This document shows, piece after piece, positions 1 through 62,499 of a DNA stretch of 62,499 nucleotides. Each line of letters begins with the position of its first letter. Positions within the stretch are counted from its first letter, which is position 1. The position numbers were made by a program, and so were the translations under genes. Location of the stretch: the NCBI GenBank assembly GCA_028282195.1, contig JANQII010000330.1:1-62499 (forward strand), given 5' to 3'. The notes under the pieces were generated by a model. It was given only the letters and a program-made list of their open reading frames with translations, was not told the origin of the DNA and did not search any database. This stretch comes from Prolixibacteraceae bacterium. GTDB lineage: Bacteria > Bacteroidota > Bacteroidia > Bacteroidales > Prolixibacteraceae.

Positions 1-182
1 CAAAGTACTTGTATAAAAATAAGTGAATCAAGGGTTTATTCTAAATATTCAGGAAAATCCGGATTTAAAGGCAAGATTTTCAACTCTTGATTCGCATTAC
101 TTTTATCTATTTAAAGTATGAAACACAACCTTATTAAGATAATGATACATTTTCACTTCTTAAATATGCAACAACCTGTTTT

Positions 183-368
183 CTTTACATACACCAGAAT
201 CCAGTAACTGTAGGCTTAGTAGATAAACTTGAAGATTGGGAGTTTTCTTCCTATCTAGATTATGCAGGTTTCAGAAATGGGAAACTGGTGAAGAAACATA
301 TTGCCCGAAATATAATCGATTTGGATTTTGAGGATTTTCATGCTCAATCAAATTATTTAGTTGAATAA
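183..368 (+). pseudogene. 3' remnant of a REP-associated (Y1/IS200-like) transposase
   Basis: The reading frame ending at the TAA at 366-368 encodes YIHQNP...GLV...EDWEFSSY, the C-terminal signature of Y1 (HUH) transposases of the REP-associated tyrosine transposase type. No start codon or upstream catalytic HUH segment is visible; the frame enters unrelated sequence before position 183 and nothing recognisable is seen in 1-182. It is best read as a dead fragment. Such transposases are associated with short palindromic repeats, and two candidates occur later (11571-11589 and 15991-16068). Confidence 0.55.
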
Positions 369-438
369 GAACTGCTAAAAAAGTTGTTTTAGGCAACTAT
401 GCGTTAAGCGTTTTGAACCGCTAAGCACATAACACTTT

Positions 439-1878
439 CTACTGCTCCGCTTCTTCAATAATCCGCTTGATGTATGAGTTGTTGGGGTGGTGTTTTAGTA
501 CCTTTTGATAATACTCAATTGCCAAAGTCATATTATCTGCATCTTTATATGCTTCAGCAAGCTGAAAAGCAGCAGATGGTGAATCCGGGAAAAGTTTTGC
601 ATTCAATTCAAAAATTTTAATGGCATCTGCTTTATTCCCCGACCAGGAAATTTGTTCTCCGAACTCATTGATCAGTTCCTCATTGGCTTCGAATAAATGC
701 TGCAACGAAAGTGCTCTTTTAATTATACGATCAAGCTCATTATTATAAAGAGCTTTAGCTAACAAGGTTAAAACACCTTTCTTTGAGCTAAGCTGCGGAA
801 GATCAAAAGCAACACGGGCAATTTCATCAGCCATTTTTTTCTTCAGTAAAAAACCCATACCTGAGTTTGACAGAATAATAACAGTACTTCTATCATCTAC
901 AAAACGGGTAATCATAGAACTGTATCCTTCAATCTGACCATTTGAAGAAACGGTATTGAGTGCACTATCCAAACCAGCGAACTTCACGCTCTCGAAATCC
1001 CAACTATACTGGTTTTCAGGATTAAATAGTTTTGACTTACTTTCATCAGATAAAAGTTCATTGGAGTATAAAGCCTGCTCCCACTTAAAAATATCATCAA
1101 CAGTTGAATAAATATCACCTGCAGCTTTAAACAGGTTCATATTCAAATCTTCCTGATCTTTATAACCTCCTGGTTCAAGTACATAATCTCTCGCAATAGC
1201 AATACCATCATTCAAATCACCGGCAATGCCTGTATTTGTCATTTCCAAAGGCTGAAGAAAATACTCTCTTATCGCTTCCTTGTACGACTTACCTGTAACT
1301 TTTTCAATAATCTCCCCCAATAAATAATAGCCGGCATTTGAGTAAAAATACCTGCTCCCGGGTTCAAATAAAAGCTGCATATTAGCGATCACCCCAAAGA
1401 ATTCATCATCAGACATATTCTTATTAAATCCCCCGCTTGTCCATCCTTCAATTTGAAAATAATTTTGAAGGCCAGAACGATGCCCCAGTAAATGGTGAAC
1501 TGTAATTTTTGATGCTTTATCAGCTGGTAATTCTGTTAGATATGTTCCAATTGTTTCATCAAGCTTTAGTTTGCCTTCTTCTGCCAGTTTTAAAACTAAA
1601 GCAGCAATAATTGGCTTGGTTATAGAACCAACTAAGAATGGTGTATTTACAAGATTTTTTTCATTCTGTTGAACATTAGCATTTCCGTAAGCTTTTTTGA
1701 AAATAACCGTTCCGTTTCGGGCAACCAGAACAGTTCCGCTAAACAAATAACTATTTGCATACGGTTCAACTACATCATTTATTTTTGGGTTGAAGAATTC
1801 AAAATCCTGAGCATTAGAACCAAGAATAAAAAAAGTAAGAATAATAAGAAATATTGTTTTTAGCTTTTGGGACTTCAT
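439..1878 (-). CDS. Serine hydrolase of the beta-lactamase class C family with C-terminal TPR
   Basis: The 479-residue protein starts with a signal peptide (about residues 1-23), so it is exported. A class C beta-lactamase/D-alanyl peptidase domain follows: the nucleophile motif S85-I-T-K88 and the second motif Y179-S-N181 are visible. The usual third K-T-G-like motif is not obvious. Residues of about 430-475 form a TPR-like helical pair (LAEAYKDAD...AIEYYQKVL). Members of this family cleave D-amino-acid peptides, esters or lactams, and the substrate cannot be told from sequence. The gene stands alone, with a 250-bp gap to its upstream neighbour. Confidence 0.85.
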   Translation of the reverse strand: MKSQKLKTIFLIILTFFILGSNAQDFEFFNPKINDVVEPYANSYLFSGTVLVARNGTVIFKKAYGNANVQQNEKNLVNTPFLVGSITKPIIAALVLKLAEEGKLKLDETIGTYLTELPADKASKITVHHLLGHRSGLQNYFQIEGWTSGGFNKNMSDDEFFGVIANMQLLFEPGSRYFYSNAGYYLLGEIIEKVTGKSYKEAIREYFLQPLEMTNTGIAGDLNDGIAIARDYVLEPGGYKDQEDLNMNLFKAAGDIYSTVDDIFKWEQALYSNELLSDESKSKLFNPENQYSWDFESVKFAGLDSALNTVSSNGQIEGYSSMITRFVDDRSTVIILSNSGMGFLLKKKMADEIARVAFDLPQLSSKKGVLTLLAKALYNNELDRIIKRALSLQHLFEANEELINEFGEQISWSGNKADAIKIFELNAKLFPDSPSAAFQLAEAYKDADNMTLAIEYYQKVLKHHPNNSYIKRIIEEAEQ

Positions 1879-2128
1879 TTTAAATCATACAAATTACTTC
1901 CTACAACAAACAAAAGCTGCAAGTTAGTTATTGTTTTTGAAACCGACTTTTATTTTGTCTAAATAAAGGAACTTGCAACAAACATTAACAAAACCGCAAG
2001 TTAAACAGTTTCAACTTTCTGATGATAACAAGTTCTGAAGAATTTTTTGTCTAATTGTGAAAATACAAGTAGTGGGTCACAAGTAATGAGTAACGATTAC
2101 CAATCCTAGAAAAAGAAACTTGAATTAA

Positions 2129-2617
2129 TTATTCAGTGCGATGAAAATTCAAAACTCCTTCTTCACTACTCGCAATGCTATCGCCATCAAAATCAAGTAC
2201 TAGTGACAACTTATTATTATCTAAAAAATAAAGTCCAATAAAATATGAATGTATTTTTAGATTTTCAAAAACTAATTCATCAAAATTAGGATCGTTTAGT
2301 TCAGTGTATATCATTTTATTATCAGTGTTAACCTTTCCAAACCTTGTAATCCAAACCTTCAAGGTATTATCTACAACACTCTGACTACCATTATAATTAA
2401 TATGCAATTTTAATTGATTTTCCTTTTCCAAAAATATTTCAGAACCAAACTTATCTTTATCAATTTCAAGAATTTGTATGAAATTCTCTCCAGCCTCTTC
2501 ATCATACCATATTCTCTCCCATTTTCCCACGTATTGTGGAATTATTATACCTTCTTCAGATTTAGAACATGAGGAATATATCAAAATAACTATCAATAGG
2601 AAAAGTAATTTATTCAT
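2129..2617 (-). CDS. Hypothetical lipoprotein
   Basis: The 162-residue product begins with a short hydrophobic segment ending in SSCSK, a lipobox-like sequence with the acylated cysteine near residue 17, so it is probably a lipid-anchored envelope protein. The rest is polar and rich in beta-type sequence (KWERIWYDEEAGENF...), resembling the small lipocalin-like lipoproteins common in Bacteroidota, but I do not recognise a family. It lies 5 bp downstream of the M20 deacetylase gene on the same strand and may be cotranscribed with it. Confidence 0.6.
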   Translation of the reverse strand: MNKLLFLLIVILIYSSCSKSEEGIIIPQYVGKWERIWYDEEAGENFIQILEIDKDKFGSEIFLEKENQLKLHINYNGSQSVVDNTLKVWITRFGKVNTDNKMIYTELNDPNFDELVFENLKIHSYFIGLYFLDNNKLSLVLDFDGDSIASSEEGVLNFHRTE

Positions 2618-2622
2618 GATGA

Positions 2623-3672
2623 TTAATTTATTTGTATATCTTCCAGCAACTTCAAATAAATCTCAAATCCTTCTTCTATCTCAGACAGTAAAATATATTC
2701 ATCTGCTGTATGTGAACGGGCACTGTCGCCGGGTCCAATCTTTATTGAACGGAATGGCATTACAGCCTGATCAGATGTTGTTGGAGAACCATAATAGCTT
2801 AATCCAAGTTCAATTCCCCGCTGGACTATTGGATGAGATACTTGAATGCCTGATGAGTTTAGCTTAAATGAGCGTGGTTTAACCTCAGAGTCAATGAGTT
2901 CGCTTATAATTTCAAATGCCTTTTTATTTGAATAATGTTCGTTGGTGCGCACATCAACAACAAAACTACACTGGTCAGGAACTACATTGTGCTGATACCC
3001 AGCTTGTATTTGGGTAATTGACATTTTTACATCTCCCAAAACTTCAGACGATTTTTCAAACTTAAACTCACGCAATGTCTGAATATCTTTTACAGCTTTA
3101 TAAAGTGCGTTTTCTCCCTCATTACGGGCAGCATGCCCTGCTATACCATGAGCCATGCAATCAAGCACCATTAATCCCTTTTCAGCAATAGCCATTTGCA
3201 TTTGGGTCGGTTCACCAACAATTGCCAGGTCAACCTGACCTAGCTCCGGTATCAAACTTTCCATACCACCATTTCCTGAAACTTCTTCTTCAGCAGATGC
3301 AGCAAAAATTAAGTTAAAAGGAAGATTTTCTTTTTGATTTAAATGAACAAAAACAGCCAACAAAGTAACCAGCGAAGCACCGGCATCATTACTCCCTAGC
3401 CCAAACAACTGCTCACCTTCAAGCTCCGCAGCAAATGGATCTTTCGTCCAGTTTTTAACAGGCTTCACTGTATCTACATGCGAATTCAATAAAACAACTG
3501 GCTTAGCTTTTTCCCAATCTTTATTTTTTGCCCAGGTATTATTTCCTTCTACAGAAAACGATATTCCTTTATGGGTTAAAAAATCGCGTACGAGCTTTGC
3601 AACAGGTTCTTCTTCTCTACTAAAAGAAGGCGTTTTAATCATTTGCTTCAAAAGTTCAATGTATTCCTTCAT
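2623..3672 (-). CDS. M20 family metallohydrolase, ArgE/LysK-like deacetylase
   Basis: This 349-residue protein is a di-zinc amidohydrolase of the M20 family. Visible metal and catalytic residues are H65 and D67 (NSHVDTV), D96 in GSNDAGAS and the Glu pair in SAEEE (about 128-129), followed by GEPT. An internal dimerisation (lid) domain starts near residue 165 (GIAGHAARNEGENAL). In Bacteroidota proteins of this length usually act as acetyl- or succinyl-ornithine/citrulline deacetylases in arginine synthesis, so that is the best guess. No other arg gene is nearby, so the substrate is inferred. Confidence 0.8.
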   Translation of the reverse strand: MKEYIELLKQMIKTPSFSREEEPVAKLVRDFLTHKGISFSVEGNNTWAKNKDWEKAKPVVLLNSHVDTVKPVKNWTKDPFAAELEGEQLFGLGSNDAGASLVTLLAVFVHLNQKENLPFNLIFAASAEEEVSGNGGMESLIPELGQVDLAIVGEPTQMQMAIAEKGLMVLDCMAHGIAGHAARNEGENALYKAVKDIQTLREFKFEKSSEVLGDVKMSITQIQAGYQHNVVPDQCSFVVDVRTNEHYSNKKAFEIISELIDSEVKPRSFKLNSSGIQVSHPIVQRGIELGLSYYGSPTTSDQAVMPFRSIKIGPGDSARSHTADEYILLSEIEEGFEIYLKLLEDIQIN

Positions 3673-3772
3673 GCTTCCGATTTAGATCAACAAATGTAAT
3701 AATGTTTCAATAAGAATTTGTTACTAATTGCTTGTTTTGAGTTACAGTTTAATAAAAATGCAACCATTTTTT

Positions 3773-3817
3773 GGTTTTAGAAATAAGTATCCTATCTTTG
3801 TTCGTAAAATTACGAAC
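3773..3817 (+). promoter_or_regulatory. Bacteroidota promoter overlapping ArsR operator 1
   Basis: TTGG at 3773-3776 and TATCTTTG at 3793-3800 match the Bacteroidota -33/-7 consensus with normal spacing. Immediately after it, 3800-3817 reads GTTCGTAAAATTACGAAC, two perfect 8-bp half-sites around AA. Variants of this palindrome recur at 4149-4166 and 5580-5597, so the first ArsR protein probably binds all three and is autoregulated. Confidence 0.75.
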
Positions 3818-3820
3818 AAT

Positions 3821-4123
3821 ATGAAAAGCGTAACAATTTTTTCTGAAGAACAAAAACAAGCTGCCCGATTTGCCAAAGCGATGGGACATCCGGTCCGTAT
3901 GTACGTTTTGGAGCTTTTAACGAAACAATCTTGCTGCTACAGTGGTGATTTATCCGATGTTCTTCCCATTGCAAAATCGACCCTTTCACAACATTTGAAA
4001 GAGTTAAAAGATGTCGGTTTAATTCAGGGGGAAATTGAAGCCCCAAAAGTTAAGTACTGTATTAATCGTGAAAATTGGGCAAAGGCACAAAAGATTTTTA
4101 ATCAGTTTTTAGAAGCTGTCTAA
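3821..4123 (+). CDS. arsR: ArsR-family winged-helix repressor (first copy)
   Basis: The 100-residue product is an ArsR/SmtB repressor: ALEL-type dimer helix, then a winged helix with LPIAKSTLSQHLKELKDVGLI as the recognition region. A vicinal cysteine pair (C38, C39; KQSCCYSGD) lies where metal-sensing cysteines are found in this family, fitting trivalent arsenic or a related thiophilic ligand. I chose the ATG at 3821 because it follows the promoter and operator; an in-frame extension to 3728 would run through both. It heads a cluster of arsenic genes. Confidence 0.85.
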   Translation: MKSVTIFSEEQKQAARFAKAMGHPVRMYVLELLTKQSCCYSGDLSDVLPIAKSTLSQHLKELKDVGLIQGEIEAPKVKYCINRENWAKAQKIFNQFLEAV

Positions 4124-4148
4124 AATAGCTAAAAAAATCAAACAACTC

Positions 4149-4166
4149 GTTCGTTTATTTACGAAC
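4149..4166 (+). promoter_or_regulatory. ArsR operator 2
   Basis: GTTCGTTTATTTACGAAC has the same half-sites (GTTCGT and ACGAAC) as the palindrome before the first arsR. It lies between arsR and the thioredoxin gene, so the downstream genes probably have their own repressible promoter or share control with arsR. Confidence 0.65.
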
Positions 4167-4182
4167 AAAATAAAAAACCAAC

Positions 4183-4416
4183 ATGGATATTAAAGTATTA
4201 GGCCCGGGATGCCACAAATGCAAAATGCTGGAAAAAGTTACCCGTAAAGCCGTTGAAAAAGCAGGGATAGATGCTTCAGTAAGCAAAGTTGAAGACATGC
4301 TTGAAATTATGAAACTGGGTGTTTTAACAACCCCTGCACTTGTTGTAGATGGGAATGTTCTTTTAAAAGGGAAAGTTCCCGGTGTTAAAGAAATGATTGA
4401 AATACTAACTGCTTAA
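4183..4416 (+). CDS. Small thioredoxin-fold redox protein
   Basis: This 77-residue protein is a minimal thioredoxin/glutaredoxin-like domain with the active site C10-H-K-C13 (GPGCHKCKML) and the cis-proline segment GVLTTPALVVDG. It belongs to the 'redox-active disulfide protein 2' group often found beside ArsP-type permeases in Bacteroidota and methanogens. A cytoplasmic thiol reductant fits a role in keeping arsenical handling proteins or arsenate reductase reduced. It is 10 bp upstream of the ArsF-like gene. Confidence 0.85.
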   Translation: MDIKVLGPGCHKCKMLEKVTRKAVEKAGIDASVSKVEDMLEIMKLGVLTTPALVVDGNVLLKGKVPGVKEMIEILTA

Positions 4417-4426
4417 ACCCAAAAAA

Positions 4427-4861
4427 ATGAAACAACTTGTCGCAATTGTCACATTACTTTTAGTTACTGGTATTTTCACAGCAAATGCTCAATGCTGCAG
4501 TAAAAAGAAGCAGTGCGATGCAATTGGAAAAACAGTATGCGATGATGAAAAATCAGAGTCAGGAGTAAAAGCATATTATTTTCATGCCAGCAGACGTTGT
4601 GCTACCTGTGAAGCTGTAGAAACTGTTACCAAAGAAACCTTAAAAGAAAACTATGGTGAAAAGGTGGTTTTAACTTCAATAAACAGGGAAAAAGAAAAAG
4701 GCAACCCATTATTAAAAAAGTACAAAGTAAGCGGACAAACTTTACTTGTTGTAAAAGGAGATAAGGTTGTAAACCTGACTAATGATGCTTTTCTATATGC
4801 AAGGACCAGTCCTTCTATTTTTAAGAAAAAACTAAAATCAACCATTGATCCATTGTTGTAA
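4427..4861 (+). CDS. ArsF-like exported thioredoxin-fold protein
   Basis: The 144-residue product has a signal peptide (about 1-21) directly followed by a cysteine cluster (CC at 23-24, C30, C38), then a thioredoxin-like domain with C58-A-T-C61. It matches the family annotated in Bacteroidota as 'nitrophenyl compound nitroreductase subunit ArsF', named after the arsEFG efflux genes. It probably works in the periplasm with the ArsG-like membrane protein, whose gene starts 3 bp downstream. The family assignment rests on remembered similarity; the redox motif and export signal are directly visible. Confidence 0.75.
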   Translation: MKQLVAIVTLLLVTGIFTANAQCCSKKKQCDAIGKTVCDDEKSESGVKAYYFHASRRCATCEAVETVTKETLKENYGEKVVLTSINREKEKGNPLLKKYKVSGQTLLVVKGDKVVNLTNDAFLYARTSPSIFKKKLKSTIDPLL

Positions 4862-4864
4862 TAA

Positions 4865-5563
4865 ATGGAAGTACTTCATCAATTATTGGAAAACTCGCAG
4901 TTGCCCCTATTTTCAGCTTTCATTTTAGGCTTAATGACAGCCATAAGCCCCTGCCCTATGGCAACCAATATTACCGCAATCGGTTTTATTGGGAAGGATT
5001 TAGAAAGCCAGCGAAAGGTATTCTACAACGGTTTAGTATACACACTTGGAAGAGCTATTAGCTATACAGCAATTGGTCTGCTTTTCTTTTTCGGTGTTGA
5101 GCAGTTTCAGCTAACTGATTTCTTACAAGCTTGGGGCGAAAAGATAATTGGCCCATTGCTAATTTTTATCGGCCTGTTTATGCTGGGGGTTTTTCAGTTT
5201 AGTTTTCCCGGAATAGGATCATTATCAGAAAAACTGGAAAATAAACTGAGCAAAGGCTTTTGGGGAGTCTTGCTGCTAGGAATCCTATTTGCACTGGCTT
5301 TTTGCCCATATAGTGGTGTGCTCTATTTTGGCATGTTAGTTCCAATGACCATTAGTAGTGCTAAAGGCTTGTACTTACCTGTTGTGTTTGCAATTGCCAC
5401 GGGTATTCCGGTTATTTTATTTGCCTGGATTGTTGCCTTTGGAGTTGGTTCTGTCGGTAAAGTATATAATCGAATGAAAAGCTTCGAATTCTGGTTTAGA
5501 AGAATTGTAGCAGTACTGTTTATAGCTGTTGGTATTTACTATACGATATTCATTTTTATATAA
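4865..5563 (+). CDS. ArsG-like (CcdA/DsbD-type) transporter
   Basis: This 232-residue protein has about six membrane spans and the DsbD/CcdA-type half-motifs FILGLMTAISPCPMA near the N-terminus and LFALAFCPYSG in the middle, each with a Cys-Pro. Proteins of this subgroup next to ArsF-like partners are annotated as the ArsG component of organoarsenical export; they could also simply pass electrons across the membrane. It is tightly packed with the ArsF-like gene, suggesting translational coupling and a common function. Confidence 0.75.
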   Translation: MEVLHQLLENSQLPLFSAFILGLMTAISPCPMATNITAIGFIGKDLESQRKVFYNGLVYTLGRAISYTAIGLLFFFGVEQFQLTDFLQAWGEKIIGPLLIFIGLFMLGVFQFSFPGIGSLSEKLENKLSKGFWGVLLLGILFALAFCPYSGVLYFGMLVPMTISSAKGLYLPVVFAIATGIPVILFAWIVAFGVGSVGKVYNRMKSFEFWFRRIVAVLFIAVGIYYTIFIFI

Positions 5564-5579
5564 AATTTTTAACCCAATT

Positions 5580-5597
5580 GTTCGCATTTCTACGAAC
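5580..5597 (+). promoter_or_regulatory. ArsR operator 3
   Basis: GTTCGCATTTCTACGAAC keeps the outer half-sites of the two upstream operators with one changed base. It ends 10 bp before the permease start at 5608, placing the permease under the same repressor. Confidence 0.6.
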
Positions 5598-5607
5598 TAC
5601 GAATATT

Positions 5608-6648
5608 ATGAAAGAGAAAGTTATTGCATTAAATCAAAGAACAAATGGCTGGCTTCTGCCAATTGTTTTGATACCTGTTTGGATTCTCTTATACATTAAC
5701 CTGGAAACAATTTCAGACGCAATCGTAAAGTTTATTGGATTACAAGAAGGGACACACCTAACAGAATCAATCTGGTTTTTCATTTTTGAAGTTCCCAAAG
5801 TAATGTTGCTCCTTGTATTAATCATTTTTATAGTTGGATTCGTCAGAAGCTATTTTTCTGCCGAAAAAACAAGAAAGATGCTTGAAGGGAAAAGTCTGTT
5901 TACAGGTAACGTTATGGCTGCATTTTTGGGTGTTGTCACACCATTTTGCTCATGCTCTGCAATACCTCTTTTTTTGGGTTTTGTTGAAGCCGGAATTCCA
6001 ATCGGAGTTACTTTTTCATTTCTAATTGCGGCACCTATGGTTAATGAAATTGCACTTGTTCTCCTGGTTGGGCTATTTGGCTGGAAGGTTGCTCTCATTT
6101 ACATAGGAACCGGACTTTTTGTTGCGATCTTTTCTGGCTGGCTAATCGGCAAACTGAAGCTTGAAAAATATGTAGCTGAATGGGTGTACTCTGTTAAGTC
6201 AAATGAAGATGAAGCAAATGAAACCCCAATAACCATACAGGAAAGGATTCAGGCTGGTTATCATGTTGTAAAAGAAATTTTGGGCAAAATATGGATTTAC
6301 ATTGTTCTTGGAATTGCAGTGGGTGCTGGTGCTCATGGCTATGTTCCTGAAGATTTTATGGGCTCATTGCTTGGTAAACAAAATTGGTATGGCGTTCCCT
6401 TAGCAATTTTAATTGGCATTCCGATGTATTCCAATGCCGCTGGTATAATTCCAATTGTAAGCGTACTGATTGAGAAAGGAGTTTCACTTGGAACTGCCCT
6501 GGCTTTTATGATGTCGGTAATTGCGCTTTCGCTACCTGAAATTATTATTCTGAAGAAAGTACTGAGATGGCAGCTAATCCTGGTTTTTGTTGGAGTTGTG
6601 GCAGCCGGTATTCTTTCGGTTGGATTCTTATTCAATTTTGTAATGTAA
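5608..6648 (+). CDS. arsP: ArsP-type permease (organoarsenical efflux family)
   Basis: The 346-residue product has eight or more membrane spans in two halves and the loop motif TPFCSCSAIPLF, the cysteine-containing signature of the DUF318/ArsP permease family; known ArsP proteins export trivalent organoarsenicals such as methylarsenite. I start it at ATG 5608, after the operator; the frame is open upstream to 5578 but that would translate the operator. Position inside an ArsR-controlled cluster supports an arsenic role. Substrate specificity is inferred. Confidence 0.8.
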   Translation: MKEKVIALNQRTNGWLLPIVLIPVWILLYINLETISDAIVKFIGLQEGTHLTESIWFFIFEVPKVMLLLVLIIFIVGFVRSYFSAEKTRKMLEGKSLFTGNVMAAFLGVVTPFCSCSAIPLFLGFVEAGIPIGVTFSFLIAAPMVNEIALVLLVGLFGWKVALIYIGTGLFVAIFSGWLIGKLKLEKYVAEWVYSVKSNEDEANETPITIQERIQAGYHVVKEILGKIWIYIVLGIAVGAGAHGYVPEDFMGSLLGKQNWYGVPLAILIGIPMYSNAAGIIPIVSVLIEKGVSLGTALAFMMSVIALSLPEIIILKKVLRWQLILVFVGVVAAGILSVGFLFNFVM

Positions 6649-6682
6649 AGCGTATCGTTGATTTCTTTAATCAAAACTTAAC

Positions 6683-6726
6683 GACGTATTAATACGTCAT
6701 TAATATCTTTGACGTATTTTTACGAC
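6683..6726 (+). promoter_or_regulatory. Second type of ArsR operator with promoter
   Basis: 6683-6698 is a perfect 16-bp palindrome (GACGTATTAATACGTC) and 6711-6726 a second, imperfect copy (GACGTATTTTTACGAC). TATCTTTG (6704-6711), a Bacteroidota -7 box, lies between them. The half-site GACGTA differs from the GTTCGTAA sites upstream, so the second ArsR probably has its own specificity. Confidence 0.7.
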
Positions 6727-6742
6727 ATAAAATAGTTGATTT

Positions 6743-7075
6743 ATGACTCAAGCAAAAGTTGAATTATTTGATCAGTATTTGCAAATAGCGTCCAGCTATT
6801 TCAAAGCATTGGCCCACCCTGCACGATTGGCCATTTTAAAATACCTGTCAGAATCTAAAACATGCATTTCCGGGGACATTTCTAATGAATTACCTTTAAG
6901 TAGAACAACCGTAAACCAACACTTAAATGAATTAAAAAGTGTGGGCTTAATCAAAGGCGAAATTTTAGGTGTTAAAACCAAATACTGCCTGGATAAAAGT
7001 AAAATCGCAGAAATGAAAAGTATAGCAAATTCATTTATAGCAAGTCTTGACATATATGAAAATCAAAAATGTTAG
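6743..7075 (+). CDS. arsR: ArsR-family winged-helix repressor (second copy)
   Basis: This 110-residue ArsR repressor aligns with the first (AHPARLAILKYL, LPLSRTTVNQHLNELKSVGLIKGEI) but has only one cysteine at the sensor position (KTCISGD) instead of a pair; another cysteine is at the C-terminus. It heads a transcript with the exported phosphatase-fold protein (3 bp away) and ArsC, and is preceded by a palindrome of different sequence from the first repressor's. The two repressors may respond to different arsenic forms; this is inference. Confidence 0.85.
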   Translation: MTQAKVELFDQYLQIASSYFKALAHPARLAILKYLSESKTCISGDISNELPLSRTTVNQHLNELKSVGLIKGEILGVKTKYCLDKSKIAEMKSIANSFIASLDIYENQKC

Positions 7076-7078
7076 ATC

Positions 7079-7804
7079 ATGAAAAAAAAATTGATGGTTT
7101 TAGTTGTTTCACTAGCTGCATTCTTTTTAACCGAAAGTGTTTTCTGCCAGGAATTTAATACAAAACTTCAGGAGTACAGTAATTCTGTCACAGAAGAGTT
7201 TAGCGAAATCCCTAAGGAAAGGCAAAAAAGTTTGAATTCAATTTCAAACTATGCATTCAAGTTGTGGGCAAACAACAAAAAAATTCAACCGCTTTTTGTT
7301 TGCACTCACAATTCCAGACGTAGTCAAATGTCACTTATTTGGTTTCAGGCTGCATCCTATTATTATGGGATTAATGAGGTGGAAGCATTTTCGGGTGGTA
7401 CTGAAACAACTGCATTTAACATTCGTGCAGTTAAAGCCCTGGAAAGGACCGGCTTTAAATATTCCGTTTCAAACGAAGAAAGTAAAAATCCTGTTTATAA
7501 TTTTTATATGGGAAAGCGATATCCTGTAGTTGAATCATTTTCAAAAGTTTATGAGTCAAAAACAAATCCGACTGAGAACTTTTTTGCAATAATGGTATGC
7601 TCCGATGCAGATAAATCCTGCCCAATAGTATACGGAGCTGATAAACGATTTTCCCTGCCATACAATGACCCCCGATATTCGGATAATACTGCTTCTGAAG
7701 AAAAAACTTATAATGAAAGATGTCGTGATATTGCCAGGGAAATGTTTTATATTCTAAGTAAAGTAAAAAAACGAATAGTTCTTTATCAAGAAAACAATAA
7801 ATAA
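7079..7804 (+). CDS. Exported low-molecular-weight phosphatase/arsenate-reductase-fold protein
   Basis: The 241-residue protein has a clear signal peptide (about 1-23) and then a low-molecular-weight tyrosine phosphatase fold. The phosphate-binding loop C75-T-H-N-S-R-R81-S82 fits CX5R(S/T), and later cysteines occur in MVCSDADKSCPIV, in the position of the resolving cysteines of ArsC. An acidic NDPRY segment may supply the general acid. It lies between an arsR and a cytoplasmic arsC. An arsenate reductase or phosphatase outside the cytoplasm would be unusual; the family is nevertheless recurrent in Bacteroidota as I remember it. Confidence 0.75.
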   Translation: MKKKLMVLVVSLAAFFLTESVFCQEFNTKLQEYSNSVTEEFSEIPKERQKSLNSISNYAFKLWANNKKIQPLFVCTHNSRRSQMSLIWFQAASYYYGINEVEAFSGGTETTAFNIRAVKALERTGFKYSVSNEESKNPVYNFYMGKRYPVVESFSKVYESKTNPTENFFAIMVCSDADKSCPIVYGADKRFSLPYNDPRYSDNTASEEKTYNERCRDIAREMFYILSKVKKRIVLYQENNK

Positions 7805-7808
7805 TCAA

Positions 7809-8234
7809 ATGAAAGTATTAATTCTTTGTACAGGAAACAGTTGCCGGAGTCAAATGGCACATGGTTTTTTACAGTCTTTTGATTCAGCAATTCAAGTTGA
7901 ATCAGCCGGAACTGAAGCTTCCGGGAAATTGAACCAAAAAGCGGTTCAGGTAATGAGTGAGATAGGCATTGACATTAGCAAACACACATCTGATTCAGTT
8001 GAGAAATACCTGGATGAAGAGTGGGATTACGTAATTACGGTTTGTGGTGGCGCAAATGAAAATTGCCCTGCATTCTTCGGAAAAGTGAAAAACCGAATAC
8101 ACATTGGTTTTGATGATCCATCGCATGCCGTTGGTACAGACGAATTTATTATGAGTGAATTCTATCGTGTTCGCGATGAAATTAAAGATGCCTTTTATGG
8201 TTTTTACACAGATAATATCAAAGACTCAATGTGA
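7809..8234 (+). CDS. arsC: Arsenate reductase ArsC, thioredoxin-linked type
   Basis: This 141-residue enzyme reduces arsenate to arsenite. It has the phosphatase-like loop C7-X5-R13-S (LCTGNSCRSQ) and the redox cysteines C79 and C86 in VCGGANENCPAF, typical of thioredoxin-dependent ArsC of the Staphylococcus/Bacillus type, plus FDDPSHAVG near residue 112. Length matches the family. It is the last gene of the second arsenic transcript, followed after 100 bp by a strong terminator hairpin. Confidence 0.9.
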   Translation: MKVLILCTGNSCRSQMAHGFLQSFDSAIQVESAGTEASGKLNQKAVQVMSEIGIDISKHTSDSVEKYLDEEWDYVITVCGGANENCPAFFGKVKNRIHIGFDDPSHAVGTDEFIMSEFYRVRDEIKDAFYGFYTDNIKDSM

Positions 8235-8332
8235 ATAAACTAAGGTCACTTTTGACTATATAGAATAGCCAGATAAAAAGGTCATAAAACATTACTCTTG
8301 AAAAAGAATTTCATCTCAAAACCATAAATAAG

Positions 8333-8356
8333 AAACCCGGACAAACGCCCGGGTTT
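8333..8356 (+). terminator. Hairpin after the arsenic operon
   Basis: AAACCCGG (8333-8340) pairs with CCGGGTTT (8349-8356). The T-run after the stem is short, so termination is likely but not certain. The remaining 8357-8546 gap contains no gene I recognise. Confidence 0.6.
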
Positions 8357-8546
8357 CAATGCAAGCTTCAAGTATCAATAGTTTATCCCATTACCGGAAC
8401 TATTTTCTCAACCGGAAGTTTTGATTTGGTAAAAATTCGTATCGTTAGATCGGTAGGACCTAAAAACAATACCGCCAATAATCACCGTATTTTTATAACT
8501 TCAAACACAGTTTTCACAGTTGAAATAATACCTAAAACGTTAACCG

Positions 8547-8999
8547 ATGAAAAAGCTTTTGCCCTTGATAATATTAGCCTCTATCCTGTTCTGCTCTTGC
8601 AGTAATAACCCTGAAAAAACATCTATAGAAGAGTGGAAGAAAGAGATTGTTAAAATGGAACGGGACTTCGCTGATATGGCAGTAAAAGAAGGTATTGCCA
8701 AAGCATTTTTAACTTTTGCTGCAGACGAAGCTGTTCTAATGAGAAACAACAGTTTGATCATCGGTAAAGAATCAATTCAAAAACATTTCGAAAACCAAAA
8801 GTCAAGTCTAAAAGATGTTAAGCTCACCTGGAAACCTGATTTTGTCGATGTCGCCTCATCTGGTGATTTAGCTTATACATATGGAAAATATGAACTCACA
8901 GTTACTGATTCGTTAGACAATGAGAATGTCTCTGAAGGTATATTCCACACCGTATGGAAAAAACAAGCGGATGGGAGCTGGAAGTTTGTTTGGGATTAG
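8547..8999 (+). CDS. DUF4440/SnoaL-like lipoprotein
   Basis: The 150-residue product has a lipoprotein signal (FCSCSNN, acylated Cys near 17) and an NTF2-like domain: a helix with KMERDFADMAVKEG, then MRNNSLIIGKESIQKHF and a final strand HTVWKKQADGSWKFVWD typical of the YybH/DUF4440 group. Such domains bind small ligands or act as enzymes, and no function can be assigned. It appears to be a single-gene unit. Confidence 0.75.
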   Translation: MKKLLPLIILASILFCSCSNNPEKTSIEEWKKEIVKMERDFADMAVKEGIAKAFLTFAADEAVLMRNNSLIIGKESIQKHFENQKSSLKDVKLTWKPDFVDVASSGDLAYTYGKYELTVTDSLDNENVSEGIFHTVWKKQADGSWKFVWD

Positions 9000-9052
9000 T
9001 TGCTCTAAATCTTCGACCCACCCTACCTCCCTTCCTGTGAGCAGTAAGAGAA

Positions 9053-9072
9053 GATCACGAATATTCGTGATC
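9053..9072 (+). repeat. 20-bp perfect palindrome
   Basis: GATCACGAATATTCGTGATC is perfectly self-complementary. It lies 54 bp after the DUF4440 stop codon without a following T-run, so it is more like a protein binding site or short mobile palindrome than a standard terminator. Confidence 0.6.
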
Positions 9073-9167
9073 GGGATGGTAAATGAAAATTTGCTCAAAA
9101 CAGAAGCTTTTGTAAAGTAATTTTATATAATTACAACTAAGTCAGAATAACTACTTCAGTATATCCC

Positions 9168-10052
9168 TCAAAACCTCACTCTACCCGTATCAGCAACATT
9201 CAGTTTTGAGCCGTCAATTTCAATTTTTACAGGTGATTTTATTTTTTTAGGTTCACCATCAATATGAAATAGTTTTTCGTTGGTTTCAATCATTACGCTA
9301 CTGGTAGAAATATAGCGAATACGTTTTGAAGGTTTTAACCAACCTGTGAACAACTTCAAAGAAAATATGGGAAACATGTAAATCGGGAAAGGAGATACTA
9401 AAACCAGATCAAATTTTCCATCGGTTGGGTTTGCCTTTGGAGCTATGATAGCATGGTAACCAAACTGCCTATTGTTTGCCATATTAATCATGAAGAAGCT
9501 TCCTTGTATTTCTCCATGATTAATCTTAACAGTAGCTTTAACTGGTTTATATTTTAAAATAACATTTAAAGTGCTTACAACGTAATTCCAGAATTTTCTT
9601 CCTTTACGCTTTGAAAAATCGTATGCTACAGCACTATCATAACCAACACCTGCAAAATGGAAACATGGTTTGCCATTTAATCGAATAACATCCGCTTGTA
9701 GAGTTTTACCTTTTTCAATTGAATTGATTAGTCTTTTAACACTCTTTCCAAATCCAAATTCCCTTGCAAAACCATTACCCGAACCGCCAGGGTAAATAGC
9801 CAGTTTCTTTTTACTTCCGATTAAACCCGATGCTATTTCATTAACAGTTCCATCCCCTCCAACAGCTACAAAAGTCTCATAATTATCAAATTCTGATTTT
9901 ACTATTTCCTTTGCGTGCTTAGGATATTCAGTAAATCGCACATCAATTTTCGATTTAAACTCCTCAAGCTTATTGAGGAGTCTCTTTGTTTTTCTACCTC
10001 CGGCATTGGGATTGATAATAAACAGAATTCCAGGAGTGGAAACTTGATTCAT
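9168..10052 (-). CDS. Diacylglycerol kinase-family lipid kinase (YegS/BmrU type)
   Basis: The 294-residue protein shows the DAG-kinase catalytic signature: FIINPNAGGRKTKR at the start and VAVGGDGTVNEIASG near residue 80 (nucleotide-binding GGDGT), then YPGGSGNGFAREFG. The C-terminal beta domain carries the HIDGEP segment. Family members phosphorylate diacylglycerol, sphingoid or phosphatidylglycerol lipids at the inner membrane; the specific substrate is unknown. It is a single gene downstream of amt and separated from it by a terminator. Confidence 0.85.
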   Translation of the reverse strand: MNQVSTPGILFIINPNAGGRKTKRLLNKLEEFKSKIDVRFTEYPKHAKEIVKSEFDNYETFVAVGGDGTVNEIASGLIGSKKKLAIYPGGSGNGFAREFGFGKSVKRLINSIEKGKTLQADVIRLNGKPCFHFAGVGYDSAVAYDFSKRKGRKFWNYVVSTLNVILKYKPVKATVKINHGEIQGSFFMINMANNRQFGYHAIIAPKANPTDGKFDLVLVSPFPIYMFPIFSLKLFTGWLKPSKRIRYISTSSVMIETNEKLFHIDGEPKKIKSPVKIEIDGSKLNVADTGRVRF

Positions 10053-10110
10053 TTTAACATTTATTTGATGTGCAATATAAGCAAAACAAATTCAAAGTGT
10101 ACAAAAAAAA

Positions 10111-10136
10111 GAAAACTCCCTAAAAAGGAAGTTTTC
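10111..10136 (-). terminator. Intrinsic terminator of amt
   Basis: On the minus strand a 10-bp imperfect stem (GAAAACTTCC and GGGAGTTTTC around TTTTTA) is followed by eight T residues, a standard intrinsic terminator 30 bp after the amt stop codon. Confidence 0.8.
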
Positions 10137-10165
10137 AATTATTAAAATGGCAAAATACGTTTAAG

Positions 10166-11497
10166 CTATGCGCTTTTATATTCAAAATCGTAAGACTCGT
10201 TGTGCTGGCTCATATCCAAGCCAATTTTTTCACCGTGTGCAGAAATCCTTAACGGCACGATTAAATTAGTAATTTTATACATCAGGTATGAACCTCCGAA
10301 AGTAAATACAGCTACTATTACAAGCGCCAGTAAGTGGTAAAGGAATGTAGTTGGGTCACCATAAATTAAACCAACTTCTTCTGCAAAAACAGCAGTTAAT
10401 AACATCCCAACAATACCCCCCATACCGTGGGCAGGGAATACATCCAAAGTATCGTCCAGCCTTGTTTTTGAACGTATCTCGATCGCATAGTTACTAACAA
10501 TTGCAGCAACAACACCAATAAAAATACTTGAGCCCACATTTACAAATCCGGCAGCAGGGGTAACCGCTACCAAACCAACCACCAAGCCAATTGATGCCCC
10601 CATTCCAGATGGTTTTTTACCTTTGGCCATATCGTAAAACAAGTAAGCCAACATAGCAGCAGCCGAAGCCGTGTTGGTGTTCATTAAAGCCAATGCAGCG
10701 GTTGAGTTTGCGCCAAGTGCAGAACCAGCGTTAAACCCAAACCAACCAAACCAAAGCATACCTGCCCCCAACAATACGAACGGAATATTGGAAGGCTTAA
10801 CTTCTTTACCAAAGTCTTTTCGTTTACCCAGGAAAAGAGCCCCTGCCAGGGCAGCAAAACCAGCTGACATATGAACGACTGTACCTCCTGCAAAGTCAAG
10901 CACCCCCCAGTTACGAAGGAATCCATTCGGATGCCAGGTCCAGTGCGCAAGTGGTGCATAAATAAAGATTGAGAAAAGTACCATGAAAAGCATATAGGCA
11001 CGGAACCTAACACGACCTGCAAAAGAACCAGTTATCAGGGCTGGCGTAATAATTGCAAACTTCAACTGGAACATAGCAAACAAAGCTAAAGGTACAGTCG
11101 GGCTTAAATCAGGATGTGTAGCACCCGTTACCCCTTTAAACATGAAAAAGGTCATCGGATTACCAAACAGACCAAAACCTTCCGGGCCAATACTTTCGCC
11201 AAAAGCAAGGCTAAAACCCAAAATTACCCAAACAACACTAATAAGCCCCATTGCAATAAAACTCTGCAACATGGTTGAAAGAATGTTTTTAGGATGAATC
11301 ATCCCCCCGTAAAAGAAAGCCAGACCAGGGGTCATTAATAGAACAAGTGCTGTAGCGGTCAACATCCAGGCTACATCACCCGGAACAATGTTCGGATCAT
11401 CTAATCCTCCAAAACCACTTGGAAAGAACACTCCTACAATTGCTGTTACAATTAATAATAACAGAATAAAAATCCAACTGAGATTAGTTTTTTTCAT
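10166..11497 (-). CDS. amt: Ammonium transporter
   Basis: This 443-residue membrane protein is an Amt/Rh channel with about eleven spans after a cleavable or first hydrophobic segment. Family motifs visible include the early TALVLLMTPGLAFFYGG, FAGGTVVHMSAGFAALAG with one pore histidine, and DDTLDVFPAHGMGGIVGML with the second. It transports ammonium into the cell. No glnB/glnK (PII) gene is adjacent, unlike many bacteria. The 508-bp gap upstream holds its promoter and a REP-like hairpin. Confidence 0.92.
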   Translation of the reverse strand: MKKTNLSWIFILLLLIVTAIVGVFFPSGFGGLDDPNIVPGDVAWMLTATALVLLMTPGLAFFYGGMIHPKNILSTMLQSFIAMGLISVVWVILGFSLAFGESIGPEGFGLFGNPMTFFMFKGVTGATHPDLSPTVPLALFAMFQLKFAIITPALITGSFAGRVRFRAYMLFMVLFSIFIYAPLAHWTWHPNGFLRNWGVLDFAGGTVVHMSAGFAALAGALFLGKRKDFGKEVKPSNIPFVLLGAGMLWFGWFGFNAGSALGANSTAALALMNTNTASAAAMLAYLFYDMAKGKKPSGMGASIGLVVGLVAVTPAAGFVNVGSSIFIGVVAAIVSNYAIEIRSKTRLDDTLDVFPAHGMGGIVGMLLTAVFAEEVGLIYGDPTTFLYHLLALVIVAVFTFGGSYLMYKITNLIVPLRISAHGEKIGLDMSQHNESYDFEYKSA

Positions 11498-11570
11498 ACG
11501 TGAAAATTTTTGTTTTAGTCAAAATGAAAACAAAAATTCCTGCACCCTGCACCTATGTAACCGCTTCGCT

Positions 11571-11589
11571 CCTGCCTGTGGCAGGCAGG
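11571..11589 (+). repeat. REP-like short hairpin in the amt upstream gap
   Basis: CCTGCCTGTGGCAGGCAGG is a perfect 8-bp inverted repeat with a 3-nt loop, a type scattered through many Bacteroidota genomes. It lies in the 508-bp gap 11498-12005 between amt and the Lrp gene. The rest of that gap is AT-rich and should hold both divergent promoters; I see no gene in it. Confidence 0.55.
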
Positions 11590-12005
11590 TTCGCAATCCT
11601 GAGTTTCCGGGATTAGCCATCCACGGCTTATACACACTAGAATGCTGAAAGTTTATACTCATTTCATAATGACAAATTATTTAAGTTACCTACATTCTTC
11701 AAATCAAAAAGTCAGAAATAATAGCTTCAGCCATTGTCATTTTGATATTATTCTGGCTGTAAAAATAACACTTATTCGCATTTTTTGAATATTTTTATTC
11801 ATTTTGTCAATAAAAAATTAACATTAGATTACAAATATTTAACAAACAAGAAGACCTAAAAACAAAAAGACATGTTAATGAGTCACTTACATACAATTGA
11901 CAATTTTTACTGTTTTCAAAATGAAAGAACATGGTCTTATTATTTAACTTTTTGCTAAAATTTATCTAATTTTGATAATCTATAATTTAAAGGCGGAAAA
12001 CAGAA

Positions 12006-12473
12006 ATGACATTACGAAATAACTTAGATCAGATTGATCTCCACATTCTTGAGATCATTACAAAAAATGCACGAATTCCATTTAAAGATGTAGCTGCCGA
12101 AGTAGGCGTTTCCCGTGCAGCAGTTCATCAACGAGTTAACCGAATGATTGACATGAACGTCATTATTGGTTCAGGATATAATATTGACCCTAAAAAGGTA
12201 GATTACAAAACCTGCACCTATGTGGGTATTTTCCTTGAAAAAGGTGGTTTTTATGAAAACGTTGCTGAACAGCTTAAAGAAATCCCCGAGATAGTGGAAT
12301 GTCATTATACAACCGGTCAATACGCAATATTTGTAAAAGTTTATGCCCGTGACAACGAACACCTGAAAGAAATTTTAAGCGGAAAGGTTCAAAAGATTCC
12401 CGGCATTTCGAGCACTGAAACTTTTATTTCTTTAGAAGAAACTTTCAAAAGAGAAGTACCAATCCACAACTAG
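12006..12473 (+). CDS. Lrp/AsnC-family transcriptional regulator
   Basis: The 155-residue protein has the N-terminal Lrp helix-turn-helix (LDQIDLHILEIITKNARIPFKDVAAEVGVSR then AAVHQRVNRM) and a C-terminal RAM ligand-binding domain from about residue 70 (CTYVGIFLEK...ECHYTTGQYAIFVKV). These regulators form octamers and sense amino acids or related metabolites. It is transcribed divergently from amt and could regulate it, although the gap is over 500 bp. Its stop overlaps the convergent rlmB stop by 4 bp. Confidence 0.88.
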   Translation: MTLRNNLDQIDLHILEIITKNARIPFKDVAAEVGVSRAAVHQRVNRMIDMNVIIGSGYNIDPKKVDYKTCTYVGIFLEKGGFYENVAEQLKEIPEIVECHYTTGQYAIFVKVYARDNEHLKEILSGKVQKIPGISSTETFISLEETFKREVPIHN

Positions 12474-13231
12474 TTTATTGCTCGTTGACGAACGACTTCA
12501 TAAACCAATAATCCAGCAGCAACAGATACATTGAGCGATTCAATCTTTCCCATTAACGGAATTTGAAGTTGGGCATCGGTCATCTTCAGAATATCGTTAC
12601 TTATACCATATTCTTCCGAGCCCATGATGATAGCTACCGGGCCTGAGAAGTCAATCTCGGTATAATTTTGAGTTGCTTTTTCTGTAGCTGCGGTTAATTT
12701 CAGTCCCGATTCCTGCAGAAATTTAATGCTCTTCTTTAAATCACGGGTACGGCAAACCGGAACCATATGTAATGCACCGGCTGAGGTTTTAACAGCATCG
12801 GCATTAATACGTGCAGAACCTTTATCAGGAATAACAACCGCATGAACACCCGCACACTCAGCCGTTCTGACAATTGCCCCAAAATTTCGCACATCAGTAA
12901 GCTGATCCAGAACTAACACCAAAGGATCTTTTCCTTCCTCAAAAAGTGTTGGAAGTAAATTCTCCAAATCATGAAAAACAATTGGGGAAACAAATGCAAT
13001 TACCCCTTGATGGTTCTTTCGGGTTATCCGATTAATTTTTTCAAGAGGCACATACTGAAAAGGAATTGAATGAGCGCGAACCAAATCAAACATTTCTTTA
13101 AAAAGATCACCGCTTAACCCTTTTTTAATGAGTACCTTCTCGATCTCCTTCCCTGAATGAATTGCTTCAATAATTGTACGAATTCCAAAAATCAGGTCAT
13201 CATTATTTTGTTTGGGCCTGCGTTGATACAT
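12470..13231 (-). CDS. rlmB: 23S rRNA 2'-O-ribose methyltransferase RlmB-like (SpoU family)
   Basis: The 253-residue protein has the RNA substrate-binding N-terminal domain (FGIRTIIEAIHSGKEIEKVLI) and a SPOUT catalytic domain with the three family motifs: DQLTDVRNFGAIVRTAE, IIMGSEEYGIS and IPLMGKIESLNVSVAAG. RlmB methylates G2251 (E. coli numbering) in 23S rRNA using S-adenosylmethionine. The length is normal. It converges with the Lrp gene. Confidence 0.9.
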   Translation of the reverse strand: MYQRRPKQNNDDLIFGIRTIIEAIHSGKEIEKVLIKKGLSGDLFKEMFDLVRAHSIPFQYVPLEKINRITRKNHQGVIAFVSPIVFHDLENLLPTLFEEGKDPLVLVLDQLTDVRNFGAIVRTAECAGVHAVVIPDKGSARINADAVKTSAGALHMVPVCRTRDLKKSIKFLQESGLKLTAATEKATQNYTEIDFSGPVAIIMGSEEYGISNDILKMTDAQLQIPLMGKIESLNVSVAAGLLVYEVVRQRAIN

Positions 13232-13352
13232 TTTATTGTTTTAATTTGTAATTACTAACTAGTTATTTGGTCATTGGTTATTGGTCATTGGTTATTTGGC
13301 TTTTTATCTCCACTAAGCCCTATGCCCCAAGCACTCCGCCCTTTGCTCTTTT

Positions 13353-15299
13353 TTACCAGGTTTTCTTTTCTTTAAGTGTTTCGTATTCCTCAGTTGCCGA
13401 TTCCCATTGGGCCATTGCTGCTTCAAGTTCTTTCTTGCTTTGATTATACTTTTCAAAGATAGTGGAATCAGATAAGTTTTCCGGATTTGCCATTTTATCA
13501 TCCATCACTTGAATTTCCTCTTCCAATTTTGCTATACTCTCCTCAACCTGAACAATTGTTTTTTCAAGGCGCGAAAGATTACGATTCACTTCCTTGCGCT
13601 CTTCATAACTAAGCTGATTGTTATTTACAACTGTTTTTTCCTCTTTAACAACTGCTTGCCGAACTTTTCGAACATCCAGTTCTTTCATGGATTCCATTTG
13701 CTTTCGATGAAGAAAATCGTAAATACCTCCGAGGTGTTGCCTTATTTTTTTCTTTCTGAATTCATAAACACAATTTACCAAACCATCCAAAAATTCACGG
13801 TCGTGAGATACGATAAGCACAGTGCCGGCATATTCAGCCAAAGCCTGTTTCAGCATCTCTTTCGAACGCATATCCAGGTGGTTGGTAGGTTCATCAAGCA
13901 CCAAAAAGTTTACTGGTTCAAGCATCAAACGAATCATAGCCAAACGGGTGCGTTCACCCCCGGAAAGAACTTTCACTTTCTTATCGACATCCTCTCCAGA
14001 GAACATAAAAGCCCCCAGAACATCACGTATTTTTGTTCTTATATCACCAACTGCAATTTGATCGATCGTATCAAATACAGTCAGGCTCTCATCTAATAAT
14101 TGAGCCTGGTTCTGAGCGAAATATCCTATTTTTACATTATGTCCCAACTTCATTTCGCCATCGTATTCCAGCTCATCTAAAATTACACGCGCAAGCGTTG
14201 TTTTCCCTTCGCCATTCTTCCCTACAAAAGCAATCTTTTCACCTCTTTCTACAGTCAGGTTAATCTTGTCCAGAACATTCAGGCTACCATAACTTTTTGA
14301 AAGGTCTTTGCAGTCAACAACTACTGTTCCTGACCTTTCAGGAGGTTGAAAGCGAATATTCAAACGTGAATTGTCTTCCTGCTCTATTTCAATCCGGTCA
14401 AGCTTCTCAAGCATTTTTGCGCGCGACTGAACCTGAACTGCCTTAGTTGCTTTATATCGAAAACGTTCAATAAATTTCTCGGTATCTTCAATCAGTTTCT
14501 GCTGATTTTTATAGGCAGCCAGCTGCGTCTCACGATGCTCAGCCCGTAGCTCCAGATACGTTGAATAGTTTGCTTTGTAGTCGTATATTTTTCCCAGTGA
14601 GATTTCAATCGTCCTATTTGTTACAGCATCTAAAAAAGCACGGTCGTGAGATACAAGGACAACAGCCCCCTGGTAATTTTTCAAAAAGTTTTCCAACCAT
14701 TGAATGGATTCAATGTCCAAATGGTTTGTCGACTCATCAAGTAGAAAAATATCCGGTTTTTTTAGAAGAATCTTAGCCAGCTCAATCCGCATTCGCCAAC
14801 CACCACTAAACTCGTCAGTAGGCCTGCCGAAATCACTTCTATCAAAACCAAGACCGACCAATGTTTGCTCAATTTCAGCCTCTAAATTTCCACCACCTAC
14901 CAATTGATAACGATCATTCAATTCAGTGACCCAGGTTATTAGTTTCAGATATTCTTCTGACTCATAATCATCACGAGTCGCAATCTCATTGTTAATTGTA
15001 TCAATTTCCTTTTTTAAAGAAAGAATTTCATCAAAAGCTTTTTTGGTTTCTTCAAACACCGAATACCTATCAGCAACAGTCATATGCTGAGGCAGGTATC
15101 CTACACGGACATCCTTCGGTAAAACTACCGTTCCTGATGAAGCATCCTGCAATCCAGATAAGATTTTAAGCAAAGTTGATTTTCCGGCTCCATTTTTCCC
15201 TATAAGACCAATTCGGTCTTTTGGATTGATTAAAAATGAAACTTTCTTAAAAAGCTCAAAACCGCCAAAACTCACAACTAGTTGATCAACTGAAATCAT
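13353..15299 (-). CDS. ABC-F family ATPase
   Basis: This protein of 648 residues has two ABC cassettes on one chain and no membrane segments, which defines ABC-F translation factors. Walker A motifs are GLIGKNGAGKSTLL and AFVGKNGEGKTTLA; signatures are FSGGWRMR and LSGGERTRL; Walker B segments end in LLDESTNHLD and VLDEPTNHLD. Note DES rather than DEP in the first site. A C-terminal coiled coil (about 540-648) matches the Uup/EttA/YheS-like group that acts on the ribosome. Start at 15299 (MISVDQLVVSFGG) is preferred over a 13-residue upstream extension. Confidence 0.88.
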   Translation of the reverse strand: MISVDQLVVSFGGFELFKKVSFLINPKDRIGLIGKNGAGKSTLLKILSGLQDASSGTVVLPKDVRVGYLPQHMTVADRYSVFEETKKAFDEILSLKKEIDTINNEIATRDDYESEEYLKLITWVTELNDRYQLVGGGNLEAEIEQTLVGLGFDRSDFGRPTDEFSGGWRMRIELAKILLKKPDIFLLDESTNHLDIESIQWLENFLKNYQGAVVLVSHDRAFLDAVTNRTIEISLGKIYDYKANYSTYLELRAEHRETQLAAYKNQQKLIEDTEKFIERFRYKATKAVQVQSRAKMLEKLDRIEIEQEDNSRLNIRFQPPERSGTVVVDCKDLSKSYGSLNVLDKINLTVERGEKIAFVGKNGEGKTTLARVILDELEYDGEMKLGHNVKIGYFAQNQAQLLDESLTVFDTIDQIAVGDIRTKIRDVLGAFMFSGEDVDKKVKVLSGGERTRLAMIRLMLEPVNFLVLDEPTNHLDMRSKEMLKQALAEYAGTVLIVSHDREFLDGLVNCVYEFRKKKIRQHLGGIYDFLHRKQMESMKELDVRKVRQAVVKEEKTVVNNNQLSYEERKEVNRNLSRLEKTIVQVEESIAKLEEEIQVMDDKMANPENLSDSTIFEKYNQSKKELEAAMAQWESATEEYETLKEKKTW

Positions 15300-15603
15300 T
15301 CCTTTAAAATTGAGCTGCAAAGATAAAAGAATATACAAAAACCTTCTATTGTATTCGAACAGACTTACTAGAATAACAGATGCAGAAATCTTGATACCTG
15401 ATGCTTAAATACTTGAAATTCAATAAGGCCAAAGAAATGAAACCAATGAACTCATGCAATTAAAAGTTTGTTTTCAAGTAGTATGTTTTAAGCTTTTCCA
15501 AAAAAAAATCAAAAGATTGTCCAATTAGAAATGTCTTGTTCGTCATTAGCTTAAAAGATTAACGCAAAACCTTGTTCAATTTTAAAATATTAAAACAAAA
15601 GTT

Positions 15604-15957
15604 ATGAAAGAATTTATGTATTTATTTAGAGGCGGCGACGCAGAAAGAGCTTCATTATCTCCTGAAGAAATGCAGGACCATATGCAAAAGTGGATTTCCT
15701 GGATGGGACAGCTTACTGAGTCCGGGAATTTTGTAGCCGGATTGCCGTTAAATAAGAGCGAAGCACATGTAGTAAGTGGAAGTAAGAAGTTAGTAACCGA
15801 TGGCCCTTTTGCTGAAGGAAATGAAGTAGTTGGTGGTTATTTAATTGTAAAAGCCAACGATCTTACCCATGCTACAGAACTTGCTAAAGATTGCCCAATT
15901 TACGAACATGACGGAACAACAGAAGTTCGTGAGATTTTGCCTATGGACATGAATTAG
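15604..15957 (+). CDS. YCII/DGPF-domain protein, partner of ECF42-type sigma factor
   Basis: The 117-residue protein is a dimeric alpha-beta barrel of the YCII family with the DGPF motif (VTDGPFAEGNEVVGGYLIV, about residues 60-78). DGPF genes typically stand immediately before a TPR-containing ECF sigma factor, as here (16087), and are part of its regulon or signalling partner. Start context is weak as usual in Bacteroidota. Confidence 0.85.
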   Translation: MKEFMYLFRGGDAERASLSPEEMQDHMQKWISWMGQLTESGNFVAGLPLNKSEAHVVSGSKKLVTDGPFAEGNEVVGGYLIVKANDLTHATELAKDCPIYEHDGTTEVREILPMDMN

Positions 15958-15990
15958 ATTAAACAATGAAACAGCAGAAAGTAACTTAAT

Positions 15991-16068
15991 CGTCATTGCG
16001 AATGTAGTGAAGCAATCTTTCTGAATTCTATAGTAAAGATTGCTTCGTCGTACCTCCTCGCAATGACG
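15991..16068 (+). repeat. MITE/REP-like long inverted repeat
   Basis: CGTCATTGCGA at the left pairs with CGCAATGACG at the right, and the inner arms GAAGCAATCTTT and AAAGATTGCTTC also pair, giving a long imperfect hairpin across 78 bp. Sequences beginning CGTCATTGCGAg are common dispersed palindromes in bacteria. It lies between the DGPF gene and its sigma factor and may alter their shared transcript. Confidence 0.7.
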
Positions 16069-16086
16069 TAAAAGAACACTTTTAAG

Positions 16087-17310
16087 ATGAAAGCAAAGCA
16101 AGAAACAAATCAGATTATTGAACACTTTTTCAGGCACGAACACGGACGAATAAGTTCTCTTTTACTTTCAAAATTTGGCACGAATCATATTGATTTAATT
16201 GAAGATGCTGTTCAGGATGCACTTCTTAAGGCTATGACTATATGGCCTTTCCGGGGTATTCCTAAAAATCCGGGAGCATGGATTTTAACAGTTTCCAAAA
16301 ACAATGTAATCGATAACTTACGTAGAACAAGCTTGAATGAGTCTAACCATGTGGGCATTTCTGATATTTCTACAGAACAAATCGACGATGAAATTATTCA
16401 TGACAACACACTCAAAACCATGTTTGCCTGTTGTCATCCTTCTATACCACAGGAGTATCAGATCATTCTGGTTTTAAAGATTATTAGTGGTTTTAATACT
16501 TCTGAAGCAGCACGGGCTCTTTTAAAAAAAGAAGATACTGTTAGTAAAGCCTATACCCGTGCAAAAAAACAATTTCGTCAACAGGTTTCATCCATTGATA
16601 ATATCAGCATAAAATCAATAAATGATCGCTTACTACTAATACTCCGCCTGCTTTACATTATTTTTAACGAAGGCTATAACTCAATTGATCCCGACCAACT
16701 TATTCGAAAAGATTTATGCAACGAAGCAATTCGCCTGGCTAAACTTCTTCTGTTAATCCCAAACATTCAGCAAAGTACGATTCATGCACTTTTGGCTATG
16801 ATGTACCATCATTCCTCAAGGTTTGATTCAAGAATTACTGCTGATGGGAAAATCATAATTCTTGAAGAACAAAACCCAAATGAATGGAACAAAAAATTTA
16901 TTAAAACCGGCAACTATCATTTTTCACTTGCTAACCAGACTGATACAATTAGTGAATACCACATTGAAGCGGCTATTGCCTCCATCCACGCAAATACGCT
17001 TGATCACTCTAAAACAAATTGGGAGGCAATATTGGATCTCTATGAAATGCTAACAAGAATTAAACCACATAAAGTTGTACAGCTTAATCGCATAGTGGCC
17101 TACTCAAAAGTTCATGGAGAAATTGCCGCACTTAAAGAACTCAAAAAGATTGACTCAGATAGCAAAACATACTATTCTATTAAAGCATATTTGAATGAGA
17201 AAATCGGCGATAAACTTCAATCTCAGGATTATTATAAACAAGCGCTATCAAAAACAAAAAATAAGTCTGAAATCAACTTTTTTACTGAAAAGATCAATAG
17301 CCTTAGTTGA
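16087..17310 (+). CDS. ECF sigma factor with C-terminal TPR-like domain (ECF42 type)
   Basis: The 407-residue protein has a sigma-2 region (LIEDAVQDALLKAMTIWPFRGIP, WILTVSKNNVIDNLRR), a sigma-4 region (PQEYQIILVLKIISGFNTSEAARALLKKEDTVSKAYTRAK; quoted here as consecutive motifs), and a long helical C-terminal extension from about residue 185 that is typical of the ECF42 group (DUF6596). In that group control uses the C-terminal domain instead of a membrane anti-sigma factor. Its DGPF partner is immediately upstream. Confidence 0.88.
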   Translation: MKAKQETNQIIEHFFRHEHGRISSLLLSKFGTNHIDLIEDAVQDALLKAMTIWPFRGIPKNPGAWILTVSKNNVIDNLRRTSLNESNHVGISDISTEQIDDEIIHDNTLKTMFACCHPSIPQEYQIILVLKIISGFNTSEAARALLKKEDTVSKAYTRAKKQFRQQVSSIDNISIKSINDRLLLILRLLYIIFNEGYNSIDPDQLIRKDLCNEAIRLAKLLLLIPNIQQSTIHALLAMMYHHSSRFDSRITADGKIIILEEQNPNEWNKKFIKTGNYHFSLANQTDTISEYHIEAAIASIHANTLDHSKTNWEAILDLYEMLTRIKPHKVVQLNRIVAYSKVHGEIAALKELKKIDSDSKTYYSIKAYLNEKIGDKLQSQDYYKQALSKTKNKSEINFFTEKINSLS

Positions 17311-17365
17311 CACTCCAACATTAATAAATCAATACTTTTCCTATTTTTGCAGCAAAATATGAGAA

Positions 17366-18775
17366 ATGGGAAGAAGTAGAAAAAAGAAACCACTGTACGA
17401 ACAAGTTACAATTACTGATATTGGTGCTGAAGGTAAAGCCATTGCAAAAATTAACGATGTTGTTGTTTTTGCAACACATGTTATTCCAGGCGATGTTGTT
17501 GACCTTCAGGTAACTAAAAAACGGAAAAAATACCAGGAAGCCAGAGTGGTTAACATTCATGAGAAATCTACTGATCGTGTTGAAGCTTTTTGCGATCATT
17601 TTGGCGTTTGTGGTGGCTGTAAATGGCAATTTCTTCCTTACGAGAAACAATTATTCTATAAGCAAAAGCAGGTTTGCGACCAACTAAAACGTTTGGGAAA
17701 AATTGAACTACCTGAAATGACACCCATTCTGGGCTCAGCCAAAGATACTTTTTACAGAAATAAACTCGAGTTCAGCTTCTCCAATAAGCGTTGGCTGACG
17801 TTTGAAGAAATGGATTCGGAACTTGAGCCAAAAGATATGAATGCACTCGGATTTCATATTCCGGGCATGTTTGATAAAATTATTGATATTGAAAAATGCT
17901 GGCTTCAACCTTCCCCATCAAACGAAATAAGGAACTTTATCCGTGAATATGCACTTCAGAATGGATTGACATTTTTTGATATCCGCAATCAGGAAGGCTT
18001 TCTGCGTAACATCATAATCCGGACTGCATCTATCGGAGAAAATATGGTGATCATTTCATTTTATTTTGAAGATGAAGAAAAACGGGAAGGCCTGTTGAAA
18101 GCAATAGACAAGGAATTTCCGGATTTGACTTCACTGATGTATGTGATCAACACCAAAGGAAACGACACGATTACTGATCAGGAGATCAAACTATACAATG
18201 GGCGTGATCATATTTTTGAAGAGATGGAAGGTTTGAAGTTTAAAATTGGTCCCAAAAGCTTTTATCAAACGAATTCAGAACAGGCATATGAACTGTATAA
18301 AATCACTCGTAACTTTGCAGGTTTAACAGGTAATGAGCTTGTTTACGATCTATACACAGGTACCGGAACCATTGCCAATTTTGTTGCCAGCAAAGCAAAA
18401 AAAGTAGTAGGAATTGAATATGTTCCGGAAGCTATTGAAGATGCTAAAGTAAACGCTCAACTTAACAACATTAATAATACCAGTTTCTATGCCGGGGATA
18501 TGAAAGATGTGTTAAACAAAAAGTTTATCGCTGAAAATGGGCAACCTGAAGTGATCATTACCGACCCTCCCCGTGCCGGTATGCACGAAGATGTTGTTAA
18601 TACCATCCTGGCTGTTGCACCCCAACGTGTTGTTTACCTTAGCTGCAATCCCGCCACACAAGCACGTGACCTGTCTTTTATGGATGAAAAATACAAAGTC
18701 ACCCGCATCCAACCTGTAGATATGTTTCCCCATACCCATCATGTTGAGAATGTGTGCCTCTTGGAAAGAAGATAA
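17366..18775 (+). CDS. rlmD: 23S rRNA (uracil-C5) methyltransferase RlmD/RumA family
   Basis: The 469-residue protein has a TRAM RNA-binding domain (about 1-70), the iron-sulfur cysteines of C..CGGC (AFCDHFGVCGGCKWQF) plus a further Cys in IEKCWLQP, and a class I methyltransferase domain with YDLYTGTGTIANFVA and catalytic VYLSCNPATQARDL. It methylates a uridine of 23S rRNA; RlmD acts on U1939, but Bacteroidota paralogues are sometimes assigned to other sites. The mobile element begins at its transcription terminator. Confidence 0.85.
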   Translation: MGRSRKKKPLYEQVTITDIGAEGKAIAKINDVVVFATHVIPGDVVDLQVTKKRKKYQEARVVNIHEKSTDRVEAFCDHFGVCGGCKWQFLPYEKQLFYKQKQVCDQLKRLGKIELPEMTPILGSAKDTFYRNKLEFSFSNKRWLTFEEMDSELEPKDMNALGFHIPGMFDKIIDIEKCWLQPSPSNEIRNFIREYALQNGLTFFDIRNQEGFLRNIIIRTASIGENMVIISFYFEDEEKREGLLKAIDKEFPDLTSLMYVINTKGNDTITDQEIKLYNGRDHIFEEMEGLKFKIGPKSFYQTNSEQAYELYKITRNFAGLTGNELVYDLYTGTGTIANFVASKAKKVVGIEYVPEAIEDAKVNAQLNNINNTSFYAGDMKDVLNKKFIAENGQPEVIITDPPRAGMHEDVVNTILAVAPQRVVYLSCNPATQARDLSFMDEKYKVTRIQPVDMFPHTHHVENVCLLERR

Positions 18776-18800
18776 GAAATTACGCATCAAAGAATAATAA

Positions 18801-18880
18801 AAACCCTCCAAAAACGCTATTTTTAGAGGGTTTTTAGTTTCCAATTGTTTCTCATCAATTCTCATCGTTTCTCATTAAAA
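18801..18880 (+). repeat. rlmD terminator and left attachment-like repeat (att copy 1)
   Basis: The hairpin arms AACCCTC and GAGGGTTTTT (18801-18835) form the rlmD terminator. It is followed at 18847-18876 by three tandem words TTTCTCATC / ATTCTCATC / GTTTCTCATT. The same arrangement, a CTCTAAAA...TTTTAGAGG hairpin followed by three TTCTCA-like words, recurs at 57950-58032 and 62050-62125. I read the three copies as attachment sites of tandemly inserted elements. Confidence 0.6.
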
Positions 18881-18900
18881 AAAGAGATTTCTCAACATAT

Positions 18901-18929
18901 TTTTGTCCGAATTTTGTCCGCGGACAAAA
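18901..18929 (+). promoter_or_regulatory. Integrase operator or recombinase arm site (TTTTGTCCG repeats)
   Basis: A half-site TTTTGTCCG (18901-18909) is followed by the perfect 18-bp palindrome TTTTGTCCGCGGACAAAA (18912-18929). Two further copies of the direct-repeat part occur at the right end near 57810-57835 and 59045-59070. The location just before the integrase promoter suggests autoregulation, arm-site binding, or both. Confidence 0.65.
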
Positions 18930-18969
18930 AACAACACACATATTCACCGGACATGTTAAAAATATTGAC

Positions 18970-18977
18970 TATCTTTG
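18970..18977 (+). promoter_or_regulatory. Bacteroidota -7 box of the integrase
   Basis: TATCTTTG matches TAnnTTTG and ends only 4 bp before the ATG at 18982, so the message would have almost no leader. Confidence 0.6.
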
Positions 18978-18981
18978 GTTT

Positions 18982-20292
18982 ATGAAAACAAGGGTAAAAA
19001 AACAAACGTCAATAGAGCTAAAAGGCAACCGCATTGTTATTCGTTATAAGTCGAAAAGATGGTCAACCGGTTACACTTTACACTCTGAAAGAAAGACACA
19101 AATTGCACAGCAATTCAGTAACGGTAGGTTGAAAGCGGCATGGAATAGGGAGGAATTTGAACAGGCGAACCTTTCTATTCAGAAAAAAAAGCAGGAAATC
19201 GACAATTTAATAACAGAAGCCTTTGAAAAGAATGTCGATGAAATCACTTATGTCGAAGCCTATCTTGAAGATAAAAATGACCAGCTTGAACAACTATCCA
19301 TCACTAAGAACACCTTGCTGCTAGAGGCTTTTGAAAAATATATCAAGGAAGTAAAAGTCAAATCAAGGAAGATCACAGAAGAAAGGAGTATTGAGCGATA
19401 TTTTGCAGAGCTTAACCGATTAAAAAGGTTCAAGCCCAAAGCAAAATTAGGGCAAATAAACATCAGATGGATTGAGGATTTTACTGAATTTCTAGCTACC
19501 CCAAAGGAAGAAACACAAGAGATATATGATAAGAGAAAAGGTAGCACTTATAGTGTAACCAAGGTTGTCTCACAAACCGATGCAACTATTATCCGGTTCT
19601 TGAAGGATCTCAAATCTTTTTTCAGATATATTAAAAAATATTCTGAGGTTTCATTACCTATTGATGACGTACAAGAATATATTGAAATCCTGTCCAGCAA
19701 AAAACCTTCACAGGATCAGATTATTGCCCTGAGTGAGAAACAATGGGAAGAATACAAAAATTATATTCCCAACCCTCACAAACCGGCTGAAATCAGCACC
19801 TATGATGCTTTCAAATTCAGCGTATTGACAGGTATGCGATGGAGCGATTTCACACGTCTGGAAGATATTCATGTGATAGATGGCAGGGTAAAAATGCATG
19901 CCGAAAAAACAAATGCGTATTTTGAAGTGCCGTTAAAACCGGAAGCTGAAGAGATATTTAATAAATACGGGCGATCTTTTGTAGGCCGGTTCTCAACAAA
20001 CCAGCAGCAAAATAAGAACTTGAGAAAAATACTTATGAAGTTACCCAGCTTCCAGCATGATGTACTAAAAACGGTTTTCAGGCTAGGTAAACCTGTAAAG
20101 GAGAAGATCAAGGCTTATGAACAATTTACCTTTCATTCCAGTAGAAGGACATTTGCGAGTTTTTGTGTCCGGCATGGATGTACACTGGATCAAATACAAT
20201 TATTTTTAGGCTGGACTGATATACGAACACTCAGAAGGTATCTATCTGCTTTTTCCAGAGAGAATACACCGGATGATTTGCCTAACTTCTAA
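18982..20292 (+). CDS. Tyrosine recombinase (integrase) of the element
   Basis: The 436-residue recombinase has an arm-binding N-terminal domain (about 1-105), a SAM-like core-binding domain (115-230) and a catalytic domain. Catalytic residues visible are R286 (LTGMRWSDF), H385 and R388 (FHSSRRTFASF), W411 in place of the second histidine (LGWTDIRTLRRYL) and the nucleophile Y420. This set is usual for Bacteroidota integrases. The codons for its last quarter are repeated in degraded form at 22506-22587 and 59360-59617. Confidence 0.9.
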   Translation: MKTRVKKQTSIELKGNRIVIRYKSKRWSTGYTLHSERKTQIAQQFSNGRLKAAWNREEFEQANLSIQKKKQEIDNLITEAFEKNVDEITYVEAYLEDKNDQLEQLSITKNTLLLEAFEKYIKEVKVKSRKITEERSIERYFAELNRLKRFKPKAKLGQINIRWIEDFTEFLATPKEETQEIYDKRKGSTYSVTKVVSQTDATIIRFLKDLKSFFRYIKKYSEVSLPIDDVQEYIEILSSKKPSQDQIIALSEKQWEEYKNYIPNPHKPAEISTYDAFKFSVLTGMRWSDFTRLEDIHVIDGRVKMHAEKTNAYFEVPLKPEAEEIFNKYGRSFVGRFSTNQQQNKNLRKILMKLPSFQHDVLKTVFRLGKPVKEKIKAYEQFTFHSSRRTFASFCVRHGCTLDQIQLFLGWTDIRTLRRYLSAFSRENTPDDLPNF

Positions 20293-20314
20293 TCAGGTTT
20301 TCTATGACTTAACT

Positions 20315-20405
20315 TAACGAACTACCCGGTACGAGACGCGTATGCCGGGTGGGTGTGAAAGCCTCTCCCTGCTAGTTTATTAGCGGGATGAGCAGCTATT
20401 CGATT
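20315..20405 (+). repeat. Two strong hairpins between integrase and RT gene
   Basis: The 20293-20418 spacer begins with the integrase tail and then has GAACTACCCGG...CCGGGT (20320-20350, with a 2-nt bulge) and a second stem CTC-TCCC...GGGA-GAG (20363-20392). The plus-strand segment GTACGAGACGCGTATGCC followed by GGGTGTGAAAGCC resembles motifs I remember near the 3' end of group II introns. Similar ACTACCCC hairpins are at 59105 and 62203. On the minus strand this is the 3' flank of the RT gene and could terminate its transcript. Confidence 0.5.
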
Positions 20406-20418
20406 GTATGCATGTGCT

Positions 20419-21987
20419 TTATTTTTTCGAACTTAATATTTCTTCGTAGGTTGCTTTTTTGACATCGTGAAATTTATTCCAAACCTTACTGTATTGTCGA
20501 ACTATTGTGTCATCCTTATTTATTTCCTTCATAACGTAATTTGCTTTGTTCAGATAACTGATAAAGTTTCCCCAATCATATTGTTTAGAAGGACTATAAC
20601 CTGTTGGGCTGTTCTCATCTGGTAACCACTTCATGCGTCTTTGAGAACCCAAATGTGTAAATCTCTTATAGAGTCTTGTTTCAAAAAGTGAGTCAGACGG
20701 TATGTGAGCAGATTTTGCAAAATGAGCTCCACGCCTAAATGACCTTTTCATTGTCCTGTAAAACTTCGAAAAACCGGCTGTTTTTACTCTAATTTTTGAG
20801 CCATCATACATAAACCCTAAATATTCTAATTGGTTATTAGGATTTAATTTTCCGTTTTTAATTAAACCTCCTTTAAAATCAGAATTTTCGTTTAATTGAT
20901 ATCTGTAGATATTTGTCTTTTGGGGTTGTATGTCAAGATTTGCTTCGACTTCAATTTCTTTTCGGATTAGGTCATAAAAATGCTTTTCATCTTCTTGGTC
21001 GCAAATGATTACTAAATCGTCACTATATCTTTGGTAGTATGAGTTTCTTGAGGTTGTCTCTGTATAAACTCTCTCATCAAAATCTAACATATAAATATTT
21101 GCGAGTGTTGCACTAATAGGTGTGCCTTGTGGGATTCCTTTCTTTTCTTTTTTATTGAGTTTTTGTCGAATGTCTTTTTTGTATGGTTTATCCGTTCTAA
21201 TTAAATCTGTTGCTTCTTCGAAAAACTCATCTTTATCACAAAATGCGACTACATTTTCGTGTCTCAAATTGTAAATTTTACTGACTTTTTTACGCTTAAG
21301 CACCTTTTGTGAAGTATCATTAGGCAAGAATCTCTCAACTATTAGATTGTGCTGGAACCTTTTAAATAATTCGTTTTCATTCACATATTTGTTATCCACC
21401 AAATTTTTGAATATTGTGTAATGGTCATCTGGTAAATTAGTTGTGTTCAAAACACGCTTCCATTGACTATGTAAAATCCTGTGGTCTAAATTGTCAAAAA
21501 ATGAAGTTACATCTGCTACTATAATCGAAAGTTTTCTGTGTTTGTTGTTTTCTATAAATTCAAACGCCTCAAATGCAAATTCGATATTCGATTTATTTCC
21601 GCTTTTACCATTTCCAATTGGAATTTTTCTGTAAGCAACAGCTACAGAGCCATAAGGCTTGTTTTCTAAATATTCTTCGTAAGCTTTTGTTAGAAGGTGG
21701 CTATAATAGCTATAAATAATTGAATCTAAATGTGATGGAAAGTAAATATGACGCTCTTTTTTATCACCAACTGTGCGTTGCCTTTTACCACTACTGTTTT
21801 TTGGTGTATTTTCAAGAGGTCTATATTTTCGTTGGCTTAAAGTTCTGTGCAACAGTGGTACGAACTTATGATTAGCAATATTCTCAGGATTTTTAATATA
21901 GTTTTTCAACCAACTTCTATCTTTCTTGCTAGTTAGTGGTTTTCCAATATGAGGATACTTTTTAAATTTAAGCCATTCATCATTCAT
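20419..21987 (-). CDS. Stand-alone reverse transcriptase, probable defence-type (DRT/UG-like)
   Basis: The 522-residue protein (start ATG 21987, chosen because homologous sequence begins at MNDEWLKFKKYPHIG; the frame is open to 22050) has the RT palm motifs: IVADVTSFFDNLDH with catalytic D159, GIPQGTPISATLANIYM at 284-300, and RYSDDLVIICD with Y321-S-D-D324. There is no maturase thumb/HNH endonuclease of group II intron proteins and no protease or RNase H. Length and architecture fit the bacterial 'unknown group' RTs used in phage defence. About 450 nt of non-coding DNA upstream could be its RNA partner. The subfamily is not assigned. Confidence 0.75.
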   Translation of the reverse strand: MNDEWLKFKKYPHIGKPLTSKKDRSWLKNYIKNPENIANHKFVPLLHRTLSQRKYRPLENTPKNSSGKRQRTVGDKKERHIYFPSHLDSIIYSYYSHLLTKAYEEYLENKPYGSVAVAYRKIPIGNGKSGNKSNIEFAFEAFEFIENNKHRKLSIIVADVTSFFDNLDHRILHSQWKRVLNTTNLPDDHYTIFKNLVDNKYVNENELFKRFQHNLIVERFLPNDTSQKVLKRKKVSKIYNLRHENVVAFCDKDEFFEEATDLIRTDKPYKKDIRQKLNKKEKKGIPQGTPISATLANIYMLDFDERVYTETTSRNSYYQRYSDDLVIICDQEDEKHFYDLIRKEIEVEANLDIQPQKTNIYRYQLNENSDFKGGLIKNGKLNPNNQLEYLGFMYDGSKIRVKTAGFSKFYRTMKRSFRRGAHFAKSAHIPSDSLFETRLYKRFTHLGSQRRMKWLPDENSPTGYSPSKQYDWGNFISYLNKANYVMKEINKDDTIVRQYSKVWNKFHDVKKATYEEILSSKK

Positions 21988-22050
21988 AGTCAGTAGTTGG
22001 TTAAAAAAAAGGACTGAGGTTGGTCGTGGCTTACTTGTAGATAGATACAA

Positions 22051-22505
22051 TCCTGAAGTTGCTTTTTGCTTTCGCTATAGGCAACGCCACTCATTGATAG
22101 AATAGAGTTTGTATCTTTACTAACACCATCACTTATGACAGTATTGGCAGAAATAGAAACTAAGACAGTTCATCTCGCATTCCTCTCAATGCAACTAGTA
22201 ATAACATTGATAAAGATTTGCAAGATTGGAATCTCTCTTCACACGTCAGCCAAAGTCTGCGCGTGGAACACTAATGTGCACTTTGCATAAAACGTACCTA
22301 TCAGTCTTGTCCCAACTCTCAATCCTTGAAAATCAAGGTTTCACAAATTGTACCATTGATTGATTTCTGTTAAAAATGGTCAGATGTAAGAAATTTTATG
22401 ACATAATGGCATTTTTGCTGTCAGGTTATTGGTCTTTAGAAGTAAAATGAAGAAACGTTCAATTCCAACTTTCATAAGAAAGAGCAAAACGGATTTTAAA
22501 ATGCA
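22051..22505 (-). ncRNA. Candidate structured RNA upstream of the reverse transcriptase
   Basis: This stretch has no gene but several small inverted repeats: CCTTGA-AAA-TCAAGG (22325-22339), GCATT-CCTCTC-AATGC (about 22177-22192), CACG...CAG / CTG...CGTG (about 22242-22267) and GTTGC...GCAAC (about 22058-22084) just before the RT. Defence RTs such as DRT2 and retrons use a structured RNA encoded beside the RT as template or cofactor, so the position is suggestive. Transcription is not shown. Confidence 0.4.
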
Positions 22506-22587
22506 CTGATATACGAATACTCTGAAGGTGCTTATCTGCTTTTTCCAAAGAGAACACACCGGATGATCTACCTAACATTTAATTAGG
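22506..22587 (+). pseudogene. Duplicated 3' end of the integrase gene (copy 2)
   Basis: About 80 bp reading CTGATATACGAATACTC... through CGGATGATCTACCTAAC and TTTAATTAGGTTT matches 20216-20297, the last codons of the integrase, with about a dozen substitutions. The RT unit is therefore bracketed by direct repeats of the integrase tail. The stop codon of the next gene (22583-22585, minus) lies at the edge of this repeat. Confidence 0.75.
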
Positions 22588-23071
22588 TTTCTTTTCGGTA
22601 GTTTCTGGCGAATAACTGATATTCATAAGGTTTAAACTTTTTCAGATAGGTGGCGAAACTCAAAACATTAACGCCACCATTCTTTTGGTTTTCAAAGTGC
22701 TTTTTATGATCGCCTTTTTGCAACCAAGATTCCGATCTATTGCATAGTAAAGCCGCCTCGCGTTTTTTGATGATCGCCCTTGGGTCAATGGTATCCAGGA
22801 AGTCAATTTCAATCGTATTTTTTCGCGTGGTTCTTCGAAGCATTTCAATTTGCTCAATACAATAATCGTTAATGATCAAATTGAGTTGATGCATGACTTC
22901 TTTGACAGCCAGTAGATACTTGATCTTATTATGTATGTTTTGATGCTTAGAGCCGGAATAATCAACGGAACTTCGTATGAAATCTTCCTGTTTCTCAATA
23001 TTCCTCATATCCTTCATGATCAGGGATATAAAATCTCTGGTCAGACCTTTTCTTGTATTATCTATTTTCAT
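22583..23071 (-). CDS. Hypothetical protein with HTH-like C-terminal segment
   Basis: The 162-residue protein is basic, with a central helical region and the segment IIKKREAALLCNRSESWLQKG (about residues 104-124), which looks like the excisionase/AlpA-type helix-turn-helix used by element proteins in Bacteroidota. It is the last gene of the minus-strand mobilisation cluster and lies directly before the coupling-protein gene's downstream end. A role as excisionase or mobilisation accessory protein is possible but unproven. Confidence 0.55.
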   Translation of the reverse strand: MKIDNTRKGLTRDFISLIMKDMRNIEKQEDFIRSSVDYSGSKHQNIHNKIKYLLAVKEVMHQLNLIINDYCIEQIEMLRRTTRKNTIEIDFLDTIDPRAIIKKREAALLCNRSESWLQKGDHKKHFENQKNGGVNVLSFATYLKKFKPYEYQLFARNYRKET

Positions 23072-23164
23072 GTCCCCAGATTTTAAATGATTATCTATTA
23101 TTGGTTTGTCAGAGCCTTTAAACGGCTTTATCAGTCATCAAAGGGCATAATAGCCCTTTGGCGG

Positions 23165-24706
23165 TCATTTCCTCTGGTCAAATTCCACCATGGCATGGTT
23201 GTTTTTTTCAGATCCCCATGTTTTCCCAGCTTTGAAAACCAGCGTTTCGACCTTGTAATTATTTTCTCTTCGCCCAGTTTTGAAGGTGGTGATTTCGGAA
23301 GGCAAAACACGGTTCATTAATTGCTGGTTCTTTGTTTTTCTGTATTTGTGCCCTTTGCTGATGGTTATATTATTCATATCGACCAAGTGTTGTCCCACCA
23401 TTTCAGAAGCATATTTATTGGTGTCGGAGTCGCTATTTGATCCAAAATATTTCAAGTTGAAATTACCAAGCAAACTTTTGACGGCAGCTTGCGGATTTCT
23501 ATCTCCCATCGCATGAATAAGACCATTTATATTTTGTGTAAGGATAACCGTTGCTAAGCCAGACGAGCGCGCAGTAGCTTGCACGGACACATCCATTTGT
23601 GGGTTACAGTAGTTTTGATACTCATCAAGAAACAGACAGAAAGGTTTGGCATCTTTTTCTTTGTCGATATTACGACGTTCGATAGCTTGCTGGAAAGCTG
23701 TTTTGTAGATGATACTGGCTAAAACACCTGCCCGGCGGAACTCTTTTAAATTGAAATCCAGCACCAATATTTTGTTCCCGGCTATAATATTCTCAGGTAT
23801 TACTTCAGGGCTTAAACCTTTAGAAAATTGTTTTTTCAAAATGCCCCTGTTTGAAAAGTGATGGGTAATACCCATAAAGGATTCAACAATGATGCTGCGC
23901 GTTCGTTCAGATAGCCTTGAAAACTGTTTGAGCCAATATTCTAATGTCTCACCAGTTTCCTCCTGCTGCTCTTCGCTTTCAAATTTGGTCGATTGAATTT
24001 TGTAAAGAACCCATGCAAAGTAGTTAGAGGTAAGCATGTCCTCTAATTTCTCAATGGCTTCATTGCGCTTTGCCGGATCAATATTTTCAGGGGAATATGC
24101 AGTTTTTAGAAGATTGTCGAAATGCTCAGCCTCTTCTTTCAAAAATGCTTCTGATACAAGTTTGCACATATTATTTATGCTTACTTCTTCACCAGCCAGT
24201 TCAAGTGTGGTTATTTCTTTACTAACCAAACGTTCAAGTGAAAATTTCCAAAACTCCTCATCATTCTTACCCCCTCCATCAGCTTCATAATTTTGTGCCA
24301 GTTTGTTGAGGCTAAGAAGAACTTTATTGGCGTTATATATATCTCCGCTGCCTTCTCCGGGGCGGGTCATTTCATATTGAAGATAGGAGAATTTAAAATC
24401 ACTGGCTTTATCAAACACAACCAAGTCTTTACTTCTGCCGCATTCTTCAACAAGTTTTATCCAGCGGCTTTTATCATCGACTTTCGCAGCAATAACCAGA
24501 ATGCCCCAGCCTGCCTTTAACATTGCCTTTGCAATGTATTTTCCCGGTCCTGAGGTTTTTCCACTTCCTGTACCACCAAAAGAGGCTGTCCCTTCGCACG
24601 CGTCAGCCCATGTGATTTTGGTATCCGTTCCCGGCACTTTGTATAAAACTTTGTCTAATTGCTTTTCCCATTTTTCCCTGTTCGTTTTTGTTTGAAATAA
24701 TCCCAT
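23165..24706 (-). CDS. Type IV coupling protein (TraG/TraD-like, soluble form)
   Basis: This 513-residue ATPase has Walker A GGTGSGKT (44-51) and Walker B CLFLDEYQNYC, followed by the TraM-recognition type segment SVQATARSSGLATVILTQN (arginine-containing hexamer interface). No N-terminal membrane helices are visible, unlike canonical VirD4. It should pump relaxase-bound DNA into a conjugation channel. It is encoded downstream of the relaxase on the same strand, as a transfer partner. A second, unrelated coupling protein lies at 52792. Confidence 0.82.
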   Translation of the reverse strand: MGLFQTKTNREKWEKQLDKVLYKVPGTDTKITWADACEGTASFGGTGSGKTSGPGKYIAKAMLKAGWGILVIAAKVDDKSRWIKLVEECGRSKDLVVFDKASDFKFSYLQYEMTRPGEGSGDIYNANKVLLSLNKLAQNYEADGGGKNDEEFWKFSLERLVSKEITTLELAGEEVSINNMCKLVSEAFLKEEAEHFDNLLKTAYSPENIDPAKRNEAIEKLEDMLTSNYFAWVLYKIQSTKFESEEQQEETGETLEYWLKQFSRLSERTRSIIVESFMGITHHFSNRGILKKQFSKGLSPEVIPENIIAGNKILVLDFNLKEFRRAGVLASIIYKTAFQQAIERRNIDKEKDAKPFCLFLDEYQNYCNPQMDVSVQATARSSGLATVILTQNINGLIHAMGDRNPQAAVKSLLGNFNLKYFGSNSDSDTNKYASEMVGQHLVDMNNITISKGHKYRKTKNQQLMNRVLPSEITTFKTGRRENNYKVETLVFKAGKTWGSEKNNHAMVEFDQRK

Positions 24707-24789
24707 TACTGTAATTTTTATTGTTCTTATAATGCTGTTGGGAAAGGAGAATCAAACTCCCCCATATCCCCATATTTTTTCCCTACCCG

Positions 24790-25278
24790 TTATCTATCCA
24801 TATCCATGTCTAAGTCCTTATCTTTTTTGATATTGAAGTCATGCCTCATACCCAATTTCTCATGGCTGAATGTTTTCTTAAGCCCGTTTTTGTCGTATTC
24901 TTCCTTGCCTTCTTTCAATACCCTATTGTTTTTTTCTTGGTCAGCCCACCCTCGATCCTCTTTGATTAACTCATGCCGGGTTTGCTGCAATCCCAAACGC
25001 TGCCCGGAGGCATAGTTTAAATCCTGCTTAATGCGGTTATCATTGAGTTTGCCAACCTCTGACTTATGCTTTTCAATTAATTTTTGTATTGCGAAGAACC
25101 GATCTGTTCTATTGCTGGCTCGGCTATAAACATGAAGTTTGTCCTGCACTTCTTTATCCGATAAATTATGCTTACGCTCTGTGGCTTTTACCGGATTGTA
25201 ATAATCCTCAATCTTTGATGGCGCTAAATGATTTTCCTTATCCTGTCCTTTTGGCTTTTTTGCTTCTGATCCTTTCAT
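24790..25278 (-). CDS. Hypothetical hydrophilic mobilisation-cluster protein
   Basis: The 162-residue protein is strongly charged, rich in Lys, Asp and Asn, with predicted helices (ERKHNLSDKEVQDKLHVYSR, IQKLIEKHKSEVGKL) and a repetitive acidic end (KDLDMDMDR). No domain is recognised. It sits between the relaxase/139-residue gene pair and the coupling protein, all on the minus strand, so an accessory role in DNA processing is the natural guess. Confidence 0.5.
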   Translation of the reverse strand: MKGSEAKKPKGQDKENHLAPSKIEDYYNPVKATERKHNLSDKEVQDKLHVYSRASNRTDRFFAIQKLIEKHKSEVGKLNDNRIKQDLNYASGQRLGLQQTRHELIKEDRGWADQEKNNRVLKEGKEEYDKNGLKKTFSHEKLGMRHDFNIKKDKDLDMDMDR

Positions 25279-25299
25279 TATTATTCATTTTTAAAGTCC

Positions 25300-25719
25300 T
25301 TAATCTTCATTTAATTGAATCTCTATCCGTTCAATAAAAACCTGAGATATGCCGTCATCTTTTCCGGGAGACTGTTTGACCCATTTGAGATTTCCATCTG
25401 AAAGAGCTTCTTCAATGACATCCAAATTTCGTCCATAAAGGGTTGCCTGAATATCATGGGTGATAATTTTTAGAACCTTGTTTTCAGACAACACAAAGAG
25501 AGGAAGCAACGAGTAGGGTACTGAATATACTTCCAGCCCACCATGTGTTAGGAGCTTGAACCTTGACACGGACTCATCATGGGAAGTCACAGCAAAAAGC
25601 TGTACAGATGCCTTTTGCTTACTCAAATCAGAGATGGATTGATGTTCACCTTTAACCTCTTGATAAGTCTTGGGAAACGACCCTCGCAAAAGTTTTCTCT
25701 CTCTTCGCAATTCGTTCAT
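25300..25719 (-). CDS. Hypothetical protein overlapping the relaxase 3' end
   Basis: This 139-residue product has mixed alpha/beta sequence (SVQLFAVTSHDESVSRFKLLT, YGRNLDVIEEALSDG) with no recognised domain. Its start lies 68 bp inside the end of the relaxase gene in another frame, suggesting translational coupling. It is conserved in position in the mobilisation cluster seen here, but I cannot compare it elsewhere. Confidence 0.5.
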   Translation of the reverse strand: MNELRRERKLLRGSFPKTYQEVKGEHQSISDLSKQKASVQLFAVTSHDESVSRFKLLTHGGLEVYSVPYSLLPLFVLSENKVLKIITHDIQATLYGRNLDVIEEALSDGNLKWVKQSPGKDDGISQVFIERIEIQLNED

Positions 25720-28405
25720 TGTACTCTTTGTTTTTGATTATTGAATTATAATGTTCACGCTGTTTACGCTGCATCATCATTCGCTTTTGATGATCAAATG
25801 CCACCTCACGGGCTGTTAACCTTTCACCGGATCGCTGAATGGCTTTCTTCAGCTCGTTTTTATCATCACAGTAAATAGCTATTTCCTTTACGCCTCTTGA
25901 CGATGAAACATAGAAGGCTTTGTCATTCGTTGCCGCATAAGACATACTGCTCATTGAAATGATTATTTTTTGAGCGTCTTTTCCCTGTGAGGCGTGGCTT
26001 GTTTCGCAATGGCTGTATTTCAGGTGGTAGAGATCATTGGGAATGTGTTTGTTATTGCTTAACCGAATGCCCCGTTTGGTAAATCCCATGACTTCATAAT
26101 TGGTGCCGTTACTCATTTTTGTGCCTTCCAAAGACGTGGCGTTATTTGTCAGGCGAATACGATCCCCTTGGGCTAAGTTGATGTCCTGCTTTGTGTGAAC
26201 GGCATAATGTTCAGGTGTTTCATAAGGTAAAAACGCTTCCCTCCCTGTCTTAAGGTCACGAACCTTAACCTGATTATCCTTTAAAACATCGGTTACTTCA
26301 TAATGTGAACCTGCCTTGAAGCCACCTTTGGAATTTTTTGCATATCGAATGACCTGACCTTTCTGATAAGTTAAAGCGTCTTTCTTTTGTGCATCGGTCA
26401 GGGACAAATCCTTGAGGGTTTCAAAACTTTTTTCTTCACCACGAATTATCCTCTTCTCTTTGAGCTTTTCACGAACGATCTCATTGATTTTATCGCCTTC
26501 TAAATGGGTTGGAGAAACGATTAATGACGATTGTTTTTGCTCCAGGGTTTTAATATAGTCCTCTGCTAATCTATCAAGGCGCTCATCATGCTCGACTATT
26601 TCTTTTACTGCGCCTTGTTTGTCCAGCTTTTGAAACCCTTTTAAAGTTTTACCATTCGCCAGATCCTCAATTGCAGAGCGGTATTGTTCGGGCTTCTGAC
26701 GAACAATCTTGTCAACGTTAGAAACCTGTATATTCCCTTGTGTCTCCAATATGCGAAGGGCATCTCCGTAAGCAGGGCTGGAATGCTGCTTTGAATCGCC
26801 GCTCAGGATAGTTTTTGCCGATTTATGTTTTTCTGCCAAGTCCAGCAATGCGGTCATATCCTGAGTTCCCACCATGCCCGCTTCTTCTATCAAAAGAACT
26901 TTGTCCTGAAGGTTTTCCTGCTTTTTTTGAGAATGCAAAAGTCCGGCAATGGTATCAGCTTCAAAGCCTTTTTCCCGCAAAACCTCTACAGCCTGAGTGC
27001 TGGGAGCGACTGCAAATAAAGGCTTTTGCGACTGCGCCGCACCTTTTTTTATTTCTGTGAGGAGTGTAGTTTTCCCAACACCTGCCGCGCCCCGCAATAT
27101 TACAGTTTGGTCATACGACCCAAGAATATCTTTGATGGCTTTATTTTGCTGGTCATTCAGAAAATCAAGTTTGGGTTCATAGTCTTTATTCAGAGCAGGG
27201 GACTTACCTTTACCTTCAACGGCGCGGGCAATCATATGATTTTCCTGCCTAACCATTTCACTGGTAGTTATGTAGCTTATTGTGTCCCGTTCGGAACGAA
27301 GTATATTTTCGCGCGAGTTGAGTTCAGCACTGACCTTATCATGGGTTAAATGCCCGTAACCAAGCCGCAGGGCTTCGGCGATAACTTTTTTTTCGTTAAT
27401 CGCTGAATGTCTTTCGAAAAAATGCTCCAAAGACCTGTCAACCGCTTCTTTAACAGGGATTGGTGCAGGCTTTTCAAACCGCTTGCCTTTTAAACTTGTG
27501 AGTTGTCTTAATTCCTCTGGACTTAAACGGCTTTCCCAATGCTGTAAAAGTTCTTTATCCGACAGCGATAAAGCAGATTTATTGAGCCTTGTTTTTGCGC
27601 CGAGTTCACCTTTCTCCAAAGCTGACAAGCCTTTTTCCTCAGCGATACGGTTGATCTCCTGAGTCCTTGAAGAAAAACGTTCAATCACATCACGGGGTAT
27701 ACCGGCTATTCTTACAAAGTTTCCATCGCGCCCTGTTTGATAACCGGCTTTTTCAAGACCAATCGCCAAGGTTGAGTGATAGACAGACCGGATATAGTCC
27801 GAGTTCATATGAGCATTGTAAATTTCCAGGGCGTGATAATGACCCGTTTTTTCATTCCAGGTCACATTCATAGCCGTACAATGCGTATGCAAATTAGGCT
27901 CTGCGATTTGCAATTTCTGACCGTTATGTTCAACCTCCACAGGACGGCTCAAATGGTGCTCGAAGCCCGAATAAATTATATTCCCTGTATATGTGTACCC
28001 TCTGGCATAGCGCGAGTTATTTTGGGTATACATCAGCTTTTCTACTTCCTGCATAGCCGTTTGACAGGCATTACGGTGGATTTCCAGTAATTCAGGCGAT
28101 TGCGTGAAGGCATAGAGCAATGAGAAGTCCTTTGGCGCACTGAATGTTAGATCGACCATTGCTCTACGATTTTCCGCATCACGCGGTGTTAGCTTCTCAT
28201 TCGAGTAAGGATGGCGATTATTGACCAGACGAGTAAAATCCTGCTCAGTGACTTCCTTGCCTTCAAGCCCAAGCCTTTTACTGGTCTTGCCAGCCCAGAA
28301 TGCTTTGATCTGTTGATCAAGGTAGTAATTACCTTCTTTGGACAGACCTTCTTTGAAATATTGCCTAGCGCCTTCGGCACTATGCGAAACATTGATTGTC
28401 AACAT
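25652..28405 (-). CDS. MobF-family relaxase-helicase (TrwC/TraA-like)
   Basis: From the ATG at 28405 the protein is 917 residues. The start MLTINVSHSAEGARQYF fits TrwC relaxases; a tyrosine pair follows in GNYYLDQ. The three-histidine metal site includes LHTHCTAMNVTW. A superfamily I helicase follows: Walker A GAAGVGKTTLL, Walker B LLIEEAGMVGTQDM and C-terminal UvrD-like motifs (YSHCETSHASQGKDA). It nicks at oriT and unwinds the strand for transfer. The frame is open to 28549, whose ATG overlaps the stop of the upstream gene; that longer form would add a hydrophobic 48-residue leader. Confidence 0.85.
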   Translation of the reverse strand: MLTINVSHSAEGARQYFKEGLSKEGNYYLDQQIKAFWAGKTSKRLGLEGKEVTEQDFTRLVNNRHPYSNEKLTPRDAENRRAMVDLTFSAPKDFSLLYAFTQSPELLEIHRNACQTAMQEVEKLMYTQNNSRYARGYTYTGNIIYSGFEHHLSRPVEVEHNGQKLQIAEPNLHTHCTAMNVTWNEKTGHYHALEIYNAHMNSDYIRSVYHSTLAIGLEKAGYQTGRDGNFVRIAGIPRDVIERFSSRTQEINRIAEEKGLSALEKGELGAKTRLNKSALSLSDKELLQHWESRLSPEELRQLTSLKGKRFEKPAPIPVKEAVDRSLEHFFERHSAINEKKVIAEALRLGYGHLTHDKVSAELNSRENILRSERDTISYITTSEMVRQENHMIARAVEGKGKSPALNKDYEPKLDFLNDQQNKAIKDILGSYDQTVILRGAAGVGKTTLLTEIKKGAAQSQKPLFAVAPSTQAVEVLREKGFEADTIAGLLHSQKKQENLQDKVLLIEEAGMVGTQDMTALLDLAEKHKSAKTILSGDSKQHSSPAYGDALRILETQGNIQVSNVDKIVRQKPEQYRSAIEDLANGKTLKGFQKLDKQGAVKEIVEHDERLDRLAEDYIKTLEQKQSSLIVSPTHLEGDKINEIVREKLKEKRIIRGEEKSFETLKDLSLTDAQKKDALTYQKGQVIRYAKNSKGGFKAGSHYEVTDVLKDNQVKVRDLKTGREAFLPYETPEHYAVHTKQDINLAQGDRIRLTNNATSLEGTKMSNGTNYEVMGFTKRGIRLSNNKHIPNDLYHLKYSHCETSHASQGKDAQKIIISMSSMSYAATNDKAFYVSSSRGVKEIAIYCDDKNELKKAIQRSGERLTAREVAFDHQKRMMMQRKQREHYNSIIKNKEYNERIAKREKTFARVVSQDLSRG

Positions 28406-28548
28406 AGGCGCTATTTTTTGTTTGTTAAAATGAAGGGGATTTAGGGGCAGCAGAGCCATAAAAAGGCTCAATGCTATTGCGCACCCCTTATAGACATTTA
28501 TTCCTAATTTGTCCAGCACAAAATGATATGTGGTGATCAAAGATTTCA

Positions 28549-29283
28549 TTAATCCAGAAAGGGTTGATTGTGTAACTGCACCGACTTTTCTTTAATCAAA
28601 ATGATCATTTCGTGGCTCGCTATCCCGATAAGGAAATATCCAAAATAGGCATCAAACCCGGAACGGATGAGATATACGCCCAGGGCAATTGCTCCGGCGG
28701 TTTCAATTAGATTTATAAAGAACTCCCCAACCGTTACATATTTTGAAAACAGTTTTTTGCATAGCAAATAAAAATAGGATGTTCCACGGTGGGTCGATTT
28801 CTCTGGTCCAAAACCAAACCAATTGCGCAAAGTATGGAACAGTGAAACACAGATAAAACATATATTGAAGCCCACTAAAAAATGTGAGTTCACGTCCTCG
28901 AAAGTGAACTGATAGACCTTCTCCCAATCCCAATGTGTCTTCCAAACCGATAAGTCCGGTAGTGAAAAGGAAAACAGGGTTTCAAAAAACCCCCATACAT
29001 GAATACTGTTATACAATAGTATCAGGGTTGCTCCGGCTGCTGTCAGAAGGATTCCGCTCATCAATAATCCCGGAGTTGTAGCTTTCACGGTAGTGAACAG
29101 GTAAGCCATGGTAGCTGCGTGTGCCTTAAACATTTGCCTTATAAGAAAAACTATCGCTGCTATCGGTTTTCGGCGTACCAACCGCCAGAAAGGACTGTTA
29201 AAAAAGCCATTGATTACTTCCGTATCGCCCATGCGGGGAGCGATTTTCTTTCGGATGTTACGATTAGAACTTGATAATTTCAT
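28549..29283 (-). CDS. Hypothetical multi-pass membrane protein of the mobilisation cluster
   Basis: The 244-residue protein starts with a basic stretch, then has about five membrane spans (GLLMSGILLTAAGATLILLY, FLVGFNICFICVSLF, FFINLIETAGAIALGVYLI, YFGYFLIGIASHEMIILI among them). No family is recognised. Its stop codon overlaps the ATG at 28549 (TAATG), implying tight coupling with the relaxase gene. It may anchor the transfer proteins to the membrane. Confidence 0.6.
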   Translation of the reverse strand: MKLSSSNRNIRKKIAPRMGDTEVINGFFNSPFWRLVRRKPIAAIVFLIRQMFKAHAATMAYLFTTVKATTPGLLMSGILLTAAGATLILLYNSIHVWGFFETLFSFSLPDLSVWKTHWDWEKVYQFTFEDVNSHFLVGFNICFICVSLFHTLRNWFGFGPEKSTHRGTSYFYLLCKKLFSKYVTVGEFFINLIETAGAIALGVYLIRSGFDAYFGYFLIGIASHEMIILIKEKSVQLHNQPFLD

Positions 29284-29331
29284 TTTATAATGGATTAAGG
29301 TTATTTATTTATTTTTGGGGAAGGGAAGCAG

Positions 29332-30054
29332 CTAAAACGCTGCTTCCATCTTTACTGTAGAGGCTCCAAACAAATACAAGGCTTTTTCCCACCAACGTGC
29401 TGACCATAAGGCGAGTTGGCTGTCGCCAGTTATTCTCATCACGACCTCAAAACCTGATAAGTCGGGTAATTCACCGTCTTTTCTAAAAGCCGAAATGATC
29501 TTGTCAAAATCCCTCATTAAATCTGAAGGTCGATTTTTGTATTTGATGAAATCGGCAACATGACCGCTGGAAATAAAATCTGACTCCACAATCAATATTG
29601 TGCGATCCGCACCAGTCTCAAATTGGTCAACCAGTGCTACCAGAGAACGCAGAATCTCGGTGCGCGAGTCATCACAAACTTGGTTAAGAGCTTCAAAATT
29701 TACCAATCCTTTCCGAATGAAAGCGGAAAGGCTCTTTCTGCGCACAGATGGCGGTGTAAATCGCCCCTCGGACTTTGGGAGTACCGCTTCATTTACGCGT
29801 GGAATGCCAGGTTCTCCGATTACACAGGTGTATAAATTCAAGCCAACTTTGGCATCTTTAATATCCACCATGCCAATGACATTCAGGAAGGCTTGTTTGG
29901 AATTAAACTCTGCACCTGAGCTAATTGACACGTCCCGTAAGAAGCCAAGATTGACTTGCTGGGCGTAGCTAAAATGCATTGAGAGACTAAATAAAATTAC
30001 GAAAAGGGCAGCACCTTTGGTGCTGCGTCCTAATTTGCAATGCTTTTTTTCCAT
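29332..30054 (-). CDS. Hypothetical exported protein of the mobilisation cluster
   Basis: The 240-residue product has a signal peptide (basic start, then AALFVILFSLSMHFSYAQQ) and a globular part that looks like a von Willebrand A-like or Rossmann fold (VNLGFLRDVSISSG, DRTILIVESDFISSG). The family is not recognised. It overlaps the upstream membrane-protein gene by 25 bp, so the two are coexpressed. A periplasmic partner of the conjugation apparatus is possible. Confidence 0.55.
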   Translation of the reverse strand: MEKKHCKLGRSTKGAALFVILFSLSMHFSYAQQVNLGFLRDVSISSGAEFNSKQAFLNVIGMVDIKDAKVGLNLYTCVIGEPGIPRVNEAVLPKSEGRFTPPSVRRKSLSAFIRKGLVNFEALNQVCDDSRTEILRSLVALVDQFETGADRTILIVESDFISSGHVADFIKYKNRPSDLMRDFDKIISAFRKDGELPDLSGFEVVMRITGDSQLALWSARWWEKALYLFGASTVKMEAAF

Positions 30055-30827
30055 GAGATTATTTTTTGAATGAATGATTTTTTATTGTAGACAGCATTAA
30101 CCATCGAAACAGTCTGGTTATACAGGATATCCAGTTGTTGGAGCTGATAGTTCATTTCTCCCTTTAGCTGGTCGTCTATACGTTGATATTCACTTAGGTT
30201 TGATTGAAGCTGCTCAATTCTTGTATTGACCTTTTCCTCTGCAATAGCTGTAAGTTTAGCCGAAGCACGGTCATGCTTGCCTTGTAGTATTGTGGTTTTT
30301 TGCTGCAACCATCGTGCAATAGAGGACATCGTTATTTCTCTTTTTGCACCCTTCACATTTTCAACGGAAAGGGCAATGACGTAGCCGATAAAAACCGCAA
30401 GTGAAAAAAGCGAGATAGTCAGTCCAACAGTAATGTAGTGTCTTTTCGATTGTACCGATTGCACCTGTTCATTGGGTTGTTCATTGGCAATCAGCATTAA
30501 AGGATCTTCAGCCATTATACTTGCTGCAATGTCTTGCCCGACAAATGAAAACACCATAAGGAATAGGAAGATGCAAAAACCAATTGCTGCATTTAGAAAC
30601 TGCTTTCTTGCCAGAAGTTTTGCACAAACTCTGGCGATTAAAGCATAGAGAATTGCCATCCCTGCCGAAAGACATGTGGCTAGTTGTGCAGGCATTTCGA
30701 AAACGTGTATGTAGAGTGGCTTTATCAAATTCACATCCACAGCAAAGAGCATGATGAAAATTATTAACTCAGCCCATCTCGAAACTACCGGTTCAAGAAT
30801 AATCGATAAGATTTTTTTCGGTTTCAT
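30030..30827 (-). CDS. Hypothetical membrane protein with C-terminal coiled coil
   Basis: The 265-residue protein has four or five hydrophobic spans (about 20-165) followed by a long helical coiled coil (AEEKVNTRIEQLQSNLSEYQ onwards) at 195-250. I do not recognise a family. The layout resembles envelope proteins that scaffold a conjugation or mobilisation complex. Its 3' end overlaps the exported-protein gene, and the next gene upstream is 3 bp away. Confidence 0.55.
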   Translation of the reverse strand: MKPKKILSIILEPVVSRWAELIIFIMLFAVDVNLIKPLYIHVFEMPAQLATCLSAGMAILYALIARVCAKLLARKQFLNAAIGFCIFLFLMVFSFVGQDIAASIMAEDPLMLIANEQPNEQVQSVQSKRHYITVGLTISLFSLAVFIGYVIALSVENVKGAKREITMSSIARWLQQKTTILQGKHDRASAKLTAIAEEKVNTRIEQLQSNLSEYQRIDDQLKGEMNYQLQQLDILYNQTVSMVNAVYNKKSFIQKIISWKKSIAN

Positions 30828-30830
30828 AAG

Positions 30831-31232
30831 CTAATTTTTAATGTTCTGCATGAAGTTTTTCATTTCAACGATGTGGGATTTCAGAGCATTCAATCGGGAT
30901 AGAAGGTTATCGACAATCGCAAATTTTTGTTCAGAGAGCGTTGCCATCTCGCTGTTTACAAAATGTTCATAGCGAGACTTGATGTCTTCAACTTGGGCTT
31001 TGTCTTCATCCCAATAGGAAGTGTTTTTTTGGATGTGCTGATGATAGTGGCCGTTGACTTCGAGTCTCATTGTCTCAAACTCAAACTTCACGTTTTCCAA
31101 AGCAACCTCTAAAGGGATTCCGTCACGTTTCCACTTCCGAGCTTTACTAATCCAGTTCTCGATGAACTCATCATTGGAGACCGGAGTTCTCTTGTGGTTT
31201 TGAAGCGGATTATCAGGAGAAGTATTCTTCAT
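30831..31232 (-). CDS. Hypothetical cytoplasmic helical protein, first gene of the mobilisation cluster
   Basis: The 133-residue protein is soluble and largely helical, with WISKARKWKRDGIPLEVALE near the start and heptad-like sequence through the rest. No domain is recognised. It is the promoter-proximal gene of the minus-strand cluster 22583-31232 and is transcribed divergently from the possible regulator at 31371; the 138-bp gap between them has an inverted-repeat array. Confidence 0.5.
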   Translation of the reverse strand: MKNTSPDNPLQNHKRTPVSNDEFIENWISKARKWKRDGIPLEVALENVKFEFETMRLEVNGHYHQHIQKNTSYWDEDKAQVEDIKSRYEHFVNSEMATLSEQKFAIVDNLLSRLNALKSHIVEMKNFMQNIKN

Positions 31233-31295
31233 AATTCACATGATTTTTTGATTATTACTTGGGGCAAACTTAAGGGCTGATACAAAGCTGGAGTT

Positions 31296-31353
31296 AACAT
31301 TGCTTGTGCATTGTTTTTGCAATGTTCTGACATTGTTTTTACATTCGTAATGT
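31296..31353. promoter_or_regulatory. Operator array in the divergent promoter region
   Basis: AACATTGC (31296-31303) and GCAATGTT (31319-31326) form a perfect 8-bp inverted repeat with 15 bp between; GCATTG and ACATTG words repeat, and ACATTCGTAATGT (31341-31353) is a third palindrome. The array sits in the middle of the divergent gap, suiting a repressor that controls both the mobilisation operon and the 31371 gene. Confidence 0.6.
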
Positions 31354-31370
31354 TTCAGATATGTAGAAAT

Positions 31371-32114
31371 ATGAAAATCAAGAATCAAGAACGGGAATGG
31401 TTTGTAATGTTGCTCAATGAAGCAGTACAAACATATGGCTATAATCAAGAGTTTATCCAGTTAGAGAGAAGTGACCTACTCGATATCCAAGAAGCCATCA
31501 TTCACTATGTGAAGAATAATAAACTAATTGAAAATGTTTCTTCGTATGGGGTAAGTGGAGACCGTGTTTTATATACCTATCGGCAACATTTGCGAAAAGG
31601 TAGGGAAGAAATTTCTTGTTCCGAAAAAATTATAAATTCCATTGTTCATTATGCAACAAACGGACAGGTTGCAACTTGGGCTTTATATAAAAGGGGGATA
31701 AAAAATTTAGATACCTCCCCTAAACCAACTTTAAAAGCAGATGAAAATCAAGGCAAACATGGTCAATCACGACCAAATAAACCCATTCCTGTGGTCGTCG
31801 AACTACCGAATGCAGATTTCAAAAAGGACGATGAAAAAGATGAATGGATGGTTTATGAACTCGCCTTTCTTTGGCATGAAAAAGAACCTCCTAGCATTCA
31901 GGCACATTTCACTGCGATGACAAGGGATATAGAATTAACCAAAAGTAATCTGCACAATGCGGTGGATAGCGGACTTCTTGAAGCACGGCAGATAAGTTAC
32001 CAAGGAGTAGGGTACACAAGGTTTATAACAAGAGAGGCTCTGGAAGCCTATGTTAAAAAGCAAGGACTTGAAAGACCAACTTTTCTCAAACGGGAAGAGA
32101 GATTGAATAAGTAG
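31371..32114 (+). CDS. Hypothetical protein, possible regulator
   Basis: From the ATG at 31371 the product is 247 residues (an extension to 31311 would run through the operator array). It has two helical segments, QEREWFVMLLNEAVQTYGYN and, near the C-terminus, a winged-helix-like stretch LTKSNLHNAVDSGLLEARQI with YTRFITREALEAYV. That end reads like a DNA-binding wing, but no family is recognised. Being divergent from the mobilisation operon with palindromes between them suggests a regulator. Confidence 0.5.
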   Translation: MKIKNQEREWFVMLLNEAVQTYGYNQEFIQLERSDLLDIQEAIIHYVKNNKLIENVSSYGVSGDRVLYTYRQHLRKGREEISCSEKIINSIVHYATNGQVATWALYKRGIKNLDTSPKPTLKADENQGKHGQSRPNKPIPVVVELPNADFKKDDEKDEWMVYELAFLWHEKEPPSIQAHFTAMTRDIELTKSNLHNAVDSGLLEARQISYQGVGYTRFITREALEAYVKKQGLERPTFLKREERLNK

Positions 32115-32155
32115 AAAGAAAGAAGAGTACTATTCAAAGCAACAAGCCATCTGCA

Positions 32156-33451
32156 TTAAATTTTGTACGCTATTTCTGATAAGATTCTATGTTTTGTTTC
32201 CAGCTTGTGCCCTCTCCCATAATTAACGCCCGGCTTCTTATGTCCCATTAATTCATCGATAATTTCTTCAGGTGCTCCCATTTCTCCATAGTCTCTAAGC
32301 CGGTCTTTGAATGTGTGCCTTAAGGAATATGCAGTGTGATCTTTTGTAGGTCTTAGATTATTTTCAGTAAGAAAATTGTTAACTGAAGCGGAGAAACATT
32401 CAGCATTGCCAAGATGGCTAAATCCTTTGGGAAATTTTTGGAAGGTAATAAGAGCCGATCCTACTAAAGGAATCTTTCTCTCTGAATCTTTAGTCTTAAG
32501 AGTGTAGCCTTTTCTGGGTCTAATCCAGATATAAGGGACTTTCTCATCCAGAAAAATATCATCAGGTGCTAATCCAAAAAGCTCCGTTTGCCTCATCCCC
32601 GTATCTGCGATAGCCCAAAATCCGTATCTATCCCTCTCATTTAGGGTTTTGATTGCTGGAAGAAGAACCTCCTGCACATACTTCGCCTCAAATGGAGTCC
32701 GGCTGTTAGTCGTTTGCTTAAAAAACGTTTCAGCAAATAATACCCCAATATCAAGGTCAATTTCGTTCTTGGTTGAGACCGTTTTAAGGATGTCTTTTAA
32801 AAACGATAACTGTTTGTTTGCTGTATTGGCTTTTAAGCCGTCTCTAATACGATCATTTAGCCAATTCCAGAATTTTAGTATCTCTGATCGTGAAACCTCA
32901 TCGAGATGCTCAACTGTTGTAACACTAATAAAATTATTGATCGCCAGCTTTCTTACGTTCTTCCATTTTCTAATTTGCTCCTCTGATTTATTTGCTAGGC
33001 GAGCATGAACTAGCCTCTCAAAAAGCTCCCAACAATTAGTCAATGGAATTTTAGGCTTGTCTATGCCTCCCAGTAGAGCTTCAGTATTTACTTTCTTGGA
33101 TTCACCAAAAGTATTATTTTCTGTCTTTGATAATCTTTCGGTAATTTCTGACAATGCAGAGGATGCTACCTGCTCAGATGTTTTATATGCAAATCCGTAA
33201 GATTTAGCGAGTTGAACCGCCGCAACATATTTTTGGTCAAAATCTTTCAAATTATTTGAGTGAATTAGAGACTTCCAAAAGCTTTCTATTTGATCATTGA
33301 AGATATTGGCTTTGATTTGAGCTGTTTTAAGGTCTCTCGTTTTGAGTGAAATCTTGACTTCTTTACGAGGGTCAAGATGAGCAACTTCGGCTGGTACTCT
33401 GCGTCTATATCTATAACAGTCACCTACTTTTACCAGATAATTTGGAGACAT
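32156..33451 (-). CDS. Tyrosine recombinase, DUF6538-type (proteobacterial island integrase)
   Basis: The 431-residue integrase starts with the DUF6538-like segment YRYRRRVPAEVAHLDPRKEV typical of alphaproteobacterial integrases and quite unlike the integrase at 18982. The catalytic domain has TGMRQTELFGL (Arg I), AYSLRHTFKDRL (H-x-x-R-type box) and LMGHKKPGVNYG (second His, Tyr). Recombinase repeats and a tRNA 3' fragment lie just beyond its start (33474-33726), a normal attachment-site layout. It marks the start of the proteobacterial-like block. Confidence 0.88.
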   Translation of the reverse strand: MSPNYLVKVGDCYRYRRRVPAEVAHLDPRKEVKISLKTRDLKTAQIKANIFNDQIESFWKSLIHSNNLKDFDQKYVAAVQLAKSYGFAYKTSEQVASSALSEITERLSKTENNTFGESKKVNTEALLGGIDKPKIPLTNCWELFERLVHARLANKSEEQIRKWKNVRKLAINNFISVTTVEHLDEVSRSEILKFWNWLNDRIRDGLKANTANKQLSFLKDILKTVSTKNEIDLDIGVLFAETFFKQTTNSRTPFEAKYVQEVLLPAIKTLNERDRYGFWAIADTGMRQTELFGLAPDDIFLDEKVPYIWIRPRKGYTLKTKDSERKIPLVGSALITFQKFPKGFSHLGNAECFSASVNNFLTENNLRPTKDHTAYSLRHTFKDRLRDYGEMGAPEEIIDELMGHKKPGVNYGRGHKLETKHRILSEIAYKI

Positions 33452-33473
33452 TTAATCTGCTCTCGTGTATCGA

Positions 33474-33495
33474 TTTGTGTGCCATTTTGTGTACC
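33474..33495. repeat. GTGTACC arm-type direct repeats, set 1
   Basis: TTTGTGTGCC (33474-33483) and TTTTGTGTACC (33485-33495) are adjacent direct repeats just beyond the integrase start codon. They match the set at 33693-33726 and probably bind the integrase arm domain. Confidence 0.6.
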
Positions 33496-33598
33496 GTTTC
33501 AGGATAAATGTTTTTTATCCAAAAGTCAACAAAACATGGGTTCTGCAGCAATATCAATGCTTTGATGGGTGTTGCGATTCTTGGGAAAGGGAAAACCC

Positions 33599-33618
33599 TG
33601 GAGCGAGTGAAGGGATTC
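33599..33618 (-). other. tRNA 3'-end fragment, candidate attachment core
   Basis: On the minus strand GAATCCCTTCACTCGCTCCA reads as the end of a tRNA: part of the T-loop, T-stem 3' strand, a 7-nt acceptor strand, discriminator U and an encoded CCA. A U discriminator with acceptor CACTCGC is most like tRNA-Gly. The rest of the tRNA is absent. Integrases commonly recombine at this part of tRNA genes, and encoded CCA is more proteobacterial than Bacteroidota-like. Confidence 0.5.
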
Positions 33619-33636
33619 TGGAGGTTATTTTAAAGT

Positions 33637-33963
33637 TTACAATACACTGATTTTATTAAAATTTTTTGTTATTCGTAAAATTAAAAACTCAATTTGTGTA
33701 CCGTTTTGTGTACCATTATGTGTGCCAAAACTGTTTCCTATACTAACAGCTTTCTCAAGTAACATTCGTTTTTTTTGTCGTGTTGAAATCTCGTTATCCA
33801 AACGCTCAAAAATGGGTAAATAGCGGTCTCCATAAAGAGAAATTATCTTTGCACATCTGTCACGGGCATTGATTATTTCATCAAGAGTCGGCTCTCTCAT
33901 ATCTCTAGTTTCTCTCCTTTTTGATTGGAAAAGGATTATATTCCTACGCACTAGATTTGTCAA
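33637..33963 (-). CDS. Small integrase-associated protein
   Basis: The 108-residue product contains EIINARDRCAKIISLYGDRY then LPIFERLDNEI, a pattern I remember from short proteins encoded next to alphaproteobacterial integrases. The start could instead be the internal Met at 33897. Its last 35 residues (GTHNGTQNGTQ) are encoded by the recombinase arm repeats at 33693-33726, so the end of the frame may be fortuitous. Function unknown. Confidence 0.45.
   Translation of the reverse strand: MTNLVRRNIILFQSKRRETRDMREPTLDEIINARDRCAKIISLYGDRYLPIFERLDNEISTRQKKRMLLEKAVSIGNSFGTHNGTQNGTQIEFLILRITKNFNKISVL
33693..33726. repeat. GTGTACC arm-type direct repeats, set 2
   Basis: TTTGTGTACC (33693-33702), TTTTGTGTACC (33704-33714) and ATGTGTGCC (33718-33726) are three direct repeats at 11- to 14-bp spacing. 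With set 1 they flank the tRNA fragment, as arm sites flank the core in an attP. Confidence 0.6.
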
Positions 33964-34226
33964 GAAAATGTTGTCGTTTTGTTCTGTGAGCGGTGGTGCA
34001 TATTCGGTTCAAGAAAGGGGCATTGAACCATTGTTTTACAAGAGGTTTAACCCTCTTAGACGTAATGTCTGTATATTTTATATTAACATAACACAAAGGC
34101 GTTGTAAGGATAAAAAAACAAATGATGCGTCAAAAATCGAAGGCTAACGATTTAAGAAAACTTCAAATGTTGAAAGTGTAAATTTATTGGCTGATAAACT
34201 AATGATCCATTGATTTTATTCAACGG

Positions 34227-34922
34227 CTAAAACAGGCTGAGTTGTTGTTCGGTTTTCTTTTTGGGTGGTGCATCTGTCCAGATTTCAGATTGCTCTTTTT
34301 CGATGGGAAGTATACCAAGACCGTTCGAATTAATTTTCCAGCCTCCATACCATTCCATGGTAAGACTGTTCATCCACGCAACTTCACCGTTTAAACCATT
34401 CAGGAAAAAATTGAGCGTTGCCATTTTGGCGCAGCTATTACTGTTATCAGCACCAAAGAAATAATTACGGTGATTAATTTTTGCTGCACTGAGTAGCATA
34501 CGGGCTGATCCACAGGCTGGGTCTAAAATCCTGTTTCCTTCATCTTCTAAATTTCCGCATTGCATTTCAGCCATCAACTCACAAATATGAGGAGGAGTAA
34601 AATACTGACCATTTTGCCCTTTGGTGATGTGCTGCATGAAAAATTCACCTAAGAGGTCTGAATATGGATCATCCAGAACATTGAGCTGAAGGATACCTAA
34701 AGCGGCGGCAAAAATATCTAAATCTTCACGCTCATAAGGTTTAATCGTTTCCATGTACAGGGCTTCATTTGCCTCATCTTTTTCTTGTAGGCGGCTTAGA
34801 ATATTGGTGCGGTGGAATGAGCAAATACCCATTGTCAAAAGGTCGTTAAATACTTTTGCAAGGTCATGTTTGCGACCTAACTGGTTAAGGGTTTTAACAA
34901 GGTCGTTAAAGTGGTTGGTCAT
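34227..34922 (-). CDS. N-6 DNA methylase-like protein lacking the catalytic NPPY motif
   Basis: The 231-residue protein has GQYFTPPHICELMAEM and the SAM-binding motif ILDPACGSARMLL (DPACGSG-like) of the N-6 adenine methylase family (PF02384). Where the catalytic NPP(F/Y) should follow I see only MNSLTMEWYGGW, so base methylation is doubtful. Such short methylase-like genes recur on alphaproteobacterial plasmids, from memory. A degraded copy of its 3' end lies at 58825-58951. Confidence 0.75.
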   Translation of the reverse strand: MTNHFNDLVKTLNQLGRKHDLAKVFNDLLTMGICSFHRTNILSRLQEKDEANEALYMETIKPYEREDLDIFAAALGILQLNVLDDPYSDLLGEFFMQHITKGQNGQYFTPPHICELMAEMQCGNLEDEGNRILDPACGSARMLLSAAKINHRNYFFGADNSNSCAKMATLNFFLNGLNGEVAWMNSLTMEWYGGWKINSNGLGILPIEKEQSEIWTDAPPKKKTEQQLSLF

Positions 34923-34972
34923 AAGTTATTACTCCGGAAAGTTTGAATGCTGTGCTCATAAAGAGGGGAAAA

Positions 34973-35001
34973 ATGGGGCAAGGCTTCGAACCTTGCCCCA
35001 T
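34973..35001 (-). terminator. Strong terminator hairpin
   Basis: ATGGGGCAAGG and CCTTGCCCCAT are perfect 11-bp arms around CTTCGAA; on the minus strand TTTTTCCCC follows. It ends the transcript of the 88-residue gene upstream. Confidence 0.8.
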
Positions 35002-35005
35002 TCAG

Positions 35006-35272
35006 TTATTTCTTTTCGTCATGGACGATTTGAAAAGTCCGTCTGACTATGCGACCATCTACATCTGGGAAAACAGGGACTACAGTGTCTGCCCATGAAA
35101 TATAAGGTACTCCGCTTTCTTGGCCGATCTCATTCCAGCCAACTGCAAGTTCAATTGTTTGGGAACATCGGATTTGTTGACCATTTGGTCCTGTGCGGTA
35201 ATAAGCTTTTTCCTGAACGGTTCTCCAATCTGGTTTTCTTCCTTTATTTGGGTTTTGTGTTTTATTAGCCAT
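35006..35272 (-). CDS. Hypothetical small protein
   Basis: The 88-residue product (MANKTQNPNKGRKPDWRTVQ...) has a Lys/Asn-rich start and a compact remainder with the segment GPNGQQIRCSQTIELAVGW. No domain is recognised. Its start follows a GAAAGGAAT ribosome-binding site like those of the neighbouring proteobacterial-style genes. It lies between the ParB-like gene and the methylase-like gene, with a structured 165-nt region just upstream and a strong terminator downstream. Confidence 0.6.
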   Translation of the reverse strand: MANKTQNPNKGRKPDWRTVQEKAYYRTGPNGQQIRCSQTIELAVGWNEIGQESGVPYISWADTVVPVFPDVDGRIVRRTFQIVHDEKK

Positions 35273-35303
35273 CGTTTCATTCCTTTCGTGTTTGTGTTAA
35301 TGA

Positions 35304-35466
35304 CAGGAATAAAACTGCCGGGCGCAGGCCCTTTTACATGCCCGGAAGATAAAAATTTGTTTTGCGCGAGGAAGGCCGTTAGGCCGGGGAAATTTTTATC
35401 TGGAGTCCGTAGGAACCCGTTTACGGGGGGCGTTCCGTAAAAGGGAATGGGGCTGGCATATTCCTG
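35304..35466 (-). other. Highly structured intergenic region A
   Basis: CAGGAATA (35304-35311) and TATTCCTG (35459-35466) close a region containing three inner hairpins: CCGGGC/GCCCGG (35318-35345), the 12-bp pair AGATAAAAATTT/AAATTTTTATCT (35347-35401) with GGCC-GTTA-GGCC at its tip, and GGAAC/GTTCC with CCGT/ACGG inside (about 35412-35432). It lies in the leader of the 88-residue gene. A structured RNA or a replication/transfer origin are both possible. The rest of the gap, 35467-35681, shows nothing clear. Confidence 0.55.
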
Positions 35467-35681
35467 AATTATTAATTAATACAAACAGCGCGAAAGGGTT
35501 AGATGGCACTAATAAAAGCAAGTTCTAATAGGATTAATCCCGAAAGCTAAAGTCGGTAATAAGTAGCAACTATCGAATAGGGCTGTCTATCTGATCTGAA
35601 AAGCAATAAGGTGATGCTCATTAAAGCTACTAAGCACCACCCTATTTAGGTCTAATCAAGTGGTTGTGAATATCAGTTTAG

Positions 35682-37517
35682 TCAAGTCAACTCTGGACTG
35701 TGAACACCTATGCGTAGTGGTTCGGGAAGCCAGTTGCTATCTTCAAGACGCTTTTCTGCTGCTATCGCCAAGTCGCCTTTTTTAAGCTTTTTGAGTGCAT
35801 CTGCCACTTCTAAACCTTTCACTTCCTTTACCGCATTCAAGATATTGTCTTTTGCAATATGGTTAAAGTAAAGCTTGGCGCTAGGCTTCCAGTATTGTGT
35901 CATATCCAGTTGAAGCAGATCAGCCAGTCCATCGATCATATCTTGCTTGTTTTGAGAAACATGCGTCTTGGGGTGCTGGACTGCATCCAGAGAGCCTGCA
36001 AAACAAAAAGCCAGCAATTTCATTTTTTGATCTTTCTTCATGGATGAGATAGCATCGTAGAGCGTTGTTTCATCATTGAGTTGAAGGTTAGCCGCCCAGT
36101 TCTCTAGGGCTTGTTCCCTTTTTACAGCCGCAATATTTTTTTCGAGGCTTTCATCATCACTGGGAAAACTTACCGAATCCATATGCAGGTGAAAGCATGA
36201 AAAATGCGTACTTAAATAGGTCGAAAAAGTTTCATGAACCATTTCGGTAAGCATCAGGTCAAACGCTATTTGCGGTGAACTACTCAAAGCGTCTTGCAAG
36301 GCAAGGGTTTTATGAGCCGTCAGGCGTTCCAGTAATTTATCAGAAATAACCTTTTTCGGTTTTGGCTCTTTCTTATGGTCACTTGTCAAGCCCTTTTTTT
36401 CTACAAGACCGCGCGAGATATGAATTTCACCATGACGATAGGACACATAAGCTCCGGCTTTTGCTTTTTGCATATCTGTGAATGCTTCTGTTTTTGCGAC
36501 CAGTTGCTCTTGTTCGATTTCAAGGGCATCCAGTTTCTTATCAAGTTCATCCTGATTTTCGGCATCGTTATAAATGTCTTCAAGATGTTCGATTTCATTT
36601 TCAATGGTCTTAAGCCTTTCAGCATCTTTTTTGCTTAATTCGACTGGTTCAGGCCATATATGCCCATATTGTTGGGTAAACTCCATTTCATATTCGGGTG
36701 AAACTTCAACAAAAGCCCAGCCTTCCGCTTCGACCTCTTTGGCTGCTTCTATAATTTTATCTCTGAGGAGTTTTTCAACAAGTTCGATGTTCGTGAGGTA
36801 ACTCTCTTCTGAAAAAAGGTCACGCTCTAGCTGACCACCCGCTTTCTTATAGGCTGCAAGGGTAATAAATTTAATACGGGGATCTTCTGAACTTATCTTC
36901 TGTTCTGTCAGGATCGCCTTAATCTGGCGTGATTTTTTTTGCCAGTGGTTCAATTGTGACCATACAGTTTCCTGCTTTTCATGATCGTTGCACAAGGTAA
37001 AGGCTTCCAAGTGTTCAAGGGACATTTCGCCTTGCCTGTATAGTTCAAGAAGTTTTGGTGAAACGCTGGCCAGCTTTAACCTTTGTTTTACGATTTTTTC
37101 CGAAACGCCAAAGCGTGCGGCAATATCCCCTGTTGAAATATCATTTTGGTTCAATGCAAAAAACGCCTCAAATTGATCCGCAGGGTGCATGGTTTGGGAT
37201 TGGACATTTGCCGTCAACGAAAGTTCTTGCGCTATATCAGGGTTTACCTGTTCACATTTAACCGAATATGTTGATTTTAGTGCTTTGTCTTTGACAAGGG
37301 CTTTTAATGCTAAAAACCTTCTTTGACCATCTACGACAAAGAAATGCCCTTTTTTATCTGAAGGGCGGACGAGCAGGGGTTGAAGCAACCCGTAGCTCAT
37401 AAGGGAGGCTTTAAGCTCATCCTGCCTTGCTGTAACATTGGTTTTACGTGAGTTTTCAGGAGCTACGGTCAGTTTATTTAGAGGTATTGATTGTTGTGTT
37501 TGGTTTTCCTGTGTCAT
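35682..37517 (-). CDS. ParB/RepB/Spo0J-family protein, large plasmid type
   Basis: The 611-residue protein opens with the ParB nuclease/CTPase domain (IPLNKLTVAPENSRK, VVDGQRRFLALKAL) and a helix-turn-helix (STGDIAARFGVSEKIVKQRL) near residue 130, then a long C-terminal part with coiled coil (about 290-340). This double-length ParB is typical of alphaproteobacterial plasmids and islands. No ParA is adjacent, so it may act as a regulator or accessory partition factor. A GAAAGGAAA ribosome-binding site precedes the start. Confidence 0.8.
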   Translation of the reverse strand: MTQENQTQQSIPLNKLTVAPENSRKTNVTARQDELKASLMSYGLLQPLLVRPSDKKGHFFVVDGQRRFLALKALVKDKALKSTYSVKCEQVNPDIAQELSLTANVQSQTMHPADQFEAFFALNQNDISTGDIAARFGVSEKIVKQRLKLASVSPKLLELYRQGEMSLEHLEAFTLCNDHEKQETVWSQLNHWQKKSRQIKAILTEQKISSEDPRIKFITLAAYKKAGGQLERDLFSEESYLTNIELVEKLLRDKIIEAAKEVEAEGWAFVEVSPEYEMEFTQQYGHIWPEPVELSKKDAERLKTIENEIEHLEDIYNDAENQDELDKKLDALEIEQEQLVAKTEAFTDMQKAKAGAYVSYRHGEIHISRGLVEKKGLTSDHKKEPKPKKVISDKLLERLTAHKTLALQDALSSSPQIAFDLMLTEMVHETFSTYLSTHFSCFHLHMDSVSFPSDDESLEKNIAAVKREQALENWAANLQLNDETTLYDAISSMKKDQKMKLLAFCFAGSLDAVQHPKTHVSQNKQDMIDGLADLLQLDMTQYWKPSAKLYFNHIAKDNILNAVKEVKGLEVADALKKLKKGDLAIAAEKRLEDSNWLPEPLRIGVHSPELT

Positions 37518-37536
37518 TTGATTTTCCTTTCAATGG

Positions 37537-37689
37537 TCAGGGTTTCGTTAAAAGTAAAAGTTCAAGTCTGGTGCGGATTGCGCCCAAGTCGTTTACAAGG
37601 CTGTGCCAATCTTGAAGGGTTTCAGGTTTGCGTGATAAGATCTTGGTAAGCTCGTCAACCGCCCATTGGATTGTTTCTTCCCATGTCAT
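37537..37689 (-). CDS. Small 50-residue protein overlapping the ArdC stop
   Basis: Between the parB and ardC genes a 50-codon frame (MTWEETIQWAVDELTKILSR... ending in LLLLTKP) starts at 37689 and stops at 37537-37539. Its ATG overlaps the ardC stop as ATGA, a sign of translational coupling. The sequence is a compact pair of helices. No family is recognised. Confidence 0.55.
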   Translation of the reverse strand: MTWEETIQWAVDELTKILSRKPETLQDWHSLVNDLGAIRTRLELLLLTKP

Positions 37690-38585
37690 GGCTCATTTCC
37701 TTGCAGGTTGTTCATATATTCTGCGGCTTTAGCTGCTTGTGCAGCGGCTTTGAAAATGAATTTCTTGTCATTCCGCAAAGCTGCAAGCCAGTTTTTAATG
37801 TAATGGGCGTGATCTTCGCGGGGTGTGGGTACAATATTTAATTGTGCACACATGAATGCTGCACCTAAATCAGCGACTAATTCTTCAAATGCGTATTTAC
37901 TTTTCTCGGATTTAGTTTTTGCTTTATCTCGGTCAAGCCTATGTGGTGCACCTGTCCAGTGCGTCAGCTCATGCAAAAGCGTTGCATAATAATTTTCTGT
38001 AGCTGTAGATTTATCCGTATCAACAAAGGCGATAGTTTCAGGAATATTTATATAATCGCCAGAACGGTTATAGTAAGCTCCAGCCCCACCATGACGAATA
38101 TCTGCGCCAGTATTCGTGCAAAAGTCATCGACTGCTTTTAAGCGTTGAACAAAGTCAATTTCGTTTAATGTTCCTTGCTCATTATGCTCATAACCATCAA
38201 CCTGATTGGCGTTAAATACAGTGTAAAGCTGCAATATTGGAATGTAGGTTTCTTGTTCTTCGCCTTTGTCATTTTCTTCGACCTTCAACAAGGGTTTATA
38301 AAAAACAATGGGACTACCTTTTTCACCTTTATGTACCTGTGCACCTTTTTTCTTCCATTGCACAAATGTTGCCCATTGATTGGAAGTAAAGCCTTTCTCT
38401 TGCTGGTCACACCATAGAGAAGGAATATTAATGCCTTGATAAAAATTCTCCGTTGTAGGATTTTTGGGTAAGCCTTGAGCTGCTAATCCGGCAAAGGGAG
38501 CTTGCCACCCATTTTCACCAATGCGATCCAAAAGGCGTATTATTTTATTTGTTACTTCTTGATAAATATCACGGTTGGTTTTCAT
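37686..38585 (-). CDS. ardC: ArdC-like antirestriction protein/zinc metallopeptidase
   Basis: From the ATG at 38585, preceded by a GGAGGATAAAATC ribosome-binding site, the product is 299 residues (a frame extension to 38645 has no such site). The N-terminal ssDNA-binding ArdC domain (QEVTNKIIRLLD, PFAGLAAQGLPKN) is followed by a zincin-like domain with HELTH in LLHELTHWTGAPHRL. ArdC proteins protect incoming single-stranded plasmid DNA from restriction. The gene is one of several plasmid-type functions on this strand. Confidence 0.85.
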   Translation of the reverse strand: MKTNRDIYQEVTNKIIRLLDRIGENGWQAPFAGLAAQGLPKNPTTENFYQGINIPSLWCDQQEKGFTSNQWATFVQWKKKGAQVHKGEKGSPIVFYKPLLKVEENDKGEEQETYIPILQLYTVFNANQVDGYEHNEQGTLNEIDFVQRLKAVDDFCTNTGADIRHGGAGAYYNRSGDYINIPETIAFVDTDKSTATENYYATLLHELTHWTGAPHRLDRDKAKTKSEKSKYAFEELVADLGAAFMCAQLNIVPTPREDHAHYIKNWLAALRNDKKFIFKAAAQAAKAAEYMNNLQGNEP

Positions 38586-38768
38586 GATTTTATCCTCCGG
38601 TTGAACGTTTTGAAATACGTCAGGCTTTAAGGCTTCAATAAACAAAGTTTTTCACATAACATGATGGCTATTGCTTGAATTTTGTGCATCATTGGTCATT
38701 ATTTAATCCTTTCTTAAAAAATTGACCGAAGGGCAATTAGCCCCGCCTGCATGAACCCTTGCCCAGCG

Positions 38769-39014
38769 GCGAGCGTCACAACAAAACCCGCGATTAGCGG
38801 GTGTGACGGCTCGCTTTAAAATTCGTGGATTTGTCAAATGATTTCACGGGAGTCCGTTAGGCATTCCGGCAGGTTTCCTGCCTTGGAATGACTTACGGCG
38901 GATGTTGTTTGACAAACAGCCGGTAGGCGTCCACGATTTTGAAGTAATCTGGTTTACGGGTTCCATGCATCGCAGGGCGATGCATATCATTACTTATTCA
39001 CCTGCAAGGTGAAT
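38769..39014 (-). other. Highly structured intergenic region B
   Basis: Four hairpins lie end to end: 38769-38814 (GCGAGC-GTCACA...CCCGC...GCGGG-TGTGAC...GCTCGC); 38818-38940, a long stem of five nested arms (AAAATTCGTGGA/TCCACGATTTT, TTTGTCAAA/TTTGACAAA, TCCGT/ACGGCGGA, CATTCC/GGAATG, GGCAGG/CCTGCC); 38942-38995 (AAGTAAT/ATTACTT enclosing ATGCATCGC/GCGATGCAT); and 38996-39014. It lies between the Toprim and ardC genes. It may be an origin, a transfer site or a structured leader RNA. Confidence 0.65.
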
Positions 39015-39016
39015 GC

Positions 39017-39943
39017 TTAAATACTAAGCTGGTTCTTCAAAACATCGTTCCAGTCTTGCCCGCTTTGGTCTGGGCTATGCCTTTTGATATGACCGTTAAA
39101 TTTTGTTTCCTGAATGATACGATATAACCGCTCGGTGATTTGGTCACCGCCCGCATTGTTATCCGTAGCGATAGTGATTTCCTTAAATTGGTTAAAATCT
39201 TCAATAAAGCTCTTAATCATATCTGATTGGTTTTTAGAGAAGCCTCCACTTGTAGCTACATAAAAGGCTGTGCTTAGATTGTGAAGAATTTGATAGCTTA
39301 TCGCATCAATAGGGGCTTCGGCTATGACCAGACAATCATCACTTTTGAAGATGTTTGACCGCCATAAGGTTTTTTCGCTGCCCCGGACGAATAGGGATAT
39401 GTTTTCACCTTTCAGTTCCAAACCGCAGGCTTGTCCGTTTTTGAAATGCGGAAATACAGCATTTTTGTATTTATCCTGAAATACCCGATCTGCGAAACGG
39501 GAAGATTTTAACACCTGCTGTGTAATGCCCCTGTTTTTTAGATAGGCATGATTGCGGGCGAGGCTGTAATAATTAAACAGTTTTTTAATACGAGCCGGAT
39601 CGTATGTTGTATCATCACTTAAATTGATTGAGGGACTGGACAGTGATTGTTCAACAAATCCGTCCATCCACAACTGAAGCTCTTTACCTGTTTCAAGTAA
39701 AGATTTTTGGCTTCTGTTTTGAATGAAATCAATGATGGTGCCGTTATCGCACTGGTCATAGACCGAAAAATAAATCCATGTGCCATTCTTCTTTGAGACA
39801 ATGATTTTGTCTGAATGTCCTTGATACATCGCAACTGAACGACGTGTAGTTTTTTTCTGGTCTATTTCATACCCTAAGCTCTGGGCGTATTGGATAAAAT
39901 TGATTTCATGTTTGAAACGGGAAAACTCAATTTTATATCTCAT
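39017..39943 (-). CDS. Toprim-domain protein, plasmid primase-like (DUF3991 type)
   Basis: The 308-residue protein has an N-terminal region like the DUF3991/zinc-finger-lacking CHC2 domain (FIQYAQSLGYEIDQKK, GTIIDFIQNR) and a C-terminal Toprim domain with the acidic motifs VIAEAPIDAISYQIL and TIATDNNAGGDQI. Such proteins are plasmid or element primases or topoisomerase-related proteins. It overlaps the RadC gene by 4 bp. Confidence 0.8.
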   Translation of the reverse strand: MRYKIEFSRFKHEINFIQYAQSLGYEIDQKKTTRRSVAMYQGHSDKIIVSKKNGTWIYFSVYDQCDNGTIIDFIQNRSQKSLLETGKELQLWMDGFVEQSLSSPSINLSDDTTYDPARIKKLFNYYSLARNHAYLKNRGITQQVLKSSRFADRVFQDKYKNAVFPHFKNGQACGLELKGENISLFVRGSEKTLWRSNIFKSDDCLVIAEAPIDAISYQILHNLSTAFYVATSGGFSKNQSDMIKSFIEDFNQFKEITIATDNNAGGDQITERLYRIIQETKFNGHIKRHSPDQSGQDWNDVLKNQLSI

Positions 39944-40443
39944 GGGGGATCGATTAATCCTTCATTGGCCAATGAGAGATAGTTATTTTGGGTAATAATC
40001 AAATGATCCTGAACATTGATATTGAGTAGTTTTCCGGCTTCAACAAATTTCTTGGTTAATGAAAGATCACTTTCGCTCGGTTTTAAGTTGCCTGTAGGAT
40101 GATTGTGACAAAGTATAAAGCAGCTCGCTCTTCGTTTTAAAGCGATTGCAAAAACAATTCTGGGATCAACAACCGTTCCGGTTAAACCACCTTTGGAGAC
40201 TGAGGCGATGGACATGAGTTTTAAACTGTTATCAAGGAGCAATATTTTAGCTTCTTCAAGAAGACTGATTTGATCCTTATCCCAGCTATCAAGCAATATT
40301 TTATAAGCTGCATCTGGGCTGGTAATATTTGGGCGGTCTTTAGCTTTGGTTTTATTTCGATAGATCAATTGGACTTCCTCAAATTTGTTAGAAAGCCTTC
40401 TGGAATTTGTAGTTTTCGGGATTATGCTTTTGCGCTTTGACAT
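39940..40443 (-). CDS. radC: RadC-family JAB-domain protein
   Basis: The 167-residue protein (start 40443, MSKRKSII; the frame continues to 40479 without a better start) has the JAMM metal-binding motif CHNHPTGNLKPSESD and the upstream Ser/Thr-rich strand of the RadC C-terminal domain. The helix-hairpin-helix half of chromosomal RadC is largely missing, as in plasmid-borne copies. Mobile-element RadC proteins are common, but their biochemical role is unsettled. Confidence 0.82.
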   Translation of the reverse strand: MSKRKSIIPKTTNSRRLSNKFEEVQLIYRNKTKAKDRPNITSPDAAYKILLDSWDKDQISLLEEAKILLLDNSLKLMSIASVSKGGLTGTVVDPRIVFAIALKRRASCFILCHNHPTGNLKPSESDLSLTKKFVEAGKLLNINVQDHLIITQNNYLSLANEGLIDPP

Positions 40444-40504
40444 TGAGTAGGCTCCAAAAAAAGGAGGGGGAAATTGCAAATCTCCCCCTTAGTTGAGGGA
40501 TGGG

Positions 40505-40963
40505 TTAAGCGGCTGATGGTTCATTTGTGGGAGCTTCTGGCTTATCAGGAGTTTGACTTGAAGCCTCATTGATCTTTTTTTTCTTCAAGACCACCTTATA
40601 AGCAAATATGGTTGAAGCCGTTTCCTTAAAGCCTTCGGGCGTATCAACGGATCTGGTGCTGTCTTCACCTTTAAGATAAACCCAGTCACCTTTTTTAAGC
40701 TCTTTCGCCGTTTCAAAAGCTTTTGTCAAATTGCTTGAAACAAGGCTATCGAAGTAATTTGTTTTGGTTTCAATTACGCCTTCATCTTGGGAACTTAAAT
40801 ATTGCTTATTGGAGGCAATTCTGATTTTAGCAAATTTTCCATCGCCAACAATTTCGGCATCTCGAACCAGATGCCCGGTCTTCATACTAATATTGGTATC
40901 TGAAAATAGTTTCTCTTTATTATCGATTACTTGGTTTACTTTACTTTTTGTTGTATTGGACAT
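40505..40963 (-). CDS. Single-stranded DNA-binding-like protein
   Basis: The 152-residue protein resembles an OB-fold SSB: SMKTGHLVRDAEIVGDGKFA then KIRIASNKQYLSSQ, with DWVYLKGEDSTRS and a flexible acidic/Pro tail (TPDKPEAPTNEPSAA). The tail lacks the classic DDDIPF end. It would coat single strands during element transfer or replication. It shares the GAAAGGAAA ribosome-binding site of this block. Confidence 0.65.
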   Translation of the reverse strand: MSNTTKSKVNQVIDNKEKLFSDTNISMKTGHLVRDAEIVGDGKFAKIRIASNKQYLSSQDEGVIETKTNYFDSLVSSNLTKAFETAKELKKGDWVYLKGEDSTRSVDTPEGFKETASTIFAYKVVLKKKKINEASSQTPDKPEAPTNEPSAA

Positions 40964-41160
40964 GATATTTTCCTTTCATCTCATGTTGGTTTAAAATTTC
41001 CGCCGCATGACGGACAGGGGGCAAGGACAAAACCAGCACAAACCGGGGTGCATCACCCATTTTGCAGGGCAATTAAAAAAGCTCGAAAATTAGGGATACG
41101 TTTTAATCTGTATGTGTGGTCTTATTTCGTGAGGTGAATGCTCTAAAGCATTTTCATTTA

Positions 41161-41481
41161 TTAAAGGGTGTTTTGAATGCTTTCAGAGGCCATAGAAACC
41201 ATGTCAATGATATTTGGGGTTTCTCCTTGAAGAAGATGATCTAATAGTCCATCAGCATAATTATCTAGGGCTTGATGCCAATCGATAAAATGTTCTTCAG
41301 ATAAGTCCTCAATAGTATCAAATACGCGCGCGGCATCAGCGCATATAGTCCATAAAGTCTGATCATTTTTATCATCTTCCTGACTTAAAATAAGGTCTAT
41401 CTCCATGATTTGATCCGGGTTCTGATAAAGGTGAGCAGATATTTTAGCGGCGATTTCTCCGTAATATAGGCTGTTACTCAT
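41161..41481 (-). CDS. Hypothetical acidic protein
   Basis: The 106-residue product is acidic and helical (EIDLILSQEDDKNDQTLW, ALDNYADGLLDHLLQ). No family is recognised. A GAAAGGAAA site lies before its ATG, as for its neighbours. Between it and the SSB-like gene (40964-41160) are small hairpins such as GGGTG-CAT-CACCC near 41045. Confidence 0.55.
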   Translation of the reverse strand: MSNSLYYGEIAAKISAHLYQNPDQIMEIDLILSQEDDKNDQTLWTICADAARVFDTIEDLSEEHFIDWHQALDNYADGLLDHLLQGETPNIIDMVSMASESIQNTL

Positions 41482-41898
41482 TGGGTTTCTTTCCTTTCAT
41501 GAGATTGTAAAGACTTGCTGTTTTTTTGATTAAGATCAGGGATGTTATAGAAAATCCTGTATTACGTCAAGAAAAAAAGGAACATATTCCTACCATAGTA
41601 TGCATATTATTTTTAGGGATATAGGGTAAGCTGTTGATTACACATGCATATTAGTAGCCGTGAAAAAATTGCTGCGCGATAAACCATGAATATCAATTAT
41701 CTTTAAAAGGGTGGTCATCTTAAAATCATAACCAGTTTCCAACCTCCAATATTGTTTGGGTTGGATCTCATTAGTCAAAGCAAAAGTTTCATAACTGGAA
41801 TATCCTGCCTTTATGCGCAGTTCTTTAATTCTGGCGAAATTTCTGCCACAAAACTTTTATCAAAACATCAACAATATAAAATTTTCTATTTTTACAAT
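41482..41898. other. Intergenic stretch with repeated ATGCATATTA
   Basis: This 417-bp gap lies between divergent genes and has no recognised gene. ATGCATATTA occurs twice (41600-41609, 41644-41653) as a possible regulatory or origin repeat. Confidence 0.4.
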
Positions 41899-42321
41899 AT
41901 GAAAGTAAAAATTTTTATCACAGCCTCTAACGATGGTGAGTTTTTAGATGGTGCCGATTCACTGGGAGAAATGCTCCTTAAAACATTGAAGGAAGCTAAC
42001 AAACAATATCCCGAAGATAATAACTATTCGTACCTCATCGAATATCTTGAAGATAAAAACGTGTCCGATTTTGATGCGTGGTTTCACGAGGAATTTCCTA
42101 AACATTTAACTATCATCAACGATTTTTCAAAAGAACTTAAGCTCTACGATGCCGTTTATTCTGATTGTTTGATGTCAAAAACGAAGTTAGGAAAAGCTTT
42201 GATCGCACTTCTTTCTTATGGAGAATTTAAACTCGTTTTAACGGGAAGAACCTGGTTGGCAATTAATAATCTGTTACTTGATTTTGAACTGGTTTCATGT
42301 GGCATTCAATTCAACTCTTGA
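41899..42321 (+). CDS. Hypothetical protein
   Basis: From the ATG at 41899 the product is 140 residues (MKVKIFITASNDGEFLDGAD...), with three or four helices and hydrophobic C-terminal segments (KALIALLSYGEFKLVL). The frame is open to 41752, but the upstream part is compositionally unlike protein and overlaps the AT-rich gap. It is on the plus strand in an otherwise minus-strand region, with no ribosome-binding site of the local type, so it may have a different origin. No family recognised. Confidence 0.5.
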   Translation: MKVKIFITASNDGEFLDGADSLGEMLLKTLKEANKQYPEDNNYSYLIEYLEDKNVSDFDAWFHEEFPKHLTIINDFSKELKLYDAVYSDCLMSKTKLGKALIALLSYGEFKLVLTGRTWLAINNLLLDFELVSCGIQFNS

Positions 42322-42327
42322 AAATAT

Positions 42328-42525
42328 TTAAAGTCCACTTGATAGAACTGTTCCCCAAAGCTTGTAAAACTCTTGGTGCAAGTCTTTATGCTTTTGTTGA
42401 AGGGTGTGCACCACGCAATCCTGTGCATAGTCAACAGGCAACATCTGTTGCAATGCCTTCACCAGTCCTTCAATTAGAATGAGTTCTTCTTCCATGTTGT
42501 GGATTTGTGTGAGTACAGAGGTCAT
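42328..42525 (-). CDS. Hypothetical small helical protein
   Basis: The 65-residue product (MTSVLTQIHNMEEELILIEG...) is one long amphipathic helix pair. The AAGAAAGGAACGTGCAA stretch just before the ATG at 42525 is a good ribosome-binding site of the type used by this block, which makes the gene credible despite its size. It begins 17 bp downstream of the minimal recombinase gene. Confidence 0.5.
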   Translation of the reverse strand: MTSVLTQIHNMEEELILIEGLVKALQQMLPVDYAQDCVVHTLQQKHKDLHQEFYKLWGTVLSSGL

Positions 42526-42542
42526 TTGCACGTTCCTTTCTT

Positions 42543-43130
42543 TTATTGTTGCCAGATTCTTCTGAAGATTTCTCTTTCTTCTTCACCGATAACATCAAGA
42601 TATATTGCTGTGGTTTCTATGGAAGCATGCCCCATATACTTTTTAACTTTGGAAATCGGGACAACTTTATTTACGGCGGCATGCACAGCAAAACCATGCC
42701 TTAGTCCTCTGGCGCAACTCCTGATGCCTGTTATACCTGCCTTATGCATAATGGCTTTAACATACCTTGATGCGGTGCGTAGAGAAAATGTCCAAAGGGG
42801 ACTTGCACTTTCGTCACTATATCTATAATTACCAACATATTCCCTTAAATCTCTTAACAAGTGGTCTGGTAGGGGAAATTCCCTGTAAAATCCCCGCTGC
42901 CGTTTTTTGAGCGTTTCCATTACCACCGTACCATTGGCAATATCAATATTGGCAGTTGTTAGGTTGTGTACTTCGGCTATACGTGCACCTGTGTAATAGA
43001 GCAACTGGCAGAAAAGTTTTTTCTTTGCACTGCATTTTTGGGTTTCTTCAAGAAAACGTAGCCGTTCGGCGCGGTTAAGGTATTTGCGCTGCCCTGCTTG
43101 GCTATATAGCGACATTGTTGTTTTGTACAT
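42543..43130 (-). CDS. Minimal tyrosine recombinase (catalytic domain only)
   Basis: From the ATG at 43130 (or 43115) the product is about 195 residues. It contains only the catalytic domain of an XerC/XerD-like recombinase: LLYYTGARIAEVHNL (Arg I), ARGLRHGFAVHA, YMGHASIETTAIYL (His and Tyr). The SAM-like core-binding domain is missing, as in compact or solo integrases. An inverted repeat of TGTCCGA/TCGGACA (43167-43193) lies just before it. It could resolve dimers or move the adjacent unfamiliar block. Confidence 0.75.
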   Translation of the reverse strand: MYKTTMSLYSQAGQRKYLNRAERLRFLEETQKCSAKKKLFCQLLYYTGARIAEVHNLTTANIDIANGTVVMETLKKRQRGFYREFPLPDHLLRDLREYVGNYRYSDESASPLWTFSLRTASRYVKAIMHKAGITGIRSCARGLRHGFAVHAAVNKVVPISKVKKYMGHASIETTAIYLDVIGEEEREIFRRIWQQ

Positions 43131-43166
43131 AATCGAAGCTTTTCGTCTTATTACCAATATAATAAC

Positions 43167-43193
43167 TGTCCGATTATTAGATATTCTCGGACA
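43167..43193. repeat. Inverted repeat beside the minimal recombinase
   Basis: TGTCCGA (43167-43173) and TCGGACA (43187-43193) flank a 13-bp AT-rich centre, the size of a Xer-type crossover site. The half-site recurs as TTCGGACA at 43322-43329, so the interval 43167-43329 may hold the recombinase's own sites. Confidence 0.55.
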
Positions 43194-43350
43194 TATTTGC
43201 AAACAAAAAGACTCGATTTTTTGATTTTTAGGGTAAATTCCCCCTCCTCTATCCTGAAAAATGCTCTGTACTGGGGTTCTCGTCCGTAAAAAAACCATCT
43301 GGTGGCGCAATATATCTAATTTTCGGACAAAATAATTTACAGAATACAAT

Positions 43351-43614
43351 ATGGCAGACGAGGAAGAAAAAATCGGCTTTTTTGAATGGGCGCTGACTGG
43401 TTTAGGATTTATATCGGGGGCTGTATTTGGTTATGACGTAGAGGGGTGGATTGGGGCAATTATATTGGCTTTTGTCGGGGGTGCAATTGGGAAAGCTGTT
43501 GGTGCATTAGCAGATTGGACGGTGAAATTGATGGTTGCCATTGTCTTTCTACTCATCAACTCTTTTACCAGACAATTGATATGGGAGTTCGTCAGGTCAA
43601 TCTTCGGTATATAA
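43351..43614 (+). CDS. Small membrane protein with glycine-zipper
   Basis: The 87-residue protein has an acidic start, a glycine-rich membrane segment (GLGFISGAVFGYDVEGWIG then AIILAFVGGAIGKAVGALA) and a second hydrophobic helix (LMVAIVFLLINSF). Glycine zippers occur in small pore- or scaffold-forming membrane proteins. No family is recognised. It is the first gene of the unfamiliar block on the plus strand. Confidence 0.55.
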   Translation: MADEEEKIGFFEWALTGLGFISGAVFGYDVEGWIGAIILAFVGGAIGKAVGALADWTVKLMVAIVFLLINSFTRQLIWEFVRSIFGI

Positions 43615-43799
43615 GTAAAAGTGCATATTTAATACATAAGAATCTATAGGTCATAACATTTAACAAAGTTTCACCTGCTTGTGTATGGCTTTTTAAAAAT
43701 TTTAAGGTTATGGAATCAATTTCTTGTAAAAGCTACCCTAAAGTGATACAACTAATAGCTGACAATTGGGTTAATTGCGCCTGCGCGAAGGAGGCTGTG

Positions 43800-44345
43800 A
43801 TGAAAAAAGGTAAACTACTACTGATCGCCGGCATAACTACGGCCTTCATGCTGGTCGCCAATGACAATGCCGATGCGCAAACCTTAGCCAGCAGTTCTCC
43901 GACCAAGACGGAAAAGCCGTCAAAAACCTCTGCGAATAAGCTCAATGCGCCTGTTGTTAAAGCGCATCAAGGTGATGGTGCGGCTATGAAAGGTTCGTGG
44001 GATGGTCACATTGCCGTTCACATCTACCGTGCCAAAGATGATCCCATAAGTGGTGAACGCTACGCCAAGGGCATGGCAAAAGCTTTTTCTACCCCCGAAA
44101 AATCCGGCGGCAAGCCTATCAACATAATAGCCACATATCAGGAGAGTAATTATGCTCCGAAAAGCTATGTGAATATTTATATTGATGGCGTGACATGGAA
44201 ATATGATGGAAGCGACAACCTGACACCAAATTTGGCAAGGCATTTAATACCGCAGATTATGAAAGATTATGTTGCCGAATTTGGAGATTCTAAGCTAATC
44301 CCTGAGGAAGGTCCTGCTGTGGCGACCGTTTCAGCAAGCCTCTAG
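43800..44345 (+). CDS. Hypothetical exported protein
   Basis: The ATG at 43800 follows a strong AAGGAGG site at 43788-43794, so I use it and not the upstream 43710. The 181-residue product has a signal peptide (MKKGKLLLIAGITTAFMLVA and then NDNADAQ), a Ser/Thr/Lys linker and a mixed alpha/beta domain with HIAVHIYRAKDDPISGERYA and YVNIYIDGVTWKYDGSDNL. No family recognised. The strong Shine-Dalgarno is unusual for a Bacteroidota gene. Confidence 0.6.
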   Translation: MKKGKLLLIAGITTAFMLVANDNADAQTLASSSPTKTEKPSKTSANKLNAPVVKAHQGDGAAMKGSWDGHIAVHIYRAKDDPISGERYAKGMAKAFSTPEKSGGKPINIIATYQESNYAPKSYVNIYIDGVTWKYDGSDNLTPNLARHLIPQIMKDYVAEFGDSKLIPEEGPAVATVSASL

Positions 44346-44348
44346 TCA

Positions 44349-45173
44349 CTACCATCCAGAATCCATAGTTGGCGCAGTAGTCGCTACGATAGACTCTTCT
44401 TTAATGACAGTCTTAGCTTCTGATACAGAAGAGTTTTCGAAATCGTCAGCTTCACCCCGACCAATATCGTAAAGTTTATCGTTCTCCTGATCGTCTTCCC
44501 AAGCTGTATTAAACGCCTCATCAAAATTGAGACCAATGGCATTGGCTTTGTTTTCAAGCCTTTCCAGTGCTTCCCTATATTGTGTTTTCTTCTCTGGGCT
44601 TAGGTCATCATCATCGTTCAGATGCTTCTTATATTTCGCGACATTGTGTTTAATTCTTTCAACCAGTTCACCTTGTTTGAGTTCTTCCTGATCTTCGAGA
44701 TCAAAGGATTTATCAATAACGTCTTGGGCGCTCCAGTTTTTAACTTCGTCTGGATCTTCGTCGTAATCTTTTACAAACATCGCCTTTAAAGCATCTATAT
44801 CGCCATTTTCACGATATTCTCTCAATCGAGCCTGACGTTCACGGCTAGCAGCATAGGCATCAATATCTCTGTCAATGTCGTCATAAAGCTCACGCATATC
44901 CTCAGACATGAAGTCGAGCATGAATTGCACATTACGCTGTTCTTTCTTTTGTTTTTCTTGAAGAGCTTTCTCGGTCGCTTTTGCCTGCGCGTAACCATCC
45001 AGAATTACACTAGAATCCTCTTGTTCCACATCTTTACGCCCCTGATTAAGAACGAACTCCTTTAGTTCTCTTTCGCGCTCAACAGTTGAAGGGTCTAGCC
45101 CTTGTTCAAGCGTTTCTGAGAGAACAGCTCCATTCACGGCTTCATTGAATGTTTCTCTTATGTTTAAAGACAT
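44349..45173 (-). CDS. Hypothetical acidic cytoplasmic protein
   Basis: The 274-residue protein is highly acidic and helical, with coiled-coil stretches (QAKATEKALQEKQKKEQRNV, REYRENGDIDALKAMF), an Asp-rich patch (NDDDDLSPEKKTQYREAL) and a C-terminal TMDSGW. No recognisable domain. It is the only minus-strand gene near here besides the large one at 48348 and converges with the exported-protein gene 3 bp away. Confidence 0.5.
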   Translation of the reverse strand: MSLNIRETFNEAVNGAVLSETLEQGLDPSTVERERELKEFVLNQGRKDVEQEDSSVILDGYAQAKATEKALQEKQKKEQRNVQFMLDFMSEDMRELYDDIDRDIDAYAASRERQARLREYRENGDIDALKAMFVKDYDEDPDEVKNWSAQDVIDKSFDLEDQEELKQGELVERIKHNVAKYKKHLNDDDDLSPEKKTQYREALERLENKANAIGLNFDEAFNTAWEDDQENDKLYDIGRGEADDFENSSVSEAKTVIKEESIVATTAPTMDSGW

Positions 45174-45398
45174 TGTTGAATCCCCATTCTTTTTGTCTTT
45201 CTCTTTTTTTTTGTGACTTACTGCTTTGCATCATTTTTAGTTGCCACATAGATATGATAATACAGCGAGGTTAAGAAGGTGTGTATTTTATGTAAAATTT
45301 TATCTATTTATCCGCACGATGAGAAATGCGGGTGTCAGCTTTGTTGATTGTATTATGTCCTGATGAGATATTTTGAGGCACATCTGAGCGCATGGCCT

Positions 45399-45415
45399 TG
45401 AAATGTATTATTTCA
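45399..45415. promoter_or_regulatory. Inverted repeat before the tandem-repeat gene
   Basis: TGAAAT-GTATT-ATTTCA is a perfect 6-bp inverted repeat in the 349-bp gap 45174-45522, about 108 bp before the start of the repeat protein. It could be an operator. The remainder of the gap is AT-rich and holds no gene I can support. Confidence 0.45.
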
Positions 45416-45522
45416 TAGAAACCGTTTATAAAGCCTTAAAAAAAAGCCAAAATCTTCTTTACGATTGCTTAAATCTTTCGAGTCATTATGCTTTGAAAAG
45501 GACATAATTTTTTTGAGAAGAA

Positions 45523-47259
45523 ATGAAAGAATCAGAGAAAAAACAGAAGACCGGAGACATTATTCCTTATCCAAGCGAGGGTGTGGTGGATATTCTTAAA
45601 AAGATTGATATTCTTAAAGCTGCCGGAAAGCAGACAGGATGCAATGCCAAAGCTATCATAGATGTTGGTGGCACACTGCCAATAGGATTGACAGAGAGCC
45701 GAATTACACAAATCTTGGAGGGCGAAATCACGACATTCGCTGAGGAAGAATATGAATACATTATAAAGTCTCTAAAAAAAGTGCCTAAAGAAAGGTCTTA
45801 TACAGCAGCATCACAGCAGCCTGCTGAAGAAAAGGAGCATGTCATCATAGATGAAGAGACGTTTGTTTTATTACAAGAGCTGAGAGAGAAAACAGACATA
45901 GGAGTGGTAGCCTTACTGAATAGAGCAAAAAATGCTCCCGAAGATTTAAAGGCTTCTACAGCTCAAAATTGGATTTCTGGCAAATCTAAAAAAGCACGGC
46001 GGGATCATCTGGATTTTCTCTTGCAAGAATGGCGAAAATACTCTCAATACGAGTTTGTTGAACTTACAGCAGAAATCCCTAAAGAATTGTTGGGATATGA
46101 GGAAAGTACTGGGATTGGGCCTCAAGCACTTTTACGGGGAACTCAAAAAGAACGCCCTGAAGGCTTAAGCTCTGACATTATAAAAAGATGGTTAAAAGCT
46201 CCAAAAGATAAGGTACGAAAAGATTATTTAGAATTTACCTTACAGGAGTGGAGGAAATACCCCCAATACGAGTTTGTTGAACTTACAGAAGAAATCCATA
46301 AAAAATTGCTGGGATATAAGGAGAGTACGGGAATTGGACCTCAAGCTCTTTTAAGAGGTACACAAAAAGAACGCCCTGAAGGACTGAACTCCGGCATAAT
46401 AAAAAGATGGTTAGCGGCACCTCATAAAAAGGTGAGAAAGGATCATCTGGATTACGTGCTCGCCAGATGGAAGACTTTAGAGCAATTGGAAGCCAAAAAG
46501 ATTATTATTCCCGATGAGATTCTCCAAAAACTGCATCATCATTGGAAGAGAACAAACATTGGGCCTGAAAAGCTATTGAAGCTTGGAAGCTCAGTTCCCC
46601 GTGGTCTAACCTCACCAATGATTTGTCAATGGCTGTATAAAAAGACCAAAACAGCCAGAGAGGATCATTTAGATTTTGTTTTAGAGCAGTGGGAAGCTTT
46701 GCCGGAGTCAAAAAGAAGGACTTTTAGCAAAGGTCGTACTGCGCGATTACCGCAAACTATGCAGGGCTGTGTTGAAGTTACCCCTGAGATAATAAAGCAG
46801 CTTCGTGAATTGAGAAATACGACTGGCGTTGGAGTGAATCACCTTCTGAAAAAAGCAAAAGACCTCCCTGAAGGCTTAACTATTGGCGTTGTAAGTGGCT
46901 GGTTTAATGGAGGTACAGCCACAGCACGAAAAGACCACTTGGAGTATATGGTTCAAAAGTGGGAGGCGCTGGCAAATTCGGGACAAGAGATAAAAAACAG
47001 ATACATCACGAATAAAGACGGTTACGAACCTATTTCCCAACAAGATTTAGAAGAAATGCGACATTACCGAGATATGCTAAACCTTTTACCGGGGCATCTT
47101 CTTAAAATTAGTGATGATGTACCGGAAGGACTAACCAACTCAATGATTGGTGGCTGGTTAAGTGGTGTCACCCAAAATACCAATCCTGAATTTGTGAGTT
47201 GGGTTTTAGAGCGGTGCAGAGCGGTAGTAAAAGAATCCTATGAAAAAGCTCTTCAATAA
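45523..47259 (+). CDS. Tandem helix-turn-helix-like repeat protein (seven units)
   Basis: The 578-residue protein consists almost entirely of seven related units of about 67-70 residues, at about 20-86, 106-172, 177-245, 249-318, 326-393, 416-483 and 501-568. A consensus is EI...L....TGIGP..LL......PEGLTS, then II..WL.....KARKDHL and DFVLE.W. Each looks like a small lambda-repressor-type fold whose recognition helix starts at GLTS; six units keep the Trp (W150, W223, W296, W370, W460, W545). The residues after GLTS differ strongly between units while the scaffold is constant, as expected if each unit reads different bases. No known family fits; function unknown. Confidence 0.7.
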   Translation: MKESEKKQKTGDIIPYPSEGVVDILKKIDILKAAGKQTGCNAKAIIDVGGTLPIGLTESRITQILEGEITTFAEEEYEYIIKSLKKVPKERSYTAASQQPAEEKEHVIIDEETFVLLQELREKTDIGVVALLNRAKNAPEDLKASTAQNWISGKSKKARRDHLDFLLQEWRKYSQYEFVELTAEIPKELLGYEESTGIGPQALLRGTQKERPEGLSSDIIKRWLKAPKDKVRKDYLEFTLQEWRKYPQYEFVELTEEIHKKLLGYKESTGIGPQALLRGTQKERPEGLNSGIIKRWLAAPHKKVRKDHLDYVLARWKTLEQLEAKKIIIPDEILQKLHHHWKRTNIGPEKLLKLGSSVPRGLTSPMICQWLYKKTKTAREDHLDFVLEQWEALPESKRRTFSKGRTARLPQTMQGCVEVTPEIIKQLRELRNTTGVGVNHLLKKAKDLPEGLTIGVVSGWFNGGTATARKDHLEYMVQKWEALANSGQEIKNRYITNKDGYEPISQQDLEEMRHYRDMLNLLPGHLLKISDDVPEGLTNSMIGGWLSGVTQNTNPEFVSWVLERCRAVVKESYEKALQ

Positions 47260-47352
47260 CGATTGCCAATATACTTTATGTCTTTTGTAAAATATTAAGA
47301 ATTAAAGACTAACATGAATAAGTAGCGAGCAATTTAATCTCAGGGGTAATAG

Positions 47353-47940
47353 ATGGACAATATTGTTAGTTTTCAAGATGAAAAGATAAAAAAGGTATGG
47401 AGCAAAAAATCTGATCACAAAATAGAACTACACACCCCTTTAAAAATCAGTTTTCCTACTGAAGAAGCTCCTAATATAGAAAATGAAATATCAGGAAAGA
47501 AACCTGAGGAACCAATAGAAGTAACGAGTTTTGTCGGAAAAGTTGCCGATTTTCTTATCAAAGCTCATCGAAAGATAAAAAAGTTTGTCATGCAGCTTGG
47601 GGATACTTTCATTAAGCCGATACGTAGTTGGTATTGGCGTGTGGAAAGTCGGAAGCTCATGGGAGAGCTTATGACACTATCCTTAAAACTCAATCGTAAC
47701 AATTTTCATGTTTTTATTCGATTTTATGGACATACTGAGAACATTGAAGTTCAAGTGTATCCAAGAGGATGGGAAAGAGAAGAATGCGAAAAGTTGCGCC
47801 TCCTAACAGGTAAACTTCCCGGATATGGTAAGTATTATTATAAGATGAAACCACACCAAATCAGGGAGGCTATGAAGACACTTGTGCATTTGTCCAACCT
47901 CAATAAGGTGCAAGACCGCTTTGGAACCAATATAGTTTAA
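47353..47940 (+). CDS. Hypothetical protein
   Basis: The 195-residue product has a polar N-terminal half and a hydrophobic-amphipathic middle (VGKVADFLIKAHRKIKKFVM), then a basic C-terminal domain with MTLSLKLNRNNFHVFIRFYG and GKYYYKMKPHQIREAMKTL. It is 93 bp downstream of the repeat protein on the same strand and may be cotranscribed with it. No family recognised; it could be a membrane-peripheral partner. Confidence 0.5.
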   Translation: MDNIVSFQDEKIKKVWSKKSDHKIELHTPLKISFPTEEAPNIENEISGKKPEEPIEVTSFVGKVADFLIKAHRKIKKFVMQLGDTFIKPIRSWYWRVESRKLMGELMTLSLKLNRNNFHVFIRFYGHTENIEVQVYPRGWEREECEKLRLLTGKLPGYGKYYYKMKPHQIREAMKTLVHLSNLNKVQDRFGTNIV

Positions 47941-47960
47941 GCTAAACTAACACAAAAAAA

Positions 47961-47985
47961 CCTAGCCGCATTAAGCATAGCTAGG
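47961..47985 (+). terminator. Possible terminator hairpin
   Basis: CCTAGC (47961-47966) pairs with GCTAGG (47980-47985) just after the 195-residue gene, but no clear T-run follows. The rest of the 407-bp gap to 48347 shows no gene or strong repeat. Confidence 0.4.
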
Positions 47986-48347
47986 GGAAGTGTTTTGTGA
48001 TACAACGAGGCTTCCCAACATGGCATTGAAGGAAGCCTGTAAAAAATATCGCTTAAGGTAACTGATGCCCATCAGGTGGTAAGATGGACTAAGTTCATTG
48101 TGTTGTGTGAATAGGAGTTTTTGGTTTTAAATCCTGCCTTTGTGCACAGTTCTTCAAAAACATCCTATGAGAATTTGAAGTTATTTACAGCAACTAAACG
48201 CTTTCCTTTTAGAAAGTTATATTCTATGCCGTCAATAATTAAAGCTTTGATCTCGATCACTGACGATACATTGATGCATAACGCGTGCTTTTTCATTCCA
48301 AACAGGTTCATTGCAATCATTTTATAGTCTGATTACCTGAGTGTTAA

Positions 48348-50726
48348 TTAATGTGATTGTAAAAAATCAGCAGCTCGTTCTCCAAAACCGCCTAGATTGA
48401 AATCTTGAATTTCATTTAGATGGCGCATGGATGGTTGATGACCTTTGCTCGCCGGATCAGCCCAGTCTTTCAAGGCTTCTTTCCATTCCCCTTTTAGGGC
48501 ATGCGCATAGGCCTCATTGTTGTTTGCTGCATTAAGAGCTGCATCGTTTTGGTCGAGACCTAAGTCTTGAATAATATCCGAGGCTTCTTTTATAAGTTCT
48601 GGATCTGTGGAACCATGTACCATCTCTAAGATCTGCCAAGCTGTGTTAGCTTTTGGTGAAGCCTCAGAGTAATCCTGTAAGCTTTTTAGTGCCCATTCCT
48701 CTAATTGATCGCCACGCACGTCTTGCGCATGTTCGATAAAGTTAGCGATACGATCATCTATACTGAGATCAATAGGGGCGCTTATTTCATCAGTCTTGAT
48801 TTCGAAGTCTTCTTGCGTTGGTGCATCAGTCTCCGGAGAGGCTACTTCACTTTGTATAGTGCTTGTAGTTTCAGAATTTACTTCAGTATCTACTTCTTTT
48901 GGTATCTCGATTTCTAGTAGTTTTTCTTTATCTTGGACATAGTCTTTGACTTGTTCAATTTTATCAGCAGCGTTATCGAGGCCAAGAATGTCTTCTGGGA
49001 TCATTTCTGCCACGGCTGATCCGACTACCGCAGCGACAGCAGAAAAAGCGGTTTTGGTTAAGATTTCTTTTTTATGATCTTTCCAGATATTTTTACGATT
49101 ATCTCGGGCATGGCGCCAAAAATCACGGCTTAAAAACTTTCTCTTATTTTCTTTTTGTTCCAGTGTGCGTTGTACATCTTGTAATGCTTTAAATTTATCT
49201 TGTGCCGCTTCGATAACACCACGAAGATCCTCGGTTTTATTTGCCACAGTTTCAAAATTGATACGTGCTTGTTCGAGCTTTTCAGAGGCTAGGTTTAAGG
49301 CCTGTTTTTTCTCTTCATTCTTATTATCATTGGCATGCGCTTGTTTGGCTTTATCAAAAAGATCCTGAGCATTAATCAGCTTTTCTTGGAATTGTTCATT
49401 CCCCTCGTTCATTTGAGCACACGCTTTGCTATCCTCTATCATTTTTTCTTGAAGGGCATTTAGGTTTTGTGCGAGTAACTCTTTAAAACTGAGCTTGCGT
49501 TCTGGATCAATAGCACCATTTTGTGTACGCAATTCTTCTTCTGTTTTGTTGAGAAGCTCATCAAGGGTTTTGTGATAGTCCTGTTTTGCGGCTTTTAAGC
49601 TCGCCCGGCCAAAGCTAACGGCTGGAACTACTGCTGCGTAAGCAGGGCCGGCTATATAACGAACCGCGCCGCCGATAATAAAAGAGCCCGCAATATTGGC
49701 GCGATTTTTCCATAGGCTTTTGAAGAAGCGAGAGACAAAGTTTTTTTTCTTTTTTGGAGGCTTTGGATCTTTAGTATATGTCCCAAAAGCGGTGGTATCT
49801 GTTAAGTCATTAATTAAAGAATTGTGCTCAGAGACAGTAGGTTTTTCTACTGATTTTTCTTCTTGAAAATTTGTTTTTGTATCTGTGTCTTCTTCACTGA
49901 CTTGTTCGCTAATTGAAGTTTTTTGTGCACCTTTTTGCGGGATGGGTTCTTGTGGCTTGATCTTTTCAATAATTAAGTTGTTCCCTGCAGGGCGGCGAGT
50001 ATTTGGCTTTTCTTCGTTTGTTTGTTTATCAAGAGGAAGCTCTTGCCCATCTTCTTCAACTGTATTTTCCTGTTGTTTTGCTTCTTCAATAACATTGGCA
50101 TCTTCCGCATGATCACCGATGTTTGGTTTAGGTGTTGGTGGCCACGTATTTGGTCGTTCTGATGACATAGGAACGCTAATTTTAACGTGCGTATCATCCA
50201 TGTAGTAAACATCCTTATGATGTTCACTATAGTCTATATTAATAGGCTTTGTAGGCGTATTTGTCTTTTCTTCTAGAATTACCGCATCATCAATATTGTT
50301 GTTATGATCGATAGTAAATCTTGAATGAGTCTGATCTTCTATAGTCCAAATATGGCTAGGAATATTTTGTTTTGAATATTTTATATTAAAGACATCATTA
50401 AATTCATTAAGGCTTTGCTCATTGAGGCAGCCATTTTGATCCTGTTCAAAGGGAAGCATAAGCACTTGATCATAGGCTTTAGCCTTTCGAGGCATATTCT
50501 TTTTGTTATTATGCAGAAAAACGAGGAGTCCATACTGCAACCCTTCTAAGTAGTGTTTCCATTTTTTTGAAATATGATTGGTTTGCTCTTCCTCTTGCTG
50601 TAAAATATAAGGTATTTGATCAATAGTTGCGTTTGGTTTTTTAACAAAATCCTCAAAAGGAAAGCGCACGCGAACAGCCTCTAAGAGGCTGTCATAATAA
50701 GTATTGTTGCGTGCTTGTGTGCTCAT
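48348..50726 (-). CDS. Large hypothetical protein with hydrophobic centre and coiled coil
   Basis: The 792-residue protein has a globular N-terminus (about 1-150), a long low-complexity Pro/Glu/Lys-rich linker (150-320), a hydrophobic stretch near 345-375 (NIAGSFIIGGAVRYIAGPAY then AAVVPAVSFG), an extended coiled coil (390-530), another hydrophobic segment (AFSAVAAVVGSAVAEMIPED) and a TPR/Sel1-like C-terminus (AWQILEMVHGSTDPELIKEA, ALKGEWKEALKDWADPASKG). No family recognised. It could be an envelope-spanning scaffold or a secreted effector, and is divergent from the MORN gene. Confidence 0.5.
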   Translation of the reverse strand: MSTQARNNTYYDSLLEAVRVRFPFEDFVKKPNATIDQIPYILQQEEEQTNHISKKWKHYLEGLQYGLLVFLHNNKKNMPRKAKAYDQVLMLPFEQDQNGCLNEQSLNEFNDVFNIKYSKQNIPSHIWTIEDQTHSRFTIDHNNNIDDAVILEEKTNTPTKPINIDYSEHHKDVYYMDDTHVKISVPMSSERPNTWPPTPKPNIGDHAEDANVIEEAKQQENTVEEDGQELPLDKQTNEEKPNTRRPAGNNLIIEKIKPQEPIPQKGAQKTSISEQVSEEDTDTKTNFQEEKSVEKPTVSEHNSLINDLTDTTAFGTYTKDPKPPKKKKNFVSRFFKSLWKNRANIAGSFIIGGAVRYIAGPAYAAVVPAVSFGRASLKAAKQDYHKTLDELLNKTEEELRTQNGAIDPERKLSFKELLAQNLNALQEKMIEDSKACAQMNEGNEQFQEKLINAQDLFDKAKQAHANDNKNEEKKQALNLASEKLEQARINFETVANKTEDLRGVIEAAQDKFKALQDVQRTLEQKENKRKFLSRDFWRHARDNRKNIWKDHKKEILTKTAFSAVAAVVGSAVAEMIPEDILGLDNAADKIEQVKDYVQDKEKLLEIEIPKEVDTEVNSETTSTIQSEVASPETDAPTQEDFEIKTDEISAPIDLSIDDRIANFIEHAQDVRGDQLEEWALKSLQDYSEASPKANTAWQILEMVHGSTDPELIKEASDIIQDLGLDQNDAALNAANNNEAYAHALKGEWKEALKDWADPASKGHQPSMRHLNEIQDFNLGGFGERAADFLQSH

Positions 50727-50970
50727 TTTTCAGTTATTATATTTTTTTTGTTTTGTATACTTATCACTGCATCTCTACGCGCAGGCGTGTTTTTTCCATG
50801 TTATTTTTTCGAACTATTGAGCGGATGATATGTTAAAGAGGGCGCGAATGTCAATATTTTTATAATACCAAAAGTTTCACACTGCTATTTGCTATAAAAA
50901 ATGTATTTTTTTATTTAATTTAATCGTTTCAGTACCTTATGTAATTTTTTCTTGCAGATTTTCTATTAAT

Positions 50971-51000
50971 ACGTTAAATAAGGCCCTAAATATTTAACGT
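50971..51000. promoter_or_regulatory. Perfect 10-bp inverted repeat before the MORN gene
   Basis: ACGTTAAATA (50971-50980) and TATTTAACGT (50991-51000) are perfect arms around AGGCCCTAAA, ending 21 bp before the start at 51022. TTGCAG at about 50953 and TAAATA could be a -35/-10 pair whose -10 lies inside the left arm. The position is right for repression. It lies in the 295-bp divergent gap 50727-51021. Confidence 0.6.
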
Positions 51001-51021
51001 AAAACGTGTGAGTGGTTAAAA

Positions 51022-52788
51022 ATGACAGATCCAATAAAAAAGCAAAACTCGTCAAATTCCAAAGAGGATAGTTCGAGACTTTCAACAAAACGTCTATATC
51101 GAATAGAGAAGAATAGATACCTTTCAATAGATCCAATAGAAGAAGGTGAGACTATAGATAAAGCTATCCCCATTAAGAAAAATTTCTCCTTGGATAAAAA
51201 TAACAGAAATAAAAACTCTAATTCAGAAATTCTTAATGATCTTGATGACACCGGAATTTATGGATCAGGGATTCCAGTCTCTCCTAGAGTGCGTATCGGG
51301 AAAATTATTATACGTTTAGGCATTGTATTTGGGATTGCTGCCGCTGGAACTTCTTATTTTAAGGAAGAACTCAAGCAAGATGATGATGAAGAAATCACGT
51401 GGACAGATCATGTGCGTAGCTATGTTAATGAAAACATACGAGCACACGGTAACGATATTTTACTCCTCAAAGATAAGTCTTTGGGTGATGTGAAATATGT
51501 TGGTGAGTTTTCAAATGGGCTGCCCAATGGTAAAGGCATTAAAATTGGTGAAGGATTTTGTTTTAAAGCTAATTGGAAGAACAATGAAATTGCTGATGGG
51601 GCTGTTGATCTAGAGTTTGAAAATGGTGTGCTATATGTGGGGCAATATAAAGACCAAAGATCACATGGGCTGGGAAAATTAACCGAAAGAGACAGCCTGG
51701 GTCAGAAAAGTGTTTATGAAGGACTTTTCGTAAAAGGGAAAAAACATGGTAAGGGCGTTATTTCATGGTCCGAACTAGGTAATCGTTATGAAGGTGTCTG
51801 GGATAATGGGCAGGTTGTTGGCCCCGGCAAGGGCAGCTTCACATGGGAAAACGGTAATCATTACTCCGGGGAATGGAAAGATAATAGACCTCACGGCCAA
51901 GGAACCATTAAACTAAAAAATGGTTTTAACGGTGTTGCACAATATGAAGGCTCCTTTAGAGATGGCCTTCGCCATGGAACGGGTACTTTTAAATGGGCTA
52001 ATGGTGCAGAATACACCGGTCACTGGAAAAATGGCCTACCTACGGACTCAAAACTTACAATTACATGGCCAGACAAACGATCTTATGAAGGAGGGTGGAA
52101 TATTTATTCTGGTCAACAGCAAGGGTATGGGACTCTGAAAAACGCAGACGGGTCAACTTATGAAGGGCAATGGGATCAAGGAAGAGAACATGGCAAAGGA
52201 ACGTTTAAATGGACTAATGGCGATGTTTACACGGGCGATTGGCTAAAAGGTGAAAGGACGGGTAACGGCAAAATCAAATGGAATAACGGCAATAGTTATC
52301 AAGGTGATTTTGTAGATGGTACACAATCAGGGCAGGGTACTTACCTTTTTAATAGCGGTACACGCTATGAAGGTGGGTTTTTAAATAACAGTTTTTCAGG
52401 TTACGGAACGATGCGTTGGACAGATGGGGATCGTTATGAAGGAGAGTTTTCAAAAGGAGAGAGAACCGGATGCGGTAAATTTTATTGGGCTAATGGCCAT
52501 CGTTATGACGGTGACTTTGTGAATGGAGAAAGAACAGGATATGGCAAATATTATTGGCCTGGAAATGGACGCTATGAAGGTGATTTTGTAAATGGCGTAA
52601 GAACCGGTAATGGCACGAGATATTTTCCTGGGGGTGCTAAATATCAGGGAGCATGGTTAAGGGGTAAACCTAATGGCCGAGGCACTTTTGTCTATAAGAA
52701 TGGAAAATCAAAAAGCGGAACATGGGAAAATGGGTGCTTAAAGGGATGGTTTGGAAGTCGCGATTGTAGCTACTTTTCGTATGATTAA
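51022..52788 (+). CDS. MORN-repeat membrane protein
   Basis: The 588-residue protein has a basic, polar N-terminal region, a single membrane helix (about 95-113, IIIRLGIVFGIAAAGTSYF) and then about 18 MORN units of 23 residues (type YEGEF..GERTGCGKF and YEGDFVNGVRTGNG) to residue 580. Such units form an elongated beta-hairpin rod that binds lipids or proteins, and the topology here suggests an inner-membrane protein with a long extension. It is followed 3 bp later by the VirD4-like gene, so it is likely a partner of it. Confidence 0.75.
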   Translation: MTDPIKKQNSSNSKEDSSRLSTKRLYRIEKNRYLSIDPIEEGETIDKAIPIKKNFSLDKNNRNKNSNSEILNDLDDTGIYGSGIPVSPRVRIGKIIIRLGIVFGIAAAGTSYFKEELKQDDDEEITWTDHVRSYVNENIRAHGNDILLLKDKSLGDVKYVGEFSNGLPNGKGIKIGEGFCFKANWKNNEIADGAVDLEFENGVLYVGQYKDQRSHGLGKLTERDSLGQKSVYEGLFVKGKKHGKGVISWSELGNRYEGVWDNGQVVGPGKGSFTWENGNHYSGEWKDNRPHGQGTIKLKNGFNGVAQYEGSFRDGLRHGTGTFKWANGAEYTGHWKNGLPTDSKLTITWPDKRSYEGGWNIYSGQQQGYGTLKNADGSTYEGQWDQGREHGKGTFKWTNGDVYTGDWLKGERTGNGKIKWNNGNSYQGDFVDGTQSGQGTYLFNSGTRYEGGFLNNSFSGYGTMRWTDGDRYEGEFSKGERTGCGKFYWANGHRYDGDFVNGERTGYGKYYWPGNGRYEGDFVNGVRTGNGTRYFPGGAKYQGAWLRGKPNGRGTFVYKNGKSKSGTWENGCLKGWFGSRDCSYFSYD

Positions 52789-52791
52789 AGA

Positions 52792-55700
52792 ATGGGGGAT
52801 TCAAAAATGGGAAATTTCGATCAATATAGTATAGAGCGCTACAATCAAGATGAAGAAAAAGACTATTTAAAACCAGCCATTGAATCAGAAGGTGGTATAG
52901 AACTCCTAGATAACGAAGCTGGCTGGATCATTGGAGCGCGTGGCGGCAGACCGCTTAGATTTCCTACAGATAAGCATATGATTACCATTGCTAATACGGG
53001 TGGTGGTAAAGGGACAAGTGTTGCTATCCCCAATCTCCTTAATCATGAGGGGTCGGTTTTATCTGTTGAAATCGGCGGTGCAACTTATCATCAAACAGCG
53101 AAGTATCGTAAGCATATTTTAAAACAAGATGTGCATGTGATTGATCCGTTCGGCATTACGGGTGAGCAATCAGCATCCTTTAATTTTATAGATGCGCTAG
53201 ATTCGAATAAGCCAAACTTCAAAACAGAAGTTTCAAAAATATCGAATACTTTGTTGAAGGATTTGGAGAACGATAGGAATCCTTATTTTAAGATTGCAGC
53301 TCAGAGTTTGATTGAGGCCATGATTATTCATGTCAAAATATCGCCGATGATTGATGATGAGGAACGTAATTTCACGAAAATTATAAATTTAATATCAGAC
53401 TATCCCAATGAAGATTGGTCTCTGTTAATGGAAGAATGGAGTGATGATATTGGGCTATTTCGTACTGGCTTAAATCAAGTAGGAAGAGAGTTTTTGGGTC
53501 GAGAAAACGACACAAAATACAGCGTTGTTTCTACAGCTCGGGCAGCATTATCTTCTTTTACCGATCCTGCCATATCTAAAATCACCGAGCACTCAACGTT
53601 TGATGTCTCTGATTTGCGGAACAAAAAGTCTTCTATTTATGTTGTGATGCCAGAGGCCGAATATTTTTCAGCTCATGCATCATGGTTAAGACTTTTTGTA
53701 GAACGAAGTTTTGCCGCATGTCCGAACCTCGGGGAAAAGGTACGAGACTTTAAGCAAAATGATCGTGTGCTTTTTATGTTGGATGAGTTTACGCAGCTTG
53801 GAAAGTTAGACGCAGTTGATGTTGGTATGCAAACAGCAAGGCAAAAAGGCATTACCATCTGGGCGATGTTCCAAGACTTGGGTCGTCTAAAAGAGGTTTA
53901 TGGCGAAAATATTGCCTCTTCTTTCTTGGGGGCAGGCATTTTTCAAGCTTTTGATATTGGCGATGATATAACAGCAAAATATATCTCTGAAAAAGCAGGA
54001 AAGCGTATTGTGCATATTCCTTCTTTTCGTTTTGACCAGAGTGAAGGTACAACGGAAACACATACAATAGGGACAGGTCACACAACGGGTCTACAGTTTA
54101 CAGATACGGAAGGAACACAAAGCTCGGCTACAGAGAATTGGAGTGTAGGACATTCTTCAGCGGAAACAAATCAAACTAGTAGAGGTTCGAATACAAACAC
54201 TTCTCAGAATGAGTCATTTGAAAGCCCCAGTCGTAATTTGCTCGGTATTCACAGGATACGATATCGTGATAATCCCAATATGTTTGATCAATACCGGGCT
54301 AAGAAAAGAAATTATGCTCAAGGTTCTCAGTATGGCACTAATGAAAGTGCGATGGAGGGCACAACGAATACGCAATCAGGCCAAAAGGGTGGTTCAATAG
54401 CAGCGAGCGTACAGAACTCGAGAGCGACCACTAACATTGATACAACAACTCAACAGAGTAGCAAATCTAAGGCGCATAGCACAAACCAAACGCAAGGTAT
54501 AAGTTGGACTCCCCAGATTTTGCCAGAACTTGATCCATCACAAGTGCAACAAGTTCTGGGTTCAAATAATGCTCAGATTATCTTTGTGCGCGCATCAAAT
54601 AAAACTATGAAGCTTATTGATCGCAAAGCCTATTTCTATGAAATGCCTGAGATCAAACGCCGTGCAGAGGGGCGTTACTTAATTGATCAACCTGTATATG
54701 AAGGTTATAAGCCACAGGTGAGGTATTTACCTACTCACGCTAATTTATTAGCTCTTCAAATACCACAAATTCAATATCCAAATGTCAAAATAGACCCGAA
54801 TGTAAATTATTCATGTGAGCTCAAACAGCCTTTAACATTAGACGCAGATGAAGGAACTGTAAGTTTAAAAGCATATACTGACAATTTAGTAAAATTTCAA
54901 AATGCTCTATGTAATAAATCAAGTTCTTCAGAAATTTTGGAACATCAAACAAGGTTATATGAAACATTTGCGCAAACAGCGCATATAATTGATATGGAAG
55001 CTGCTGAGATCAAAGATATAGTTGCAAATACAATGCATTTTACAAATAAAATAGATCACAGGTTTTTCCTACATCTTTTTCAAGTTCGCACAAGTTTCGA
55101 AAGGCTCAATAAAGTACAAAATTATTTAGATAATTTTGAAATCAGCCTCAACGAACAGGTAGAGCTGTTACATGACTATCAAAAAGATGTTTTAAAAAAA
55201 ATGGACATACAACAAGAGTTCATAGCAGCAGCCAAGCATTATCAAGAGTTCTTGAAAGAATTTACTATTATGGCCTTAGACTGGAAGGGGATTCCTTTGC
55301 CAGAGCGTATTCAACACAACACCTCTGAAAAAGCTCTTAATTATCCATCACGCGAAGAGCGTAGAGAAATTCTGCATAAAAAAGTGTATAGACCACATGT
55401 TCCTAGAGATCAAGCACCCAAATTTGATTTAAACTTTGATACAGAAGAATCTCGCGGTGCCAATCAACATAATATATCGATGGATAAACGTTTTCAGGAT
55501 CTATTGATGGAAAACACCATAAAGTTACGTAATGGACGTAAGGTTTCTGCATGGCATTTAATTTCTATTTTGCACAAACGTAACAAAGCACCAGCTAAGA
55601 CACGTAAAACTAAAATTGGCCGTGAATTTGTAGGTAGGTTATCTAATAGAAATTTAACATATTATCTCGAAAAAAGAATGAAAGAAATTTTACCTCAGGT

Positions 55701-56028
55701 TTCTCGTTATCATAAAAACGCTGTTTCTGAACAAAATAAAATGTCTGACCATGTGAAAAGTAGAAAACAGCTTTGGGCTAACACAGCGCACAAAATTAAT
55801 GATGCAAAGGTTGAATTATATGAATTTTCAAATCAATTGCTAAAACGCAAGTCTGATCTAGCAAATTATGTTGAATATTTAAAAGGAGAATTTCAAGAAG
55901 TACAGAAGATGGATTTGTTTGTACATGCTGATAGCGTGGACGTTCATAATAAAATTGCTCGTATGAAAGAATGGGATCAGTTAGAGCGTATTAAACTTGA
56001 AAATCCAAATAAATATAGCTTGGAGTAA
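52792..56028 (+). CDS. VirD4/TraG-family coupling protein with long C-terminal extension
   Basis: This 1078-residue protein has the VirD4-type Walker A TGGGKGTSVAIPNLL (from residue 69) and Walker B VLFMLDEFTQLGKLD (D331-E332), with MQTARQKGITIWAMFQDLGRL following, as in plasmid coupling ATPases. Residues of about 410-560 are low-complexity Ser/Thr/Gln-rich, and 560-1078 are a largely helical extension unlike ordinary VirD4. No N-terminal transmembrane pair is visible, so it could rely on its MORN neighbour for membrane contact (inference). No VirB channel genes are in the window. It is of a different lineage from the coupling protein at 23165. Confidence 0.78.
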   Translation: MGDSKMGNFDQYSIERYNQDEEKDYLKPAIESEGGIELLDNEAGWIIGARGGRPLRFPTDKHMITIANTGGGKGTSVAIPNLLNHEGSVLSVEIGGATYHQTAKYRKHILKQDVHVIDPFGITGEQSASFNFIDALDSNKPNFKTEVSKISNTLLKDLENDRNPYFKIAAQSLIEAMIIHVKISPMIDDEERNFTKIINLISDYPNEDWSLLMEEWSDDIGLFRTGLNQVGREFLGRENDTKYSVVSTARAALSSFTDPAISKITEHSTFDVSDLRNKKSSIYVVMPEAEYFSAHASWLRLFVERSFAACPNLGEKVRDFKQNDRVLFMLDEFTQLGKLDAVDVGMQTARQKGITIWAMFQDLGRLKEVYGENIASSFLGAGIFQAFDIGDDITAKYISEKAGKRIVHIPSFRFDQSEGTTETHTIGTGHTTGLQFTDTEGTQSSATENWSVGHSSAETNQTSRGSNTNTSQNESFESPSRNLLGIHRIRYRDNPNMFDQYRAKKRNYAQGSQYGTNESAMEGTTNTQSGQKGGSIAASVQNSRATTNIDTTTQQSSKSKAHSTNQTQGISWTPQILPELDPSQVQQVLGSNNAQIIFVRASNKTMKLIDRKAYFYEMPEIKRRAEGRYLIDQPVYEGYKPQVRYLPTHANLLALQIPQIQYPNVKIDPNVNYSCELKQPLTLDADEGTVSLKAYTDNLVKFQNALCNKSSSSEILEHQTRLYETFAQTAHIIDMEAAEIKDIVANTMHFTNKIDHRFFLHLFQVRTSFERLNKVQNYLDNFEISLNEQVELLHDYQKDVLKKMDIQQEFIAAAKHYQEFLKEFTIMALDWKGIPLPERIQHNTSEKALNYPSREERREILHKKVYRPHVPRDQAPKFDLNFDTEESRGANQHNISMDKRFQDLLMENTIKLRNGRKVSAWHLISILHKRNKAPAKTRKTKIGREFVGRLSNRNLTYYLEKRMKEILPQVSRYHKNAVSEQNKMSDHVKSRKQLWANTAHKINDAKVELYEFSNQLLKRKSDLANYVEYLKGEFQEVQKMDLFVHADSVDVHNKIARMKEWDQLERIKLENPNKYSLE

Positions 56029-56070
56029 AATTGAAACAGCTTAAGTTAACTAATGTAGTAGGAGACTAAG

Positions 56071-56322
56071 ATGAAAAAAATTGAAATTGATGGCATTGAA
56101 ATCGAGTATGAAATCAAGTCGATCGCCAATAATGCTCTTTTCAAATTAAAAATAGAGGAAGAGAGCTATGAGGTTTTTGTAGAAGGCTTATCGAATGGAG
56201 AGATGGTTTATCTAAAAGCAGCTGTAGATACATATCAGATGATCTCTCAGCATAGGCGGTTGATTGTAAGGTTTTTGGAGTTCTACTTAGAAGCCGATAA
56301 AACTAAAGTGGAGTTTGCGTAG
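56071..56322 (+). CDS. Small hypothetical protein between coupling protein and putative effector
   Basis: The 83-residue product (MKKIEIDGIEIEYEIKSIAN...) is acidic, with two beta strands then helices (LYLEADKTK-like end). An AGGAG site lies before the ATG. Position, small size and acidity suit a chaperone or immunity protein for the next gene's product, from which it is separated by only 2 bp. No family is recognised. Confidence 0.5.
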   Translation: MKKIEIDGIEIEYEIKSIANNALFKLKIEEESYEVFVEGLSNGEMVYLKAAVDTYQMISQHRRLIVRFLEFYLEADKTKVEFA

Positions 56323-56324
56323 AC

Positions 56325-57635
56325 ATGAGCGGCGACAATACTCAAAACTTTTATCAGACACAAATTAACCAGCTTAAAAATATGACAGGTTATGCATATA
56401 CATCTGAAGGGAAGTCTATGTTTTATGCGGGGGAGGGTAATTGGCAACGTGCTTCAGAGTATGCAGAAATGCATAATATGAACCCTGTTACACAAACTAG
56501 ACCAGGGGAAATTCTTGATACTGTAGTTACACGAGAACAATCATCTATAAATAGAGATGATAAAAAAGCAATTTGGAGATCGGCTTCTAGATCATACGCC
56601 GCGCAAGTTGAGGGCAATGTAAAAACCTTTGTTGCTGGTGCTAATCCAGACAGTATTTTTCGCAAGACAGAGCTATCTACTATCCTCAATAATGAAAAAG
56701 TGGAAACGATAAACGGTTTAGAACGTACAGAAATTGATCAGCAACGCCGTCAAACGTTTCAGCGATTAACCCAACAAGGAGTAGAGCCGCGTCAAGCAGC
56801 AGGTCAAGCGAATGACTCCGCTCATAGGAAAGTTGCTATACAGGAAATACGACAAGACTTACAAAAGGCAGAAGAACAAAAGGACCAAGCTTTGAAAGAG
56901 GATGCACAAGAACGGCTAGAGGCATTACGCTTACAAAATAAAAAAGAGGTGCAACAAGCCCAGCAATTAAAACTCAATGAAGAGCGCCAGGAGGAGATTG
57001 AGCAAGATTTTGATCATGCCTCTGAGGAAATAGAAAAAGCCCAGCAATCAGAGCCTAATGAAGAATATCAGAACGAGATCGAAAAAGATGAAGCTGTTCA
57101 AAAATATGGTGCAGAGAGATATGAGAAAATAGAACAACAAAATTTTGAAAAATTAACAAGCCAAGGCGTTAAGGCCGAGTACGCTCAGAAAGCTGCGCAA
57201 GATCGTGTAAGTCATGTTCAAGAAAAACTTATTCTTAATGCACAAAGAGAGAAGTTGCAGCAAAAGGGTGAACAGCTACAGGCTAAAGAAGCTCTTGCTT
57301 ATCAAGAGAAGTTAAGAGATTTTCAAAATCGACGAATACAAGATTTAAAAGATCAAGCCCAACAACAAGGCATGGACTATAAAGGTCCTCCACAGCAAGA
57401 TCCGTCTCTTTCTGAAAAATCTGATGAAGCAAATGCAAGAGCGTTCAAGCAGCAGACACATTTGAAAGCAGCTTTTAATGAAGGGCGTTTTAAAGAAAAT
57501 GAATTTGAAAAACGCTCAATAAATATAGAGCGTAATCGTAATAATATGATTGAGAGATCTATGGCTCATAATCTTGGAGGTATAGAACAAAATAAAGACC
57601 TTGAACAAAACCAATCTCATAGTCTTGGTCATTAA
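56325..57635 (+). CDS. Gln/Glu-rich coiled-coil protein with toxin-like N-terminus
   Basis: The 436-residue protein has an N-terminal globular segment (about 30-130) with WRSASRSYAAQVEGNVKTFV and IFRKTELSTILNNEKVETIN, which reads like the F/W-x-x-x-S-x-x-Y-A...G-x-V...ELP-x-L...N-x-x-V pattern I remember from polymorphic-toxin C-terminal domains. The rest is a long Gln/Glu/Lys coiled coil. It follows the coupling protein and small acidic gene on the same strand, so it may be a substrate (effector) of that ATPase. The toxin link is a remembered pattern only. Confidence 0.45.
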   Translation: MSGDNTQNFYQTQINQLKNMTGYAYTSEGKSMFYAGEGNWQRASEYAEMHNMNPVTQTRPGEILDTVVTREQSSINRDDKKAIWRSASRSYAAQVEGNVKTFVAGANPDSIFRKTELSTILNNEKVETINGLERTEIDQQRRQTFQRLTQQGVEPRQAAGQANDSAHRKVAIQEIRQDLQKAEEQKDQALKEDAQERLEALRLQNKKEVQQAQQLKLNEERQEEIEQDFDHASEEIEKAQQSEPNEEYQNEIEKDEAVQKYGAERYEKIEQQNFEKLTSQGVKAEYAQKAAQDRVSHVQEKLILNAQREKLQQKGEQLQAKEALAYQEKLRDFQNRRIQDLKDQAQQQGMDYKGPPQQDPSLSEKSDEANARAFKQQTHLKAAFNEGRFKENEFEKRSINIERNRNNMIERSMAHNLGGIEQNKDLEQNQSHSLGH

Positions 57636-57672
57636 TGAATCAGTATTTATACTTTTTGGGCTAGGAGTCTAA

Positions 57673-57729
57673 ATGACATTTTGTAACTTTGCGTACATTG
57701 TTATTGAGGTAGGGTTTGCTTCATCCTAA
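57673..57729 (+). pseudogene. Start of a gene cut off by the repeat junction
   Basis: A TAGGAG site followed by ATG at 57673 opens a reading frame of 18 codons that reaches a stop (TAA 57727-57729) inside the direct repeat starting at 57719. It is most simply the beginning of the next gene in the block, truncated when the block was joined to the repeat. The fragment is too short to identify. Confidence 0.45.
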
Positions 57730-57837
57730 TTTAATTCCCATTTTGGGAAAGGACGAGAAGGGTTTCCTATCTTTTTCCACTAAAAAACAGGAAAAAGCTC
57801 AGAAACCAACATTTTTTTGTCCGTTTTTTGTCCGCTT
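57719..57837 (+). repeat. Terminator/TTTTGTCCG direct repeat, right copy 1
   Basis: CTTCATCCTAATTTAATTCC is followed by CTTTTTCC...GGAAAAAG hairpin arms and by tandem TTTTGTCCG words ending near 57835. The same unit returns at 58952-59071. It resembles the segment just upstream of the integrase (18881-18925), so it is probably an attachment end of a related element. The remaining gap to 58199 holds the next repeat and promoter. Confidence 0.65.
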
Positions 57838-57949
57838 GGAGTAGGGGCAATCTAAAAGGGTTGTAAAGACGGCTTATTGCTGAAAAACATACATATCATG
57901 TAGAATGCGCCGTTCTCCTGGAATTGAGATAATTTTCTTCAGAGTATAA

Positions 57950-58032
57950 AAGAAATTCTCTAAAAGTGCTGATTTTAGAGGATTTCTTAGTTCTTATAAT
58001 TTCTTATCCTTTCTCATTGTTTCTCAATCAAG
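57950..58032 (+). repeat. Attachment-like repeat, copy 2
   Basis: The hairpin CTCTAAAA...TTTTAGAGG (57958-57983) is followed by TTTCTTATCC / TTTCTCATTG / TTTCTCAATC (57999-58030), matching the copy at 62050-62125 at nearly every position and the copy at 18801-18880 more loosely. Confidence 0.65.
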
Positions 58033-58143
58033 AAATCCTTTTCTGTAAAACCGGGTGGTCTGTATAAAAACTTTAGCGTGGTAACACAGTACTTTCTTTA
58101 AAGGTAATCCTGATTTTCAATGGATTAAAAACTCTTCAAATAT

Positions 58144-58176
58144 TGACAATATATGAAGAATGTTTTATATTTGTCA
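58144..58176 (+). promoter_or_regulatory. Promoter and operator of the first toxin-antitoxin pair
   Basis: TGACAATATA and TATATTTGTCA are inverted arms with one bulged base, around 58144-58176, and TATATTTG (58166-58173) is a Bacteroidota -7 box. The overlap fits autoregulation by the antitoxin, 24 bp upstream of its start. Confidence 0.6.
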
Positions 58177-58199
58177 GAGAATAAAAACAGGTTAAATTC

Positions 58200-58463
58200 A
58201 TGTCTAAAACTGAATCGTTAAATATTGCGCTTACTGAGAAAATGAAAAGGTTCATAACCAGTCAGGTTGGAAATAATACGCTCTATTCTACACCAAGTGA
58301 GTATGTGCGTGATTTAATACGCCGTGATCAAGATCGTATTGAAGCCGCCAAGCTCCGCAATGCCGTTATAGAGGGGTATCAGGATGCCATTCATGGGCGA
58401 ACCCGTGAATTTTCAGGTGATTTAATGGCAGACCTAAAAGCACACCAACAAACAAAACCTTAA
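58200..58463 (+). CDS. ParD-family antitoxin
   Basis: The 87-residue protein has the ribbon-helix-helix DNA-binding region SLNIALTEKMKRFITSQVG then TPSEYVRDLIRRDQDRIE, as in ParD/CopG antitoxins; the C-terminal tail would neutralise the toxin. Its stop abuts the ParE start at 58464, which is normal for this pair. The operon has its own operator. Confidence 0.82.
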   Translation: MSKTESLNIALTEKMKRFITSQVGNNTLYSTPSEYVRDLIRRDQDRIEAAKLRNAVIEGYQDAIHGRTREFSGDLMADLKAHQQTKP

Positions 58464-58817
58464 ATGCCAAAACTTTACCTTACCGCAAGAGCCTTGGACG
58501 ACCTTCAGGAAATATTTGATTACTCTGCTGAAGAATGGGGTGAAGAGCTTGCCTTAAAATATATCCAAAGTTTTGAAGATGCTTTTTCGATTTTGAAAGA
58601 AAACAAAGGCATCCTAAAAGTTAATAGCAATATTTCATCAAAGTTCAGGACATATTTCGTGAAGAAACACTGTGTAATCTGCGATGTTGTTAAGGATACG
58701 ATCTTTATCCTTACAATCAGGCATACTTCCATGAACCTTCTTGAGCGTTTAAAAGACCTTGAACCGAATTTGGAGGAGGAAGTTAAAATCCTTCATACTA
58801 AACTTAATAGTCGATAA
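58464..58817 (+). CDS. ParE-family toxin
   Basis: The 117-residue protein is a RelE/ParE toxin: it opens with LTARALDDLQEIFDYSAEEWG, the standard ParE helix pair, and ends with the beta-sheet VVKDTIFILTIRHTSMNL. ParE proteins poison DNA gyrase. Together with the ParD it could stabilise the element. The frame continues slightly longer than a typical ParE (about 100 residues). Confidence 0.82.
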   Translation: MPKLYLTARALDDLQEIFDYSAEEWGEELALKYIQSFEDAFSILKENKGILKVNSNISSKFRTYFVKKHCVICDVVKDTIFILTIRHTSMNLLERLKDLEPNLEEEVKILHTKLNSR

Positions 58818-58824
58818 ACCGGTG

Positions 58825-58951
58825 CTGCATTGATTTTTTTCAACGGTTGAAACAGGCTGAGTTGTTGTTCAGCTTTCTTTTTGGCAGATGCTTCTGTCCA
58901 GATCTCAGATTGCTCTTTTTCGATGGGGAGTATACCAAGACCGTTCGAATT
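58825..58951 (-). pseudogene. Degraded 3' end of the methylase-like gene (second copy)
   Basis: About 125 bp match 34205-34330, the last codons of the methylase-like gene, including TCAGATTGCTCTTTTTCGAT and GACCGTTCGAATT, with scattered substitutions. It stops exactly at the CTTCATCC repeat starting at 58952. A second copy of the proteobacterial-like block must once have been here and been deleted to this stub. Confidence 0.75.
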
Positions 58952-59071
58952 CTTCATCCTAATTTAATTCCCATTTTTTGAAGAATAAGAAGGATTTCCT
59001 ATCTTTTTCTATTTAGAAATAGGAAAAAGCTCAGAAGCCAATATATTTTTGTCCGTATTTTGTCCGCGCAA
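58952..59071 (+). repeat. Terminator/TTTTGTCCG direct repeat, right copy 2
   Basis: Near-identical in layout to 57719-57837 (CTTCATCCTAATTTAATTCC, hairpin arms CTTTTTC/GAAAAAG, TTTTTGTCCGTATTTTGTCCG). The two copies are 1.2 kb apart in direct orientation and could recombine, deleting the ParDE pair between them. Confidence 0.65.
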
Positions 59072-59104
59072 AGCACACATAGCCACAAACATCTAAAAAT
59101 AAAC

Positions 59105-59133
59105 TACCCCGGGGCAGAGCCCACGAGGTATCA
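59105..59133 (+). repeat. ACTACCCC-type hairpin
   Basis: CTACCCC...GGGG-like arms (59105-59133) form a hairpin resembling those at 20320-20350 and 62203-62227. Just beyond it GTTTG-TCCCG-CAAAC is a smaller stem. The gap 59072-59359 holds otherwise only a 43-codon frame from 59234 (MEKCGTIGKEVK...), too short to call. Confidence 0.45.
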
Positions 59134-59359
59134 AAAGGAGTTTGTCCCGCAAACGTATTAGCTTCCGACCCAGAGGATCGGGGTATTAAACCACATTATG
59201 AATAAAAACATTATAAAATAACGCACTCTCCATATGGAAAAATGTGGTACTATTGGAAAAGAGGTAAAAGGGTCACGGAAACCGGAAAACGAAATTGATT
59301 TTATTCCTGATGCTCGTCATTTCGGTGAAGGTAAAGAGAAAGAAACTTTTCCCAAAGTG

Positions 59360-59617
59360 GTATGAGTATGAAAACTTATGCGGTTACCCAACTTCCGGCA
59401 TGACGTGCTAAAAACGGTTTTCAAGCTTGGCAAACCTGCAAGGGAGAAAGTCAAAGCTTATGAGCTATTTACCTTTCATTCCAGCAGAAGGACATTTGCG
59501 AGTTTTTGTGTCCGGCATGGATGCACACTGGATCAAATTGGACTGATATACGGACACTCAAAAGGTACTTATCTGCTTTTTCCAGAGAGAACACACCGGA
59601 TGACTTGCCTAATTTTT
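59360..59617 (+). pseudogene. Degraded 3' end of the integrase gene (copy 3)
   Basis: The sequence parallels 20030-20292 of the integrase: KLPSFQHDVLKTVFRLGK, FTFHSSRRTFASFCVRHGC and TLDQI are recognisable. A deletion of about 16 bases just after the DQI codons shifts the frame, so no functional catalytic end remains. It is a remnant of an older integrase of the same family. Confidence 0.8.
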
Positions 59618-59744
59618 AGTTTTCTTGTCACTTAGCATTGCGCCATTCCCCTGAAGAATATCTCTATTCCCTAACAAGAGGCATTTTGTCCTACAAATAG
59701 TTTTATAATCCATACTCTTTTTTCAAATAATCATGCAAATTTTG

Positions 59745-59770
59745 TATATTTGTACAAATGTACATTTGTG
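59745..59770 (+). promoter_or_regulatory. Promoter and operator of the second toxin-antitoxin pair
   Basis: TATATTTG (59745-59752) is a Bacteroidota -7 box and overlaps TTTGTACAAA (59749-59758) and ATGTACAT (59758-59765), both perfect palindromes. A strong AAGGAGG site follows before the ATG at 59797. Confidence 0.55.
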
Positions 59771-59796
59771 TGATACAATGTAGAAAAGGAGGAAAT

Positions 59797-60057
59797 ATGA
59801 GTCGTTTAGTAATTGACGTATCGGGGGAACAGCATCAAAAAATTAAGGCTATGGCTGTTTTACAGGGTAAAACGGTGAAGGATTATGTCCTTGGCAAGTT
59901 GTTCCCGGAGGAGGGGGCAAGTGAAGATCAATCCTGGATGGAGCTAACGGAACTTTTGATGAAGCGTATAGAAAGTGCAGAAAACAATCCTCCTCCAAAA
60001 AAAACGTTTGACCAGTTAACACAGGAAATAATCAACAAAAAGAAGCCTGCGAAATGA
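59797..60057 (+). CDS. Antitoxin of a ParE-type pair
   Basis: From the ATG at 59797 (AAGGAGG at 59786-59792) the product is 86 residues: an N-terminal ribbon-helix-helix-like segment (SRLVIDVSGEQHQKIKAMAV then KTVKDYVLGKLF) and a flexible C-terminal region ending NKKKPAK. It overlaps the toxin gene by 4 bp (ATGA). The N-terminus resembles stability-determinant antitoxins. Confidence 0.7.
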   Translation: MSRLVIDVSGEQHQKIKAMAVLQGKTVKDYVLGKLFPEEGASEDQSWMELTELLMKRIESAENNPPPKKTFDQLTQEIINKKKPAK

Positions 60058-60362
60058 CCCTATACGAAAAAAGCCGTGAGGCTCTTGATGACTGGCAGGC
60101 TATTGTAGAATACACCTTTGACCGCCATGGTGAGAATCAAACAATAAAATATACAAAACAGCTTATAAACTGTATTGAAACCATGGCTAAAGGTGAGGGA
60201 TATTTCAAAGAGATCAAGGTTAAAAAACGAACAGTACGAATAATGCATTGTCAAAAGCACTACATATTCGGACTAGTTCGAGATAAAGCACCATTGATGA
60301 TTATAGCCCTTTTTCATGAGAAGATGAACTTAATGACCCGCCTGAAAAAGAGATTGGGTTAA
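60054..60362 (+). CDS. ParE/RelE-family toxin
   Basis: The 102-residue protein has ALDDWQAIVEYTFDRHGENQ, the ParE helix pair, and ends with VRIMHCQKHYIFGLVRDKAP and the hydrophobic IIALFHEKMNLM. It shares little beyond the fold with the ParE at 58464, so the two pairs are independent modules. The downstream RidA gene converges with it by a 4-bp overlap. Confidence 0.78.
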   Translation: MTLYEKSREALDDWQAIVEYTFDRHGENQTIKYTKQLINCIETMAKGEGYFKEIKVKKRTVRIMHCQKHYIFGLVRDKAPLMIIALFHEKMNLMTRLKKRLG

Positions 60363-60769
60363 TTTTCCGAAACAAAAGCAATTGCATCTATTTCAACAAG
60401 GTATTCGGGATGTACAAAACCCGGCACGAAGAGCACTGTAATAATTGGCTGGTTTGAAATTTTTCCGAGGAATTTTTGAGAAACTTCAAAGCCTTGTCTT
60501 GCGTCTTGACCTTGAAGCAAATTAATGTTTAACTTAACCAAATTGTCAAAACTTGCCCCACAGGATTCGAGTGCAATTTTTAGGTTTTGCATAACTTGTT
60601 CTGTTTGCTTTGCAAGGTCTCCTTTTCTGACAAGTTCTGCTTTCTCGTTTACAGCGTTCTGTCCGCCTATGTATATTGTTTTTCCACTTCCTTGAGTTGT
60701 GACAACCTGTGAAAAGGCAGGACTTTCAAATAGTCCTTTCGGATTTATATGCTCTTTTTTACTTTTCAT
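60359..60769 (-). CDS. RidA-family protein
   Basis: The 136-residue protein has the RidA/YjgF fold: TIYIGGQNAVNEKAELVRKG, EQVMQNLKIALESCGASFDN and the terminal YLVEIDAIAFV; the substrate-binding Arg usually in GARDR is not obvious (the equivalent region reads PGFVHPEYLVEIDA). Members hydrolyse reactive enamines, but an altered site leaves substrate unknown. It is one of several minor cargo genes at the right end. Confidence 0.8.
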   Translation of the reverse strand: MKSKKEHINPKGLFESPAFSQVVTTQGSGKTIYIGGQNAVNEKAELVRKGDLAKQTEQVMQNLKIALESCGASFDNLVKLNINLLQGQDARQGFEVSQKFLGKISNQPIITVLFVPGFVHPEYLVEIDAIAFVSEN

Positions 60770-60785
60770 AAGTATTTTTTTGATT

Positions 60786-61157
60786 TTATAGAGAAATAAG
60801 CAAATAGTAATTATCTAAATCTCTTATTGCAAATTCTTGCTTTCCTGAATTTGGGTTCAAATGTGGTTCTTCTTCAATTATGGCATTTAAGCGTTGTGCA
60901 TTTTTCCAAATTTCATCCAAATCTTCCACCCGAAAATAAAGAATCAACCCGTTTCCAACAGGTATTTTCGGATTGATTAAAGTGGGGTGATTATGTAATT
61001 CCCATTTATGTAAACAAAGAATAATGGTGCCATCTTGGTCTGCTAAAATTTCAAAATCACTACCTCCATGATTGCTTTTACAACCTAAAAGTTCTCGATA
61101 CCATTTGGAACTTTTTTCTACATCGTGTACTGCGATTATGGGTTCTGCTCTTATCAT
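60786..61157 (-). CDS. VOC-family (glyoxalase/bleomycin-resistance) protein
   Basis: From the ATG at 61157 the product is 123 residues: one VOC domain pair with IIAVHDVEKSSKWYRELLGC then IPVGNGLILYFRVEDLDEIW, and the final strand QEFAIRDLDNYYLLISL. VOC proteins are dimeric metalloenzymes or drug-binding proteins. The frame is open to 61208, but that part lacks family similarity. The next gene's end overlaps this start. Confidence 0.78.
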   Translation of the reverse strand: MIRAEPIIAVHDVEKSSKWYRELLGCKSNHGGSDFEILADQDGTIILCLHKWELHNHPTLINPKIPVGNGLILYFRVEDLDEIWKNAQRLNAIIEEEPHLNPNSGKQEFAIRDLDNYYLLISL

Positions 61158-61602
61158 TTTGTTTTTTTTGGGGGTCAATTTTTTCTTGTATCTGGATACT
61201 CTTGTCAATCAATTGAATTAGTATATCCAAATTGATATCTACTAACTTTCTTATATAAAGACAACTTTTACCACACCTGAACTTTCCTAAATCATTAAGT
61301 AAATTATCTTCATATTGTAGCTTAAAGTTAAGATGAAAAGTCAACTCGTTTTTCTTGGGACTAAACCCAACTTTAAACCACTCTAATTCTTTGTTGCTCC
61401 CTTTTCGTTTATACCCAATCCTACCAAATCCAATAATACAATTTGAAATGGTATCACTTCCCCAAATTTTTGGTTTTGCACCAGTAATTTCTTCCATTAT
61501 AGATATTAACAATTTACTATCCTCTACTATTGATGGATTTTTTATTGTTGCCAAAAAGTAGGAAACACTTTTATTGGTTTCTTTTGTTAATAGTTTGGGC
61601 AT
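61078..61602 (-). CDS. DUF1801-family protein with shifted tail
   Basis: The 174-residue protein has the DUF1801 fold: SYFLATIKNPSIVEDSKLLI, GAKPKIWGSDTISNCIIGFG and FRCGKSCLYIRKLVDINLD. The domain is complete near residue 140; the last 30 residues (KNDKSRTHNRSTRCRKKF) are read in a frame over the VOC gene start and are probably a run-on through a lost stop codon. Role unknown. Confidence 0.7.
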   Translation of the reverse strand: MPKLLTKETNKSVSYFLATIKNPSIVEDSKLLISIMEEITGAKPKIWGSDTISNCIIGFGRIGYKRKGSNKELEWFKVGFSPKKNELTFHLNFKLQYEDNLLNDLGKFRCGKSCLYIRKLVDINLDILIQLIDKSIQIQEKIDPQKKQNDKSRTHNRSTRCRKKFQMVSRTFRL

Positions 61603-61636
61603 TTGATTATCGTTTCCTTCAAAATTTATTTCCTTT

Positions 61637-62038
61637 TTAATTGTCTTTACTTACAAATTTATTTATTATTTCTGATAATTCTTTTGACTTACTAATCATT
61701 GGCAAATGTCCACATTCTAATTCTGTGATATTTTGAGCATCAAGGTTTTTTGCCATTTCACTCTGTATTCCAACAGGAAATGCTTTGTCGTCAGTTAGTT
61801 TAAGATATAACCTTCTTTTGGGTAAAGTTTTATAATTAATCTTCGTTGTGTATAATGATTTAGACTCTGGTGTGAATCTGTTTGCTATATCTGAACTCTC
61901 GGTTGAAGAAAGGTCGCTACAAAGTTCAGATTCTATTGATTTTTTTGGTGGTTTTGTTCCAAATAAACTCAATATTATTGGCATTATAAGTTTTTGCGGA
62001 AAATGTGGTTCTGTTGGAAAAGAGATAATTTTCATCAA
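61637..62038 (-). pseudogene. Truncated alpha/beta hydrolase, C-terminal half
   Basis: The frame (133 codons) encodes the end of an alpha/beta hydrolase with the acid motif LKLTDDKAFP and the catalytic-His segment ELECGHLPMISK. The nucleophile serine half is missing, and the frame opens within about 12 bp of the attachment-like repeat at 62050. So the gene was probably cut by insertion or deletion at that site and is inactive. Confidence 0.7.
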
Positions 62039-62049
62039 AAGAATAAGAC

Positions 62050-62125
62050 AAACTCCCTAAAGATGCGATACTTAGAGGGGCGTTTTATAATTTCTTATCC
62101 ATTCTCATTATTTCTCAATCAAAAA
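62050..62125 (+). repeat. Attachment-like repeat, copy 3
   Basis: The hairpin CCCTAAAG...CTTAGAGGG (62054-62080) followed by TTTCTTATCC / ATTCTCATTA / TTTCTCAATC (62091-62120) matches copy 2 closely. It marks the probable right end of the element cluster. Confidence 0.65.
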
Positions 62126-62202
62126 CAGGTTTTGAGAATAATCCGGCTGGTGAAGATAAAAGCAATAAGGCTTGATCACTTTTATCATCTTTTTGAATGA
62201 AC

Positions 62203-62227
62203 TACCCCACTGCAAGCAGATGGGGTA
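62203..62227 (+). repeat. ACTACCCC-type hairpin, right end
   Basis: TACCCCA (62203-62209) pairs with TGGGGTA (62221-62227) around CTGC-AA-GCAG. It is the best-formed of three hairpins of this type in the window. The following 62228-62499 holds a 62-codon minus-strand frame (62232-62420) I cannot identify and do not call as a gene. Confidence 0.5.
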
Positions 62228-62499
62228 TCTGCTAAGGAATCATTCCTATTATCGTCCAGGGGACGGGAAACCTGGATGCCGTCAGGATTTTCTCCCGATA
62301 GGGATGGCTAGTGTAAAGATTGCTAATTCCCCAAACTAATTTTTGCCCTATTTTCCTTTCTTCTGCGTTAAGTTTTTTCGCCGTAACTATTGCTATGCCA
62401 GTAAAACTTGCCTTGAACAAAGAAAAATACCATCAAAAATTTTAATTCGCTTAATTAACAATCTTCACACTAGGTAAAATCCATAGATCCCGATCCGCA

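Follow-up and report, generated by a model that had tools for sequence, protein, structure and literature searches.

A putative repeat-built gene regulator of tandem helix-turn-helix units on an integrated conjugative-type element in the Prolixibacteraceae

INTRODUCTION

Bacterial helix-turn-helix (HTH) regulators usually gain specificity through dimerization, and a single Cro/C1 HTH unit usually works as a dimer. HTH folds can also serve without DNA binding. Myb-type repeats are tandem three-helix DNA-binding repeats of eukaryotic proteins, while TALE repeats are 33–35 aa long and carry two code residues. TraM- or ParR-type proteins recognize short direct repeats adjacent to the genes that encode them; they have ribbon-helix-helix (RHH) or other folds and work as oligomers.

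The Xre protein of P. putida is reported to have several dimeric DNA-binding domains (PMC12204516). A TALE-inspired screen was set for repeats of 30–43 aa and at least 10 repeat pairs (PMC5472282); within these limits, the repeat family described here would have been missed. Among the matches listed in literature searches, nothing in the titles and abstract starts is recognizable as this family.

The current study concerns a protein encoded in a 62,499 nt stretch of DNA from a Prolixibacteraceae bacterium, referred to as the window. From its tandem units and from the short pattern common to the DNA beside many genes of its relatives, this protein is probably a gene regulator of a new kind, built of repeats. 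Loci in other genomes that encode relatives are given by their labels (L023 and so on).

RESULTS

Repeat protein and its units

The original prediction was of a protein made of seven tandem units, and a single open reading frame of 578 aa does encode seven related units (Table 1). With borders placed by hand and then aligned, the units measure 71–73 aa, longer than the 67–70 residues first given, and are joined by linkers of 1–19 aa. Pairwise protein identity between units is 12–40%, except for units 3 and 4 (73%); unit 1 is a weak unit, with 12–21% identity to the others. Units 3 and 4 had been taken for nearly identical products of a recent duplication. Their DNA identity is 72%, and 40 of 72 codons differ, 20 of them synonymously; a dN of 0.21 and a dS of 1.28 point instead to an old duplication under purifying selection. 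IIKRW is present in both.

A profile built from the seven window units finds 16 more units at 28 bits or above in five proteins of other genomes, with a best domain E value of 9.5e-26. This indicates that the unit is a real evolutionary domain, and agrees with the proposal of several modules on one chain. The stretch after GLTS varies by unit, as had been stated: six positions on the putative recognition-helix face agree in 13.1% of cases over 84 within-protein unit pairs, compared with 20.2% for 47 exposed positions, both classes being our own assignment from the alignment. Agreement as low as that of the recognition face was obtained in 339 of 20,000 random six-position sets.

Table 1. Features of the window, with positions counted from its first nucleotide
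Feature	Position	Strand	Basis or remark
Left border repeat, 25/26 bp identical to right one	18897..18922	.	Next to tyrosine integrase 18982–20292
MobF/TrwC relaxase of element	25652..28549	-	17 kb from repeat gene
Small protein, signal-peptide-like N-terminus (by eye), 211 aa	43710..44345	+	Homologues, same place, L025 and L027
Coiled-coil-like gene (by eye), 274 aa, divergent	44349..45173	-	Homologue in L027; similar gene, same place, 13 other loci
Divergent intergenic region, coiled-coil-like gene to repeat gene	45174..45522	.	
Candidate operator, ATTTTA-N6-ATTTTA (spacer-6 form)	45285..45304	.	ATTTKANNTA sites, both strands
Tandem HTH-repeat protein (predicted), 578 aa, seven units	45523..47259	+	ORF, ATG start, no internal stops
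Unit 1 (most divergent), residues 20–92	45580..45798	+	Alignment and unit profile
Unit 2, residues 106–176	45838..46050	+	Alignment and unit profile
Unit 3, residues 178–249	46054..46269	+	Alignment and unit profile
Unit 4, residues 251–321, 73% identical to unit 3	46273..46485	+	Alignment, dN/dS
Unit 5, residues 326–396	46498..46710	+	Alignment and unit profile
Unit 6, residues 416–486; unit chosen for folding	46768..46980	+	Alignment and structure model
Unit 7, residues 501–572; LLP subtype (by eye), common to relatives	47023..47238	+	Alignment
Downstream gene, 195 aa	47353..47940	+	Homologue immediately downstream of repeat gene in L077
VirD4/TraG-type coupling protein, 1078 aa	52792..56028	+	Pfam
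Right border repeat of 40-kb element	59043..59068	.	26-bp direct repeat

Unit fold

Structure prediction had been proposed for one unit and for the whole chain. A single unit is predicted to fold confidently into a lambda-repressor-like HTH: the model of unit 6 has a pLDDT of 87.2, with helices at 6–19, 23–29, 39–47 and 55–69, and its structural matches are mostly Cro/C1 and related domains (SinR, C.Esp1396I, HipB and the like). The full chain, modelled from its single sequence, gave a pLDDT of 39 and this model was discarded. Compared by HHalign with 26 Cro/C1 domains, the units give a weak probability (29.7%) and a score above those of 100/100 shuffles and of the reversed control, with helices 1–3 in register. 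These results are in keeping with the lambda-repressor type first suggested for the unit. Relative to Cro/C1, HHalign places a 5-column insertion, corresponding to about 5 added residues, after helix 2 and ahead of helix 3; the unit 6 model has helix 2 running to 29 and helix 3 from 39, without the short Cro/C1 turn before the recognition helix.

The suggested search against HTH family profiles placed no unit above the HTH_3 (PF01381) cut-off of 23 bits in the 11 proteins scanned singly, the best reaching 18.5 bits in L077; four more family members were scanned against Pfam in a pooled table only. In Pfam, NCBIfam, PHROGs and PADLOC, matches of the units are marginal or fail to reach the cut-off, and a comparison with PDB sequences gave nothing below E 0.2. 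The C-terminal domain of the L024 protein, which is not one of its units, is a canonical Cro/C1 HTH (54.4 bits to HTH_3). RHH was considered as the unit fold for its weak Pfam matches (E 0.0007 in L086). HHalign does not support it (score 13.4, probability 1.9%, 15 columns out of register), and 1/100 shuffles exceeds the unit score (best 14.3); with seven sequences in the RHH profile, this is a weak test.

Family members and their spread

Scanning genome contigs with the unit alignment recovered five relatives among 56 pattern-matching stretches, in alpha proteobacterium BAL199 and in Hyphomicrobiales, Balneolaceae, Micavibrio and Croceivirga MAGs. A 23-unit profile finds the family in at least 2/395 genomes from the phylum of the host (the host itself and a second genome with match coordinates equal to those of the Balneolaceae genome), in at least 5/385 of the class of the Micavibrio genome, in at least 4/249, 2/36 and 6/142 of three orders, and in 3/8 of one family. 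The genome sets overlap and each includes its known centre; the phylum, class and first order tallies are lower bounds, as the first-look candidates of the larger genomes were partly scored. Judged by these matches, the repeat family is rare and sporadic, occurs in Alphaproteobacteria and Bacteroidota (Balneolaceae included), and has one to seven units per protein.

Seven units are found in the window protein, six in L023, L085 and L086, and about six degenerate units in L084. L077 has four whole units and one truncated by the contig end; L025, L027, L079, L081 and L082 have two each, L078 and L136 have a single unit, and the remaining members have three to five. Four alphaproteobacterial proteins have, by eye, the same final subtype order (insertion-bearing unit, LLP unit, VxQ unit), which suggests that the array was inherited as such. 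In two loci of the Micavibrio order, L134 (7837–10068) and L136 (7723–9024), three and one units, respectively, are joined to a helicase-like protein with SF2 motifs (TGVGKT, SDEAH and AFTATA, by eye).

The whole window protein has no close relatives in plasmids, phages or viral contigs; the unit alignment found no relatives in viral contigs, and queries from the relatives found none in plasmids or viral contigs. First searches of the host's own relatives gave weak matches in 4/60 genomes (E 0.07 or worse) and in 7/99 other genomes. Three such matches are in RpoB (L021, L022) and 2-oxoglutarate dehydrogenase (L010), and the others have E 0.0045 or worse.

Conserved neighbourhood

A layout of small gene, opposite-strand coiled-coil-like gene and repeat gene is present in 14 of the 20 member loci counted (window, L024–L027, L078, L079, L081, L082, L084–L086, L133 and L135), near-identical L083 and fragment L087 being excluded. 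In 11 of these 14, the repeat and coiled-coil-like genes are divergently oriented; in L078, L079 and L133 they share a strand. Among the six loci without the layout, L077, L080 and L137 begin or stop with the contig, a transposase takes the place in L023, and the helicase-like fusions L134 and L136 have other surroundings. A toxin–antitoxin pair lies between the coiled-coil-like and repeat genes in L027, and one more gene in L081.

The small gene has a signal-peptide-like start in most loci, with none visible in L135. Small-gene homology links the window, L025 and L027, as well as L081 and L082, and is weak (E 0.004–0.009) among L026, L084 and L086; for the coiled-coil-like gene it links the window with L027, and L081 with L082. 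Outside these homologous subgroups, equivalence of the neighbours is based on position and composition. The small protein of the window matches no Pfam family, and has a DPISGxRYAxG motif in common with its counterparts in L025 (8323–8886) and L027 (7831–8421).

Element carrying the gene

By its borders and gene content, the repeat gene sits inside a 40-kb integrated conjugative-type element, which encodes an integrase, a MobF relaxase, two coupling proteins and ParB-, ArdC-, RadC-, SSB- and Toprim-type genes. The window flanks of the element (left 18.8 kb and right end) are chromosomal in appearance, by eye. In L135, the repeat gene is followed 2 kb downstream by a homologue of the VirD4/TraG-type protein (27.9% identity over 1158 columns).

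Three tyrosine recombinase genes are located in the element (18982–20292, 32156–33451 and 42543–43349); one element tyrosine recombinase contains a DUF6538 domain and has a homologue in the Micavibrio locus L026. There is a reverse transcriptase gene (RVT_1, 20419–22050) just within the left end. A 588-aa protein with twelve MORN repeats, encoded directly upstream of the VirD4-type gene (51022–52788), could be secretion-system cargo. Past the right border lies a second tyrosine integrase fragment (59378–59635), with 63% ungapped DNA identity to the 3' part of the element's integrase gene (20050–20292), and this suggests that an earlier insertion had taken place at this spot. Small serine recombinase homologues (Resolvase by Pfam in L078) occur near the module in L078, L079 and L081–L086, all alphaproteobacterial.

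Candidate sites between the two genes

The discovery set consisted of 12 intergenic regions, that of L023 lying behind the transposase; outside it are the regions of L133 and L135, obtained later, and of L078, recognized last. With L082, kin of L081, dropped, de novo search of 11 regions gave a 22-bp motif with a score of 76.9, compared with 61.7 or less in 15 shuffled sets and 71.7 or less in 15 sets of other intergenic DNA. For motifs of 11 and 16 bp, the best of 15 control intergenic sets scored higher. An 11-bp tandem form was first suggested by inspection of the regions. Self-match over 11 regions is highest at lag 11 among the 36 lags from 5 to 40 (z 3.0); by single region, it reaches p < 0.05 in L081 and L025 only, of 12.

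A single site, ATTTKANNTA, is present in 12/15 regions (11/14 before L078) versus 7/107 AT-matched controls, which include the L078 region by construction as one of the seven matches. The direct repeat of 11-bp period, ATTTKA-N5-ATTTKA, is found in 7/15 regions (L026, L027, L081, L082, L084, L086 and L135; with L082 dropped, 6/13 of the first 14) versus 0/107 AT-matched controls and 1/175 control intergenic regions. Pairs of ATTTKA at other spacers from 0 to 20 occur in at most one region each, and L081 has three 11-bp repeats in succession. Exact tandem sites number 11 in the 386 kb made up of the window and the fetched loci; eight are in target regions and one is in near-identical L083.

Of the regions beyond the discovery set, that of L135 carries just the tandem form and that of L133 neither form. 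The L078 region has three single sites and no tandem form; one of the three, ATTTTATCTA, is also found in the window, L025 and L026. The candidate operator of the window carries TTATGTAAAAT, common to L023 and L024. In L078 and L079, in which both genes have the same direction, the site remains in front of the coiled-coil-like gene, and sites are found in 0/6 of the stretches upstream of repeat genes that are co-oriented or stand alone (L078, L079, L080, L133, L134 and L136).

Within single regions, no long repeats or strong palindromes stood out. The 16-bp matrix failed a leave-one-out comparison in 7/11 regions, and in L135, L133 and the other test regions no significance was reached with matrices of 11, 16 or 22 bp, with the exception of L082 at 22 bp (3/300).

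DISCUSSION

The best explanation, and one we regard as reasonably likely, is that the element carries a regulator whose tandem HTH units bind these sites, mainly to control the coiled-coil-like gene. Up to seven lambda-repressor-like (Cro/C1-like) units would together form a transcriptional regulator that binds AT-rich ATTTKANNTA sites, often arranged as direct repeats of 11-bp period with an ATTTKA core. The position of the sites in front of the coiled-coil-like gene would place that gene under its control and, where the two genes diverge, the repeat gene would also control itself. Successive units of one chain may occupy consecutive major grooves on one face of the DNA, spaced by a helical turn, so that affinity and specificity would come from chaining weak HTHs and not from dimerization on a palindrome. 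An 11-bp step is about one helical turn, and units with a short linker could thus occupy successive grooves. The analysis itself establishes the tandem units, the family, the fold predicted for one unit, the conservation of the neighbourhood, and the enrichment and 11-bp period of the sites; DNA binding by the protein, its attachment to these particular sites at about one unit per turn, and the regulatory outcome are inferences. DNA repeat count (two or three) does not follow unit count (two to seven), which suggests that some units may bind weakly or act otherwise. The L078 region slightly raised our confidence in a regulator.

It is rather unlikely that the protein is instead a DNA-marking factor for transfer or inheritance, which would coat oriT-flanking or centromere-like repeats and hand the element to a coupling protein or segregation partner. 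The element does encode a MobF relaxase and two coupling proteins, a coupling protein gene and the repeat gene are no more than 6 kb apart in the window, L026 and L077 (Pfam) and in L078, L085 and L135 (BLAST), and 11-bp direct repeats are as compatible with an oriT or centromere-like site as with an operator. However, the fetched flanks of L025, L027 and L081–L083 contain no homologues of the window coupling proteins or relaxase and, among the matches listed, none of the L077 coupling protein; the window relaxase is distant from the repeat gene, and the exact tandem repeats number two or three only. A protein–protein scaffold, for example for the coiled-coil-like partner, with the shared sites bound by another regulator, is very unlikely. 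DNA binding by the units is a prediction, four family members are acidic, HTH folds are reusable for other ends, and the coiled-coil-like neighbour occurs in 14 loci. Against this, no other gene common to all these loci is found among the matches listed, and the exact tandem sites are concentrated in the target regions.

The original prediction drew a parallel with TAL-type logic, in which each unit would read its own short word by a variable recognition helix and unit gain or loss would reprogram the target. The variable recognition face on a constant scaffold, the range of one to seven units and the DNA repeats spaced at about one helical turn are consistent with such a reader, but we consider it very unlikely. 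TALE-type repeats of 33–35 aa with two code residues are absent, the units here being 71–73 aa long and seven or fewer in number. The DNA core ATTTKA is similar across phyla despite differing recognition residues, and orthologous unit classes have only 6–31% of recognition positions in common; conservation at recognition versus other exposed positions is 6% versus 28%, 15% versus 22% and 31% versus 31%, and so is lower in two of three classes. The two-unit protein of L081 faces three DNA repeats in a row and the seven-unit window protein two, and units 3 and 4 have retained IIKRW across a dS of 1.28. A natural modular reader of chained lambda-repressor-like units, one per turn, with chain length and recognition helices free to differ between mobile elements and a target whose length and sequence would evolve by unit gain, loss and mutation, is also unlikely.

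A single protein that links up to seven HTH units, and whose candidate target has an 11-bp repetition of its own, would be a different route to specificity, and the window protein and candidate sites make a directly testable protein–DNA pair. Should single units have separable specificity, they could provide a new scaffold for designed DNA binding. The pair may also give a handle on the control of little-known integrative elements in Bacteroidota and Alphaproteobacteria.

Comparison with known systems

TAL effectors and TALE-like repeats (BurrH, MOrTL) resemble this family in their tandem units, constant scaffold and variable positions, but they have 33–35-aa repeats and two code residues in place of 71–73-aa HTH units, at most seven in number. 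TraM- and ParR-like plasmid proteins would have in common with it the binding of short direct repeats next to their own genes, and they share the conjugative context of the element described here; they are RHH or other folds acting as oligomers, whereas RHH is not supported for these units. Myb-type repeat proteins are alike in their tandem three-helix DNA-binding repeats and differ in being eukaryotic, and are set apart here by description.

The Cro/C1 type (XRE, HTH_3 PF01381) resembles the units in the register of helices 1–3, as seen in a weak profile alignment, and in the predicted fold, and one member has a canonical copy at its C-terminus. The units differ from it in falling under every Pfam cut-off, in the extra residues between helices 2 and 3, and in their number, with up to seven per chain where the Cro/C1 type has one dimerizing unit. 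P. putida Xre reportedly uses multiple Cro/C1-type domains at higher-order DNA sites; the multiplicity there is of dimeric domains, whereas here the units are repeated inside one chain (PMC12204516). The unit itself is of a known kind; what is new to us is the chaining of such units together with a candidate target that is itself repeated.
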